From Aggregatilineales bacterium (lineage in GTDB: Bacteria; Chloroflexota; Anaerolineae; Aggregatilineales; Phototrophicaceae): 49,048 nucleotides of DNA. This document shows, piece after piece, positions 1 through 49,048 of the stretch (position 1 is the stretch's first letter; the number at the start of each line of letters is the position of its first letter). The position numbers and the translations under genes are program-made. The stretch is taken from NCBI GenBank assembly GCA_029975765.1, contig JARKOK010000112.1:1-49048 (forward strand). The letters run 5' to 3'. The notes beneath the pieces are model-generated. The model ran no database searches and was not told the origin of the DNA. It saw nothing but the letters and a program-made list of their open reading frames with translations.

Positions 1-145
1 TGGCCGCCGCCGTCAGAGCAACCAGCAGCCACAGCCCGTACCGCAGAAAGTCGCGCGCGGTCGGATACTATTTATCTAGCTTCACGTTAAAATCCCATGT
101 TATATAATGCTAATCAGAACCGTCCGATGTTAGGATTGACGCAGT
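1..145. other. Left edge, no gene assigned; leader of the EEP gene
   Basis: The first 60 or so bases are GC-rich and open in several frames. On the minus strand one frame reads as a hydrophobic stretch (RYGLWLLVALTAAA) that would suit the start of a membrane protein running off the left edge, but I find no ATG, GTG or TTG start for it before an in-frame stop, so I do not call it. The remaining bases are AT-rich and hold a candidate promoter for the next gene. Confidence 0.4.
81..108 (+). promoter_or_regulatory. Candidate sigma70-type promoter
   Basis: TTCACG at 81-86 and a perfect TATAAT at 103-108 are separated by 16 bp. The site lies 38 bp before the ATG at 146 in an AT-rich stretch. The -35 half is weak, so the call rests mainly on the -10 element. 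Confidence 0.45.
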
Positions 146-949
146 ATGCCTGTCCTTTCCCTTTTGACTAATAACTGCTTCGGCGCGCCGGGGCTGAACA
201 CCACCAAACGCCTGCGACGGCTGGCACACGAACTGAACCAGGAAGCCTTTACCATCGTTTGCCTGCAGGAAGTCCAGACTCATGCCTACCGGCGGCTGTT
301 GGCCGAGGCATGTCAGGCCAGCTATCCCCATCAAGCCTACCAGCCTTTTATCCATGCGCCAATGGGCGGTCTGCTCACACTTGCCACCCAGCCGATTAAA
401 CACCTGGATTACGCACTGTATCGTGAGCGCGGCCTGTGGTACACCCCCGCAGTCACAGATTGGCTTCTGCACAAGGGGATTTTGACCACCCGCCTGCACG
501 TACACGGCCTGCCGGTTACGGTGTTAAATACCCACCTTACGGCCAACTATACCGGCGATTGGAGTCGCAGCAATCCTTTTGCCCGGCAGGAACACGGCGA
601 GCTGATGCAGTTGGCCGAGGCCGTTCGCGCGCAGCCATCTGACTCGCTCGTGATTGCCTGCGGAGATTTTAACATCCCGCGTGGCAGTTGGTTGTATCAC
701 ACCTTTCTCGAAGCCAGCGGCCTGCGCGATCCCCTCGCCGGTGATACACGTCCCACTTTTCGCCCGCATCGTGGCATGGGGGCGCGGTATGCCGCACCAA
801 TTGACTTTACTTTTGTGCGGCTGCCGGCTGGTATGACATTCAGGTTCAGCAGCGATCTGCGGTTTCAGAACAAGGTTCACGGCAGCAAGCCGCTGTATCT
901 CTCCGATCACAACGCCGTTGAACTGCAACTGACGTGGGACACGCCCTGA
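146..949 (+). CDS. Endonuclease/exonuclease/phosphatase (EEP) fold phosphodiesterase
   Basis: A 267-residue protein carrying the ordered EEP-family motifs: LQE at 40-42 (metal-binding Glu), NTHL at 128-131, GDFN at 173-176, a PIDFTF segment at 219-224 and the terminal SDH at 253-255 (general base pair Asp-His). These are the metal-dependent phosphodiester-hydrolysing residues shared by DNase I, ExoIII and neutral sphingomyelinase. The short length, NCFG start and the NTHL spacing resemble the sphingomyelinase/metal-dependent hydrolase subgroup more than the DNA-repair nucleases. No signal peptide or membrane segment is evident, so a cytoplasmic role is likely. It stands alone with its own promoter. 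Substrate (DNA, lipid or phosphoinositide) cannot be told from sequence. Confidence 0.85.
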   Translation: MPVLSLLTNNCFGAPGLNTTKRLRRLAHELNQEAFTIVCLQEVQTHAYRRLLAEACQASYPHQAYQPFIHAPMGGLLTLATQPIKHLDYALYRERGLWYTPAVTDWLLHKGILTTRLHVHGLPVTVLNTHLTANYTGDWSRSNPFARQEHGELMQLAEAVRAQPSDSLVIACGDFNIPRGSWLYHTFLEASGLRDPLAGDTRPTFRPHRGMGARYAAPIDFTFVRLPAGMTFRFSSDLRFQNKVHGSKPLYLSDHNAVELQLTWDTP

Positions 950-1080
950 TACTCCCGCACCGCTGACAACCTCATGTGTCACCACAACTCCCGGTATGCC
1001 GCCTGCGTATAAGAGATATACAGCGCCTCCCTGCTTCCAGCGTACACAGGTTCATCCATAATCCTAAAAGCGAGCCTCAC

Positions 1081-1749
1081 ATGCAAATCGAAACCATTAC
1101 CACACCGTTCGTGCTGCATATCGCGGTCAACTGTTATCTTGTCCGGCTGGACGATGGGTTTATCCTGATTGACACGGCGCTGGCAAGGCAGTGCCGCCGT
1201 GTGGAAACCGCCCTGGAACGCGCGGGCTGCACACCGGGGCATCTGAAGCTCATTGTCCTGACTCATGGTGATTTTGACCACTGTGGTAACGCCGCCTATC
1301 TGCGCCAGAAGTTCGCTGCCAGCATCGCCATGCACCCGGATGACGCCGGCATGGTCGAAAACGGTGATATGTTCTGGAACAGAAAACAGCCAAACCCGGT
1401 CATGAAAACGATCTTCGGCCTGTTTTTCTCGCTGCCGCCGGCCAGCCGGTTTCAGCCGGATGTCTGGCTGCGGGAGGGTCATGACCTGTCCGCCTATGGC
1501 TTTGATGCCAGGGTGATCGAACTTCCGGGACACTCGAAAGGCAATATCGGCCTCTTAACTGCCGGCGGTGATCTGTTTTGTGGCGACCTGCTGGGTAATC
1601 TGGGGCAGCCGGAGAAGTGGTCACTGGTTGATGATGAAGCCGCTATGACCGCCAGCATCGAAAGGCTGAAAGGGCTGGCGGTTCAAACCGTCTATCCCGG
1701 ACACGGGAAATCTTTTTCGATGGCCGCGTTCAGCGCAAAGCATCCATAA
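1081..1749 (+). CDS. MBL-fold metallo-hydrolase
   Basis: A 222-residue metallo-beta-lactamase-fold protein. The signature HxDxxDH-type metal site reads THGDFDH at 61-67, with the later PGHSKGN and GDLL motifs and a terminal YPGHGK supplying the remaining metal ligands. This is the compact hydrolase type (glyoxalase II/lactonase-like) without extra domains, so the reaction is probably hydrolysis of a thioester, ester or lactone, but the substrate is not identifiable. The frame extends upstream to 976, yet the extra 35 residues are unlike the family and the domain begins naturally at MQIETI, so I use the ATG at 1081. About 130 bp separate it from the preceding gene and no clear Shine-Dalgarno sequence is seen. 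Confidence 0.88.
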   Translation: MQIETITTPFVLHIAVNCYLVRLDDGFILIDTALARQCRRVETALERAGCTPGHLKLIVLTHGDFDHCGNAAYLRQKFAASIAMHPDDAGMVENGDMFWNRKQPNPVMKTIFGLFFSLPPASRFQPDVWLREGHDLSAYGFDARVIELPGHSKGNIGLLTAGGDLFCGDLLGNLGQPEKWSLVDDEAAMTASIERLKGLAVQTVYPGHGKSFSMAAFSAKHP

Positions 1750-1769
1750 AGCACGGTAGTTAGCGCCAT

Positions 1770-2120
1770 TCACAATCGTTTCAGTGCTTCACGCTGCGCT
1801 CTGGTCAAACCTTTCACGACCAGTTCATAGGAATGGTCTACCATGTCGCGGATTTCATCATCCGGCACGCTGCCATCCAGAGCAATCGAATTCCAGTGTT
1901 TTTTGTTGAGATGGTAGCCGGGGGTGACGGCGGGATACGTCTCGCGCAGAATCGTCGCCCAGGTTGGGTCACACTTCAGGCTGATGGTCGTGCCACCAAG
2001 CGGCAGCAGCGCAAAGACTTTGCCCATCACTTTCATCACGGCGGGGTCATCCCCAAACGGAAAATCTTCGGCGGCGGCAGCTTTCGACAGGCAGTAGGCG
2101 CGCAGTTCGTCCCGATTCAT
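1770..2120 (-). CDS. MmcQ/YjbR family protein (DUF419)
   Basis: A 116-residue protein matching the MmcQ/YjbR fold: an N-terminal MNRDELRAYCLSK helix, the FPFGDDPAVMKVMGKVFAL core and the family hallmark NKKHWNSIALDG followed by a helical tail. These small proteins have a CyaY-like DNA-binding-type fold and no established reaction. The frame opens further upstream, inside the end of the Sua5 gene, but the ATG at 2120 is preceded by GGAGG with 5-nt spacing, so that start is preferred. It lies 13 bp after the Sua5-type gene on the same strand and is probably co-transcribed with it. Confidence 0.88.
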   Translation of the reverse strand: MNRDELRAYCLSKAAAAEDFPFGDDPAVMKVMGKVFALLPLGGTTISLKCDPTWATILRETYPAVTPGYHLNKKHWNSIALDGSVPDDEIRDMVDHSYELVVKGLTRAQREALKRL

Positions 2121-2133
2121 CAATGCCTCCGTG

Positions 2134-3210
2134 TCAGGATTTACATTCAATCACGCGCCCTTCAGCGGCACGCAGCAGCCGATCATAAATAGCGGCGCCC
2201 AGCCCCACCGGTTCCACTGCGCTCACCAGAATCACATCCACCCCCTGCCGGTCGAGTTCGCGCAGACCGCTGAACAGATTGGTGCCAATCTGAGGCAGAT
2301 CGGCGCGCGCGCCCAATTGGAACACAACGGCGGCAGTTGCCGCAAAATCAGGCGCGTCTTCATCAGCCGCCAGCACCCCCACGCGCTGGCCGGCACTCAA
2401 CCGTTCCCGCGCGGCGGCCTGCATACAGACCCGCACAGCCTCAGCCGAACCGGCAAACAGCAGCAGTTCAGCATGGGGCGAATAATGTTTAAGCAGCATT
2501 CCCGGTGCTTCAATCCCCGCATCGTCCGGCTGCAAATGGCGTGTCACCAGGCGCACACCCGGTATGAGCGCCCGCAGCCTTTCCAGCGTAATCCCGCCCG
2601 GACGCAGCACTTCAGGCATCTCTTTTGTTAAATCGAGAATGGTGGATTCCAGGCCGATCACCGCCGCGCCGCCATCCAGTACCACATCCACATGGCCGCG
2701 CAAATCATCCAGCACATGCGCCGCTGTGGTGGCGCTGGGACGAGCAAACCGGTTGGCGCTGGGGGCGGCCACCGGTAAATCCGCCGCACGCAGCAGCGCC
2801 AGCGGAATCGGGTGATTCGGCATTCGCACAGCAACCGTTGCCATACCCGCCGAGACATTAGGCGGAATCGCCGCGCCCCGTTGCAGCACCAGCGTCAGCG
2901 GCCCCGGCCAGAAGCGCCGCGCAAGATCGTAAGCCAGCGGCGGCACGTCACGAGCGACCTGTTCCAACTGCGCCACATCGTACAGATGTACGATTATCGG
3001 ATCAGAGGCAGGACGGCCTTTCGCGCTGAAGATGCGGTCAACGGCGGCAGCATCGGTAGCGTTCGCTCCCAGGCCGTAAACCGTCTCCGTTGGAAACGCG
3101 ACCAGGCCGCCTTCACGTAAGATCGCGGCAGCGCGCGCGATTATTTGCGCGTCCGGCGACTGCGGATTCAATTGAAACACTTTGGTATCGGCAAAATAGG
3201 CCATAGGCAT
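2134..3210 (-). CDS. tsaC: L-threonylcarbamoyladenylate synthase, long Sua5 type
   Basis: A 358-residue enzyme that makes threonylcarbamoyl-AMP from threonine, bicarbonate and ATP, the first step of the universal t6A37 tRNA modification. The YrdC/TsaC domain occupies roughly residues 18-205, with TETVYGLGANA at 41-51, the KGRPxxxPI motif at 64-72 and SAPSANR-type pocket near 150. A C-terminal Sua5 domain (about 235-358) distinguishes it from the short TsaC form and caps the active site. Two near-adjacent ATG codons (3210 and 3204) are possible starts. No other t6A gene (tsaB, tsaD, tsaE) is in the window. Confidence 0.93.
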   Translation of the reverse strand: MPMAYFADTKVFQLNPQSPDAQIIARAAAILREGGLVAFPTETVYGLGANATDAAAVDRIFSAKGRPASDPIIVHLYDVAQLEQVARDVPPLAYDLARRFWPGPLTLVLQRGAAIPPNVSAGMATVAVRMPNHPIPLALLRAADLPVAAPSANRFARPSATTAAHVLDDLRGHVDVVLDGGAAVIGLESTILDLTKEMPEVLRPGGITLERLRALIPGVRLVTRHLQPDDAGIEAPGMLLKHYSPHAELLLFAGSAEAVRVCMQAAARERLSAGQRVGVLAADEDAPDFAATAAVVFQLGARADLPQIGTNLFSGLRELDRQGVDVILVSAVEPVGLGAAIYDRLLRAAEGRVIECKS

Positions 3211-3269
3211 TTACCTGAACCTGTCCGGTCTTCTCATGACAGATTCAGGCCGTTAATTCAGGAAACGGC

Positions 3270-3275
3270 TATAAT
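3270..3275 (+). promoter_or_regulatory. Candidate -10 element (TATAAT) for the S41 protease gene
   Basis: A perfect TATAAT lies 32 bp before the ATG at 3308 in the divergent gap between the Sua5 and S41 genes. A convincing -35 hexamer at the right spacing is not visible. Confidence 0.4.
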
Positions 3276-3307
3276 AATAACACAGTTAGCTGCAATTGGA
3301 GTATGGT

Positions 3308-4522
3308 ATGCACACGATACGCGCCTTCTGGCAGCGTTTACAGCCTTTCCACGCGAGTTTTATGATTGTGGGTGTCTTTGTAGCCGGTTTCTTTCTGGGC
3401 AACCAGTACCACATCAGCCAGGCCCAGAGCGATACGCTGCCCTCCCGTGAGGCTGAAATTCTGTTTGAACCCTTCTGGCAGGTCTATAACCTGATTGAAA
3501 GCGAATATTTAGAACCGGTTGAATCGGCAAAACTGGTAGATGGCGCGATTCAGGGCATGATCGAGGTATTGGGCGACGAATTCAGTGGTTACATGAATCC
3601 CGAAGTTTATCCTCTGATGAATGCCGATCTATCCGGTTCAGTGGAAGGGATTGGCGCGCTGGTTGAAACCGATGAAACCACCGGTGAAATTCGGATTGCC
3701 AGCGTGCTGGAAGGCTCTCCAGCCGAGGCAGCAGGCATTCAGGACGGCGATGTATTCGTCGCCGTCAATGGCGAAGATGTGACCGGCATGACGCAGATGG
3801 AACTGGTGACAAAAGTACGTGGCCGGGCTGGTTCGGTTGTTAATCTGACCATGCGGCGCGGTGACGAACTGGTGGAATTTGAAGTCACCCGCGCCCGAAT
3901 TGATGTGCCCAATATTGAATACAAAGTCCTGGATGGCAATATCGGCTATGTAAAAATGCGGGATTTCAGCGCCGATGCCCGTGTCAAGCTGGATGCTGCG
4001 CTCGATGCGCTGGATGTGAATAATCTCGCCGGGCTGGTGTTCGATATTCGTGGCAACCCCGGCGGGCTGCTGTCCAGCGCGATTGACATCGCCAGCGCCT
4101 TTATCAAGGACGGTACGATTCTGATCGAGGATTTTGGTAACGGCGAGGAACGCACCTTCGAGGCCAATGGCACCTACATCGGTGTATCCGTGCCACTGGT
4201 GGTGCTGGTGGATGAAGACAGCGCCAGCGCGTCGGAACTGGTGGCCGGGGCGCTGCAAGACCGCGACCGGGCGCAGATCATCGGTGAAATAACCTTTGGC
4301 AAGGGCACCGTGCAAACGTGGCGCGAACTGGTGAACGGCGGCGGTGTGCGTCTGACGATTGCCCGCTGGCTCACACCTAACGGGAACTGGATTCACAAAC
4401 AGGGGGTCACCCCTGATATTATCGTGGAATGGACACCCGAAAGCCGCAACGATCCCAACGACCCGCAGTTGCGGGCGGCACTCGATTATCTGACGCAGCT
4501 TCAAACCAGCGTCAGCCAGTAA
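3308..4522 (+). CDS. S41 family C-terminal processing peptidase (CtpA-like)
   Basis: A 404-residue membrane-anchored serine protease. Residues 18-33 form a single N-terminal membrane segment; a PDZ domain spans about 110-185 (GxGALVE, SPAEAAGIQDGD); the protease core follows. The catalytic dyad is visible: Ser307 in SASASE and Lys332 in FGKGTVQ, 25 residues apart as in CtpA/Prc, with the RGNPGG oxyanion region near 250. Such proteases clip or degrade exported proteins from their C-termini. The frame could start at a TTG at 3296, but GGAG at 3298-3301 sits 6 nt before the ATG at 3308, which fixes the start. A hairpin terminator follows, so it is probably monocistronic. Confidence 0.95.
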   Translation: MHTIRAFWQRLQPFHASFMIVGVFVAGFFLGNQYHISQAQSDTLPSREAEILFEPFWQVYNLIESEYLEPVESAKLVDGAIQGMIEVLGDEFSGYMNPEVYPLMNADLSGSVEGIGALVETDETTGEIRIASVLEGSPAEAAGIQDGDVFVAVNGEDVTGMTQMELVTKVRGRAGSVVNLTMRRGDELVEFEVTRARIDVPNIEYKVLDGNIGYVKMRDFSADARVKLDAALDALDVNNLAGLVFDIRGNPGGLLSSAIDIASAFIKDGTILIEDFGNGEERTFEANGTYIGVSVPLVVLVDEDSASASELVAGALQDRDRAQIIGEITFGKGTVQTWRELVNGGGVRLTIARWLTPNGNWIHKQGVTPDIIVEWTPESRNDPNDPQLRAALDYLTQLQTSVSQ

Positions 4523-4534
4523 ATCCGACAGAAT

Positions 4535-4554
4535 GAGGCGGGCATTCCCGCCTC
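4535..4554 (+). terminator. Hairpin terminator after the S41 gene
   Basis: An 8-bp perfect stem, GAGGCGGG paired with CCCGCCTC, closes a CATT tetraloop 12 bp after the stop codon. The downstream run is only moderately T-rich, so efficiency is uncertain. Confidence 0.6.
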
Positions 4555-4629
4555 GACTTGTGTCTTTGCAACCACCACCGCCCGTGCTATACTGCGGTGG
4601 TTTTGTTTTGGAAATAGGAGTTTGCTTCC

Positions 4630-4857
4630 ATGCAGGCAGCTTTGCAGATTGCTTCCATCATCATTTCAATTGTGCTGATTATCCTGATTCTGCTTCAGGT
4701 CAAGGGCGGCGCGCTGGGCAACCTGCTCGGCGGTGAAACCGGTGGTTTTGCGCGCACGCGGCGCGGTCTGGAAAAGACTCTGTTTAATATCACCATCGGC
4801 CTGTCCATTGCCTTTCTGGCGATTTCAATTCTCTCGGTGGTGGCGTTCAGAAGTTAA
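4630..4857 (+). CDS. secG: Preprotein translocase subunit SecG
   Basis: A 75-residue protein with the SecG layout: two hydrophobic helices (about 5-22 and 52-72) around a Gly-rich cytoplasmic loop (KGGALGNLLGGETGGF, then RTRRG). SecG assists SecYE in protein export. AGGAG about 10 nt upstream supports the ATG. The gene lies alone between the S41 protease and the peptide-binding protein; the 27-bp gap to the latter means the two may share a transcript. In this family of small proteins the loop motif is the most diagnostic feature, and it is well kept here. Confidence 0.92.
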   Translation: MQAALQIASIIISIVLIILILLQVKGGALGNLLGGETGGFARTRRGLEKTLFNITIGLSIAFLAISILSVVAFRS

Positions 4858-4884
4858 CTTCTGAAACAGCCGCCTTCAACACCC

Positions 4885-6651
4885 ATGCTTCGCGGCTTTC
4901 GCTGGCAGTTGATCGTCTTTGTCACCGCGCTGGCGCTGTTCGTCGTCAGCCTGTTTTCACGTCCGGCTGACGTGCCAGCGCCGGAAGTGACCCCGGTGGC
5001 CGACGTTACGGCGACCCATACGCCCGAAGCAACGGTGACTGACGCCGCGCCGGTAGCCGCGCCTGCCATCATCCCGGATACCGGCGCCGAACCCATCACC
5101 TTCATTGAAGCAGTGGTGGGCAGCGTCCAGCGGTTGAATCCGGTTCTGGCCGGACTAAACCCGGTGGATGCCGACATTACCGCGCTGATTTTTGAAGGAC
5201 TGACCCGCGCCAACCCCTACGGCGAACCGGTTCCTGCGCTTGCAAGCGAATGGGTGATTTCATCCGACCGGCTGGAGTACGTGGTGCGGCTGCGTGAAGA
5301 CGTAGTGTGGCAGGACGGCGTCCCTTTTACGGCGGCGGACGTGATGTACACCGTTTCGCTGCTGCAATCGCCGGATTTCCCCGGTCCGGCAGACCTGGGG
5401 CGTTTCTGGCGCACCGTTGAAATCCAGCAGTTGAGCGACCATCTGGTGCGCTTCCGGCTGACGCAGCCCCTCGCGCAGTTTACGGACATGCTGCGAATTG
5501 GCCTGCTGCCGGAACACGCGCTGCGCGGCACGACCGCCGCCCAGATCGCCAACCACCCGTTTAACCTCACGCCTATTGGCACCGGCCCGTACCAGCTTGA
5601 AGCCCTGCGCTCCTCCGACGGCAGCCGCGTGGATACGGTTGATCTGCGCGCCGCGCCGGTCTATCGCCAGCGCGCCGAAGGGCAGACAGGTTATGCTGTC
5701 GAACGCTTCCGTTTCCGGCTGTACGATACATTCGATGCTGCGCGCGCCGCGCTGCAATCCGGCACGGTGGACGGCCTCGCCGCCCGCACGCAGGCCGAAC
5801 GGCTGGCGCTCATTAATACACCCAATCTTAATCTGCATACACAGGTTGAACCCACCGTCGGCGTCCTGATTTACAACTGGCAGAACGACGCCACCCGTTT
5901 CTTCCGTGAACAGCGTGTCCGGCTGGCGCTGATGACCGGCCTCGACCGCACCGGTATCATCGAACGTTACCTGTCAAACAGCGCCCTGCGCGCCGACAGC
6001 CCGTTGTTCCCCGGCTCGTGGGCCTATGTGGCTGATCTGCCCTGGCCGGCGCCGGATGTGACTGCCGCCCGCGCCCTGCTGGAAAACGCCCGCCCGCCGC
6101 GTGCTGAAAGCGCGGAAGCCACCGCCGAAGCGACCGCCGATGGCAGTCTGTACCGCTTCAGCCTGCTGGTGCCGGACACGCCGGCGCTGGTCAGTCTGGC
6201 ACAGGAGATTGCGGCGCAGTGGTCGCAGTTGAATATCCGCGTGATGGTGGAGGCTGAAGCGCCGGAGCAGTATCAGTCACGGCTGGACAGCGGCGACTTT
6301 GGCGCGGCAATTGTGGAACTGTCGCTGGGCAGCAGCGCCGATCCTGATGTCTATCCCTTCTGGGATGAAGGCCAGTATCCCGACGGCCTGAACTACGGCG
6401 GCATGAGCGACCGCCGCATCGCTGAGGATTTGGAACGCGCCCGCAGCGACCCCAACGGCCTGAATCGAATGATCCACTACCGCGATTTTCAGGAAGATTT
6501 CATCGAGCGGGCGATTGCAATTCCGCTGTATTATCCCCTGTACACCTATGCCACCGCGCCGCGTGTGAGCGGCGTACAGCTTGGTTTTATCGGCTCCCCT
6601 GCCAGCCGCTTCCACACCCTGCAGGACTGGGCCATCACCGAAAGCCAGTAA
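4885..6651 (+). CDS. Extracellular solute-binding protein family 5 (peptide/nickel type)
   Basis: A 588-residue solute-binding protein of the DppA/OppA class. An N-terminal membrane/signal segment (about 7-25) is followed by a Pro/Thr/Ala-rich linker (about 28-65) and the family 5 domain, with hallmark phrases such as LNPVLAG, ALASEWVIS, FTAADVMYTV and GTGPYQLE. It should capture peptides or similar ligands outside the membrane. There is no lipobox cysteine, so anchoring is probably through the uncleaved N-terminal helix. No permease or ATPase genes of an ABC importer are adjacent, so it is an orphan binding protein here; it might work with a transporter encoded elsewhere or act as a sensor. 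Confidence 0.88.
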   Translation: MLRGFRWQLIVFVTALALFVVSLFSRPADVPAPEVTPVADVTATHTPEATVTDAAPVAAPAIIPDTGAEPITFIEAVVGSVQRLNPVLAGLNPVDADITALIFEGLTRANPYGEPVPALASEWVISSDRLEYVVRLREDVVWQDGVPFTAADVMYTVSLLQSPDFPGPADLGRFWRTVEIQQLSDHLVRFRLTQPLAQFTDMLRIGLLPEHALRGTTAAQIANHPFNLTPIGTGPYQLEALRSSDGSRVDTVDLRAAPVYRQRAEGQTGYAVERFRFRLYDTFDAARAALQSGTVDGLAARTQAERLALINTPNLNLHTQVEPTVGVLIYNWQNDATRFFREQRVRLALMTGLDRTGIIERYLSNSALRADSPLFPGSWAYVADLPWPAPDVTAARALLENARPPRAESAEATAEATADGSLYRFSLLVPDTPALVSLAQEIAAQWSQLNIRVMVEAEAPEQYQSRLDSGDFGAAIVELSLGSSADPDVYPFWDEGQYPDGLNYGGMSDRRIAEDLERARSDPNGLNRMIHYRDFQEDFIERAIAIPLYYPLYTYATAPRVSGVQLGFIGSPASRFHTLQDWAITESQ

Positions 6652-6718
6652 ATATTCTGCACAGGACAGTCCTCATATCATCGCAGGTATCAGTCCCTGC
6701 ACACGGATTGACTTTTAT

Positions 6719-6734
6719 TGTGACTTTGCTCACA
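6719..6734 (+). promoter_or_regulatory. Perfect CRP-type palindrome (TGTGA-N6-TCACA)
   Basis: TGTGA at 6719-6723 and TCACA at 6730-6734 form the exact inverted repeat recognised by CRP-family activators in other bacteria. The centre (6726.5) lies 41.5 bp before the start point predicted from the TACAAT at 6756-6761, the classical class II activator position. That a Chloroflexota CRP homologue uses the same half-site is an inference. Confidence 0.55.
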
Positions 6735-6755
6735 TCTTACAATAACATTACACCT

Positions 6756-6761
6756 TACAAT
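6756..6761 (+). promoter_or_regulatory. Candidate -10 element (TACAAT)
   Basis: TACAAT predicts a start near 6768. No -35 hexamer is present at the usual distance, which is what an activator-dependent promoter with a site at -41.5 would show. TATAAA at 6767-6772 is an alternative -10. Confidence 0.4.
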
Positions 6762-6781
6762 CGGTCTATAAATAAATGTCA

Positions 6782-6895
6782 GGCTCAACCGGCTGGTTAA
6801 AGCCGCCGGAGCATCCTCTCCGAGAAACCGGATCAATTACCTGTACAGGCGTGATTTATTACAGGTCGGGAAATAACCCATTTCAGGGTTGATCC
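6782..6895 (+). ncRNA. Candidate structured 5' leader RNA (cis element)
   Basis: The leader of the gene at 6915 can fold into several helices. A 7-bp closing stem pairs 6830-6836 (GGATCAA) with 6889-6895 (TTGATCC). Inside it, ACCTGTA at 6839-6845 pairs with TACAGGT at 6860-6866. A last element can form either GGG 6868-6870 with CCC 6877-6879, or AACCC 6875-6879 with GGGTT 6886-6890, and these exclude each other. An upstream hairpin pairs 6782-6785 and 6787-6790 with 6801-6804 and 6795-6798. The closing stem ends 6 nt before the Shine-Dalgarno sequence. I do not recognise a named riboswitch class. Confidence 0.4.
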
Positions 6896-6914
6896 ATGCA
6901 GCGGAGGAGGAGCA

Positions 6915-7433
6915 ATGAGCGTCTATCTAATCTCGATCACACTACTGCGTATCGTCCACATCGTCGCGGGTGTCTGCTGGGTGGGCGGCAATATCATCCA
7001 GGCCGCCTTTCTGGAGCCAACCGCCAGAGCCACCGCGCCGGAGAGCGGCAGGTTCATGGAGTACCTGATGTTCCGGCGGCGTTTCGGTATGTTCATGTCC
7101 ATCTCAGCGATTCTGACCATCGTCGCCGGGGCGCTGCTTTACTGGTACCGGTCGGGCGGCCAGATCGGTGTCTGGATGATGACCGGTTCAGGGCTGACAT
7201 TCACCATTGGCTCGGTTTTCGGGTTGGTCGCTGCCGCGATTGGCTTCCTGGTCATGATGCCAACGGCTCGGCAGTTGGAGCAAATCGGACAAACCATCCA
7301 GGGCGTACCAACCGCCGCGCAGATGGCTGAAATGAACCAACTGCGCGCCCGGATGAGCCAGGCAGGCCGTATCGAAGTGATAATCGGCGTCCTGGCGCTG
7401 GCGCTGATGGCAGCAGCCCGTTATATCGTGTAG
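6915..7433 (+). CDS. Four-helix integral membrane protein (DUF2269-like)
   Basis: A 172-residue membrane protein with four predicted helices at about 5-27, 56-78, 88-116 and 146-168. The opening LLRIVHIVAGVCWVGGN, with a helix-embedded histidine and a GGN turn, is typical of the DUF2269/CopD-like group, some of which bind haem; no function is established. A strong purine-rich ribosome-binding site (GGAGGAGGAG at 6902-6911) precedes the ATG. The gene has an unusual control region: a CRP-type palindrome, an activator-type promoter and a foldable leader of about 147 nt. A strong terminator follows, so it is monocistronic. Confidence 0.75.
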   Translation: MSVYLISITLLRIVHIVAGVCWVGGNIIQAAFLEPTARATAPESGRFMEYLMFRRRFGMFMSISAILTIVAGALLYWYRSGGQIGVWMMTGSGLTFTIGSVFGLVAAAIGFLVMMPTARQLEQIGQTIQGVPTAAQMAEMNQLRARMSQAGRIEVIIGVLALALMAAARYIV

Positions 7434-7457
7434 AGCGTCATCGGCGGATTTGTCGTG

Positions 7458-7493
7458 CAGCCTTCGAGGGCGTGTGACCTCGAAGGCTGTTTT
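7458..7493 (+). terminator. Strong rho-independent terminator
   Basis: A perfect 12-bp stem (CAGCCTTCGAGG at 7458-7469 with CCTCGAAGGCTG at 7478-7489), an 8-nt loop and a following T-tract. It lies between convergent genes. Confidence 0.9.
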
Positions 7494-7508
7494 CTGGCTG
7501 TGCCCTAC

Positions 7509-8750
7509 TCAGCGGTTTTCTTTCCCTACTGATACCCCGGCGACGTAGCCGCTTGACCACGCCCACTGAAAATTATACCCCCCGATGCGCCCGTCCACGT
7601 CGCAGATTTCGCCACAAAAGTACAGACCGGGACAAACGCGGGACTGCATCGTGTCAAGGTGGATTTCCGACAGCGGCACGCCGCCCGCCGTCACTTCGGC
7701 ATAGGTAAACCCCCGGTCGCCCGTAATGGGCAGCGGCAGTGCCGTGATCGAGCGCACCAGCGCCTTGCGCTGCTCGCGTGTCAATTGGTCGGCGGCTGTG
7801 GTCGGTTCGACACCTGCCGCCTCACACAGGGCGCGGGCGAGGCGTTCCGGCAGGTACGGATGCAGATACCGTAACGGGCTGACGCGCCCCAGCGCCAGCA
7901 GATCGGCGTCCACCTGTTCCGATGTTTTGTCCGGCAGCCAGTTTATGATGAGCGTCGTGCCAGGGTCGTCCAGCTTCCCGGCGAGGTAATAACGGCTGAT
8001 GTCCAGCACCGATGGCCCGGACAGGCCGAAGTGGGTACACAGCGTTGAATCCGTGAACGCTGCCAGCCTCTTGCCGGACGCGGCGCGCACCTCCAGCGTG
8101 GCGGGTACGGTCACGCCGCTGAGCGCGTAGATGAAATGATCGCGCGGCAGCGTCAGCGGCACCAGCGCCGGGAAGACTCGCGGCGTAAGGCTGTGGCCCA
8201 GCGCCCGCGCCAGCATGTAGCCGTGTCCATCCGAGCCAGACTTCGGCAGCGCCCGCCCGCCGGTCGCCAGCACCACACGGCCAGCTTCCAGCGCGCCCCA
8301 CTCGCCGCGCACGACAAAGCCCTGCCCCGGTCGCTCCACCATCTCAACGCGGCACGGATGCCGCAGTTCGACATTAGCGCGGCGCGCGGCGGTCAGGAGC
8401 GCGTCCAGCACCGTTTGCGCGTCGTCCGTCACCGGGAACAGCTTGCCCGTTTCCTCGCGTTTCAGTTCCACGCCCAGTTCACGGAAAAACGTAATGGTCT
8501 GCGGCACGTCGAAGCGGCGCAGCACCTTTTTGATCGCGTTACGCGATGACCCGGCATAGGCCGTTTCGTCCACCACATCGTGGGTGACGTTGCAGCGCCC
8601 GCCCCCCGCCACCAGGATTTTCGCGCCCAATTTGCGCGCCCCGTCCAGCAGTACAATCCGGCGGTTGGGATACGCCCGCCCCGCCCAGATGCCGGCGAAC
8701 AGCCCCGCTGCGCCCGCCCCAATCACCACAATGTCAGCCCGGTCAGCCAT
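7509..8750 (-). CDS. HI0933-like NAD(P)/FAD-dependent oxidoreductase (YhiN/BaiN family)
   Basis: A 413-residue flavoprotein. The FAD-binding Rossmann motif GAGAAG sits at 11-16, the family phrase ATGGRALPKSGSDGHGY is in the middle, and the C-terminal flavin-contacting GGYNFQWAWSSGYVAG is intact. Length matches the family. HI0933-like proteins are flavin-dependent oxidoreductases, with related members reported to act in bile-acid dehydroxylation, but most have no assigned substrate. The start codon overlaps the stop of the CoA-transferase-like gene (TAATG), so it is translated by coupling as the last gene of a three-gene minus-strand operon. Confidence 0.9.
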   Translation of the reverse strand: MADRADIVVIGAGAAGLFAGIWAGRAYPNRRIVLLDGARKLGAKILVAGGGRCNVTHDVVDETAYAGSSRNAIKKVLRRFDVPQTITFFRELGVELKREETGKLFPVTDDAQTVLDALLTAARRANVELRHPCRVEMVERPGQGFVVRGEWGALEAGRVVLATGGRALPKSGSDGHGYMLARALGHSLTPRVFPALVPLTLPRDHFIYALSGVTVPATLEVRAASGKRLAAFTDSTLCTHFGLSGPSVLDISRYYLAGKLDDPGTTLIINWLPDKTSEQVDADLLALGRVSPLRYLHPYLPERLARALCEAAGVEPTTAADQLTREQRKALVRSITALPLPITGDRGFTYAEVTAGGVPLSEIHLDTMQSRVCPGLYFCGEICDVDGRIGGYNFQWAWSSGYVAGVSVGKENR

Positions 8751-9568
8751 TACAGGGCGTTTTCTTTCGCCAGTATTTCTCGCAGCAGGTCTTTACGGGC
8801 GCTGCCACCCAGCATCTCCAGCTTTCGCACGCCCAGCGGGTCAATATCCTCGCGCAGCAGACGGACTTCATCCGGCGCAGGCGGCGGCGTTTCATGCACA
8901 TCAGGCGAAATATCCAACGGAAAGCCTGTTTTCTTCTGAATGTAGTCAATACTTACGCCAGGGTGGTAAGTCAAAAGCCGCATCTGCCCGTGTTCCCAAT
9001 CGAACTGTCCCAGATCGCTGATGAGATACCGCGCGCCCGCCCCCCGTTGGCGCTGCGGCGTGTGTCCCAGCCCACTGACAAAATCCACCGCTTTTACGAA
9101 GGTCACGCGGGAATGGCGCGGCACATACAGGTAGATATGATCAGAAAACACTGTAACATCCGGGATGCCGCCCGTACCCGGCAGGCGCATACGCGGATGG
9201 TGATAATCGGCGCCAAAAGCGATGTTGTTGAAGTTTCCGGCGGCGTCCACCTGCGCCGGGCGGAAAAATTCCTTCACCGGGTAGTTTGGCAGCAGATCCG
9301 CCGCGCCGGTCACAAAACCAAAATGAATCAGCGCCTTGCCAAGCCACAGGTCTTCAATCCGCCCCACCCCCAGCGGTGACCACTGCTGCACCAGCGCCTG
9401 CCCGATGGCCGACGAAAATGTAATCTCCGGCGCATGAGTACACTGCGCCAGAATGAACCCCGCCATGACCAGCGGGGTATTGATCCCCTGTGCCAGCAGA
9501 TCACCATTTTCCACCTGCCGCGCGATACACGCGCAAATAATCTCATCAGTTGTGAAGTCCACGATCAA
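8750..9568 (-). CDS. CoA-transferase subunit beta-like protein (IpdB/GctB type)
   Basis: A 272-residue protein of the class I CoA-transferase beta-subunit fold. The order of segments (TDEIICACIARQVENGD, NTPLVMAGFILAQ, VDAAGNFNN, PGTGGIPDVT, HSRVTFVKAVDFVSGLG) follows the glutaconate CoA-transferase beta / IpdB type. These proteins normally pair with an alpha subunit encoded next to them; none is present here, since RtcB lies upstream and a flavoprotein downstream. The stretch where class I enzymes carry the catalytic Glu (ExG) reads SSAIG, so the transferase Glu may be absent, as is known for IpdAB, a ring-opening hydrolase. Coupled to both neighbours by ATGA (upstream) and TAATG (downstream) overlaps. 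Confidence 0.78.
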   Translation of the reverse strand: MIVDFTTDEIICACIARQVENGDLLAQGINTPLVMAGFILAQCTHAPEITFSSAIGQALVQQWSPLGVGRIEDLWLGKALIHFGFVTGAADLLPNYPVKEFFRPAQVDAAGNFNNIAFGADYHHPRMRLPGTGGIPDVTVFSDHIYLYVPRHSRVTFVKAVDFVSGLGHTPQRQRGAGARYLISDLGQFDWEHGQMRLLTYHPGVSIDYIQKKTGFPLDISPDVHETPPPAPDEVRLLREDIDPLGVRKLEMLGGSARKDLLREILAKENAL

Positions 9569-10788
9569 TCCTCGGCTTTGCTGCCCGTGCCATCCATCCG
9601 TACCAGCAGCGGCGAAAACCTGCCCACAATATCCACCAGATCCGCCTGCGCCGCGATTACCTCTTCAATCGGCTTGTATGCCTGGGGAGCTTCATCCAAT
9701 CCGGCGCTGATGAGCGTTACGCCGCGCTCCAGCAAATAGCGGTCGCGCTCGGTTTTGGTGATCGTATCCAGCGCCTTGCGGCGGCTCATCGCCCGCCCTG
9801 CGCCATGCGCCGCTGAATTGAGCGACTCGATTACGCCTCTCCCGCGCACGATGAACCCGGCGTCGGCCATCGAACCAGGAATAAACCCCAGCACACCTTT
9901 ACCCGCCGGTGTTGCGCCCTTGCGGTGGACGATGACTTTTCGTTCCGCACTATCGAATCCGGCTGGCGCGGGTAGGCTTTCCACCCAGGCGTAATTATGG
10001 TGGTTCTCCACCGTCGCTGCGGGCTTCAGCCCGGCGGCCTTCGCCACACGGCTGTGGATCACCTGATGATTGGCCGAGGCGAACCGCCCCGCCAGTTCCA
10101 TCGCCTGCCAGTACTCCTGGCCTTCGTGCCAGTCCAGCGGCAGCCATGCCAGATGTTTCACGGTTTTGTCGAGATTTGGATGCAGCTTCATCGCCAGTTC
10201 GGAATAGTGGCTGGCGATCTTGTACCCTACCCCACGTGACCCACTGTGTGACAGCAGCGCCAGATATTCCCCGGCCTTCAGACCAAGATCAGGTGCGTCT
10301 CTGTCCAGCCGCAGCGCGCCCCACTCGACAAAGTGATTGCCGCTGCCGCTTGTGCCCAGTTGGCCGCAGGCCGTATCATGCAGCGATTTCACGAATTTGT
10401 TCATGTCCCAGGCCGGATCATCCAGTACATCATGCTGGGCGCGCTGGCTGCCCCGCCATTCCCGCCCCGCGCCAAACAGGGTTTGCTCGACCAGCGCCTT
10501 TTTAAACTGCCCGGTGCGCTGTTTAAGCGCAATCGGCGACTCCTCAAAAATAGAGAGCCGCACGCGGCAGGCGATGTCCACGCCGACAGCGTAGGGAATC
10601 ACCGCATTATCGGTCGCCAGCACCCCACCAATCGGCAGGCCGTAACCAACATGAGCGTCCGGCATCAGCGCCCCCGCCACACTGACCGGCAGCCGCATGG
10701 CCGCGTTCATTTGCGCGCGGGATTCGGGATCAATATATCGTTCGCCCCATACCGGATAAGGCAGCGGTTCTGTTCGTAATACGTCCAT
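9565..10788 (-). CDS. rtcB: RtcB family 3'-phosphate RNA ligase
   Basis: A 407-residue RtcB ligase, which joins RNA 2',3'-cyclic phosphate or 3'-phosphate ends to 5'-OH ends using GTP and Mn2+. Visible motifs include MPDAHVGYGLPIGGV, the metal-binding VGVDIACRV, GSGNHF, HSGSRGVG, HRKGATPA and the guanylated histidine (His328) in SAAHGAGRAMSRR. It is on the short side for the family. A GTG seven codons upstream (10809) could also start translation; I prefer the ATG at 10788, which is preceded by GGGAG and GTGAGG. No archease, RtcA or RtcR gene is nearby. It heads an operon with the CoA-transferase-like and flavoprotein genes, with which no functional link is known. Confidence 0.92.
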   Translation of the reverse strand: MDVLRTEPLPYPVWGERYIDPESRAQMNAAMRLPVSVAGALMPDAHVGYGLPIGGVLATDNAVIPYAVGVDIACRVRLSIFEESPIALKQRTGQFKKALVEQTLFGAGREWRGSQRAQHDVLDDPAWDMNKFVKSLHDTACGQLGTSGSGNHFVEWGALRLDRDAPDLGLKAGEYLALLSHSGSRGVGYKIASHYSELAMKLHPNLDKTVKHLAWLPLDWHEGQEYWQAMELAGRFASANHQVIHSRVAKAAGLKPAATVENHHNYAWVESLPAPAGFDSAERKVIVHRKGATPAGKGVLGFIPGSMADAGFIVRGRGVIESLNSAAHGAGRAMSRRKALDTITKTERDRYLLERGVTLISAGLDEAPQAYKPIEEVIAAQADLVDIVGRFSPLLVRMDGTGSKAED

Positions 10789-10865
10789 CGCCTCACTTCT
10801 CCCGATCACTATCCGCCGCAGACAAAACGATCATAAAGATTCACACTGGCGTTTTCAAGGACGGT

Positions 10866-10893
10866 TTGACGCGCTTACCAGTTGTGCTACAAT
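10866..10893 (+). promoter_or_regulatory. Sigma70-type promoter with extended -10
   Basis: TTGACG at 10866-10871, a 16-bp spacer and TACAAT at 10888-10893 preceded by TGC (extended -10). It points to the cyclic-nucleotide-binding gene starting at 10958. Confidence 0.7.
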
Positions 10894-10957
10894 GGCCTCA
10901 GCATACATGCACCGCCACCCGATCTTTCCAACCGGGACAGAATTATAGGAGCAGCGA

Positions 10958-11446
10958 ATGTCCTTCATTACGATTCTGAAGCAAGCGGACATTTTTTACG
11001 AATTAACCAATACCCAGCTCGAACTGGTCGCCTCTATTTGCAGCGAGAAGCACTATCAGGCGGGTGATATTATTTTTGAGGAAAATACGCCCGGCACAGA
11101 ACTCTATGTCATTGCCAACGGTGAAGTTGAAATCGTCGTCAATCCAGCGCTGGTCGGCAAAAAAGATGAGGCGAATGATCGTTTTACGATTGCAACGCTG
11201 CGGCGCGGCCAGTCCTTCGGCGAAGTGGCGCTGGTGGATGAGGGCGTGCGTTCCGCCGGGGCGCGCTGTTCGCAACCAGACACACACCTGATCGCCATCC
11301 CCCGCGATAAGCTGATGCTTCTGTGCGACACGTATCCGCAGTTAGGCTACCGGCTGATGCGGAATCTGGCGGCTGACCTTGCCATGAAGATTCGCCACAC
11401 CGACTTACAGGTACGCGAGCAGTTGACCTGGCAGCCCAACCGCTAA
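10958..11446 (+). CDS. Cyclic nucleotide-binding domain protein (stand-alone)
   Basis: A 162-residue protein that is essentially one CNB domain: the GDIIFEENTPGTELYVIANGEVEI beta-barrel segment (split here at its turns) and a phosphate-binding cassette reading RRGQSFGEVALVD followed by VRSAGA, in which the Glu of FGE and a downstream Arg, the usual ligand-contacting residues, are kept. After the cassette comes a helix but no helix-turn-helix, so unlike CRP/FNR proteins it should not bind DNA by itself. It may sense cAMP, c-di-GMP or another ligand and act on a partner. AGGAG precedes the ATG. The TauE/SafE gene begins 13 bp downstream and is probably in the same transcript. Confidence 0.85.
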   Translation: MSFITILKQADIFYELTNTQLELVASICSEKHYQAGDIIFEENTPGTELYVIANGEVEIVVNPALVGKKDEANDRFTIATLRRGQSFGEVALVDEGVRSAGARCSQPDTHLIAIPRDKLMLLCDTYPQLGYRLMRNLAADLAMKIRHTDLQVREQLTWQPNR

Positions 11447-11459
11447 TTACCGTCGCATC

Positions 11460-12203
11460 ATGGCATTTGTCGCGGCCATTCTCATCGCTACCCTGCTGAT
11501 CGGTTTATCCAAAGGTGGCCTGGGTGGGCCGGTGCCGGTAGCCCTGGTCACACCGATTCTTGTTACCGTGATGCCCGCCGGCCAGGCCGTCGGTATTGTC
11601 CTGCCGCTGCTCATGGTAGCCGACGCCTTTGCTCTATGGATGTACTGGAAACAATGGGATGGCCGGCAGATCCGGCTGCTGCTGCCGATGGCCGTTCTGG
11701 GTGTGATGGCCGGCAGCCTTCTCCTGGCAACGCTGTCCCAGCACGATCTGTTATTCCGGCGGGTGCTGGGCGCGTTCACGCTCCTTATAATCGCCTACAA
11801 AATCGGCAGCGGGTGGCTGCGAACCGTACAGTACCAGCCGCAGCCCTGGCACGGCTGGCTGGTGGGCTGGCTGTCCGGCTTTGCGTCCGCCCTGGCAAAC
11901 GTCGGCGCGCCGCCCTTTACCGCCTATATGCTGCTGCAAAACGTGTCGCCAGTGGTCTTTATCGCCAATACCACGCTGCTGTTTGCCATCGTCAACGCGC
12001 TTAAGCTGCCGGGGGTGCTGCTCACCGGCGTGCTGGATTTACACCAGTTTGCCGGTATCTTGTGGGCGCTGCCACTGATTCCACCCAGCATCTGGCTGGG
12101 GCGCAAGTTTGTAGACTGGGTTAACCCGAAAATCTTTGAGCAGTTGATGATCGGCCTGCTGTTCATCGCCAGCGTGGCACTGCTCCTCTCGCAGCCAAAG
12201 TGA
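11460..12203 (+). CDS. TauE/SafE family sulfite/anion exporter
   Basis: A 247-residue polytopic protein with about eight hydrophobic helices and the two Gly/Pro-containing repeats of the TauE/SafE family: an N-terminal GLSKGGLGGPVPV and a C-terminal half with NVGAPPFTAYMLLQ. Members move sulfite, sulfonates or other organosulfur anions across the inner membrane. Length (about 250) is normal. The start has no obvious Shine-Dalgarno sequence and lies 13 bp after the cyclic-nucleotide-binding gene, so translation may depend on coupling. Substrate cannot be assigned from context. Confidence 0.88.
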   Translation: MAFVAAILIATLLIGLSKGGLGGPVPVALVTPILVTVMPAGQAVGIVLPLLMVADAFALWMYWKQWDGRQIRLLLPMAVLGVMAGSLLLATLSQHDLLFRRVLGAFTLLIIAYKIGSGWLRTVQYQPQPWHGWLVGWLSGFASALANVGAPPFTAYMLLQNVSPVVFIANTTLLFAIVNALKLPGVLLTGVLDLHQFAGILWALPLIPPSIWLGRKFVDWVNPKIFEQLMIGLLFIASVALLLSQPK

Positions 12204-12237
12204 CCATTGGGAGAACTCCCCGGATCAGCCACCCACA

Positions 12238-13233
12238 ATGAAAGCCCAGGTTTTACACACTCCTGCCCCGATTGACACCAACCCCTTACTCTCTGAAGAC
12301 CTGCCGCGCCCGCTGCCGCCGCCGGGATATCTACAGGTCAGGGTACACGCCTGCGGAGTGTGCCACACCGACTTGCACGTCATTGAAGGCGAACTGCCGA
12401 ATCCGCTGCTGCCGCTGATACCCGGCCACCAGATTGTTGGCGTGGTAGAAACCACCGGCGCCGGTGTTAGCCGCTTCCAGCCCGGTGCGCGGGTGGGCAT
12501 CCCCTGGCTGCACCAGACGTGCGGCGTGTGTGAGGACTGCCGGCGCGGGCAGGAGAATCTGTGCGCGAACGCGCAGTTTACCGGTTACACCGTATCAGGC
12601 GGTTATGCCGAATACGCCATCGTACCGGAACATTTCGCTGTACCCATCCCGGAACGCTTTAGTGACATCGAGGCGGCGCCGCTGCTGTGCGCCGGAATCG
12701 TCGGCTACCGGTCGCTCAAACTGTCGGATTTACAACCGGGGGAGCGGCTGGGCTTGTATGGGTTCGGCGGCAGCGCGCATATCTGCCTTCAGGTGGCACG
12801 GCACTGGGGCTGCGAGGTTTACGCCTTTACCCGCAGCGCCGAACATCAGCGTCACGCGAAGGAACTGGGCGCGGCGTGGGCGGGACAGGCTCAGGCTATG
12901 CCGCCGCATCAGCCTGATCGCAGCATTATTTTCGCGCCGGCGGGTTGGCTGGTGCCGCTGGCGCTCGGCCACCTGCGAAAAGGCGGAACATTATGCATCA
13001 ACGCGATCCATATGAGTGACCTGCCCGCCATGCCCTACGCTCTGCTGTGGCACGAGCGCACAATCCGCAGCGTTGCCAATGCGACCCGGCAGGATGCCGA
13101 GGAATTCATGTCGCTGGCAGCACAAATCCCCGTTCACGCCGACACTCAAACGTTTGACCTGGATGCCGCCAATCAGGTGCTGCTGCGGCTCAAACAGGGG
13201 CAAATACAGGGTGCGGCGGTCCTGTATCCATAA
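12238..13233 (+). CDS. Zinc-dependent alcohol dehydrogenase family protein
   Basis: A 331-residue medium-chain dehydrogenase/reductase. The catalytic zinc ligands are visible as Cys42 in ACGVCHTD and His64 in IPGHQ, with a further Cys in PLLCAG; the structural zinc lobe is complete (Cys95, Cys98, Cys101, Cys109 in TCGVCEDCRRGQENLC). The NAD(P)-binding turn reads GLYGFGGSAH, the variant found in the AdhA/AdhP-like branch. It should interconvert alcohols and aldehydes with NAD(P). It begins 34 bp after the exporter gene; the gap contains a tight GGGAG-AA-CTCCC inverted repeat (12209-12220) but no good ribosome-binding site. Confidence 0.92.
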   Translation: MKAQVLHTPAPIDTNPLLSEDLPRPLPPPGYLQVRVHACGVCHTDLHVIEGELPNPLLPLIPGHQIVGVVETTGAGVSRFQPGARVGIPWLHQTCGVCEDCRRGQENLCANAQFTGYTVSGGYAEYAIVPEHFAVPIPERFSDIEAAPLLCAGIVGYRSLKLSDLQPGERLGLYGFGGSAHICLQVARHWGCEVYAFTRSAEHQRHAKELGAAWAGQAQAMPPHQPDRSIIFAPAGWLVPLALGHLRKGGTLCINAIHMSDLPAMPYALLWHERTIRSVANATRQDAEEFMSLAAQIPVHADTQTFDLDAANQVLLRLKQGQIQGAAVLYP

Positions 13234-13338
13234 GAATTTCGTCAAAAAACCGCCATACCTCAGCCTGCTCTTATAGTACGTCTAATCCTCACCGCTTACG
13301 CTCGAAAACACCTGATACTCAATCATGGAGGTTTACCA

Positions 13339-14481
13339 ATGCGTAAATGGTTGATCGTTTTTACCCTCCTGCTGGTCGTGTTCCCGGTTGCGGCGCAGGA
13401 AAGCACGCCCGAAACGGCTCTGTCAGGCGGCACGGATATGCGCGGCGAGGATATGCAGAACATGGCGTTTGTGCGGTTCGCGCATTTTGCGCCGGACGCT
13501 GGCGCAGTAAGTCTGATACTCAGCGACGATATTCCCCCATCTGACAGCGCGAACTTTGGCACGATCACGGACTGGATGGCGGTTCCGGCTGGTACTTATC
13601 AGGCAGCAGCCGGCAGCACAACAGCCGAACTCGGTTTCGCGGCTCAGACCTTCTCAACGGTAGCGGCCGTCCCGGCGGAAGACGGCGACCTGAAACTGGA
13701 AGTGATTGACGAAACCTTCCCGGAACTCATTCCGGGAACGTCTTATGTCACATTCGTCAATGCCCTTCCTAACGGGACAACCGTTGATCTGGTGCGTAAT
13801 GATGTGGTGTATATTCCCGCGCTAAGGTCATTGGGCAACGCTGACGGGGTAACCAGTTGGACAGGACTTCGTGATGACAGCGGCACCTTTACCATGCGGT
13901 TTATGGAATCCGGCACCGCGGATACGGTCGTAGCTGATCTGGGTGAGATTGACATCACCGAGGGCAACCTGTTCCTGATCGCCCTTGTCCCAACAGCGGG
14001 CAGCAGCGGCGCGGAAGCGATAGTCCACGAAACGCCAATGGCGGACATCTGGTTGGTACAGGGCAAAATGGCGGAACCCGGCACAGTCATGGACGCGCTG
14101 CGCGCTAACGAACTGTTGACGCCCTTTGCCGATTCTCTGGAACAGGCCGGGCTGGCGGATACCCTGACGGGCGAAGGGCCGTATACGCTGTTTATTCCGG
14201 CAGGTTTTCTGATGGATGATGTGCCGGAGACTGTCACGCGCGACAATGGGGCGTTCCAGACATGGCTGCAAGGTTATATCGTGGAAGGTGATCTGAGATC
14301 GCAGGATGTTGCGAATGGCGAAACCGCGCTGATGACACTGGGCGGGCAGACCATCACGCCGGAAACCCGTGAAGACGGCATCTACCTCAATGGCGTCAAG
14401 GTAATCGCGGTCAACATCCCGGCCACCAACGGCACCATTCACATGATTAACGGCCTGCTGGGCGCGGAAACGCAGCAGTAG
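13339..14481 (+). CDS. Secreted DUF4397 / fasciclin-domain protein
   Basis: A 380-residue exported protein. A signal peptide covers residues 1-19 (ending VAAQ). DUF4397-type beta repeats follow (about 35-225; VRFAHFAPDAGAVSL and TYVTFVNALPNG-like strands), then a fasciclin/FAS1 domain at about 245-378 with the H1 and H2 landmarks TLFIPAGFLMDD and NGTIHMINGLL. FAS1 domains mediate adhesion between cells or to matrix; DUF4397 has no known function. This suggests a cell-surface or matrix protein. GGAGG sits 7 nt before the ATG. Two other DUF4397 proteins occur at 31841 and 34649. A bidirectional terminator follows. Confidence 0.88.
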   Translation: MRKWLIVFTLLLVVFPVAAQESTPETALSGGTDMRGEDMQNMAFVRFAHFAPDAGAVSLILSDDIPPSDSANFGTITDWMAVPAGTYQAAAGSTTAELGFAAQTFSTVAAVPAEDGDLKLEVIDETFPELIPGTSYVTFVNALPNGTTVDLVRNDVVYIPALRSLGNADGVTSWTGLRDDSGTFTMRFMESGTADTVVADLGEIDITEGNLFLIALVPTAGSSGAEAIVHETPMADIWLVQGKMAEPGTVMDALRANELLTPFADSLEQAGLADTLTGEGPYTLFIPAGFLMDDVPETVTRDNGAFQTWLQGYIVEGDLRSQDVANGETALMTLGGQTITPETREDGIYLNGVKVIAVNIPATNGTIHMINGLLGAETQQ

Positions 14482-14503
14482 ACCACGCGCATATCCACAA
14501 ACA

Positions 14504-14530
14504 AAACGGGGTCAAGTGCTGACCCCGTTT
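14504..14530. terminator. Bidirectional terminator between convergent genes
   Basis: A perfect 11-bp stem, AAACGGGGTCA at 14504-14514 with TGACCCCGTTT at 14520-14530, and a 5-nt loop. A-rich and T-rich flanks on opposite sides fit termination of both the DUF4397-fasciclin gene (+) and tyrS (-). Confidence 0.88.
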
Positions 14531-14555
14531 ATTATTGCCAATGAATGTTCTATCG

Positions 14556-15803
14556 TTACTTCCCGTTCGCCGGGCTGACCAACCGCACGAACTTACGTTT
14601 GCCCACTTGCAGCACGGCGGGCAGCATCTCCTGCGTAACGGTTGCGTGCTGGTCGGTTACGGGCAGTTCATTCAGGCGAATGCCCTTTTGCTCGATCAGA
14701 CGCCGGGCTTCCGCGCCGCTGGCAACCATATTCAGGCGGCGCAGAATATCCACCACCCGCTCCTCGCTCGCTAGCACTTCTTCCGGCATATCCGTCGGCA
14801 GCCCGCCATGACTGCGGAACACTTCATCCCATTTCTTCTGCGCGGTTTCGGCAGCCTCCGGCGTGTGGAAAATACCCACCAGCGTGCGTGCCAGCCGCAT
14901 CTTTTCCGTGTTCGGGTGCAGCACACCGGACTCCAGCCCATGCTTCAGATCGGCCAACTGCTGCGGCGTCCAGCCCAGCAGCAGCTTGTGGTAGATCAGC
15001 AGCGCCTTATCCGGCACGCTCATCACCTTGCCAAACATGTCGAATGGCTCAGCCATGATCGGGATGTGATTGCCCAGGCTCTTGCTCATCTTGATATCGC
15101 CATCCGTACCCGGCAGGCTTTCACCCATGATGATCGCTACCTGCGGGCGCTGCCCCATCGCCTCTTGCAGCTTGCGCCCGGCGACCAGAATATTAAAGAG
15201 CTGATCCTGCCCGCCGACCTGCACATCCGTTTCCTGCGCCACCGCGTCGTAACCCTGCATCAATCCGTAGAACAGTTCATGTAGATAAATGGCTTCACCA
15301 GCGTCCAGCCGCTTTTTGAAATTTTCCCGCACCAGGAACTGCTGCACGGTGAAGTTGCTTGCCAGCCGGATGATGTCGGCAAAATCCAGCGTGGACAGCC
15401 ACTCGTCGTTATAACGCACACGGGTGCGGTCGCGGTCGAGAATCTTAAACGCCTGTTCGGCGTAAGTGCGTGCGTTTTCCATCACCTGATCGCGTGTTAG
15501 CTGCTCCCGCGCCTTGTCCTTGTCCGACGGGTCACCGATCAGACTGGTGAATGTACCGATCAGGAATGTCACATCGTGGCCGAAGTCCTGGAACTGGCGC
15601 AGTTTCCGCATCGTAACGGTATGCCCCAGATGCAGGTCGGCGGTGCGCGGGTCGTAACCGCAGTACACCCGCAGCGGTCGCCCGCTTTTTTCGGCTTCAA
15701 CCAGCCGCCCATGCAGTTCACGTTTCATATTTTCGCGGGTTTGTGGGTCGCCGTACTCCGCACCCGACATCAGAATTTCGACCTGTTCGTCTATCGTGGG
15801 CAT
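14556..15803 (-). CDS. tyrS: Tyrosyl-tRNA synthetase
   Basis: A 415-residue class I synthetase charging tRNA-Tyr. The HIGH signature reads HLGHT, the KMSKS signature is exact (KMSKS in GDIKMSKSLGNH), and the tyrosine pocket phrases YCGYDPRTADLHLG and VQVGGQDQLFN are present. A C-terminal S4-like RNA-binding domain (RRLIEQKGIRLN) ends the protein. The frame is open for 40 more residues upstream, but those have no family similarity and overlap the divergent promoter region, so I place the start at the ATG at 15803. The VGGQDQ form is of the TyrRZ-like branch. It is divergent from alaS. Confidence 0.95.
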   Translation of the reverse strand: MPTIDEQVEILMSGAEYGDPQTRENMKRELHGRLVEAEKSGRPLRVYCGYDPRTADLHLGHTVTMRKLRQFQDFGHDVTFLIGTFTSLIGDPSDKDKAREQLTRDQVMENARTYAEQAFKILDRDRTRVRYNDEWLSTLDFADIIRLASNFTVQQFLVRENFKKRLDAGEAIYLHELFYGLMQGYDAVAQETDVQVGGQDQLFNILVAGRKLQEAMGQRPQVAIIMGESLPGTDGDIKMSKSLGNHIPIMAEPFDMFGKVMSVPDKALLIYHKLLLGWTPQQLADLKHGLESGVLHPNTEKMRLARTLVGIFHTPEAAETAQKKWDEVFRSHGGLPTDMPEEVLASEERVVDILRRLNMVASGAEARRLIEQKGIRLNELPVTDQHATVTQEMLPAVLQVGKRKFVRLVSPANGK

Positions 15804-15846
15804 AAACCGCCGTCCTGAATAATTTGAATGTGCTGAAAGTTTGCAC

Positions 15847-15852
15847 AGTATA
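15847..15852 (-). promoter_or_regulatory. Candidate -10 element (TATACT) for tyrS
   Basis: On the minus strand TATACT lies about 44 bp upstream of the tyrS ATG. No good -35 is visible. The gap between tyrS and alaS shows no obvious T-box features. Confidence 0.35.
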
Positions 15853-15904
15853 CACGAAGCGCCTGCTTTACCAGAGGCCGATTTTATAAGGAATACAAAA
15901 TCCC

Positions 15905-15933
15905 TTGTGAACCCTTCTCGCACCTACTATAAT
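15905..15933 (+). promoter_or_regulatory. Sigma70-type promoter for the alaS operon
   Basis: TTGTGA at 15905-15910 and a perfect TATAAT at 15928-15933 with an ideal 17-bp spacer, 42 bp before the alaS ATG. Confidence 0.75.
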
Positions 15934-15975
15934 TTCCACAAATTACCACCGACTAAGCAAGGATAACCGGCTCTC

Positions 15976-18684
15976 ATGAAACCGATGACCAGCGTCGAGG
16001 CGCGCCAGGCATTTTTGGATTATTTCGAGGAGATGGGACACAAGCAGGTACATTCTTCTTCGCTCGTCCCTGCCAATGACCCGACGCTGCTGTTCACCAA
16101 CGCGGGTATGGTGCAGTTCAAGGATGTCTTCCTCGGTCTGGATAAACGGGATTACAAACGCGCCACCACCTCCCAGAAATGCCTGCGGGTCTCAGGTAAG
16201 CATAATGACCTTGAGAACGTTGGGCCATCGCCGCGCCACCATACCTTCTTTGAAATGCTGGGCAACTTCAGCTTTGGCGATTATTTCAAGCGCGATGCGA
16301 TCCGGTTTGCCTACACGCTGCTGACCGAAGTTTATGGCCTGCCGGCTGACCGGCTGGCGTTCACGGTTTATCACAACGACGACGAGGCCTACAATATCTG
16401 GGTGAACGAGATGGGCGTTGACCCGCAGCGGGTGGCCCGGCTGGGCGCGAAAACGAACTTCTGGCAGATGGCGGAAACCGGCCCCTGCGGCCCAACCAGC
16501 GAACTGCACTGGGATAAATACCCGGAGCGCGGCGTGGGCAATATCATCCCATCGCTGGAGGCGGAAGATGACCGTTTCCTCGAACTATGGAACCTGGTGT
16601 TCATGCAGTTCAACCGCACGCAGCCCGATCCCGATCACAGCGGCCAGTACGATGTCCCCCTGCCCGCCCCCGGCGTAGATACCGGCATGGGGCTGGAACG
16701 CATTTTGAGTGTGGTCAACGGTGTCAAGGCCAACTACGACACCGATCTGTTTATGCCGATTATCGAAAAGACCCAGCAGCTTACCGGGCAGACCGACGCC
16801 GAACGTGACACGAACATCGTGCCTTACCGTGTGATCGCCGATCACATGCGCGCGGCGGTGTTTCTGATCGCCGATGGCGTGCTGCCCGGCGCGAAAGGCC
16901 GCGACTCCGTGTGCAGGCTGGTCATCCGGCGCGCCTCGCGTTTTGGCGCGAAGTTGGGCTTTAACCAGCCGTTTCTGGCCGAAGTCGCGCAGACCGTAAT
17001 TGACATCATGGGCGGGCACTATACCGAACTGGTAGAACGCACCGAGGCGATCAAGAAGATCATCACGCAGGAAGAGATTCGTTTCCACCGCACGTTAGAT
17101 CGCGGCCTGAGCGAACTGGAAGCGGAACTCGATATGCTCCAGCAGACTGGCAAGACCGAACTACCGGGACGTGTGGCATTTTATCTTAAAGCCACACTTG
17201 GCCTACCCATTCAGGTAATTCAGGACATCGCCGGCGAACGCGGCTTCAGCGTGGATATGCGCGGTTTCAATGAAGAAGAGTCGCGCCACGCCGAAGTCAG
17301 CGGCGGCGGGCAGGCGATGGGTGAGATTGATCTGGCTGAACTTTATGGCGAAACGCTGGCGCAGTTAAAAGCGGCGAAACTGCTGGGCGACAGGGGCGTG
17401 GTTTACCAGCCGCACACAGCCACCACAGCCGAAGATCGGGTGCTGGCGCTGTTCCGCGACGGGCAGCGCGTGGACAGCGTGATCGCCGGTGACCGGGTGG
17501 AAGTAGTGCTGGGCACAACGCCGTTTTACGTCGAGGCTGGCGGCCAGATCAGCGACACCGGCACGATCACAGGCCAGGATTGGGTGATTGAAGTTGAGGA
17601 CATGAAACAACCGGTAGGCGGTCTCATCGTCCACGTTGGTGAAGTCATTGAAGGCACACCGCGCGAGGGTGACGCCGCCCGCGCGGATGTGGATGCCGAG
17701 CGCCGCGCCGACATCACCCGCAACCATACCGGCACGCATCTGTTACACGCGGCGCTGCGCGGACGCCTGGGCACGCACGTCCAGCAGCGCGGGTCACTGG
17801 TGGCGCCCGACCGGCTGCGGTTTGACTTCGTGCATAACGATAAACTGACGCCGGAAGAAATTGCGGACATCGAAGCCCAGGTCAATGCCATCATCCAGAA
17901 AAACTACCCGGTTCATGCCGAGGAAAAATCACTGGCACAGGCCCGCGCTGAAGGCGCGATGGCGCTGTTTGGGGAAAAATATGGCGACCGCGTTCGCACC
18001 ATTGTGGTTGCGGACAACGGAGACCGCTACAGCTACGAACTATGCGGCGGCGTTCATGTCCACGAAACTGGCGAAATCGGGCCGTTTGTGATTGTGAGCG
18101 AAGGCAGTGTCAGCGCGGGTATCCGCCGGGTTGAGGCGCTGACCGGGCGCGGCGCGGTCGAATACATTCAGCGTGCCCGGCACACACTGGGCGAAGTGGC
18201 GCACCGGTTAGGCACAACCCCGGAACAGGCCGCCATGCGGGTCGAAGCGTTGCAGGACGAACTGGCTGCCGCCAGGAAACAAATCCAGCAGTTGCAGCGC
18301 GACATCGCCCGCAGTAACTTTAATGAGATGGTCGCGCATCTGGAAAGCATCAACGGCGTTCCGGCGCTCGTTGCCACCCTTGACGGGCTGACGATGGATA
18401 ACCTGCGCGAAATGTCCGACTGGTTTCGTAACAGGGTCAGCAGCGGCGTGATGGTTGTGGGCAGCGCGGTGGATGATAAACCGCAGTTGCTGGTGGCCGT
18501 CACCGATGATCTGACGAAGAAGGGGTTACACGCCGGCAATCTGGTGAAGGAAATTGCGGCGGTGGTTGGCGGCGGGGGCGGCGGTCGTCCCAATCTGGCG
18601 CAGGCCGGGGGTAAGGATGCCAGCCAGTTGCCCGCCGCGCTGGCAAAAGCGCGTCAATTAATTGCTCAGAATTACAAAGGCTGA
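15976..18684 (+). CDS. alaS: Alanyl-tRNA synthetase
   Basis: A full-length 902-residue class II synthetase charging tRNA-Ala and editing mischarged Ser/Gly. The catalytic core at the N-terminus holds motif 1/2 phrases (FTNAGMVQFKDVF, PRHHTFFEMLGNFSFGDYF) and GVDTGMGLERI (motif 3). The editing domain keeps both zinc/catalytic sites, HTGTHLLHAAL and CGGVHVHETGEIG. A coiled-coil stretch precedes the C-Ala domain (GGGGGGRPNLAQAGG). No residue of note is missing. Its UGA stop overlaps the next start (TGATG), so the downstream gene is translationally coupled. The order alaS - x - ruvX - mltG echoes the neighbourhood seen in Firmicutes. Confidence 0.97.
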   Translation: MKPMTSVEARQAFLDYFEEMGHKQVHSSSLVPANDPTLLFTNAGMVQFKDVFLGLDKRDYKRATTSQKCLRVSGKHNDLENVGPSPRHHTFFEMLGNFSFGDYFKRDAIRFAYTLLTEVYGLPADRLAFTVYHNDDEAYNIWVNEMGVDPQRVARLGAKTNFWQMAETGPCGPTSELHWDKYPERGVGNIIPSLEAEDDRFLELWNLVFMQFNRTQPDPDHSGQYDVPLPAPGVDTGMGLERILSVVNGVKANYDTDLFMPIIEKTQQLTGQTDAERDTNIVPYRVIADHMRAAVFLIADGVLPGAKGRDSVCRLVIRRASRFGAKLGFNQPFLAEVAQTVIDIMGGHYTELVERTEAIKKIITQEEIRFHRTLDRGLSELEAELDMLQQTGKTELPGRVAFYLKATLGLPIQVIQDIAGERGFSVDMRGFNEEESRHAEVSGGGQAMGEIDLAELYGETLAQLKAAKLLGDRGVVYQPHTATTAEDRVLALFRDGQRVDSVIAGDRVEVVLGTTPFYVEAGGQISDTGTITGQDWVIEVEDMKQPVGGLIVHVGEVIEGTPREGDAARADVDAERRADITRNHTGTHLLHAALRGRLGTHVQQRGSLVAPDRLRFDFVHNDKLTPEEIADIEAQVNAIIQKNYPVHAEEKSLAQARAEGAMALFGEKYGDRVRTIVVADNGDRYSYELCGGVHVHETGEIGPFVIVSEGSVSAGIRRVEALTGRGAVEYIQRARHTLGEVAHRLGTTPEQAAMRVEALQDELAAARKQIQQLQRDIARSNFNEMVAHLESINGVPALVATLDGLTMDNLREMSDWFRNRVSSGVMVVGSAVDDKPQLLVAVTDDLTKKGLHAGNLVKEIAAVVGGGGGGRPNLAQAGGKDASQLPAALAKARQLIAQNYKG

Positions 18685-20237
18685 TGGCAGACCGACCGGA
18701 TTATATTCAGCTTGAAGTAGGTGAAGATGCGGCTTCCGTCCGTGACCGGCTTTCGTTTCTGCGGGGCAAACGTGTCCTGCTGATCTGGCCGGAGGAAGGC
18801 ACGGTTCTCACCCGCAAACTCGACCTGGTGCTGATTCAGCGCGAGGCCATGCGCCGCGCCATCCGTCTGGCGCTGGTCACGCACGATCCTGAAGTCATCA
18901 AACATGCCGAAGAACTGAATATCAGCACCTTTGAAACCATTGGCGCGAGTGAGCGCGGGCGCTGGAAACGCGGTCGGGCAAAGGTTTTTACCTCACGTTT
19001 CCAGCGTCCTGACAGCGAACCCGAACCCGACGAACTGATGGAAGTCGCCAGCCGGGTGCGCGGCGAACCGCGCTCCGGGCGCGGGCGACTGCTCGGACGG
19101 CTCGTGATTCTGGTGATCGTGCTGGCGGTGCTGGGCGGGGCGGCGTATGTCGTGCTGCCGAGTGCCACTGTAACCCTCACCCTGGCGCAAAGCCGTTTGC
19201 AGGTTGAAACAGACATCATCGCTGACCCGAACCTGACCACACTGGATGTTGAAAACCGGCTGGTGCCGGCTATCAAACTCAGCGCGCAGATCGAAGACAG
19301 CGGCACGATAGAAACAACCGGCGCGCAAGACCTGGGCGATACACTGGCAACGGGATCGGTGGTGTTCGTCAATCAGACGAATGCGGCCATCACCATACCC
19401 GCCGGCACGGTCGTTACGACCAGCGCCGGCACGCCGATTCAATTCCGCACGACCCGCGATGTTGAACTGGCCGCCGGATTGGGGCTGCAAATCGAGGTGC
19501 CGGTGGAAGCCTTGCCAAGCGCGGGCGGCGCAGCGGGGAATGTTGACAGCGGTCTGATCAACACGGTGATTGGCCCGCTGGCCGACCGCGTGAGTGTCCG
19601 CAACGTCGCGCCCACATCGGGCGGCACCGCGCGAACCCAGCGCACGGTCAGCGCCGACGACCGCGACCGGCTGCTTGCCACGCTGCGCCAGCAGCTTCAG
19701 GCGCGGGCTTATATCGAGATGGAGCCTCGCCTGACCGATACCCAGTTCATCATTCTGGAAACCGTCCACATTGCCGAAGAACGCAGTGATTGGACCACCT
19801 TCAGCGCGCGCCCCGGCGATGTGGCCGATACCCTGTCGCTGACTATGCGGGTGGTCGTGGAAGCGACCGCCGTTGATGAACAGCTCGCGCGGCAGATTGT
19901 TTACGCGCAGATGTCCAACCAGATTGCCGTCGGTCAGTATATCAAACCGCAGACCGTCAGCTACGAGCGCGGCAGCGTGTCCCATGTTGATACTACGACC
20001 GGACGCATCACATTTGGTCTCACCGGCAGCGGCCTCGTCAGCCAGCAGATCAACGCTGACATGCTGGGCGAGCGGCTGGCCGGTAAGTCCTTAAACGATG
20101 CCACCGCCTACCTCATCAATGAAATCCAACTGGCGGACGGCACGCTGCCCGCCATTGCCATCTCGCCGGAGGGCTTTGAGCAGATGCCGCTGCTGCCGAT
20201 GCGGATCACGATGCAGTTGGTGGAAGCCCCGGCATGA
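18684..20237 (+). CDS. Membrane protein with baseplate J/gp47-like domain
   Basis: A 517-residue protein. Residues 1-130 form a mixed alpha/beta cytoplasmic part that I do not recognise, ending in a basic stretch. One membrane helix spans about 139-158 (ILVIVLAVLGGAAYVVL). The rest is extracytoplasmic and contains a baseplate-J-like beta-rich module (TGSVVFVNQTN, IPAGTVVTTSAG, QFRTTRDVELAAG, at about 225-300) as found in proteins labelled baseplate J/gp47 family in Chloroflexota. No phage or contractile-injection genes are near, so a tail function is unlikely; a cell-envelope role fits better beside mltG. Coupled to alaS and, by an ATGA overlap, to ruvX. Confidence 0.75.
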   Translation: MADRPDYIQLEVGEDAASVRDRLSFLRGKRVLLIWPEEGTVLTRKLDLVLIQREAMRRAIRLALVTHDPEVIKHAEELNISTFETIGASERGRWKRGRAKVFTSRFQRPDSEPEPDELMEVASRVRGEPRSGRGRLLGRLVILVIVLAVLGGAAYVVLPSATVTLTLAQSRLQVETDIIADPNLTTLDVENRLVPAIKLSAQIEDSGTIETTGAQDLGDTLATGSVVFVNQTNAAITIPAGTVVTTSAGTPIQFRTTRDVELAAGLGLQIEVPVEALPSAGGAAGNVDSGLINTVIGPLADRVSVRNVAPTSGGTARTQRTVSADDRDRLLATLRQQLQARAYIEMEPRLTDTQFIILETVHIAEERSDWTTFSARPGDVADTLSLTMRVVVEATAVDEQLARQIVYAQMSNQIAVGQYIKPQTVSYERGSVSHVDTTTGRITFGLTGSGLVSQQINADMLGERLAGKSLNDATAYLINEIQLADGTLPAIAISPEGFEQMPLLPMRITMQLVEAPA

Positions 20238-20671
20238 AACTCCTGGGCGTAGATCACGGCCTGAAACGGATAGGGTTAGCGGTCAGCGATACGTCCGGCC
20301 TCGTGGCGCGGGAACTGACGATCATTAACCGAACCACCAAGCAGGCGGATTTCGAGCGCATCAACCGTATCGCGGCGGAACAGCAAGTCACGGCCATTGT
20401 CGTCGGGCTGCCGTTTAACGATCAGGCACAGGCCGGTGAATACACCCAGGCAGATACCGTGCGAAAATGGGTAGAGCGGTTTCAGGCCACAACATCGCTG
20501 CCGATTATCCTGTGGGATGAGCAGCTAACCAGCCTCGATGCCCGTGACCTCTCGATCCGCCAGCGCCGCAAACCCCGCGACCCGATTGATGACCTGGCCG
20601 CGCGGGTGATGCTGCAAAGTTACCTCGACGCCGTGCGTGATGGTTTGACTGCCTTACCGCCCCCGACCTAA
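20234..20671 (+). CDS. ruvX: Holliday junction resolvase-like RuvX (YqgF)
   Basis: A 145-residue RNase H-fold nuclease of the YqgF family, implicated in rRNA 5' processing and Holliday-junction resolution. The first catalytic Asp is at 7 in LGVDHGLKRIGLAVSD; the VVGLPFND, LWDEQLTS and DPIDDLAARVMLQ motifs supply the remaining acidic residues. The protein has normal length. The ATG overlaps the stop of the upstream gene (ATGA) and mltG follows 10 bp later, placing it in the middle of the alaS operon. Confidence 0.93.
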   Translation: MKLLGVDHGLKRIGLAVSDTSGLVARELTIINRTTKQADFERINRIAAEQQVTAIVVGLPFNDQAQAGEYTQADTVRKWVERFQATTSLPIILWDEQLTSLDARDLSIRQRRKPRDPIDDLAARVMLQSYLDAVRDGLTALPPPT

Positions 20672-20681
20672 GGAGCGTCCC

Positions 20682-21782
20682 TTGCCCCGTTTAATCCGTT
20701 ATGGACTGCTTGCTGCTGCCGTGCTCGTGCTGTTTGCACTGCTGAGCGCGGGCGCGCTGTTTGTTATTTCCGGCGGGCAGCCGGTGGATTTCATCCAGAA
20801 GACGCTGATCCGGTTTTCGCTTTCATCCCGCCAGGCTGATCTGAATCGCGCCGTCAGCACTGACACGACGCCGCTGCGCTTCACCGTCAATCCCGGCGAC
20901 ACCCCACCCGTAATCGCGCAAAATCTTCTCGCGCAGAATCTCATCACGGACGCGCGGCTGTTCGTAGATTATGTGCGGCTGTACGACCTCGACCGCCAGC
21001 TTGAAGCCGGAACCTATTTCCTCAACCGTTCCCAGACCATCCCGGATATTGCCATTGCTCTGACGGATTCCCGGTTCAGCCAGTTCGCCTTCCGCATTCT
21101 GGAAGGCTGGCGGCTGGAAGAAATCGCCACTGCGATTGATAACAATCCATTTTTCCCCTTCACTGGCACCGACTTTCTGGCTGCTGTTGGGCCGGGCGCG
21201 CCCGTAGATGTGGCTTTCGCTCAGCAGGTTGGCCTGCCTGCTGGCGCGTCGCTGGAAGGTTTTTTGTATCCTGACACCTACCAGGTGCCTGCCGAGGTTA
21301 CAGTGGATTGGCTGCGGGACTTCCTGCTTGATACCTTCCAGGAGCGCGTCGGACCGCAGCTTCCTCTCGATGCACAGGCTCAGGGTCTGACACTGTATCA
21401 GGTCGTGACACTGGCTTCGATTGTGGAACGCGAGGCCATCCACACCGATGAGCAGCCCATGATTGCCAGCGTTTACCGCAACCGCCTGCGCGATGGAATG
21501 CGCCTGGAAGCTGATCCAACCGTGCAATATCCCATTGGGCGAGCCGGTAACTGGTGGCCGCGTATCACCGCCGCGAACTATTCCAATGTGATCTCACCTT
21601 ATAACACATATCTGAACGACGGCCTGCCCCCCGGCCCCATCGCTAATCCGGGACTGGCCGCGATTCAGGCGGCGGTCTATCCCGCCACCAGCGACTTTTA
21701 TTACTTCCGCGCCGACTGCCGCAGCGATGGTTATCACGATTTCGCCCGCACCTTCCAGGAGCATCTGGCGAATGGGTGTTAA
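20682..21782 (+). CDS. mltG: Endolytic murein transglycosylase MltG
   Basis: A 366-residue MltG/YceG protein, which cuts nascent glycan strands at the membrane and sets peptidoglycan strand length. A membrane helix occupies about 7-29. A LysM-like part (VNPGDTPPVIAQNLLAQNLI) is followed by the catalytic domain with LEGFLYPDTYQV, the catalytic Glu in LASIVEREA, NRLRDGMRLEADPTVQY, SPYNTYLNDGLPPGPIANPG and the C-terminal YYFRA. All conserved landmarks are present. The start is a TTG preceded by AAGGAG with suitable spacing; no ATG fits. It is directly followed by a lipoprotein gene. Confidence 0.95.
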   Translation: MPRLIRYGLLAAAVLVLFALLSAGALFVISGGQPVDFIQKTLIRFSLSSRQADLNRAVSTDTTPLRFTVNPGDTPPVIAQNLLAQNLITDARLFVDYVRLYDLDRQLEAGTYFLNRSQTIPDIAIALTDSRFSQFAFRILEGWRLEEIATAIDNNPFFPFTGTDFLAAVGPGAPVDVAFAQQVGLPAGASLEGFLYPDTYQVPAEVTVDWLRDFLLDTFQERVGPQLPLDAQAQGLTLYQVVTLASIVEREAIHTDEQPMIASVYRNRLRDGMRLEADPTVQYPIGRAGNWWPRITAANYSNVISPYNTYLNDGLPPGPIANPGLAAIQAAVYPATSDFYYFRADCRSDGYHDFARTFQEHLANGC

Positions 21783-21785
21783 ACA

Positions 21786-22652
21786 GTGATAAGTCGAAAA
21801 TCCCTGTCATGGGGCGCTTTGGCGGTTTGGGTTGTGCTGTTGGTCAGCGCCTGCGCGCCGAGGCCGCGAGAGATCAGCCGGATTGCGCTGCTCGCGCCAT
21901 TTGAGGGACGGTATCGTGAGGTCGGTTATAACGCGCTGTACGCGGCGAAACTGGCTTTACAGGACACCTACTCCTCTATTGAACTGCTGCCGGTAGACGA
22001 CGGCGGCACGGTCGCCAGCGCGGCTGACCGCGCCCACGCGCTGGCCGGTGATCCGCTGGTGAAAGCGGTCGTCGTGCTGGGTTATGCCGCGACGGATGCC
22101 GAGACTCAGCGCGCTTTTGGCAGCCTGCCTGTGCTGGTGGTCGGATCGTGGGGCGCAAAGCCGGAAACGAACAACATTCTGGTGCTGTCCAATCCGTTAG
22201 TGGATGAGATGGTTACGATGTATTCCCGCGCAGCAGTGACCGAAGCGGCAAGGGCTGAAGCCCCGCTAATCGGTGGGGAAGTCTTCGCGCTGGAACAGTT
22301 CACACGTCTGCGACCTTCGCTGGAAGGCATTAAGGTTGTATCCAGCGGCAGCCTTCCCGACGCGGCGTTTAGCGAACAATACGCGCAGGCGGGTCTCTAT
22401 GTACCCGCGCCGGGACTGCTGGCAACTCTGACTTACGATGCCTTTGGCTGGCTCATATCGGCGCTGCAATCCTCCAACACCGATGTTATGACAACCCTCA
22501 CAACTACCCCCTACAACAGCATAAATGGCACAATTCGATTTGAGGAGGGTTATTGGGTTGACGCGCCTGTAAATCAGTATGTGTTTGATTCAATCTGCCT
22601 TCGGCGCGGCGGGAAAATGTGTCTCGTCGCGGCAGATACGGCAACACCATAG
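21786..22652 (+). CDS. Lipoprotein with periplasmic-binding-protein type I-like fold
   Basis: A 288-residue lipoprotein starting at a GTG 3 bp after mltG. The signal peptide ends in a lipobox, LVSAC, with the lipidated Cys at 23. The mature part opens like a type I binding protein (RIALLAPFEGRYREVGYNALYAAKLA) and continues with VKAVVVLGYAA and, near the end, LLATLTYDAFGWLISAL, phrases of the branched-chain amino-acid/LivJ-like receptor family. It is about 80-100 residues shorter than usual receptors, with the central lobe-crossing region reduced. No permease genes are adjacent. Position after mltG suggests an envelope role rather than transport, similar in idea to LpoA, but that is a guess. 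Confidence 0.75.
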   Translation: MISRKSLSWGALAVWVVLLVSACAPRPREISRIALLAPFEGRYREVGYNALYAAKLALQDTYSSIELLPVDDGGTVASAADRAHALAGDPLVKAVVVLGYAATDAETQRAFGSLPVLVVGSWGAKPETNNILVLSNPLVDEMVTMYSRAAVTEAARAEAPLIGGEVFALEQFTRLRPSLEGIKVVSSGSLPDAAFSEQYAQAGLYVPAPGLLATLTYDAFGWLISALQSSNTDVMTTLTTTPYNSINGTIRFEEGYWVDAPVNQYVFDSICLRRGGKMCLVAADTATP

Positions 22653-22683
22653 GCACACGGATGTCGTGTTTCTATAGTGGCTG

Positions 22684-24018
22684 TCAGCTTCCAGTAGGCC
22701 GCCCGCCGTAAAGCGTGCCGTAAAACAGCGGCAGCGGTTCAACTGGTGTCTGACTATACGCAAACGCGCGCTCCAGCCGCGACCGACAGGCCGTAACGCG
22801 CTGCCGGTCATTGGCGTGAATCGTTACCAGCGGTGCGCCTGCCGTCACCCGGTCGCCGACTTTAACATGTACTTCCAGCCCGACCGCTAAATCCACCGGA
22901 TCGCCTTTTTTCTCACGCCCCGCGCCCAGATCAAACGAGGCCATACCGATTTCTTCCGCCGCTACCTGCGCGATATAACCATCCTGAGCAGCGTGATAAG
23001 TTTCCACGATAGATGCTTTCGGGAGCAGCGCCGGATCGTCCACCAGCCGGACATCGCCGCCCTGGGCCTCAACCAGTTGGCGAAACTTCGCCAGGGCGCG
23101 GCCATCGTTCAGATGTTCAACCAGGGTTTGCCGAATCTGCGACTCGTCCGTCCACTGGCGACCACGACCATAAAGCCGCAGCATGTAACCCGCCAGTACC
23201 AGACAGTGTTCGCGGAAGTCCGCCGGGCCATCACCCTTCAGTGTGGTGATCGCTTCCGCCATTTCCAGCGCATTGCCAACAGCCGCACCAAGCGGCTGAT
23301 TCATATCCGACAGCACCGCGATCATGTCGCGCCCCGCATCCGTGCCAATGTCCACCATAATCTGCGCCAGCGCGCGCGCGTCATCCAGATTGGTCATGAA
23401 CGCACCGCGCCCCACCTTCACATCCAGCACAATACCATTCGCGCCTGCCGCGATCTTCTTGCTCATGATGCTGCTGGCAATCAGCGGCAGACAGGGTACG
23501 GTAGCGGTTACATCGCGCAGCGCGTAGAGTTTGCCGTCAGCGGGGGCCAGGTCATGGGACTGCCCCGACAGCACGATGCCGGTCTGCCGCGCCAGCCGCC
23601 GGAAATCCTCATTCGACAGATGAACATTGTAACCGGCGATAGACTCCAGCTTGTCCAGCGTGCCGCCAGAAAATCCCAGACCGCGACCGCTCATCTTGGC
23701 TACCGGCACCCCGCATGACGCCACCAGCGGCAGCACAACCAGGGTGGTTTTGTCCCCTACCCCGCCGGACGAATGTTTGTCTACCGCATAATCGGTGATG
23801 TCCGACAAATCCAGCACGTCGCCAGAGTGTGCCATCGCCAGCGTCAGATTGACCGTTTCCTCGCGGGACATGCCGCGTATAAACACCGCCATCAGAAAAG
23901 CTGCCGCCTGGTAGTCCGGCACGTCACCGCGTGTATAGGCTTGAATGAACCACTGAATTTCCTCGGCAGCCAGCGGCAAACCGTCACGTTTTTTGGCAAT
24001 CAGGTCAACAGCGCGCAT
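22684..24018 (-). CDS. pdp: Pyrimidine-nucleoside phosphorylase
   Basis: A 444-residue enzyme cleaving pyrimidine (deoxy)ribonucleosides with phosphate to base and (deoxy)ribose 1-phosphate. The signature KMSGRGLGFSGGTLDKLE is complete (as KMSGRGLGFSGG and GTLDKLESI), as are the phosphate loop KHSSGGVGDKTTL and the Lys/Met-rich SIMSKKIAAG. The C-terminal PYNP domain (DLAVGLEVHVKVGDRV) is present. The frame continues nine codons upstream, but AGGAGAGG sits 5 nt before the ATG at 24018 and the family begins MRAVDLI, so this start is chosen. Convergent with the mltG operon and divergent from the selenoprotein gene. Confidence 0.94.
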   Translation of the reverse strand: MRAVDLIAKKRDGLPLAAEEIQWFIQAYTRGDVPDYQAAAFLMAVFIRGMSREETVNLTLAMAHSGDVLDLSDITDYAVDKHSSGGVGDKTTLVVLPLVASCGVPVAKMSGRGLGFSGGTLDKLESIAGYNVHLSNEDFRRLARQTGIVLSGQSHDLAPADGKLYALRDVTATVPCLPLIASSIMSKKIAAGANGIVLDVKVGRGAFMTNLDDARALAQIMVDIGTDAGRDMIAVLSDMNQPLGAAVGNALEMAEAITTLKGDGPADFREHCLVLAGYMLRLYGRGRQWTDESQIRQTLVEHLNDGRALAKFRQLVEAQGGDVRLVDDPALLPKASIVETYHAAQDGYIAQVAAEEIGMASFDLGAGREKKGDPVDLAVGLEVHVKVGDRVTAGAPLVTIHANDRQRVTACRSRLERAFAYSQTPVEPLPLFYGTLYGGRPTGS

Positions 24019-24057
24019 CAAATCCTCTCCTGAAATGATTTTCAACTATACCGCCTC

Positions 24058-24086
24058 TTGATAACCCGGCCAAGATACGTTATAGA
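24058..24086 (+). promoter_or_regulatory. Candidate promoter for the UGA-containing thiol oxidoreductase
   Basis: TTGATA at 24058-24063 and TATAGA at 24081-24086 with a 17-bp spacer predict a start near 24093, 32 nt before the preferred ATG at 24125. Confidence 0.5.
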
Positions 24087-24124
24087 TTGATAGACAATCC
24101 GGTTTATTCAGAATGGTAAAGTAC

Positions 24125-24841
24125 ATGGAAGTAAACACGACACCTTCGCCACCCCGCAGCCCATCCCAACGCAGTACGCTGGTAATTTTTGTCATCATCG
24201 GTGTTGCCGTCATCGCGGCTGGGCTGGCGATTCTGGTGGCATACAATCAGACTGCCGTCACTTCAACCGGTTATCAGGGAATGCAGTTCTCGCGGCAGCC
24301 GGATGGTGGCTTCGTCCTCGGCAACCCGGACGCGCGTATCACGGTGGTCGAGTGGGCCGACTATGCCTGACCGGCCTGCATTACGTATCTGGCAGATACG
24401 AACAAGTTCATTGAAGAATACGTAAAAACCGGCAAAGCCAATTTCGAATTTCGGATTATGCCCACTGCCGGCGGCCAGTTGACCCAGTTCCTCGGCGAAC
24501 TGGCGGTCTGCCTGGATGAACAACGTACCGGCGCCTTCTGGGAAGCCAAAGACACCCTGTTTAACATGGCCGCCAGTGGTCGTTACGATGGCAACTCCGG
24601 GCGAAACCTGACACAGACTTTAGGGCTGGACTACAACAGGGCGCTGGAATGTACCCGAACCAGCAGTCAGGTTCTCACGGATGCCCAGCTCGGCCAGACC
24701 CTCGGCGTCACCGGCACACCTGCTGTCATGATTCGCATTGATGACGCTGAACCCATCTGGATCAGCGCCGGCGGCCAGCAGTTTAGCCGGGGCGGCGTGC
24801 CTTTTGCCGTTCTCGCCAGCGTCGTGGACTCCAATTCGTAG
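24125..24841 (+). CDS. Putative selenoprotein: membrane-anchored DsbA-like thiol oxidoreductase (UxxC)
   Basis: Read through an in-frame UGA at 24368-24370, this gives a 238-residue protein. It has a membrane helix at about 18-38, a linker (DGGFVLGNPDARITVVEWADYA), then U82-P83-A84-C85 at the active-site position, and a DsbA-like thioredoxin fold with the cis-Pro motif GTPAV. The neighbour at 24998 has Cys80-Pro-His-Cys83 at the same place. Beyond the UGA 156 codons stay open to TAG, with about half of residues identical to the neighbour, including PTAGGQ, CLDEQR, GRYDGN and GLDY. A hairpin right after the UGA fits a bacterial SECIS. An upstream ATG (24113) is possible; neither has a strong Shine-Dalgarno sequence. 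Predicted role: envelope disulfide/redox chemistry. The alternative is a recent nonsense mutation. Confidence 0.78.
24384..24400 (+). promoter_or_regulatory. Candidate bacterial SECIS element
   Basis: CGTATCT at 24384-24390 and AGATACG at 24394-24400 form a perfect 7-bp stem with a GGC loop. Twenty nucleotides separate the UGA from the loop, and the loop starts with G, both within the published description of bacterial SECIS elements. The cysteine paralogue has no such hairpin at the equivalent position. Confidence 0.65.
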
Positions 24842-24873
24842 GTCGAGCGACAGCATCGTTCACGCTGATCCTG

Positions 24874-24910
24874 ACAGGGGCGACCAATGGTCGCCCCTGT
24901 GTTTATTCGC
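24874..24910 (+). terminator. Terminator-like palindrome after the putative selenoprotein gene
   Basis: ACAGGGGCGACC at 24874-24885 pairs perfectly with GGTCGCCCCTGT at 24889-24900 around an AAT loop and is followed by GTTTATT. The core belongs to a small family of dispersed palindromes in this window (see findings). Confidence 0.7.
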
Positions 24911-24997
24911 CTCTCACCCAACATTCATTTGATATGCCCGCTGCCTTGCGTAACAATCGGGTTTGAAATCGGATTATAGTGTGAGAGTGACTGTCTC

Positions 24998-25708
24998 ATG
25001 GCTTCTAATGTCCAACCTGCTAAACTCACGGCCTCACGAAATACACTGGTTATTGTGGCGATTATCGGTATCGCGGTCGTGGCTGCCTTCGCGGCCATTC
25101 TGCTGGCAAATAACAATACCGCCGTGTCCATCCAGAATTACGCTGACGTACCTATGTCCCGCACGGCGGACGGCGGGTTCGTCCTCGGTAATCCTGACGC
25201 TCGTATCACGATTGTTGAGTTTGCGGATTTTGCCTGCCCTCACTGCATTGACTATCTGCCAACCAGCGAACGGGTGATTAATGACTTCGTAAAAACGGGG
25301 CAGGCCAGATTTGAATATCGCACCTTCCCTACCGCCGGCGGCCAGGTGACGGCTTTTCTCGGCGCAATTGCCGTTTGCCTGGATGAGCAGCGTCCCGGCG
25401 TATTCTGGGAAGTGAAGGATCGTCTGTATCAGATGGCCTCAACCGGGCGTTATGATGGCAATACCGGACGGACTATCGCCCAGAGCCTCGGCCTCGATTA
25501 CAGTGCCGCCCTCGCCTGCGCGCAGTCCCAAAAACAGATTGAAACCGATGTCGCGGTGGGCCAGCGGGCCGGCGTACAGGGCACCCCCGCCGTTTTGATT
25601 CGGGTTGACGGTGGCGATCTGGAATGGATTCAGGTGGGCGGTCAGCGATATGATCGCGGCGGCGCGCCCTACGAGATCATTGCCGCCGCTGTCCAGGCGT
25701 ATCAGTAG
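24998..25708 (+). CDS. Membrane-anchored DsbA-like thiol oxidoreductase (CPHC)
   Basis: A 236-residue protein with a membrane helix at about 16-37 and a DsbA/thioredoxin-4-like domain facing outside. The redox pair is Cys80-Pro-His-Cys83 in FADFACPHCIDYL, the DsbA-type dipeptide, and the cis-Pro loop reads GTPAVLI. Two further cysteines (in VCLDEQ and LACAQ) match those of the upstream UGA-containing copy. It likely oxidises or isomerises disulfides in exported proteins. It is a tandem duplicate of the gene at 24125, each with its own candidate promoter (here TTGATA at 24929-24934 and AACAAT at 24952-24957). No DsbB or VKOR gene is nearby. Confidence 0.9.
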   Translation: MASNVQPAKLTASRNTLVIVAIIGIAVVAAFAAILLANNNTAVSIQNYADVPMSRTADGGFVLGNPDARITIVEFADFACPHCIDYLPTSERVINDFVKTGQARFEYRTFPTAGGQVTAFLGAIAVCLDEQRPGVFWEVKDRLYQMASTGRYDGNTGRTIAQSLGLDYSAALACAQSQKQIETDVAVGQRAGVQGTPAVLIRVDGGDLEWIQVGGQRYDRGGAPYEIIAAAVQAYQ

Positions 25709-25716
25709 TGCAGCGA

Positions 25717-25755
25717 CAGGTCGAACGAACGGTTCGCCCTGATTTTTGATCGGGG
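25717..25755 (+). promoter_or_regulatory. Hairpins between the DsbA-like and nicotinamidase-like genes
   Basis: CAGG plus CGAAC (25717-25720, 25722-25726) pair with GTTCG plus CCTG (25732-25736, 25738-25741), followed by a TTTTT run, which could terminate transcription. A second, exclusive fold pairs CCCTGAT (25737-25743) with ATCGGGG (25749-25755) and would cover the GGGGGA ribosome-binding site of the next gene. Confidence 0.4.
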
Positions 25756-25761
25756 GATAAT

Positions 25762-26502
25762 ATGGAATACATACCCACCACAGCGAATGTACAGGCGTTT
25801 ATCAGGCAAAGCCAGCCCTTCATCGAATGGCTGCTGGACTGGAAAGCGGGTTTACAACCGTTGTCGCTGGCATCTCTCACCCAAAACGGGGCGCAGACGG
25901 TCGGCATTATTTCAGTGGATGTGATCGAAGGTTTCTGCCACGTCGGACCGCTGTCATCGCCACGTGTGAAAACCATCATCGAACCGATCAGGCGGCTGTT
26001 TGAACTGGCGTGGTCACAGGGTGTGCGAGACATCGCGCTGCCGCAGGATACCCACCCGGAGGATGCGGTGGAGTTCGCGCAGTACGGCCCCCACTGCATT
26101 CGGGGAACGGTCGAATCGGAAACCGTCCAGGCCTTTAAGTCGCTCCCCTTCTTCGAGCAGATCACGGTGATCCCTAAGAATTCGATCAACAGCGGTCTTG
26201 CTCCCGGCTTTAATGAATGGATAGCGGCGCGTCCGCAGATTGCTAACTGGATTATCACCGGCGACTGCACCGATCTCTGCACCTACCAACTGGCGATGCA
26301 TCTGCGTTTATCCGCCAACCAGCACCAGCAGCGTAACATCCGTATTATTCTGCCGGTGGATACGGTTGATACTTACGATCTGCCGGTGGCTGCGGCGCAG
26401 CAGCTTGGCCTCGTACCCCACGACGCCGAGTTGTTACATCTGGTCTTTTTGTATCACATGATGCTCAACGGCATCGAAGTCGTCAGCGAAATCGTACCGT
26501 AG
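25762..26502 (+). CDS. Nicotinamidase-like cysteine hydrolase
   Basis: A 246-residue isochorismatase-fold hydrolase. The catalytic triad can be placed at Asp53 (SVDVIEGF), Lys139 (VIPKNS) and Cys173 (TGDCTDLC). The metal-binding set that separates nicotinamidases from isochorismatases is also present: Asp96-x-His98 (QDTHP) and His111 (YGPHCIRGT). The likely reaction is nicotinamide to nicotinate plus ammonia. The neighbouring nicotinate phosphoribosyltransferase gene (27849-29192) would use that product, which supports the assignment, although the two are on opposite strands. GGGGGA precedes the ATG. A related amidase activity on another amide cannot be excluded. Confidence 0.8.
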   Translation: MEYIPTTANVQAFIRQSQPFIEWLLDWKAGLQPLSLASLTQNGAQTVGIISVDVIEGFCHVGPLSSPRVKTIIEPIRRLFELAWSQGVRDIALPQDTHPEDAVEFAQYGPHCIRGTVESETVQAFKSLPFFEQITVIPKNSINSGLAPGFNEWIAARPQIANWIITGDCTDLCTYQLAMHLRLSANQHQQRNIRIILPVDTVDTYDLPVAAAQQLGLVPHDAELLHLVFLYHMMLNGIEVVSEIVP

Positions 26503-26508
26503 ACAGCA

Positions 26509-26536
26509 GGAGGGGCGCACGGCGGTGCGCTCCTCC
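26509..26536. terminator. Palindrome between convergent genes, possible terminator
   Basis: GGAGGGGCGCAC at 26509-26520 pairs with GTGCGCTCCTCC at 26525-26536 (one G-T wobble) around a GGCG loop. It lacks a T-tract on either side, so it may be a repeat element rather than an intrinsic terminator. Confidence 0.5.
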
Positions 26537-26540
26537 AGAA

Positions 26541-27839
26541 TCATCCCCAGAATTTCTCCCCCACAGCCACCTCGCGCGCCGGACGTTCGCCAGTCAGCCG
26601 CAGAACGCCGTTTTCCACACGCATCAGCGGCACATACGTCGGGTAATCCGGGCTGTGTTTAAACTGCCACTCCCCTACGCTCCACAGGCGCAGCGTCCCG
26701 TTCAGGTTGTTGACCGTCACGACAAACGGCAGCCGTTGATACAGCGCCCGCACCATTTCTTCACCCTGGCCGAAATCCGCGCGGCGCGCCAGCATCCCCA
26801 GCGCGCTTTGCAGCCGCTTATCAAAAATTGGCCCACGAAACGACCAGACTTGGCGGGGAGCATTGTCATCCTGGAGCAGCGGCGCAATCGTCAGCGGTTC
26901 GTCAGACCGCACTTCGTCCAGCAGCAGAACCGCTGGCTGCTGCGCCAGTGCGTTTCCAATCTGCTCCCCAAACGAAAGACCGGGTTGATCGCCCACCGGC
27001 CACCGCACCCGCAACCGCTGTACATCCTGCGGCAAACGCAGTTCGCCGGCGCGTTCAACCGCAATGGCCTGTGCAGGCTGCGGCAGCCAGCGCGCCAGCA
27101 CACTTAACAGCGTTGTTTTGCCGGACTCCGCTTCGCCAACCACCAGCACACCATGTGAGGACTGCATCAGCGCCGCCAGCAGTTCAGCCGCCTGAGCCGT
27201 CCAAAAACCAGTTTCAACCAGTTTTTCTGGCGTGGGTAATATGGGCGAATGTACACGAATGTCGGCGCTCGGTTGGATGACCACCGGCGGCCCCACCAGA
27301 TTAACACACACCGGACGATCATCCAGCGTCAGACCGACTTCAATATATGGCTGGTCATCCCGCAGTTCGGCGCCCGCATCCAGCAGCAGCCGTTTGAGAA
27401 CCCGCTGGAACTGCGCTGTATCCTGAAAAATTGTACCGAGCGACGTTAAATCACCATGCCCATAACGCACGGCGGCCCGTTCCGCGCCTTCCAGCGAAAT
27501 CGTCGTGATGCGCTCATCCAGAAACAGGGCATCCAGCGGGCCATAACCAAACAGGTTGCTATACACCCGGCTTACCACATCGGCGCGCTCGTTCGCCCGA
27601 AGCTGAACCGACTCGACGGCCAGCACGTATTCCGCTGTCGCCAGTACCAGTTTCAACCGTTTCGCCGGTGTGTCCGCTTCGCGCAGTTCCGGCGAGTCCA
27701 GACCGTGTTCCTCGATGAACGCGGCTTCAATCCGTTCTACCAGCGCCGCCATCGAATACAGCCGCCGTCCCATTTGACCGGGCACGAAACGCGGTTCGCG
27801 GCCTTTCGCAGCTTTCGAGCTGCCATCATCCGATTGCAT
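26541..27839 (-). CDS. Divergent CpaF/type II-IV secretion-like ATPase
   Basis: A 432-residue protein with the domain order of CpaF/TadA secretion ATPases: an N-terminal helical part with SRVYSNLFGYGPLDALFLDERITTI, then a RecA-like domain with Walker A GEAESGKTTL, an ERAGELRLPQ stretch in place of the usual EDxAEL (Asp box) and a Walker B-like AVLLLDEVRSDEP in place of GEVRG. The His box (TGHxGSxxTxHA) of true family members is gone: that region reads DDNAPRQVWSFRG. The C-terminus is unrelated to CpaF. No pilin, TadB/C or secretin gene is in the window. It may still bind ATP but is probably not a pilus motor. It lies 10 bp after the pncB gene on the same strand. Confidence 0.75.
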   Translation of the reverse strand: MQSDDGSSKAAKGREPRFVPGQMGRRLYSMAALVERIEAAFIEEHGLDSPELREADTPAKRLKLVLATAEYVLAVESVQLRANERADVVSRVYSNLFGYGPLDALFLDERITTISLEGAERAAVRYGHGDLTSLGTIFQDTAQFQRVLKRLLLDAGAELRDDQPYIEVGLTLDDRPVCVNLVGPPVVIQPSADIRVHSPILPTPEKLVETGFWTAQAAELLAALMQSSHGVLVVGEAESGKTTLLSVLARWLPQPAQAIAVERAGELRLPQDVQRLRVRWPVGDQPGLSFGEQIGNALAQQPAVLLLDEVRSDEPLTIAPLLQDDNAPRQVWSFRGPIFDKRLQSALGMLARRADFGQGEEMVRALYQRLPFVVTVNNLNGTLRLWSVGEWQFKHSPDYPTYVPLMRVENGVLRLTGERPAREVAVGEKFWG

Positions 27840-27848
27840 CCCACCACC

Positions 27849-29192
27849 TCATCCAAACTGGCCCAAGTCAACCGGCTGCAAATCCGGGTTGTCATTCGGC
27901 TTACGTCCCAGTTTTGCCATATCCACCCAGCGGCCATCTACCAGCACTCGTACCACGTCCATCGTGAAGTCGGTGTTCGTTTCCGCATCGTTGCGCAGCA
28001 GGGTTGAACCCACGCCATATACATCCACCGGCACCCCATCCGCCTCAAACTGCTCGATTTTCTCACGTTTAAAACCGCCGCTGACCACGATTTTCACGTT
28101 CCGGCAAAATTCCTGGGCGGCTCCAGCCTGGTCGCCAAACATATTCCAATCCTGCCAGGCATTATCAAGCGCCTGCCGCACCACCCGCACCAGATCGGCG
28201 CTTACACCATAACCCTGCCCTGGCGACAACGACACATCCCGCATGTTGGCGCTCGTATCCAGCCGCACCCCATACAGCGTCCAGCGTTTGCGCTCTTCGA
28301 CATTGCCGGTCAGCAGTGCCGCCTGATAACGCGGCCAGTACGCCCGCAGTGTTGCCACCGCCGCGCCCACCGCGTCGTTATTAAAATCCACCAGTGCGAT
28401 ACGCGGCACATCCACCGGCACGTGTTCGGCAAAGACCACCATCGCCTCGACTGTATCCGCCAGAAAACAGGCGATCAGCGCGTGCGGCACGGTACCACCG
28501 CCCCGTCCGCCCCACCATTCACCCTGCGCATCCGTGCTAACCAGCGGCACAAGCTGGCTGCCGGTATCCTGATTGTAACGCTGTACCGCCACCCAGTAGG
28601 CATAACCGTCCACCGATTGGACTTCCGGCAGATCAAACCGTGCCGGGAAAAACAGCACCGGCTTGCCGCGCGCCGCTTTCAAAACGTCATAGACATTTGT
28701 GGCGATCCGGCTGGCGCGAGTGAGTATCCCCAGAATCGGTGTTTCCAGCAGGCCAAAGTCACGGTAGCAGCCGCGAATTTTGATAACCGGCTGCACGTCC
28801 TCGGTATCACCCTCATAATAGGTGAACGCGCCATCCTCAACCGCCTCGACCTCCAGCTCCCGCCAGCGTTCGACGAACTCACCTTTTTCGTAATAGCCGG
28901 CAGCGCGGCGCAGCATCACCAGCGCCGCCTCCAGGCCAACATTGAGAGCATACGGCGCGCGGCGGTTAAATATCTGAGCTTCGACCTGAATTTCGCCGAC
29001 CGGCAGATGCGAAACGTCCACCGGCAGCGGTCGCGGGCTGATGCCGCTGAAGTGATATCCCGCCGCCCGCGCGCCTTCCAGCACGCGCACTACATTCTCG
29101 AAATATTTATCGCTGTACCATCCCCGCCGCAGCCCTTCCGTATCCAGGCGCAGCCGGCTGATGTCCAGGCGGTGCTGATCGAAAAGTGTCAT
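27849..29192 (-). CDS. pncB: Nicotinate phosphoribosyltransferase
   Basis: A 447-residue NAPRTase that makes nicotinate mononucleotide from nicotinate and PRPP in NAD salvage. The start FDQHRLDISRLRLD, RRGWYSDKYFENV, the GGRGGGTVPHALIA segment, VDFNNDAVGAA and the phosphate-binding VSGGFKREKI plus VYGVGSTL are characteristic of the archaeal/bacterial branch. The frame opens ten codons earlier (29222) but without a ribosome-binding site; the ATG at 29192 has AGGA 7 nt upstream and matches the usual family start. Likely co-transcribed with the CpaF-like gene. The nicotinamidase-like gene nearby would supply its substrate. Confidence 0.92.
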   Translation of the reverse strand: MTLFDQHRLDISRLRLDTEGLRRGWYSDKYFENVVRVLEGARAAGYHFSGISPRPLPVDVSHLPVGEIQVEAQIFNRRAPYALNVGLEAALVMLRRAAGYYEKGEFVERWRELEVEAVEDGAFTYYEGDTEDVQPVIKIRGCYRDFGLLETPILGILTRASRIATNVYDVLKAARGKPVLFFPARFDLPEVQSVDGYAYWVAVQRYNQDTGSQLVPLVSTDAQGEWWGGRGGGTVPHALIACFLADTVEAMVVFAEHVPVDVPRIALVDFNNDAVGAAVATLRAYWPRYQAALLTGNVEERKRWTLYGVRLDTSANMRDVSLSPGQGYGVSADLVRVVRQALDNAWQDWNMFGDQAGAAQEFCRNVKIVVSGGFKREKIEQFEADGVPVDVYGVGSTLLRNDAETNTDFTMDVVRVLVDGRWVDMAKLGRKPNDNPDLQPVDLGQFG

Positions 29193-29249
29193 AAAACCAT
29201 CCTGTGTGCCCCAATAATTCATTTCAATTCTACAACGCGCGCGGGCTTA

Positions 29250-29258
29250 TGGTATACT
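29250..29258 (+). promoter_or_regulatory. Extended -10 promoter for the PfkB kinase gene
   Basis: TGG followed directly by TATACT (29253-29258), an extended -10 arrangement, 61 bp before the ATG at 29320. No clear -35. Confidence 0.5.
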
Positions 29259-29319
29259 CTTTTGCTGCATTCGTTCCGAGAGAGGAATACTTCTCCAGCT
29301 TGAGGGTACAAACAGGCCA

Positions 29320-30297
29320 ATGGATATTTTAGTTACCGGCTCAATCGCCTACGATTATCTGATGCGCTTTCCGGGGCGCTTCACTGAATACTTCATCAAG
29401 GATCAGCTTCACCAGGTCAGCCTCAGCTTCCTGGTAGACGAGATGACGAAACACTGGGGCGGCGTTGCGGCGAACATCGCCTATAATATTGCGCTGATGG
29501 GCTTACGCCCGAAGCTCGTGGGCACCGTTGGGCGCGACTTCCCTGAATACCGTGCCCGGCTGGAACAGGTAGGCGTGGACACCAGCACGGTACGCCAGAT
29601 AGACGACGTTTTTACCGCTTCGTTTTTTGCCAACACCGATCTGGATAATAACCAGATTGCCTCGTTTTATACCGGCGCGATGGCCTACGCGAAAGACTAC
29701 CGCCTCGCTGATGTCTTTGACGGCCAACCCGATCTGGTTGTAATTTCTCCCAATGACCCCCAGGCCATGAGCAATCTGGCGCAGGAATGCCGGGAGCGCG
29801 GCCTGCGATTCATCTATGACCCCAGCCAGCAGGTACCCCGGCTGACCGGCGAAGAACTCGACCGGGATATGCAGGGCGCTTACGCACTGGTGGTCAATGC
29901 TTACGAGGCCGAAATCATCTGCAAAAAAACCGGCCAGACGCTGGATGATTTATGTCGCAAGATCGAAGTCCTCGTCGTCACCCAGGGGCCGCGCGGCTCG
30001 CACATCTATCAGAACGGTGAACGGATCGAAGTCCCCGCCTTCCCGACTGACCACATCAAAGACCCCACCGGTGTCGGCGACGCCTTCCGCGCCGGGCTGG
30101 TACGCGGGCTGGTATCCGGCTGGCCGATGCAGCTTACCGGACTGGTTGGCGCACTGTGCGCAACCTATGTACTAGAACAGGTTGGCACGCAGAATCACAG
30201 CTATTCGCTGGTCGAATTTGTGGAACGCTTCCGCGCCCATTTTGATGACAACGGTGTGCTTGACAGCCTGTTACAACCGCTTCCGGCGACATCGTAG
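29320..30297 (+). CDS. PfkB family sugar/nucleoside kinase, probably adenosine kinase
   Basis: A 325-residue ribokinase-fold kinase. The first PfkB signature region (WGGVAANIAYNIALMG) and the second with the catalytic Asp254 (DPTGVGDAFRAG, starting at Asp248) are intact, with VVTQGPRGS as the nucleotide-contacting strand. Family members phosphorylate sugars or nucleosides. The next gene encodes S-adenosylhomocysteine hydrolase, whose product adenosine must be removed to drive the reaction, so adenosine kinase is the most economical assignment; this is inferred from context, not from a diagnostic residue. A separate promoter sits in the 94-bp gap before ahcY. Confidence 0.85.
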   Translation: MDILVTGSIAYDYLMRFPGRFTEYFIKDQLHQVSLSFLVDEMTKHWGGVAANIAYNIALMGLRPKLVGTVGRDFPEYRARLEQVGVDTSTVRQIDDVFTASFFANTDLDNNQIASFYTGAMAYAKDYRLADVFDGQPDLVVISPNDPQAMSNLAQECRERGLRFIYDPSQQVPRLTGEELDRDMQGAYALVVNAYEAEIICKKTGQTLDDLCRKIEVLVVTQGPRGSHIYQNGERIEVPAFPTDHIKDPTGVGDAFRAGLVRGLVSGWPMQLTGLVGALCATYVLEQVGTQNHSYSLVEFVERFRAHFDDNGVLDSLLQPLPATS

Positions 30298-30347
30298 AGC
30301 AAACGCTGGTTTAGCGTCCGGTCGTCACTGGCTTTCACCGGATGGTG

Positions 30348-30356
30348 TGTTACAAT
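30348..30356 (+). promoter_or_regulatory. Extended -10 promoter for ahcY
   Basis: TGT followed by TACAAT (30351-30356), 36 bp before the ahcY ATG; CTGGCT at 30328-30333 is a weak -35 at 17-bp spacing. Confidence 0.5.
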
Positions 30357-30373
30357 CTTTCCGTTTTGTTTAG

Positions 30374-31657
<1,284 letters not shown>

Positions 31658-31840
31658 GCAGCACGGGCGGTACGATGAGGCCGCCCTTACAACAGTAGGC
31701 CATCTGTACCATACACTGAAGCGACCATTACAGTCACCATTATCGGGCAGTCGGATGCGCTGCATTCGACTGTAGCAGGAGCAGCGGGCAGGGCACGCCC
31801 TGTCCATCATTTGGGAAACAGCTTGAGGAGTAGTCTTGTT

Positions 31841-34504
31841 ATGAACAGTCGTTTGCAACGAAGCGTCGTGGCGCTGCTGGCGCTGGCGCTTTTCCTGACC
31901 CTTGCCGGTACGGTCGGCGCGCAGGATGCGGGTGGCGCGCTGGTGCGCTTTGTCCATGCCATCCCGCAGGCTCCCGCCGTAGACATCTATACCGATGGTC
32001 AGCTTACTATCGCCGGTCTTGATTACGGCCAGGCCACCGGTTATGTCAGCTTGCCCGCCGGCGCGTATCAGTTGTCCGTCACCGCCGCCGGTGACACAGC
32101 GCCGCTGTGGGAACAATCTATCAACCCGGCCACTGGCACGGCGCTGACGTTGATCGCCGCGCCCGGCACGCCGCTCGCGTTCGTGACGTATCAGGATGAT
32201 CTGACCCCTCTGGCGCTGGGCAAAGCCCGTTTCGCCGCTGTCCATGCCATTCCCGAAGCGCCCGCCGTTGATGTGGCGCTGGCCGATGGGCAGGTTGCTA
32301 TCCCCAACTTGCAGTTCGGTCAGGCGGCAGGCAGTCTCGATCTGGATAGTAGTTTCATCTACGATTTTGTGGTTGTCCCCGCTGGCGGCGCTCCGGCTGA
32401 CGCGCTGCTCAACCCGGATGCTCTGGCGCTGGTCAGCGGCACCAGCTACGTGCTGGTAGTGTACGGCCCGGCAGAATCACCTGCCGCGCTGCTGCTGACC
32501 GCTCCGACCGCCGCCCAGGGTAACAGCGGTCTCGTGCGGCTGGTACATGGTGTGGCCGGCGCGCCCGCTGTCGACGTGTATCTGAATGATACGCTGGTCG
32601 CGCCGTCGCTGGAGATTGGCGGGATGACCGAACACGTGGCAATCCCGGCAGGCACTTACGATGCCGCCCTGAAAGTCGCTGGCTCGGACGATGTCGTACT
32701 GGAAGGCACACTGACCGTTGAAGCCGGACAGGCGGTGACCGTCGCGGCGCTTGGGACAGCCGATGATATTTCCCTCCAGGTATTGCCGGACGATGTGAGC
32801 GGTATGGATGCCACTCAGGCGCGTATCAGCCTGTTGAACGGTATCCCCGGCGGCTCAACGGTTACAGCCACACTGGCCGACGGCACGACCGTCGCCACCG
32901 ATCTATCTTTTGGCGAGACAGGGATCGTCAGCATTCCAGCCGCCATCCAGGGTATTTCGCTGGCAGTAACGGCCAATGGCGCGACTGATTCATACGACAT
33001 TCCCGCGCAGCCTTTCTACGGCGGGGTGTATTACAACCTGATCGCCTATCAGGCCGATGGCGCTGCGCAGCTTACAACGCGGCCAACGGCGGTCAATCAG
33101 GGTATCGCCAGCGCGCCGGGTGCGGCTGAGGTTGTCGTCGCGCCGCCGGAAGTCGCCGTGCAGCCGACCGCCGGGCCAACCGCCGCGCCGACTGCTGAAC
33201 TGCCAATCGCGCGCGCGCTCATCAACCCGGATGCGAATCTCCAACTGCGCCAGTATCCGAACCCGAACGCGCTGTCGCTTGGCCTCGCGCCTTCAAACGC
33301 CACCTTCATCGTCAACGGTCGTATCGGGCCGGAAGCTTTGCCGGCAGGCATGAATCCCCCGGCGAATGCCACCGAGTATGTTGACCCGGCCAGCCAGCTC
33401 AGCCGGAATCAGGACCTGATCCCCGCCGAAACCTGGCTGAACGTCACCTATGAAACACCTGATGGCGGCAGCATCACGGCCTGGCTGAACGCGCAGTTCT
33501 TGAGCGTCAGCGACGCCGACGGTAAACCCGTGCGCCTCGCCGATCTGCCGCTGATCCCCATGAATCGGGCTGGCGAAGCCGTTAATACCGGCGTGACGCC
33601 GCCGCCCATCCCGGTTGACCGCATTGTGGCAACCGTCTTTAATCTCGACCCCGGCGTAAACCTGAATATCCGCCGCGTTGCCAGCACCGATGGGGAAGTC
33701 CTGGCACGAATTCCGAATGGCACCGTCCTCGAATTTATCAGTGTCACGGAAGCGCTGGATTGGGCTTTCATCGTCTACTCGCCGCCCGAAGGTGGCACGA
33801 TCAGCGGGTGGGTGAATACCCTGTACATCCAGTACACGCTGAATGGCAGACCGATTGATTATGCCGGCATGGAAGAAAAGGAACTGCTGGTCATCTCAGA
33901 CGGCACGGAACGCGGCGAAGTGACGGCGGGAATCAGCCCGATTGAACGCCCGACGCTTGACCCGCTGGCTGACGCCATCATCGCTGATGTTGTGCTTGAC
34001 CCCGGCTCAAATCTGAATTTGCGGCGCAACCCGAATGTGGACTCCGAGGTGCTGGCCCAGATTCCCAGCGGCAGCCGTCTGGTCGTTCTTGATCGCACCG
34101 GCGATGGCACCTGGCTGCGTGTCACCTTCGAAGGCGCAGAAGGCTGGATTGCCGCGCGCACGGAAAATGCCGTATTTGTGCGTCTGTCGCAGAAAGGCAA
34201 GCAGCTCCAGATCGAAGCCGTGCCGCTGGCGCCAAATGAAGAAGATGTTGAACCGGGCGTGACACCAGCCGCCCCCAGTGCGCCTGACGCGCAGCCCACG
34301 CTGGAACTGACCGCTGTGCCTATCGTCATCACCGATGCGGTTATCCAGATGACCGGCTCACCCGGCGGCAGCGCGGACGATCTGCCGATTCTCAGCCAGG
34401 GACAGCCGGCTACCCTGCTGTTTACCGACGGACGGTTCAGCTATATTGAACTGGAAAATGGCACGCGCGGCTGGATTCCGGCGGGCGCGGCCAAACCGCG
34501 TTAA
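31841..34504 (+). CDS. Large secreted protein: DUF4397 repeats plus SH3-like domains
   Basis: An 887-residue exported protein. Signal peptide 1-28 (hydrophobic core LLALALFLTLAG). Four DUF4397-like repeats follow (about 31-415), each opening with a strand of the type VRFVHAIPQAPAVDIYTDGQ or VRLVHGVAGAPAVDVYLND. After a Pro/Ala-rich linker (about 425-455) come bacterial SH3-like modules near 457, 600, 717 and 834 (LNIRRVASTDGEVLARIPNG, LNLRRNPNVDSEVLAQIPSG, GWIAA and GWIPA ends). SH3b domains often bind cell-wall peptides, so wall attachment is likely. The frame could begin at a TTG (31811), but the ATG at 31841 starts a proper signal peptide. Two terminator hairpins follow. Confidence 0.88.
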   Translation: MNSRLQRSVVALLALALFLTLAGTVGAQDAGGALVRFVHAIPQAPAVDIYTDGQLTIAGLDYGQATGYVSLPAGAYQLSVTAAGDTAPLWEQSINPATGTALTLIAAPGTPLAFVTYQDDLTPLALGKARFAAVHAIPEAPAVDVALADGQVAIPNLQFGQAAGSLDLDSSFIYDFVVVPAGGAPADALLNPDALALVSGTSYVLVVYGPAESPAALLLTAPTAAQGNSGLVRLVHGVAGAPAVDVYLNDTLVAPSLEIGGMTEHVAIPAGTYDAALKVAGSDDVVLEGTLTVEAGQAVTVAALGTADDISLQVLPDDVSGMDATQARISLLNGIPGGSTVTATLADGTTVATDLSFGETGIVSIPAAIQGISLAVTANGATDSYDIPAQPFYGGVYYNLIAYQADGAAQLTTRPTAVNQGIASAPGAAEVVVAPPEVAVQPTAGPTAAPTAELPIARALINPDANLQLRQYPNPNALSLGLAPSNATFIVNGRIGPEALPAGMNPPANATEYVDPASQLSRNQDLIPAETWLNVTYETPDGGSITAWLNAQFLSVSDADGKPVRLADLPLIPMNRAGEAVNTGVTPPPIPVDRIVATVFNLDPGVNLNIRRVASTDGEVLARIPNGTVLEFISVTEALDWAFIVYSPPEGGTISGWVNTLYIQYTLNGRPIDYAGMEEKELLVISDGTERGEVTAGISPIERPTLDPLADAIIADVVLDPGSNLNLRRNPNVDSEVLAQIPSGSRLVVLDRTGDGTWLRVTFEGAEGWIAARTENAVFVRLSQKGKQLQIEAVPLAPNEEDVEPGVTPAAPSAPDAQPTLELTAVPIVITDAVIQMTGSPGGSADDLPILSQGQPATLLFTDGRFSYIELENGTRGWIPAGAAKPR

Positions 34505-34520
34505 ACTGACGGCTCAGTTT
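34503..34520 (+). terminator. First of two hairpins after the DUF4397-SH3 gene
   Basis: AAACTGA pairs with TCAGTTT around a CGGC tetraloop, overlapping the stop codon. Short and AT-rich, ending in TTT. Confidence 0.45.
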
Positions 34521-34530
34521 ATCCACACAG

Positions 34531-34570
34531 TCCTGTCCGGTGCATTTCAGGCCGGACAGGACTTTTGTTT
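34531..34570 (+). terminator. Rho-independent terminator
   Basis: A 10-bp perfect stem, TCCTGTCCGG at 34531-34540 with CCGGACAGGA at 34552-34561, an 11-nt loop, then CTTTTGTTT. Confidence 0.88.
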
Positions 34571-34648
34571 AATGCCCGGCCAGCGCGAAACCGTTACAAT
34601 CAGTATGCAGCCTTTTACGATCCAGCTATTCCATTCCGAGGCAGTGTT

Positions 34649-36685
34649 ATGCCTGTATTATCCCGCTTCACGCTGTTACTGCTGATATTCCTTGCCGCCT
34701 GTACCGCTGCCCCTGCTGTTAGCCCAACGCCTGACCCAACCACCACACCGCTTCCACCCACCGAGACGCCGACACTCAGACCATCCCCCACCCCGGCACC
34801 GACCGCGACACCGGTAGGCGAGGCTGGTGTGCGTTTTGTCCATGCTGTACCGGGCATGGAGACGATCACCGTCTATGCAGGTGATACCGCCCTGGCAGCC
34901 AACCTCAGACCGGGACAGGCTACCGAACGCACGACACTTCCGGCGGGAACTTACACCTTGCGCGTGGTGCCGGCGGGTTCACGTGCCAGCGCCGTTCCCA
35001 GTCTGGAACAGACCGTTGTGTTCGAGCGCGATGCGGCGCTGCTGCTGGTGCTGGCGGATACCGGCAGCCTCAGTTTCATTACTTTTCCCGATGCTGTCCC
35101 ACCCTTGAACGCGGGTGAAATCGGCCTGACGCTAATTAACCTGTTAAGCGACGTTCCCGAAGTAACCCTGTCTCAGCAGGGCGTCACACTGGCGGCAGCG
35201 CCGCCGGTTAGTCTCAGCACGGCGGTTCACCTCCCCGCCGACAGCGCGGGTCTGGAACTGCTCGGCGGCGGTGAGACACTGCTCCCGCTGGATGATGTCT
35301 GGCCGGCAGGTATTCATCGCACGCTGATTCTGGCTGGCAACCGGACGCAGCCAACCGCCGTAGCCGTTGACAGCCGCGCGCCGGGGCGCACCTCGCTGCG
35401 GGTGGTGAATGCGAACGCTAACCTTCCAACCGTTGATTTTTATCTGGACGATCAGCCTCTCGCCACGAATATCGAATATATCCGCCCGGCGAATCGAATC
35501 GAAGCCGTGACCGGGACTTATACGGCGCGTGTTTTTACCGCCGGAGCGAACCCCGCCAGCGATCAGCCTTTAATCAGTCAGACCGTCAGCCTGCCCGCCG
35601 CGTCTCATACCCTGCTGCTGCTGCTGCAATCGGGCGATAACTCTATCGTAGCAGTCTATCCCGAAGATTTGTCACCCACCCCGCCGCGTGAAGCGCGCAT
35701 CACGTTTGTTAACACGCTGGAACGTTTCTCCACAATCCAACTCCAGATGGGATCAGGGACGGTGCTGACAACCCGGTACGGCGATATTCCGCCGGCAGCC
35801 ACCTTCTCGGACGGCAGTTTCAGTTTTTACTGGGTTGGAGTGGAACGCAATGGCCAGGAAGATACCGCCGAAATCGCGGAAAATGTGCAGTTGCAGGCCG
35901 GGTATGCTTATCTGTACTTCATTACGGGGCGGGTGGACAACAACCCCGTCATCTTCAGCGATCAGGTGGGCGCTGCCAGTGAGTCCCCTCTTAGCGAGGG
36001 TAACACCATCTCGAATGAGGCCGCGCAGCTTCGGCTGATCAATGCCCTTGAAGATGAAACCCCCATCGAGTTTACCGCCGATGGTGTTCCGCTGGCCGTC
36101 GTCGAATACGGCCAGGGCACCGATTTTATCGGACTCGAACAACGGGGGGCGGAAATCGGTGTGCGCGTGGCCGGCAGCGAACTGGCGACGGACAGCGCCC
36201 TGTTGGAAAGGGGCAAACGGTATACAGTCGTCGCTTATGGCGCGGCATCTGCCGAGGTCGAACTGCTGATTATCCCGGATGCGGCGCTGGTTTTTGGTGG
36301 CACCACGCCCCACCTGCGCCTGGTGAATACCAGTCTAGATACGGATGTGCGGCTGGGTCTGGCCTATTCAACTGCCGGGCCGGTGATTGACAACCTTCCC
36401 GAAGGCACGGATGAACCCACTATCGAAGATTACCGCCGTTCCATCGCGGTTGGTACGCTCACGCTGGTCAACGACATCGCCGGGCGCGCCGATTCTGGTG
36501 TGATTCTGCTGCCAGCGGGCACCTTTAATCTCGATATACTGGATTCAAATCGTGCGCAGTTAGCCGTTTCACTGGCGTCTGTAGATTTACAGGCTGGCGC
36601 ACATTATGATCTGATCGCCTATCAGGAAACCAGCACACCGCGCGTGCGGGCGTTCATCCTGCCGTATCCGGCACGTTCGGACTAG
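34649..36685 (+). CDS. DUF4397 repeat lipoprotein
   Basis: A 678-residue predicted lipoprotein. The signal peptide ends in the lipobox LAAC with Cys18 as the lipidated residue. A Pro/Thr-rich spacer (about 20-57) is followed by about six DUF4397-like repeats beginning near 60, 156, 248, 349, 459 and 554; typical openings are VRFVHAVPGMETITVYAGD and LRVVNANANLPTVDFYLDD. Unlike the upstream gene it has no SH3 modules. The frame extends to 34565, but the ATG at 34649 has GAGG 7 nt upstream and starts the signal peptide. TACAAT at 34595-34600 may be its -10. It is probably a surface-exposed paralogue of the gene before it. Confidence 0.88.
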   Translation: MPVLSRFTLLLLIFLAACTAAPAVSPTPDPTTTPLPPTETPTLRPSPTPAPTATPVGEAGVRFVHAVPGMETITVYAGDTALAANLRPGQATERTTLPAGTYTLRVVPAGSRASAVPSLEQTVVFERDAALLLVLADTGSLSFITFPDAVPPLNAGEIGLTLINLLSDVPEVTLSQQGVTLAAAPPVSLSTAVHLPADSAGLELLGGGETLLPLDDVWPAGIHRTLILAGNRTQPTAVAVDSRAPGRTSLRVVNANANLPTVDFYLDDQPLATNIEYIRPANRIEAVTGTYTARVFTAGANPASDQPLISQTVSLPAASHTLLLLLQSGDNSIVAVYPEDLSPTPPREARITFVNTLERFSTIQLQMGSGTVLTTRYGDIPPAATFSDGSFSFYWVGVERNGQEDTAEIAENVQLQAGYAYLYFITGRVDNNPVIFSDQVGAASESPLSEGNTISNEAAQLRLINALEDETPIEFTADGVPLAVVEYGQGTDFIGLEQRGAEIGVRVAGSELATDSALLERGKRYTVVAYGAASAEVELLIIPDAALVFGGTTPHLRLVNTSLDTDVRLGLAYSTAGPVIDNLPEGTDEPTIEDYRRSIAVGTLTLVNDIAGRADSGVILLPAGTFNLDILDSNRAQLAVSLASVDLQAGAHYDLIAYQETSTPRVRAFILPYPARSD

Positions 36686-36704
36686 CAGCGAGGCTGGCAT
36701 TCGT

Positions 36705-36710
36705 TATAAT
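36705..36710 (+). promoter_or_regulatory. Candidate -10 element (TATAAT) for the polysaccharide block
   Basis: Perfect TATAAT 36 bp before the GTG at 36747, within the short gap after the DUF4397 lipoprotein. No -35 at standard spacing. Confidence 0.45.
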
Positions 36711-36746
36711 CCAGCCCGAACTGCGGACGGCACAGAGGATAAACCG

Positions 36747-39528
<2,782 letters not shown>

Positions 39529-39567
39529 TCCACCTGTTGTTTGACCAAACGCCTGCTTCCGGGAGTT

Positions 39568-40500
39568 ATGTTGGCCGATCTTTCGATCATCATCGTCAGT
39601 TGGAATGTCTGCGATCTGCTGGCGGCATGTCTGGACAGCATCATCAGCACAACCGGAGACAAACTTGAACTCGAAATTATTGTCGTGGACTCCGCCAGCA
39701 CCGATGCGACGGTTGCCATGCTGCGTGAACGTTATCCCCAGGTGCGGGTGCTGCCACAAACGGAGAATCTGGGTTTTACCCGCTGCAACAATCTGGGGCT
39801 GAAGGCCGCCGCCGGGCGGCATCTGATGCTGCTTAACCCGGACACCGAAGTTATTGGCAACGCTCTCGTCACATTGGTCAACTTCCTCGACGCGCACCCT
39901 GATGTCGGTATCGTTGGCCCGCATACGCTTAACAGCGACGGCACTACCCAGTCCACGCGGAGGCGGTTTCCCACACCGGCCATACTGTTTATCGAAAGCA
40001 CCTGGCTGCAACCCTATGCGCCCAAAGCCTGGCTCAATTTCTATTATGTGGCAAACGATGCAGCAGACGATGGTGATATTCTGGAGGTTGACTGGGTACA
40101 GGGGTCGGCGCTGGCGGCGCGGCGGACGGTCTACGAACACATCGGCGGCCTTGACGAAGGCTACGTGATGTACTCGGAAGAAGTAGACTGGTGCAAACGC
40201 GCGAAGGCTGCCGGCTGGCATGTGTTTTACGTGGGCACGGCGCAGATTGTCCATCACGGCGGAAAAAGCACCGAGCAGGTCATCGCCCGCAGCCATATCC
40301 TGTTTCAGCAGAGTAAGCTGCGCTACACTCGCAAACATCATGGCTGGCTGCTGGCGGCGCTGCTGCGGCTGTGGCTGCTGCTGAACTATACCGGTCAGTA
40401 CGCGCTGGAAACGGTCAAATGGCTGTTGGGTCACAAACGCGACCTGCGGCGCGACCGGATGCGTGCCTACGCGAAAGTTATCCGTACGGGGCTGCGCTGA
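39568..40500 (+). CDS. Family 2 glycosyltransferase
   Basis: A 310-residue GT-A fold glycosyltransferase, close to rhamnosyltransferase-like members. The nucleotide-binding start LSIIIVSWNVCDLLAACL, the ENLGFTRCNNLGLK motif, the metal-binding LLNPDTEV (DxD equivalent) and the acceptor-side GLDEGYVMYSEEVDWCKRAK segment (catalytic acidic residues) are all present. The frame begins at a TTG (39541), but GGGAG just ahead of ATG 39568 (or TTG 39571) marks the likelier start. It probably adds a sugar, perhaps the rhamnose made by the preceding genes, to a lipid-linked glycan. Its stop overlaps the next start (TGATG). Confidence 0.9.
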   Translation: MLADLSIIIVSWNVCDLLAACLDSIISTTGDKLELEIIVVDSASTDATVAMLRERYPQVRVLPQTENLGFTRCNNLGLKAAAGRHLMLLNPDTEVIGNALVTLVNFLDAHPDVGIVGPHTLNSDGTTQSTRRRFPTPAILFIESTWLQPYAPKAWLNFYYVANDAADDGDILEVDWVQGSALAARRTVYEHIGGLDEGYVMYSEEVDWCKRAKAAGWHVFYVGTAQIVHHGGKSTEQVIARSHILFQQSKLRYTRKHHGWLLAALLRLWLLLNYTGQYALETVKWLLGHKRDLRRDRMRAYAKVIRTGLR

Positions 40501-41645
40501 TGCGAATCGGGATCGTTACAGGTGAATATCCGCCGATGCAAGGCGGCGTCGGCGCGTACACCCGTATTTTAGCCGGAGAACTGGCGCGGCAGGGGCAGTC
40601 CGTCTTTGTTCTCGCCAGCGATCAGGCGCGTGAAGATCAATCGGAGATCGCTCTGACCAACACGGTACACGGCTGGGGCTTCGGCAGTCTGCGGTCGGTT
40701 GTGGGCTGGGCGCGCCAGCACCGGCTGGATGTGGTCAATCTTCAGTTTCAGACCGCCGCCTTTGTTATGTCGCCCTGGATTCACTTCCTGCCGGATGCCA
40801 TGCGCGGCCTGCCGGTGGTGACAACCTTCCACGACTTACGCTTTCCGTATCTGTTTCCAAAAGCCGGTCGCCTGCGTGACTGGATCGTGAACCATCTGGC
40901 GCGTGCTTCCGCCGGGGTGATCGCCACTAACCATGAGGATTTATCGCGGCTGCAACGGCTGTCTCATGCCGCGCTCATTCCGATTGGCAGCAATATCCTG
41001 CGACCGTTGCCCGCCGATTTTGACCCCTACCCCTGGCGCGGGCAGGCTGGCGCGCAGCCCGGTGATTTTCTGCTGGCCTACTTCGGCCTGTTCAACCACA
41101 GCAAAGGGCTGGATACGCTGCTGGCGGCATTGGCAGACCTGCGGCGTGGCGGGCTTCCGGCGCGGCTGGTATTTGTCGGCGGCGGCGCGGGCAGCAGCGA
41201 CCCAACCAATGCGGCCTTCATGGCCGAGATGACAGCCCGCATCAACCGTCTGGAGCTTAAACCCTGCATTCACTATACCGGTTATCTGGATGAAGCAGCG
41301 GTCGGCGCGTATCTTGCCGCCAGCGATGTGGTGGTGCTGCCGTTTACCGATGGTGCGTCATACCGGCGCGGCAGCCTGATGGCGGCGCTTCATTACGGCT
41401 GCGCGATTGTGACAACCACCCCGCAGGTAGACATCCCCACCTTTGAATCCGGTGAGAACCTGCTGCTTGTCCCCCCTGACGATAGTCCGGCCTTAGCCCG
41501 GGCCATCGAGCATCTGTACCGGTCGCCGGAGCAGATAGCACGGCTCCGGCAGGGTGCTGCGGTATTGGCAGACTCCTTCCGGTGGGATACTATCGCGCGA
41601 GATTATGTGTCCTTTTTGTACCGGTCTGTCACCAACAGGTCGTAA
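40500..41645 (+). CDS. Family 4 glycosyltransferase (GT-B fold)
   Basis: A 381-residue GT-B glycosyltransferase. The N-terminal domain opens MRIGIVTGEYPPMQGGVGAY, the acceptor-domain form typical of GT4, and the C-terminal donor-binding domain contains GLFNHSKGLDTLL, VFVGGGAG and the EX7E-like region around VVLPFTDGASYRRGSLMAALHYG. The frame is open from 40371, but the extra residues lie inside the GT2 gene and lack similarity; ATG 40500 overlaps the GT2 stop. It should transfer a hexose to the growing surface glycan on the cytoplasmic face. Confidence 0.92.
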   Translation: MRIGIVTGEYPPMQGGVGAYTRILAGELARQGQSVFVLASDQAREDQSEIALTNTVHGWGFGSLRSVVGWARQHRLDVVNLQFQTAAFVMSPWIHFLPDAMRGLPVVTTFHDLRFPYLFPKAGRLRDWIVNHLARASAGVIATNHEDLSRLQRLSHAALIPIGSNILRPLPADFDPYPWRGQAGAQPGDFLLAYFGLFNHSKGLDTLLAALADLRRGGLPARLVFVGGGAGSSDPTNAAFMAEMTARINRLELKPCIHYTGYLDEAAVGAYLAASDVVVLPFTDGASYRRGSLMAALHYGCAIVTTTPQVDIPTFESGENLLLVPPDDSPALARAIEHLYRSPEQIARLRQGAAVLADSFRWDTIARDYVSFLYRSVTNRS

Positions 41646-41647
41646 CT

Positions 41648-43978
41648 TTGTTATCTCATCGCCGTATCTTTTACCTGATTCTGGCGGCCTATCTTGTGCT
41701 TGCCACCATCTACAGCCTGGTAACACCGCTGTTTGAAGCATCGGATGAACTCTGGCATTACCCGATGGTCAAATATCTGGCAGACAGCGGCCTGCAACTG
41801 CCTCCACAGGACCCGGCAAATCCCGGCCCCTGGCGGCAGGAAGGCAGCCAGCCGCCGCTGTATTATCTGGCCGCCGCTGTACTGACCGCCGGCCTTGATA
41901 CGTCCGACCTCGATACGATCCGCCGGGTGAATCCTCATGCCGACATCGGTGTGGTGCGGCCTGATGGTAATGTGAACATGATGGTACACCGCCCCGGCGC
42001 GGAAGACTTTCCCTGGCGCGGGGCGGCGCTGGCGACACATCTGGCGCGCTTTTTCTCGATTGCGCTGGGACTCGGCACCGTGATCGTGAGTTACGCGCTG
42101 GCGCGGGAAATCTTCCCCGGTTGGCCGCTGGCAGCTTTGGGCGCGGCGGCTCTGACCGCCTTCCTGCCGATGTTTCTGTTCATCAGCGGCTCGGTCAACA
42201 ACGATAACCTGTCAAATTTTCTAGGCAACCTGCTCACGCTGCTGATCGTGCGGCTGTTAAAAATTTCGTCTGCTCACAGGGGCGAGCCGACGGTTCGCCC
42301 CTACCTACCCATGATCGGCAGTTACGCGCTGATCGGTGTGGTTACCGGAGCAGGACTGCTGGCAAAACTCAACCTCGGTTTTTTCATCCCGCTGGTGGCG
42401 CTGGCGCTGCTGGTGGTCAGCCTGCGGCAGCGCGATTGGCGACCGCTGGTGGTTGGCGGCGCCATTTCCGGTGGGCTGACTATCCTTATCGCGGGATGGT
42501 GGTATTTCAGAAACTGGCAGCTTTACGATGACCCTACCGGCCTCACCATGTTTTTGCAGATGGTCGGGCGGCGTGCTGTACCGGCTAATCTGGCGCAGTT
42601 GTGGAGCGAACGCCACAGTTTCACGCAGGCCTACTGGGGCTTTTTCGGCGGCGTCAACGTGCCGCTGCCGGAAATCGTCTATCTCATCTTTAACATCATC
42701 GGCGGCCTCGGCCTGCTCGGCGCACTCGCGTTCTTCGTGTATCTACTAATCAAACGACTTCGCGCAGCCCACCAGCAGTCTATCTCCCCCGCTCCCGATC
42801 ACGCAGAACACAGAGTCTATCACTTTCTGCCCGCTGCTGTCACAGTCCTCTGGCCGCTGGTCACTTTCATTTCTTACCTGCGCTGGACAGCAGAAACCCC
42901 CGCCTCACAGGGGCGGCTGGTGTTCGGCGCGCTGTCGGCCATCTCATTATGGATGGTCGTGGGTTTGCTGTGGTGGCTGCCCCGGCGTGTCCAGCCCTTT
43001 GTACTGGCGGCTGTAACCGCCTATTTCGCGGTTGTCGCGGCGCTCACGCCCTTTCTGGTGATCGCCCCGGCCTACGCACCGCCGGCGGCGATTCCCCCCG
43101 GCGAACCGGATGTCATCTTCACCGAACCAGACGATACTGGCGCGATTGGGCTGCTGGGGGCGCGCCTGACGACCGCCAGCGTTCAGCCGGAAGACTACGC
43201 GCAGATCGTCATGGACTGGCAGATTACACAGACGCTCCGCCGCGACTGGAGTTTGTTTGTGCACCTCGTCACCCCGGACGGTGTGATTATCGGCCAGCGG
43301 GATGTCTACCCCGGCGGCGGTACGCTGGCAACGTCCGATTTAGCGGCAGGTCGTGCCTGGGCCAACCCGGTCGCCGTCTGGGTTCCTCCGGCGGCCTATG
43401 CCCCGATGACGCTGGATGTCGTCGTCGGCTGGTATCACCTGCCAACCGGCGCGCGGCTGCGACTGTCTGACGACGCGGCGGAAACGCTGACCATCGGCCA
43501 GATCGAACTGCTGCCGCGTTCAGGCGATCTGAACCTGCCAAATCCGATGCACATCAATTTTGAAAATCGGCTTGAACTGGTCGGTTATGCGCTGACTGAC
43601 CTCAGCCCACTGGCCGGAGATACTCTCGAACTGACGCTGTACTGGCGGGGTTTGCAGCCGATGGATACGGACTATAAAATTTTTGCGAATGTTCTTGATC
43701 CACAAACGCTGACCAAGTACGCCGCGTCGGACGTGATGCCGGCACAGTGGCAGCGCCCGACAACCACCTGGACGCCGGGCGAAATTATCGAGGATACCCA
43801 TAACCTGAGCATTGACCCGGCTACGCCGCCCGGTATCTACGAACTGGAACTTGGTCTGTATCATGAAGCGCCGGATGGCACATTCCCCCGCCTGCGAATC
43901 GTGACGCCGGACGGCGGTATGGCGAATAACTTTATTTACCTCAGCCGCGTGCGTGTGCTGCCACGAGAGGACTCATGA
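41648..43978 (+). CDS. Polytopic GT-C-type glycosyltransferase-like membrane protein (GT39/ArnT-like)
   Basis: A 776-residue membrane protein with about ten or eleven helices in its first 470 residues and an extracytoplasmic C-terminal beta-rich domain. The first outside loop has the acidic pair Asp33-Glu34 (FEASDELWHY) and QPPLYYLAAA, the pattern of GT39/GT83 enzymes that use polyprenyl-phosphate sugars. I start it at TTG 41648, 3 bp after the preceding stop; a GTG at 41582 would overlap the previous gene by 64 bp. A short palindromic repeat (42278-42302) encoding AHRGEPTVRPY is inserted in a cytoplasmic loop. Its stop overlaps the next start (ATGA). Confidence 0.82.
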   Translation: MLSHRRIFYLILAAYLVLATIYSLVTPLFEASDELWHYPMVKYLADSGLQLPPQDPANPGPWRQEGSQPPLYYLAAAVLTAGLDTSDLDTIRRVNPHADIGVVRPDGNVNMMVHRPGAEDFPWRGAALATHLARFFSIALGLGTVIVSYALAREIFPGWPLAALGAAALTAFLPMFLFISGSVNNDNLSNFLGNLLTLLIVRLLKISSAHRGEPTVRPYLPMIGSYALIGVVTGAGLLAKLNLGFFIPLVALALLVVSLRQRDWRPLVVGGAISGGLTILIAGWWYFRNWQLYDDPTGLTMFLQMVGRRAVPANLAQLWSERHSFTQAYWGFFGGVNVPLPEIVYLIFNIIGGLGLLGALAFFVYLLIKRLRAAHQQSISPAPDHAEHRVYHFLPAAVTVLWPLVTFISYLRWTAETPASQGRLVFGALSAISLWMVVGLLWWLPRRVQPFVLAAVTAYFAVVAALTPFLVIAPAYAPPAAIPPGEPDVIFTEPDDTGAIGLLGARLTTASVQPEDYAQIVMDWQITQTLRRDWSLFVHLVTPDGVIIGQRDVYPGGGTLATSDLAAGRAWANPVAVWVPPAAYAPMTLDVVVGWYHLPTGARLRLSDDAAETLTIGQIELLPRSGDLNLPNPMHINFENRLELVGYALTDLSPLAGDTLELTLYWRGLQPMDTDYKIFANVLDPQTLTKYAASDVMPAQWQRPTTTWTPGEIIEDTHNLSIDPATPPGIYELELGLYHEAPDGTFPRLRIVTPDGGMANNFIYLSRVRVLPREDS
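42278..42302 (+). repeat. Palindromic repeat inside a coding region
   Basis: AGGGGCGAGCC (42278-42288) pairs with GGTTCGCCCCT (42292-42302), one G-T wobble, 3-nt loop. It has the same core as the intergenic palindrome at 24874-24900. It keeps the reading frame of the membrane glycosyltransferase. Confidence 0.65.
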
Positions 43979-46305
43979 GTCAGGATAAAGCATTGCTCAC
44001 GCCTCCACCCCGTGAGGTGGAAGTCGGACAGCATATCGAACCACCTATCCCGCGCCGGCATCTTTCGCCAGATGGGCTGGCTGTACTGGTGCTGGTGGCG
44101 CTGTGGCTGCTGTTCTTCTGGCGGCTGCTAACCCCGGTTGAGGGGGATCAGGCGTCATTGAAGAAAGGGGATTTCTCCGGGCAGTTCGTCGCCTTCGCCG
44201 CATACCAGTACGACCGGCTGACCGCCGGCGAAGTGCCGCTGTGGAATCCCTACAATAATGGCGGCCTGCCCTTCCTGGCCGATACGCAGTCGGCGGTGTT
44301 TTATCCGCCCCGACTGGTCACTATCGCCCTGGCGTCGCTGTCCGGCGGCTGGACGTACCACGCGCTCGAACTTGAAATGGTGTTTCACGTTCTGGCCTAC
44401 TCGCTGCTGATGTACGCTCTGGTACGTCGGATGACGCTGAAACAGCCGGGCAGCGTGTTCGGCGGCGTGGCGGCGGCGGTCACCGGCAGCTACGGCGGCT
44501 TCATGACCGGCTACGCGCCGCTGCAACTGGCGCTGCTGGAAGCGGGTGTCTGGCTGCCGCTGGCGGTGCTGGGGGTGCTGGAAGCGACCCGCCAGCCGCG
44601 TATTCAATGGGGCTGGCTGGCAGCAGCGGGCGCCGCGCTGGGTCTGTCGTGGATGGCCGGACACCCGCAAACCAGTTATTTTCTGTCGCTGCTGCTGGTA
44701 GGGTATCTTGGCTATCGCGCCTTCCTTCAGCGGTATCCCTGGCCGGTGTTGGTTGCCGGCGCGGGGCTGCTGGCACTCATCGCTGCGGGAATGGCGGCAG
44801 TACAACTGCTGCCCGGACTGGAATACCTGCCGCGCACGGCGCGTGTTGGCTTCACCTATGAGGCGAAAGGCAACGGCTTCCCGATCCGGGATGTCACCCA
44901 GTTTTTGTTTCCCGGCCTGATGAGCCTGTTTTCGCCGCTGTATGTTGGCATAGCCGGGCTGGCGCTGGCGGCGGTCGCGCTGTGGCGGCGAGTGCCGGGC
45001 AGTCTGTTCTGGGGCAGCCTCGTACTGGTCGGACTCGGTTTAAGTTTCGGCGCGAACAGCGCGATATTTCCTGCGCTGTACAATCTGCTGCCGGGGATGC
45101 GCTTCTTTCGCGGGCAGGAACGGGCCGCCTATCTCGTCGCGCACAGCCTCGCCATTCTGGCCGGGCTGGGGCTGGTACATCTGTTTAACTGGAACAAAGA
45201 CCAGTGGCCGAACGCCGCGAAAAACCTCCGGCGGCTGCTGTTTGGGCTGGCCGGGCTGACCGGTGCGGCGGTTGTCATTGTCTTTAATGAGTGGCTGAAC
45301 CATCAGGAAGAACTGGCAGACGAATTCAGCATTGTCATGTTTGGCGCGTTGATAGCGGCGGCAGCGGTATTCCTCATACGGGAAATGCTGGAACACCCAC
45401 GCACGCCGCTGTACGCCGGGCTGCTGGTGGCCGTCCTGGTATTTGACCTGTTTAGTATCAATATGGATGCACGCGCGACCTACGATGCCATCTCGCCGCA
45501 GCAGCAGTTGTCCCTGCCGCCTGATTATCCCTCTCTGCTGGCCGTTCCCCTTAATGACTCAACGGCTGTTCCTTTTCGGGTAGATGGTTATCGCGGCATA
45601 CACGACAATTTTGGCAGCCTGTACCGCCTGATGGACATGCGCGGCATCAGCCCCTTGTGGCTGGAGGGGCCGTACCACCTGGTTGAACCGGATTTAATCA
45701 ACCCGGTGGCCTGGGAGTTGTTCGCCGTGCGCTACGTATACACGGATTGGGAACAGATGCCCGTACCAAGCGAAATCGCGGCCAGCGGCGAAGACCGATA
45801 CGGGTCGGTCAAACTGCACCGGCTGACCGACCCGCGACCTTTCGCGCATCTGGTTTATGACTATGCAGCCGCCGGTGACGATGACCACGCGCGCGCGCTG
45901 GTTACGGGCGGCGGTATCAACCTGCGCCGTGTCGCCGTTCTGGATCGTGACCCCGGCCTGACCAAACACAGCCCTGCCCCTGATCACACCACAGCAGTTG
46001 TCACCGAATTTCAACCGGAACAGTTTACGGTTGAGGTCAATACACCTGCCGATGCGATACTTACCCTGGCTCACCCCGATTATCCGGGCTGGCAGGCCAC
46101 GATAGACGGCCAGCCCACCGAGATTTTACGGGCTTACGGCGCGCTGACCGCCGTCGTCGTACCCGCCGGCGAACATAACGTGCGCTTCACCTACGACCCA
46201 CTGACGTACCGCCTGGGCGCGCTGATCAGTCTGGCAACCTGGAGCATCCTCGGTATACTGGGATTGGTCTCTGCCATCCGGCAGTTCATGTTCAAACGTC
46301 AGTAA
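43975..46305 (+). CDS. YfhO-like polytopic membrane protein
   Basis: A 776-residue protein with about a dozen membrane helices and a C-terminal extracytoplasmic domain. The first outside loop, GDFSGQFVAFAAYQYDRL, then GEVPLWNPYNNGGLPFLADTQSAVFYPP, is the hallmark of YfhO-type proteins, which in Gram-positive bacteria add sugars to teichoic acids from lipid-linked donors. The C-terminal domain (HPDYPGWQATIDGQPTEIL, AYGALTAVVVPAGEH) is also typical. It follows a GT-C-type gene with ATGA overlap and precedes an O-antigen-ligase-like gene, so it is likely a late, outer-face step in glycan decoration. Donor and acceptor are unknown. Confidence 0.85.
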   Translation: MSQDKALLTPPPREVEVGQHIEPPIPRRHLSPDGLAVLVLVALWLLFFWRLLTPVEGDQASLKKGDFSGQFVAFAAYQYDRLTAGEVPLWNPYNNGGLPFLADTQSAVFYPPRLVTIALASLSGGWTYHALELEMVFHVLAYSLLMYALVRRMTLKQPGSVFGGVAAAVTGSYGGFMTGYAPLQLALLEAGVWLPLAVLGVLEATRQPRIQWGWLAAAGAALGLSWMAGHPQTSYFLSLLLVGYLGYRAFLQRYPWPVLVAGAGLLALIAAGMAAVQLLPGLEYLPRTARVGFTYEAKGNGFPIRDVTQFLFPGLMSLFSPLYVGIAGLALAAVALWRRVPGSLFWGSLVLVGLGLSFGANSAIFPALYNLLPGMRFFRGQERAAYLVAHSLAILAGLGLVHLFNWNKDQWPNAAKNLRRLLFGLAGLTGAAVVIVFNEWLNHQEELADEFSIVMFGALIAAAAVFLIREMLEHPRTPLYAGLLVAVLVFDLFSINMDARATYDAISPQQQLSLPPDYPSLLAVPLNDSTAVPFRVDGYRGIHDNFGSLYRLMDMRGISPLWLEGPYHLVEPDLINPVAWELFAVRYVYTDWEQMPVPSEIAASGEDRYGSVKLHRLTDPRPFAHLVYDYAAAGDDDHARALVTGGGINLRRVAVLDRDPGLTKHSPAPDHTTAVVTEFQPEQFTVEVNTPADAILTLAHPDYPGWQATIDGQPTEILRAYGALTAVVVPAGEHNVRFTYDPLTYRLGALISLATWSILGILGLVSAIRQFMFKRQ

Positions 46306-46314
46306 GGTTCATTC

Positions 46315-47787
46315 ATGGAAACTCCCAACGCGCTGCAAAACTGGGTTACCGGGTTAAACCGCCGTTCGTATGGCGCGTTTGTTGGTCTGATCATCGGTTT
46401 GACCGGCGGCCTGATCGGTCTGCTGATCGCCGTTGCCGGGCCGGTGATCGCGCTCGGCGTTGTGCTTGGTCTGCTCGCCGGGTTATACGTGCTGACCAGT
46501 GTTTCGGCGGCGCTGTACGGCGTGATCTTCGTAACGGCTCTGCTGCCGTTTGGTACGCTGCCGGTCAAAATTGGCCTCACCCCAACGCTGCTCGATCTGG
46601 CGCTGGGCGCGTTTCTGCTGGTTTACCTGCTCCAGTGGATGACCGGCCAGCGGCGCGCGCTGCGGCTGACGCCCGTTCACGCTTTGATTGCCGTTTATAT
46701 TATGTGGCTGGTTGCCAGCTTCCTACTGGGAATGCGCCATGCGCCCCCAACCTCCGCCATTCTGCGCCAGTTCGCGGAAACGCTGCTCAGCATCGGCCTG
46801 ACCATCGTACTGGTAGACCTGCTGCGCGACCCGGCTGCCCTGCGCCGGCTGGTGCTGGTCGTCATTGTTGCGGCGGGAACGCAGGCGTTCGTTGCGCTGG
46901 CCCTCTATGCTCTGCCGGACGATCTGGCGGAGCGAACGCTGGTGCGCCTGGCGCGCATCGGTTATCCCGATGGAGGTGTTATCCGGTACATTGAGGACAA
47001 CCCCGCGCTCGATGAGCGTGCTATCGGCACCTGGGTAGACCCGAATGCCCTGGGCGGTATTCTGGCTGTCTCGGCGGCCATGATCGCGCCGCAGGTATTT
47101 GCCCATCGTCCGGTACTGCGTTATCGCTGGCTGACGCTGGGTGTGCTGGGATTGGTCGGAATCGCGCTGTTCCTCACCTACTCCCGCGCTTCGATGCTGG
47201 CTTTTGCCATCGGCCTGACATTTATCAGCCTGTTTAAACCCTACCGCCGCTATCTGCTGCTGATGTTCATCGGGGCGGCGTTCATGTTTGTCCTGCCGCA
47301 GACGCAGGATTACATCCAACGCTTTGCTGCTGCCTTTACCGCTTCCGATCTCGCCACCCAAATGCGGCTGGGTGAATACAGCGATTCGCTGCGGCTCATC
47401 AGCCGCTATCCGATTACCGGCGTGGGTTTTACCGGCTCGCCAGAAATTGACATTTACACCGACGTTGCCAATATGTACCTGATGATGGCGAACCAGATCG
47501 GCCTCGTTGGGCTGATAATCTTTCTGTTGACCATGCTCGGTATCTTTCTTTATGGCTGGACAGCGTGGCGCGCTGCCCGCAGCCACCCTGAACTGGCGGC
47601 GATCCACATCGGCTATCACGCGGCGCTGCTCACGGCACTGCTGAATGCGACCGCCGATTTATACTTCTTCCGCCTGGATTTCCAGGGTTCGATCACCCTG
47701 TTCTGGCTCGTCGCGGCACTGGCGCTGGCAAGCTCCCGGCTGGCGCTGGCAGAATCTACCGTTGCCAAACCGAACTCAATAGGGTAA
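46315..47787 (+). CDS. O-antigen ligase/polymerase-like membrane protein
   Basis: A 490-residue protein with about twelve helices. The Wzy_C/WaaL-type region is recognisable: LTYSRASMLAFAIGLTF, then a large loop (YIQRFAAAFTASDL, RLGEYSDSLRLISRYPITGVGF), with the conserved Arg/Gly pattern of O-antigen ligases, and a late pair of helices. Such proteins polymerise or transfer lipid-linked glycans at the outer face of the membrane. AAGG precedes the ATG 9 bp after the YfhO-like gene. It ends the polysaccharide block. Ligase and polymerase cannot be separated by sequence alone; in a Chloroflexota cell it may act on exopolysaccharide or S-layer glycans. Confidence 0.87.
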   Translation: METPNALQNWVTGLNRRSYGAFVGLIIGLTGGLIGLLIAVAGPVIALGVVLGLLAGLYVLTSVSAALYGVIFVTALLPFGTLPVKIGLTPTLLDLALGAFLLVYLLQWMTGQRRALRLTPVHALIAVYIMWLVASFLLGMRHAPPTSAILRQFAETLLSIGLTIVLVDLLRDPAALRRLVLVVIVAAGTQAFVALALYALPDDLAERTLVRLARIGYPDGGVIRYIEDNPALDERAIGTWVDPNALGGILAVSAAMIAPQVFAHRPVLRYRWLTLGVLGLVGIALFLTYSRASMLAFAIGLTFISLFKPYRRYLLLMFIGAAFMFVLPQTQDYIQRFAAAFTASDLATQMRLGEYSDSLRLISRYPITGVGFTGSPEIDIYTDVANMYLMMANQIGLVGLIIFLLTMLGIFLYGWTAWRAARSHPELAAIHIGYHAALLTALLNATADLYFFRLDFQGSITLFWLVAALALASSRLALAESTVAKPNSIG

Positions 47788-47790
47788 CAT
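47762..47790 (+). promoter_or_regulatory. Candidate promoter for the rpsF operon
   Basis: TTGCCA at 47762-47767 and TAACAT at 47785-47790 with a 17-bp spacer, overlapping the end of the O-antigen-ligase-like gene. Predicts a leader of about 94 nt before rpsF. Confidence 0.5.
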
Positions 47791-47819
47791 TCCGCCCGTT
47801 GTAACCAACACCCGTTGTA

Positions 47820-47883
47820 CTTTCCGCTCCGTACCGTGCGCCCGCACGGGCGCGGGGCAATCCCAGGGAAAGGAGATATGTAG
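47820..47883 (+). promoter_or_regulatory. rpsF leader: foldable element masking the ribosome-binding site, with AUG-stop
   Basis: CTTTCC (47820-47825) can pair with GGAAAG (47867-47872), the latter running into the AGGAG at 47871-47875; inside, CCGTGC (47834-47839) pairs with GCACGG (47844-47849) around GCCC, next to an ACCG. S6-S18 autoregulatory leaders are known before rpsF in many bacteria; this may be one, but I cannot match the consensus by eye. AGGAG is followed by ATG TAG (47878-47883), a start-stop pair, 8 bp ahead of the true start. Confidence 0.4.
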
Positions 47884-47890
47884 TTTCCCT

Positions 47891-48187
47891 ATGCGACATT
47901 CATACGAACTGACTTTTATCGTCCGCAATGATCCGAACGACGAGGTGATTAACACCACCGTCGGCCAGGTACAGGGCTGGGTCGAGGCGAACAGCCTGGG
48001 ACAGGTGACCAAGGTTGATCGTTGGGGACGCCGCCGCCTGGCCTATGAACTGGACAAACAGCGTGAAGGGTATTACGTCTGCATGACGGCTGATATGGAC
48101 CCGGCGAATCTGCCCGAACTGGAACGTAATCTGAAGCTCTCGTCCAATGTTTTACGTTATCTTCTCATCAGGACGGATAACCAGTAA
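47891..48187 (+). CDS. rpsF: 30S ribosomal protein S6
   Basis: A 98-residue S6 protein, which binds S18 and the central domain of 16S rRNA. MRHSYELTFIVRNDP opens the ferredoxin-like fold; GRRRLAYELDKQREGYYV and the C-terminal LKLSSNVLRYLLIR are standard S6 landmarks. The nearest AGGAG is 15 nt upstream, too far for normal use, so initiation may depend on leader folding (see the leader entry). First gene of the conserved rpsF-ssb-rpsR operon. Confidence 0.96.
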   Translation: MRHSYELTFIVRNDPNDEVINTTVGQVQGWVEANSLGQVTKVDRWGRRRLAYELDKQREGYYVCMTADMDPANLPELERNLKLSSNVLRYLLIRTDNQ

Positions 48188-48223
48188 TCCATCGCTGATG
48201 GGTAGAACATAAGGAGCTGTGGA

Positions 48224-48628
48224 ATGGGACGCGGGCTAAACAAAGTCATGATTATTGGCTACCTGGGGCGCGATCCAGAAATGCGGTATACGCCGAGTGG
48301 CCGCCCCGTAACCAGTTTCAGTGTGGCAACCAGCCGGACATGGACTTCTGCCGAAGGTGAACGGCGCGAAGAAACCGAATGGTTTAACGTCGTTGCCTGG
48401 GGCACCCTGGCCGAAATCTGCAAAACACACCTGAGCAAAAATCAGCAGGTCTATGTGGAGGGTCGGCTGCAAACCCGGGGTTGGGAGGATGAAACCGGCA
48501 AAAAACATTTCCGCACCGAACTGGTCGCCAACGAAATGATTTTGCTGGGTGAACGCCGCCGCGACCAGCCTCACATTGACATTGACTATACCGAAGAAGA
48601 TAACGAGGATGGCGATTACGCCTTTTAA
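48224..48628 (+). CDS. ssb: Single-stranded DNA-binding protein
   Basis: A 134-residue SSB. The OB fold begins GLNKVMIIGYLGRDPEMRYTPSGRPV and continues with WFNVVAWGTLAEIC and VEGRLQTRGWEDETG. The C-terminal tail is short and acidic (DYTEEDNEDGDYAF) and lacks the canonical DDDIPF but keeps acidic residues ending in Phe, the partner-binding feature. AAGGAG precedes the ATG. Middle gene of the rpsF-ssb-rpsR operon. Confidence 0.96.
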   Translation: MGRGLNKVMIIGYLGRDPEMRYTPSGRPVTSFSVATSRTWTSAEGERREETEWFNVVAWGTLAEICKTHLSKNQQVYVEGRLQTRGWEDETGKKHFRTELVANEMILLGERRRDQPHIDIDYTEEDNEDGDYAF

Positions 48629-48645
48629 TCAGGAGAGAGTAAATC

Positions 48646-48930
48646 GTGAGTGATATGCCTGAAAATGTGGGCGACGAGCGCGACAGCCGGGGCGGTGGCG
48701 ATTTTCGTGGCCGCAAGCGGGGTCGCACCCGCGCCACCATGTACTGCCCGGAAGGCCGCTGCTTTGACTACAAGGACGTAGATACGCTGAAGCGGTATAT
48801 CAACGAAACCGGCAAGATCAAACCCCGCCGGCAGACCGGCAACTGTGCGCGCTGCCAGCGCGAACTGGCGCGGGAAATCAAGCGGGCGCGTCATCTGGCG
48901 CTGCTGCCCTTTGTCGTCACGTCCGAGTAA
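48646..48930 (+). CDS. rpsR: 30S ribosomal protein S18
   Basis: A 94-residue S18. After a charged N-terminal extension (about 1-25, Gly/Arg-rich) the core shows [18 protein letters not shown] and [29 protein letters not shown] (read in two pieces), diagnostic for S18. Three cysteines (CPEGRC and CARC) would give a zinc-ribbon form of S18. The start is a GTG with AGGAG upstream; an ATG three codons on (48655) is an alternative. Confidence 0.95.
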
Positions 48931-48960
48931 CAACCCGGTCAGCCGATTGACAAACTATTC

Positions 48961-48993
48961 TGGGCATGGTTGCAGGGTAACTATGCCCATTTT
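48961..48993 (+). terminator. Rho-independent terminator after rpsR
   Basis: TGGGCATGGTT (48961-48971) pairs with AACTATGCCCA (48979-48989), one G-T wobble, 7-nt loop, then TTTTCTT. Confidence 0.9.
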
Positions 48994-49016
48994 CTTGTAC
49001 GTAGGAGTTGACGTTT

Positions 49017-49048
49017 ATGACCAAACGCAGCCAGACCACCGGGCTTCC
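49017..49048 (+). CDS. Start of a gene cut by the window edge
   Basis: ATG at 49017 follows AGGAG (49003-49007) and opens MTKRSQTTGL before the sequence ends. Ten codons are too few to identify it. It is not the usual rplI (L9) start, and it lies after a terminator, so it is a separate unit. Confidence 0.5.
   Translation, partial: MTKRSQTTGL

Follow-up and report, generated by a model that had tools for sequence, protein, structure and literature searches.

One gene in the window (the whole stretch of 49,048 nucleotides that was analysed) is, with a probability of about 0.94, a selenoprotein gene: judged from its sequence, it would encode an extracytoplasmic, membrane-anchored DsbA/DsbG-like oxidoreductase whose active site is U82-P-A-C85. 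An earlier note on this DNA had read the gene as a membrane-anchored selenocysteine (Sec) disulfide oxidoreductase, and this reading is supported by the Sec genes of the host genome, by a UGA-bearing orthologue in a second species of the same genus (genome G006), by a hairpin that follows the UGA and by the pattern of selection along the gene. The features of the locus are the following:

24125-24841, plus strand: predicted selenoprotein gene, Thioredoxin_4 / DsbA-like thiol-disulfide oxidoreductase, 238 amino acids, Sec82 (translation; PF13462, E=8e-17)
24176-24244, plus strand: hydrophobic stretch near the N terminus (about residues 18-40), probably a single membrane anchor (read from the sequence)
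24368-24370, plus strand: in-frame UGA, very probably read as Sec, in the UPAC active site (G006 shares the UGA codon; the remaining aligned homologues have Cys)
24384-24400, plus strand: CGUAUCU-GGC-AGAUACG, a hairpin of 7 bp, putatively the apical part of a bacterial SECIS element (shared, with the loop GGA, by the UGA gene of G006)
24713-24727, plus strand: GTPAV, the Thr-cisPro motif that partners the active site in the thioredoxin fold (T198 and P199, conserved in 44/44 homologues)
24998-25708, plus strand: tandem Cys paralogue with the motif CPHC, 236 amino acids (open reading frame; clusters in the tree with its Cys counterparts from G002, G004 and G014)

An oxidoreductase frame across an in-frame UGA

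When TGA is translated as U, the frame yields 238 residues, of which only residue 82 is U (...EWADYA-U-PAC-ITYL...), and ends in TAG, in agreement with the proposal that the UGA hides an oxidoreductase frame open beyond it. No frameshift or further stop occurs in the gene, and its start is supported by the G006 orthologue, which begins MEPNTR.... Translation with table 11 splits the frame into an 85-aa ORF (24113-24370) and a 127-aa fragment (24458-24841), exactly the truncated protein and fragment that the earlier note had foreseen; standard annotation pipelines would thus misannotate the gene, cutting it in two.

The protein belongs to the PF13462 family (Thioredoxin_4), with 62.3 bits against a gathering cut-off of 23.2 and E=8e-17 when U is counted as Cys. 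Its best sequence matches among solved structures are oxidoreductases of the BdbD/DsbA type (PDB 3eu3, 4n30, 3gyk and 4pwp; E from 4e-9 to 9e-7), with which it shares low identity; to our knowledge, none of these four is a selenoprotein. The UGA had been placed at the first active-site Cys, and the alignment of 44 homologues bears this out, since residue 82 is Cys in 42 of them and UGA in two, while the second Cys of the motif, C129, C176 and the Thr-Pro pair 198-199 are invariant in all 44. The C129/C176 pair (numbering of the Sec protein) is an addition of this family relative to the BdbD/DsbA-type proteins; the tandem paralogue has it too, and it may form a structural or a relay disulfide. 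A structure model based on an alignment of two rows was of poor quality (pLDDT 46.7) and placed a helix at residues 13-42 with low confidence.

The protein would be exported and held by its N-terminal anchor, and Sec82 would act as the attacking residue and form a Se-S bond with Cys85, the Thr-cisPro element being retained in the fold. Three VKOR homologues are encoded in the window genome and one in G006, and distant DsbD/CcdA-type transmembrane proteins are also present; a VKOR-type, quinone-linked partner may re-oxidise the Sec oxidoreductase. The partner, the direction of redox flow and the substrates are inferred.

Sec machinery and a putative SECIS hairpin

A search of the host genome for selA, selB, selD and tRNA-Sec, which had been suggested as a check, returned all four: a tRNA-Sec with the anticodon UCA (72 bits), SelB, SelA (542 bits) and SelD (358 bits). 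The genome is a draft assembly of 5.97 Mb in 594 contigs with 6.65% contamination. SelB shares 81.5% identity with its G006 counterpart and 63-76% with others, and the tRNA-Sec differs from that of G006 at 2 of 93 positions, the acceptor stem being paired in both cases (pairing by eye). Because they are so close to their same-genus counterparts, SelB and tRNA-Sec look native, and contamination as the origin of the Sec genes was rejected for these two. With these parts in place, SelB bound to the hairpin and carrying Sec-tRNA(UCA) would insert Sec at the UGA, where a release factor would otherwise terminate translation.

As a separate observation, the SelD gene of the window genome (L013; G000:C448:10039-10971, minus strand) also contains an in-frame UGA, in the motif CAGUASKLGPG, and a stable stem-loop (-20.5 kcal/mol) comes after it; at least one further selenoprotein is therefore very probably encoded in this genome.

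The hairpin of the window gene has a stem of 7 bp and a loop of 3 nt (GGC) that begins 20 nt past the UGA, and the UGA gene of G006 has the same hairpin with the loop GGA; the pattern CGUAUCU-GGN-AGAUACG is absent from the five Cys copies examined (G002, G004, G014, G017 and the tandem copy). The bacterial SECIS model asks for a loop of 3-9 nt, a stem of 4-16 bp, a G in the first two loop positions and a spacing of 16-37 nt (PMC13188914), and the window hairpin agrees with it on loop, stem, guanosine and spacing. The same model gives a minimum free energy of at most -7.5 kcal/mol as a guideline (PMC13188914); the window element folds at -6.7 kcal/mol, a little weaker than this guideline, when the hairpin alone or the 42 nt after the UGA are considered and at -9.9 kcal/mol for 45 nt including the UGA, and the G006 element at -12.3 kcal/mol. 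Compared with its own shuffled versions, the 42-nt stretch shows no extra stability (z -0.30).

A stricter search, for a perfect 7-bp stem with a GG or GU loop at SECIS spacing after a TGA, found 2 cases among the 1583 TGAs on both strands of the window, one of them being the UGA of the predicted selenoprotein. The other (minus strand, 4878) adjoins a perfect 20-base palindrome, TTCAGAAGTTAACTTCTGAA, at 4846-4865.

The codons following the UGA were also compared between the two UGA genes. Conserved residues have identical codons in 7 of 7 cases within the 12 codons after the UGA versus 47 of 92 beyond them (Fisher p=0.015), and in 9 of 9 up to codon +19 (p=0.004), a signal that rests on 7 to 9 codons; such codon identity just after the UGA is as expected if an RNA structure adds constraint.

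A second UGA gene and other readings of the UGA

The orthologue in G006 (G006:C12:77722-78429) shares 62% protein identity with the window protein, and its UGA occupies the corresponding codon (EFADYT-U-PAC). This orthologue carries the sole other in-frame UGA among the homologues listed from 98 family genomes, so that the UGA form is known from two species only and the remaining homologues have Cys, the mixture of U and C that the earlier note had proposed to look for. G006 also has tRNA-Sec and SelB. Moreover, its UGA gene terminates in TGA, and therefore UGA has two meanings, Sec and stop, in one gene. A comparison of the two UGA genes gives a pN/pS of 0.421 for the part upstream of the UGA and of 0.420 for the part downstream; the region past the UGA is therefore under the same constraint as the region before it.

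These data bear directly on the other explanations of the UGA. It could be a true stop in a decaying pseudogene of the tandem duplicate, given that an intact Cys copy adjoins the gene, so that its loss would be tolerated, and that table 11 yields two fragments. This is very unlikely, because G006 has the UGA at the same codon in its only copy at the locus, purifying selection continues equally past the UGA (pN/pS 0.42), the UGA sits precisely at the position of the catalytic Cys, and the genome has a complete Sec machinery. The scattered stops and frameshifts that the earlier note had named, for close relatives, as counter-evidence are lacking in the window gene, and its close relative in G006 keeps the UGA. 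The chance that the real codon is TGC or TGT and was misread in sequencing or assembly is close to nil: the assembly is a draft and TGA is one base away from TGC, but TGA recurs at the same codon in another species, in a protein of 62% identity, and the hairpin is found only in the two UGA-bearing genes.

The UGA could also be read through by a route other than Sec, either in a reassigned code or by near-cognate suppression that would insert Trp or Cys. In the window 13 of the 32 long ORFs stop at TGA, so there is no global reassignment of UGA, and the earlier note had rightly taken it as an ordinary stop elsewhere in the window. Moreover, the UGA stands where homologues have an invariant catalytic Cys, all the Sec genes are present, and a hairpin of the SECIS type follows the UGA, all of which makes this route extremely improbable and favours insertion of Sec.

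Proposed origin of the Sec form and its relation to known selenoproteins

The tandem paralogue (24998-25708) is 55% identical to the Sec protein over the alignment and has, as already noticed, CPHC at the position of UPAC. A maximum likelihood tree of 63 proteins groups the two UGA proteins in a clade of their own (support 100/98) nested within Cys homologues, and this clade adjoins one that unites the tandem Cys copy and the Cys orthologues from G002, G004 and G014 (95/79). The locus itself is recognizable in several relatives: G002, G004, G006 and G017 have an isochorismatase-like gene on its downstream side, and G002, G004 and G017 have a pyrimidine phosphorylase gene on its upstream side. 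Each of these four genomes has one thioredoxin-like gene at the locus, with UGA in G006 and Cys in G002, G004 and G017. The window genome has the Sec and Cys copies side by side, and at this locus G006 has the Sec copy alone. SelB and tRNA-Sec are present in G002, G004 and G014, which yet have Cys at this position; neither was found in G017, whose genome is 85% complete. A scan of contigs returned one relative, of the Cys form.

The tree makes the Sec form an apparently separate change, arisen from the Cys form within the genus after or alongside gene duplication. The simplest reading would be a duplication and a Cys-to-Sec change in one copy, followed by different losses. Changes from Cys to Sec are a general trend among UxxC proteins (PMC1794560), and the change proposed for this genus matches that trend. 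It is conceivable, though we put it forward only tentatively, that the two copies have since specialised, for example with respect to selenium supply, oxidant stress or substrate, and that the sister species retained just the Sec copy there; if this were true, the genus would capture both the switch from Cys to Sec and the emergence of a SECIS element.

The earlier note had called the protein a new selenoprotein, which holds for the gene and its subfamily; our literature searches found no paper describing this subfamily. It does not hold for the kind of protein, as DsbG-like UxxC selenoproteins with PF13462 have already been catalogued (PMC1088965, PMC1794560, PMC9312934). These share with the window protein the Pfam domain, the UxxC motif and Sec in place of the first active-site Cys; the window protein differs in belonging to another lineage, in a seemingly recent change within one Chloroflexota genus and in having a tandem Cys paralogue. 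A 2006 survey counted only three selenoproteins for Chloroflexota (PMC1794560), to which a separately evolved subfamily would now be added. The tandem Sec/Cys pair, set beside relatives of the same genus that have only a Cys or only a Sec copy in the syntenic locus, offers a natural comparison that bears on the reasons for which disulfide oxidoreductases change from Cys to Sec in some lineages and on how a SECIS element arises inside a coding sequence, and the Sec gene beside its Cys paralogue is a convenient pair for testing what Sec contributes.

A close known group, of the same superfamily and phylum, is NF041057, the Rcas_1661 thioredoxin-like (seleno)lipoproteins, in which Sec and Cys members are mixed; the Rcas_1661 family is described as a 'DsbG-like protein' with a UxxC motif (PMC13188914). 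Membership of the window protein in NF041057 was rejected, since it scores 75.2 bits against a curated cut-off of 190 and falls in a separate clade (100/100); the G006 protein scores 84 bits against the same cut-off. NF041057 members are described as lipoproteins, whereas the window protein carries a hydrophobic anchor at its N terminus. A tree that unites all UGA proteins of the phylum in one clade was likewise rejected (AU p about 1e-62). Many NF041057-type genes of other Chloroflexota have one in-frame TGA (L114, L116, L119, L121, L128-L133, L135-L138, L140 and L141), and in the tree they are interspersed with Cys forms, suggesting repeated exchange between Sec and Cys.
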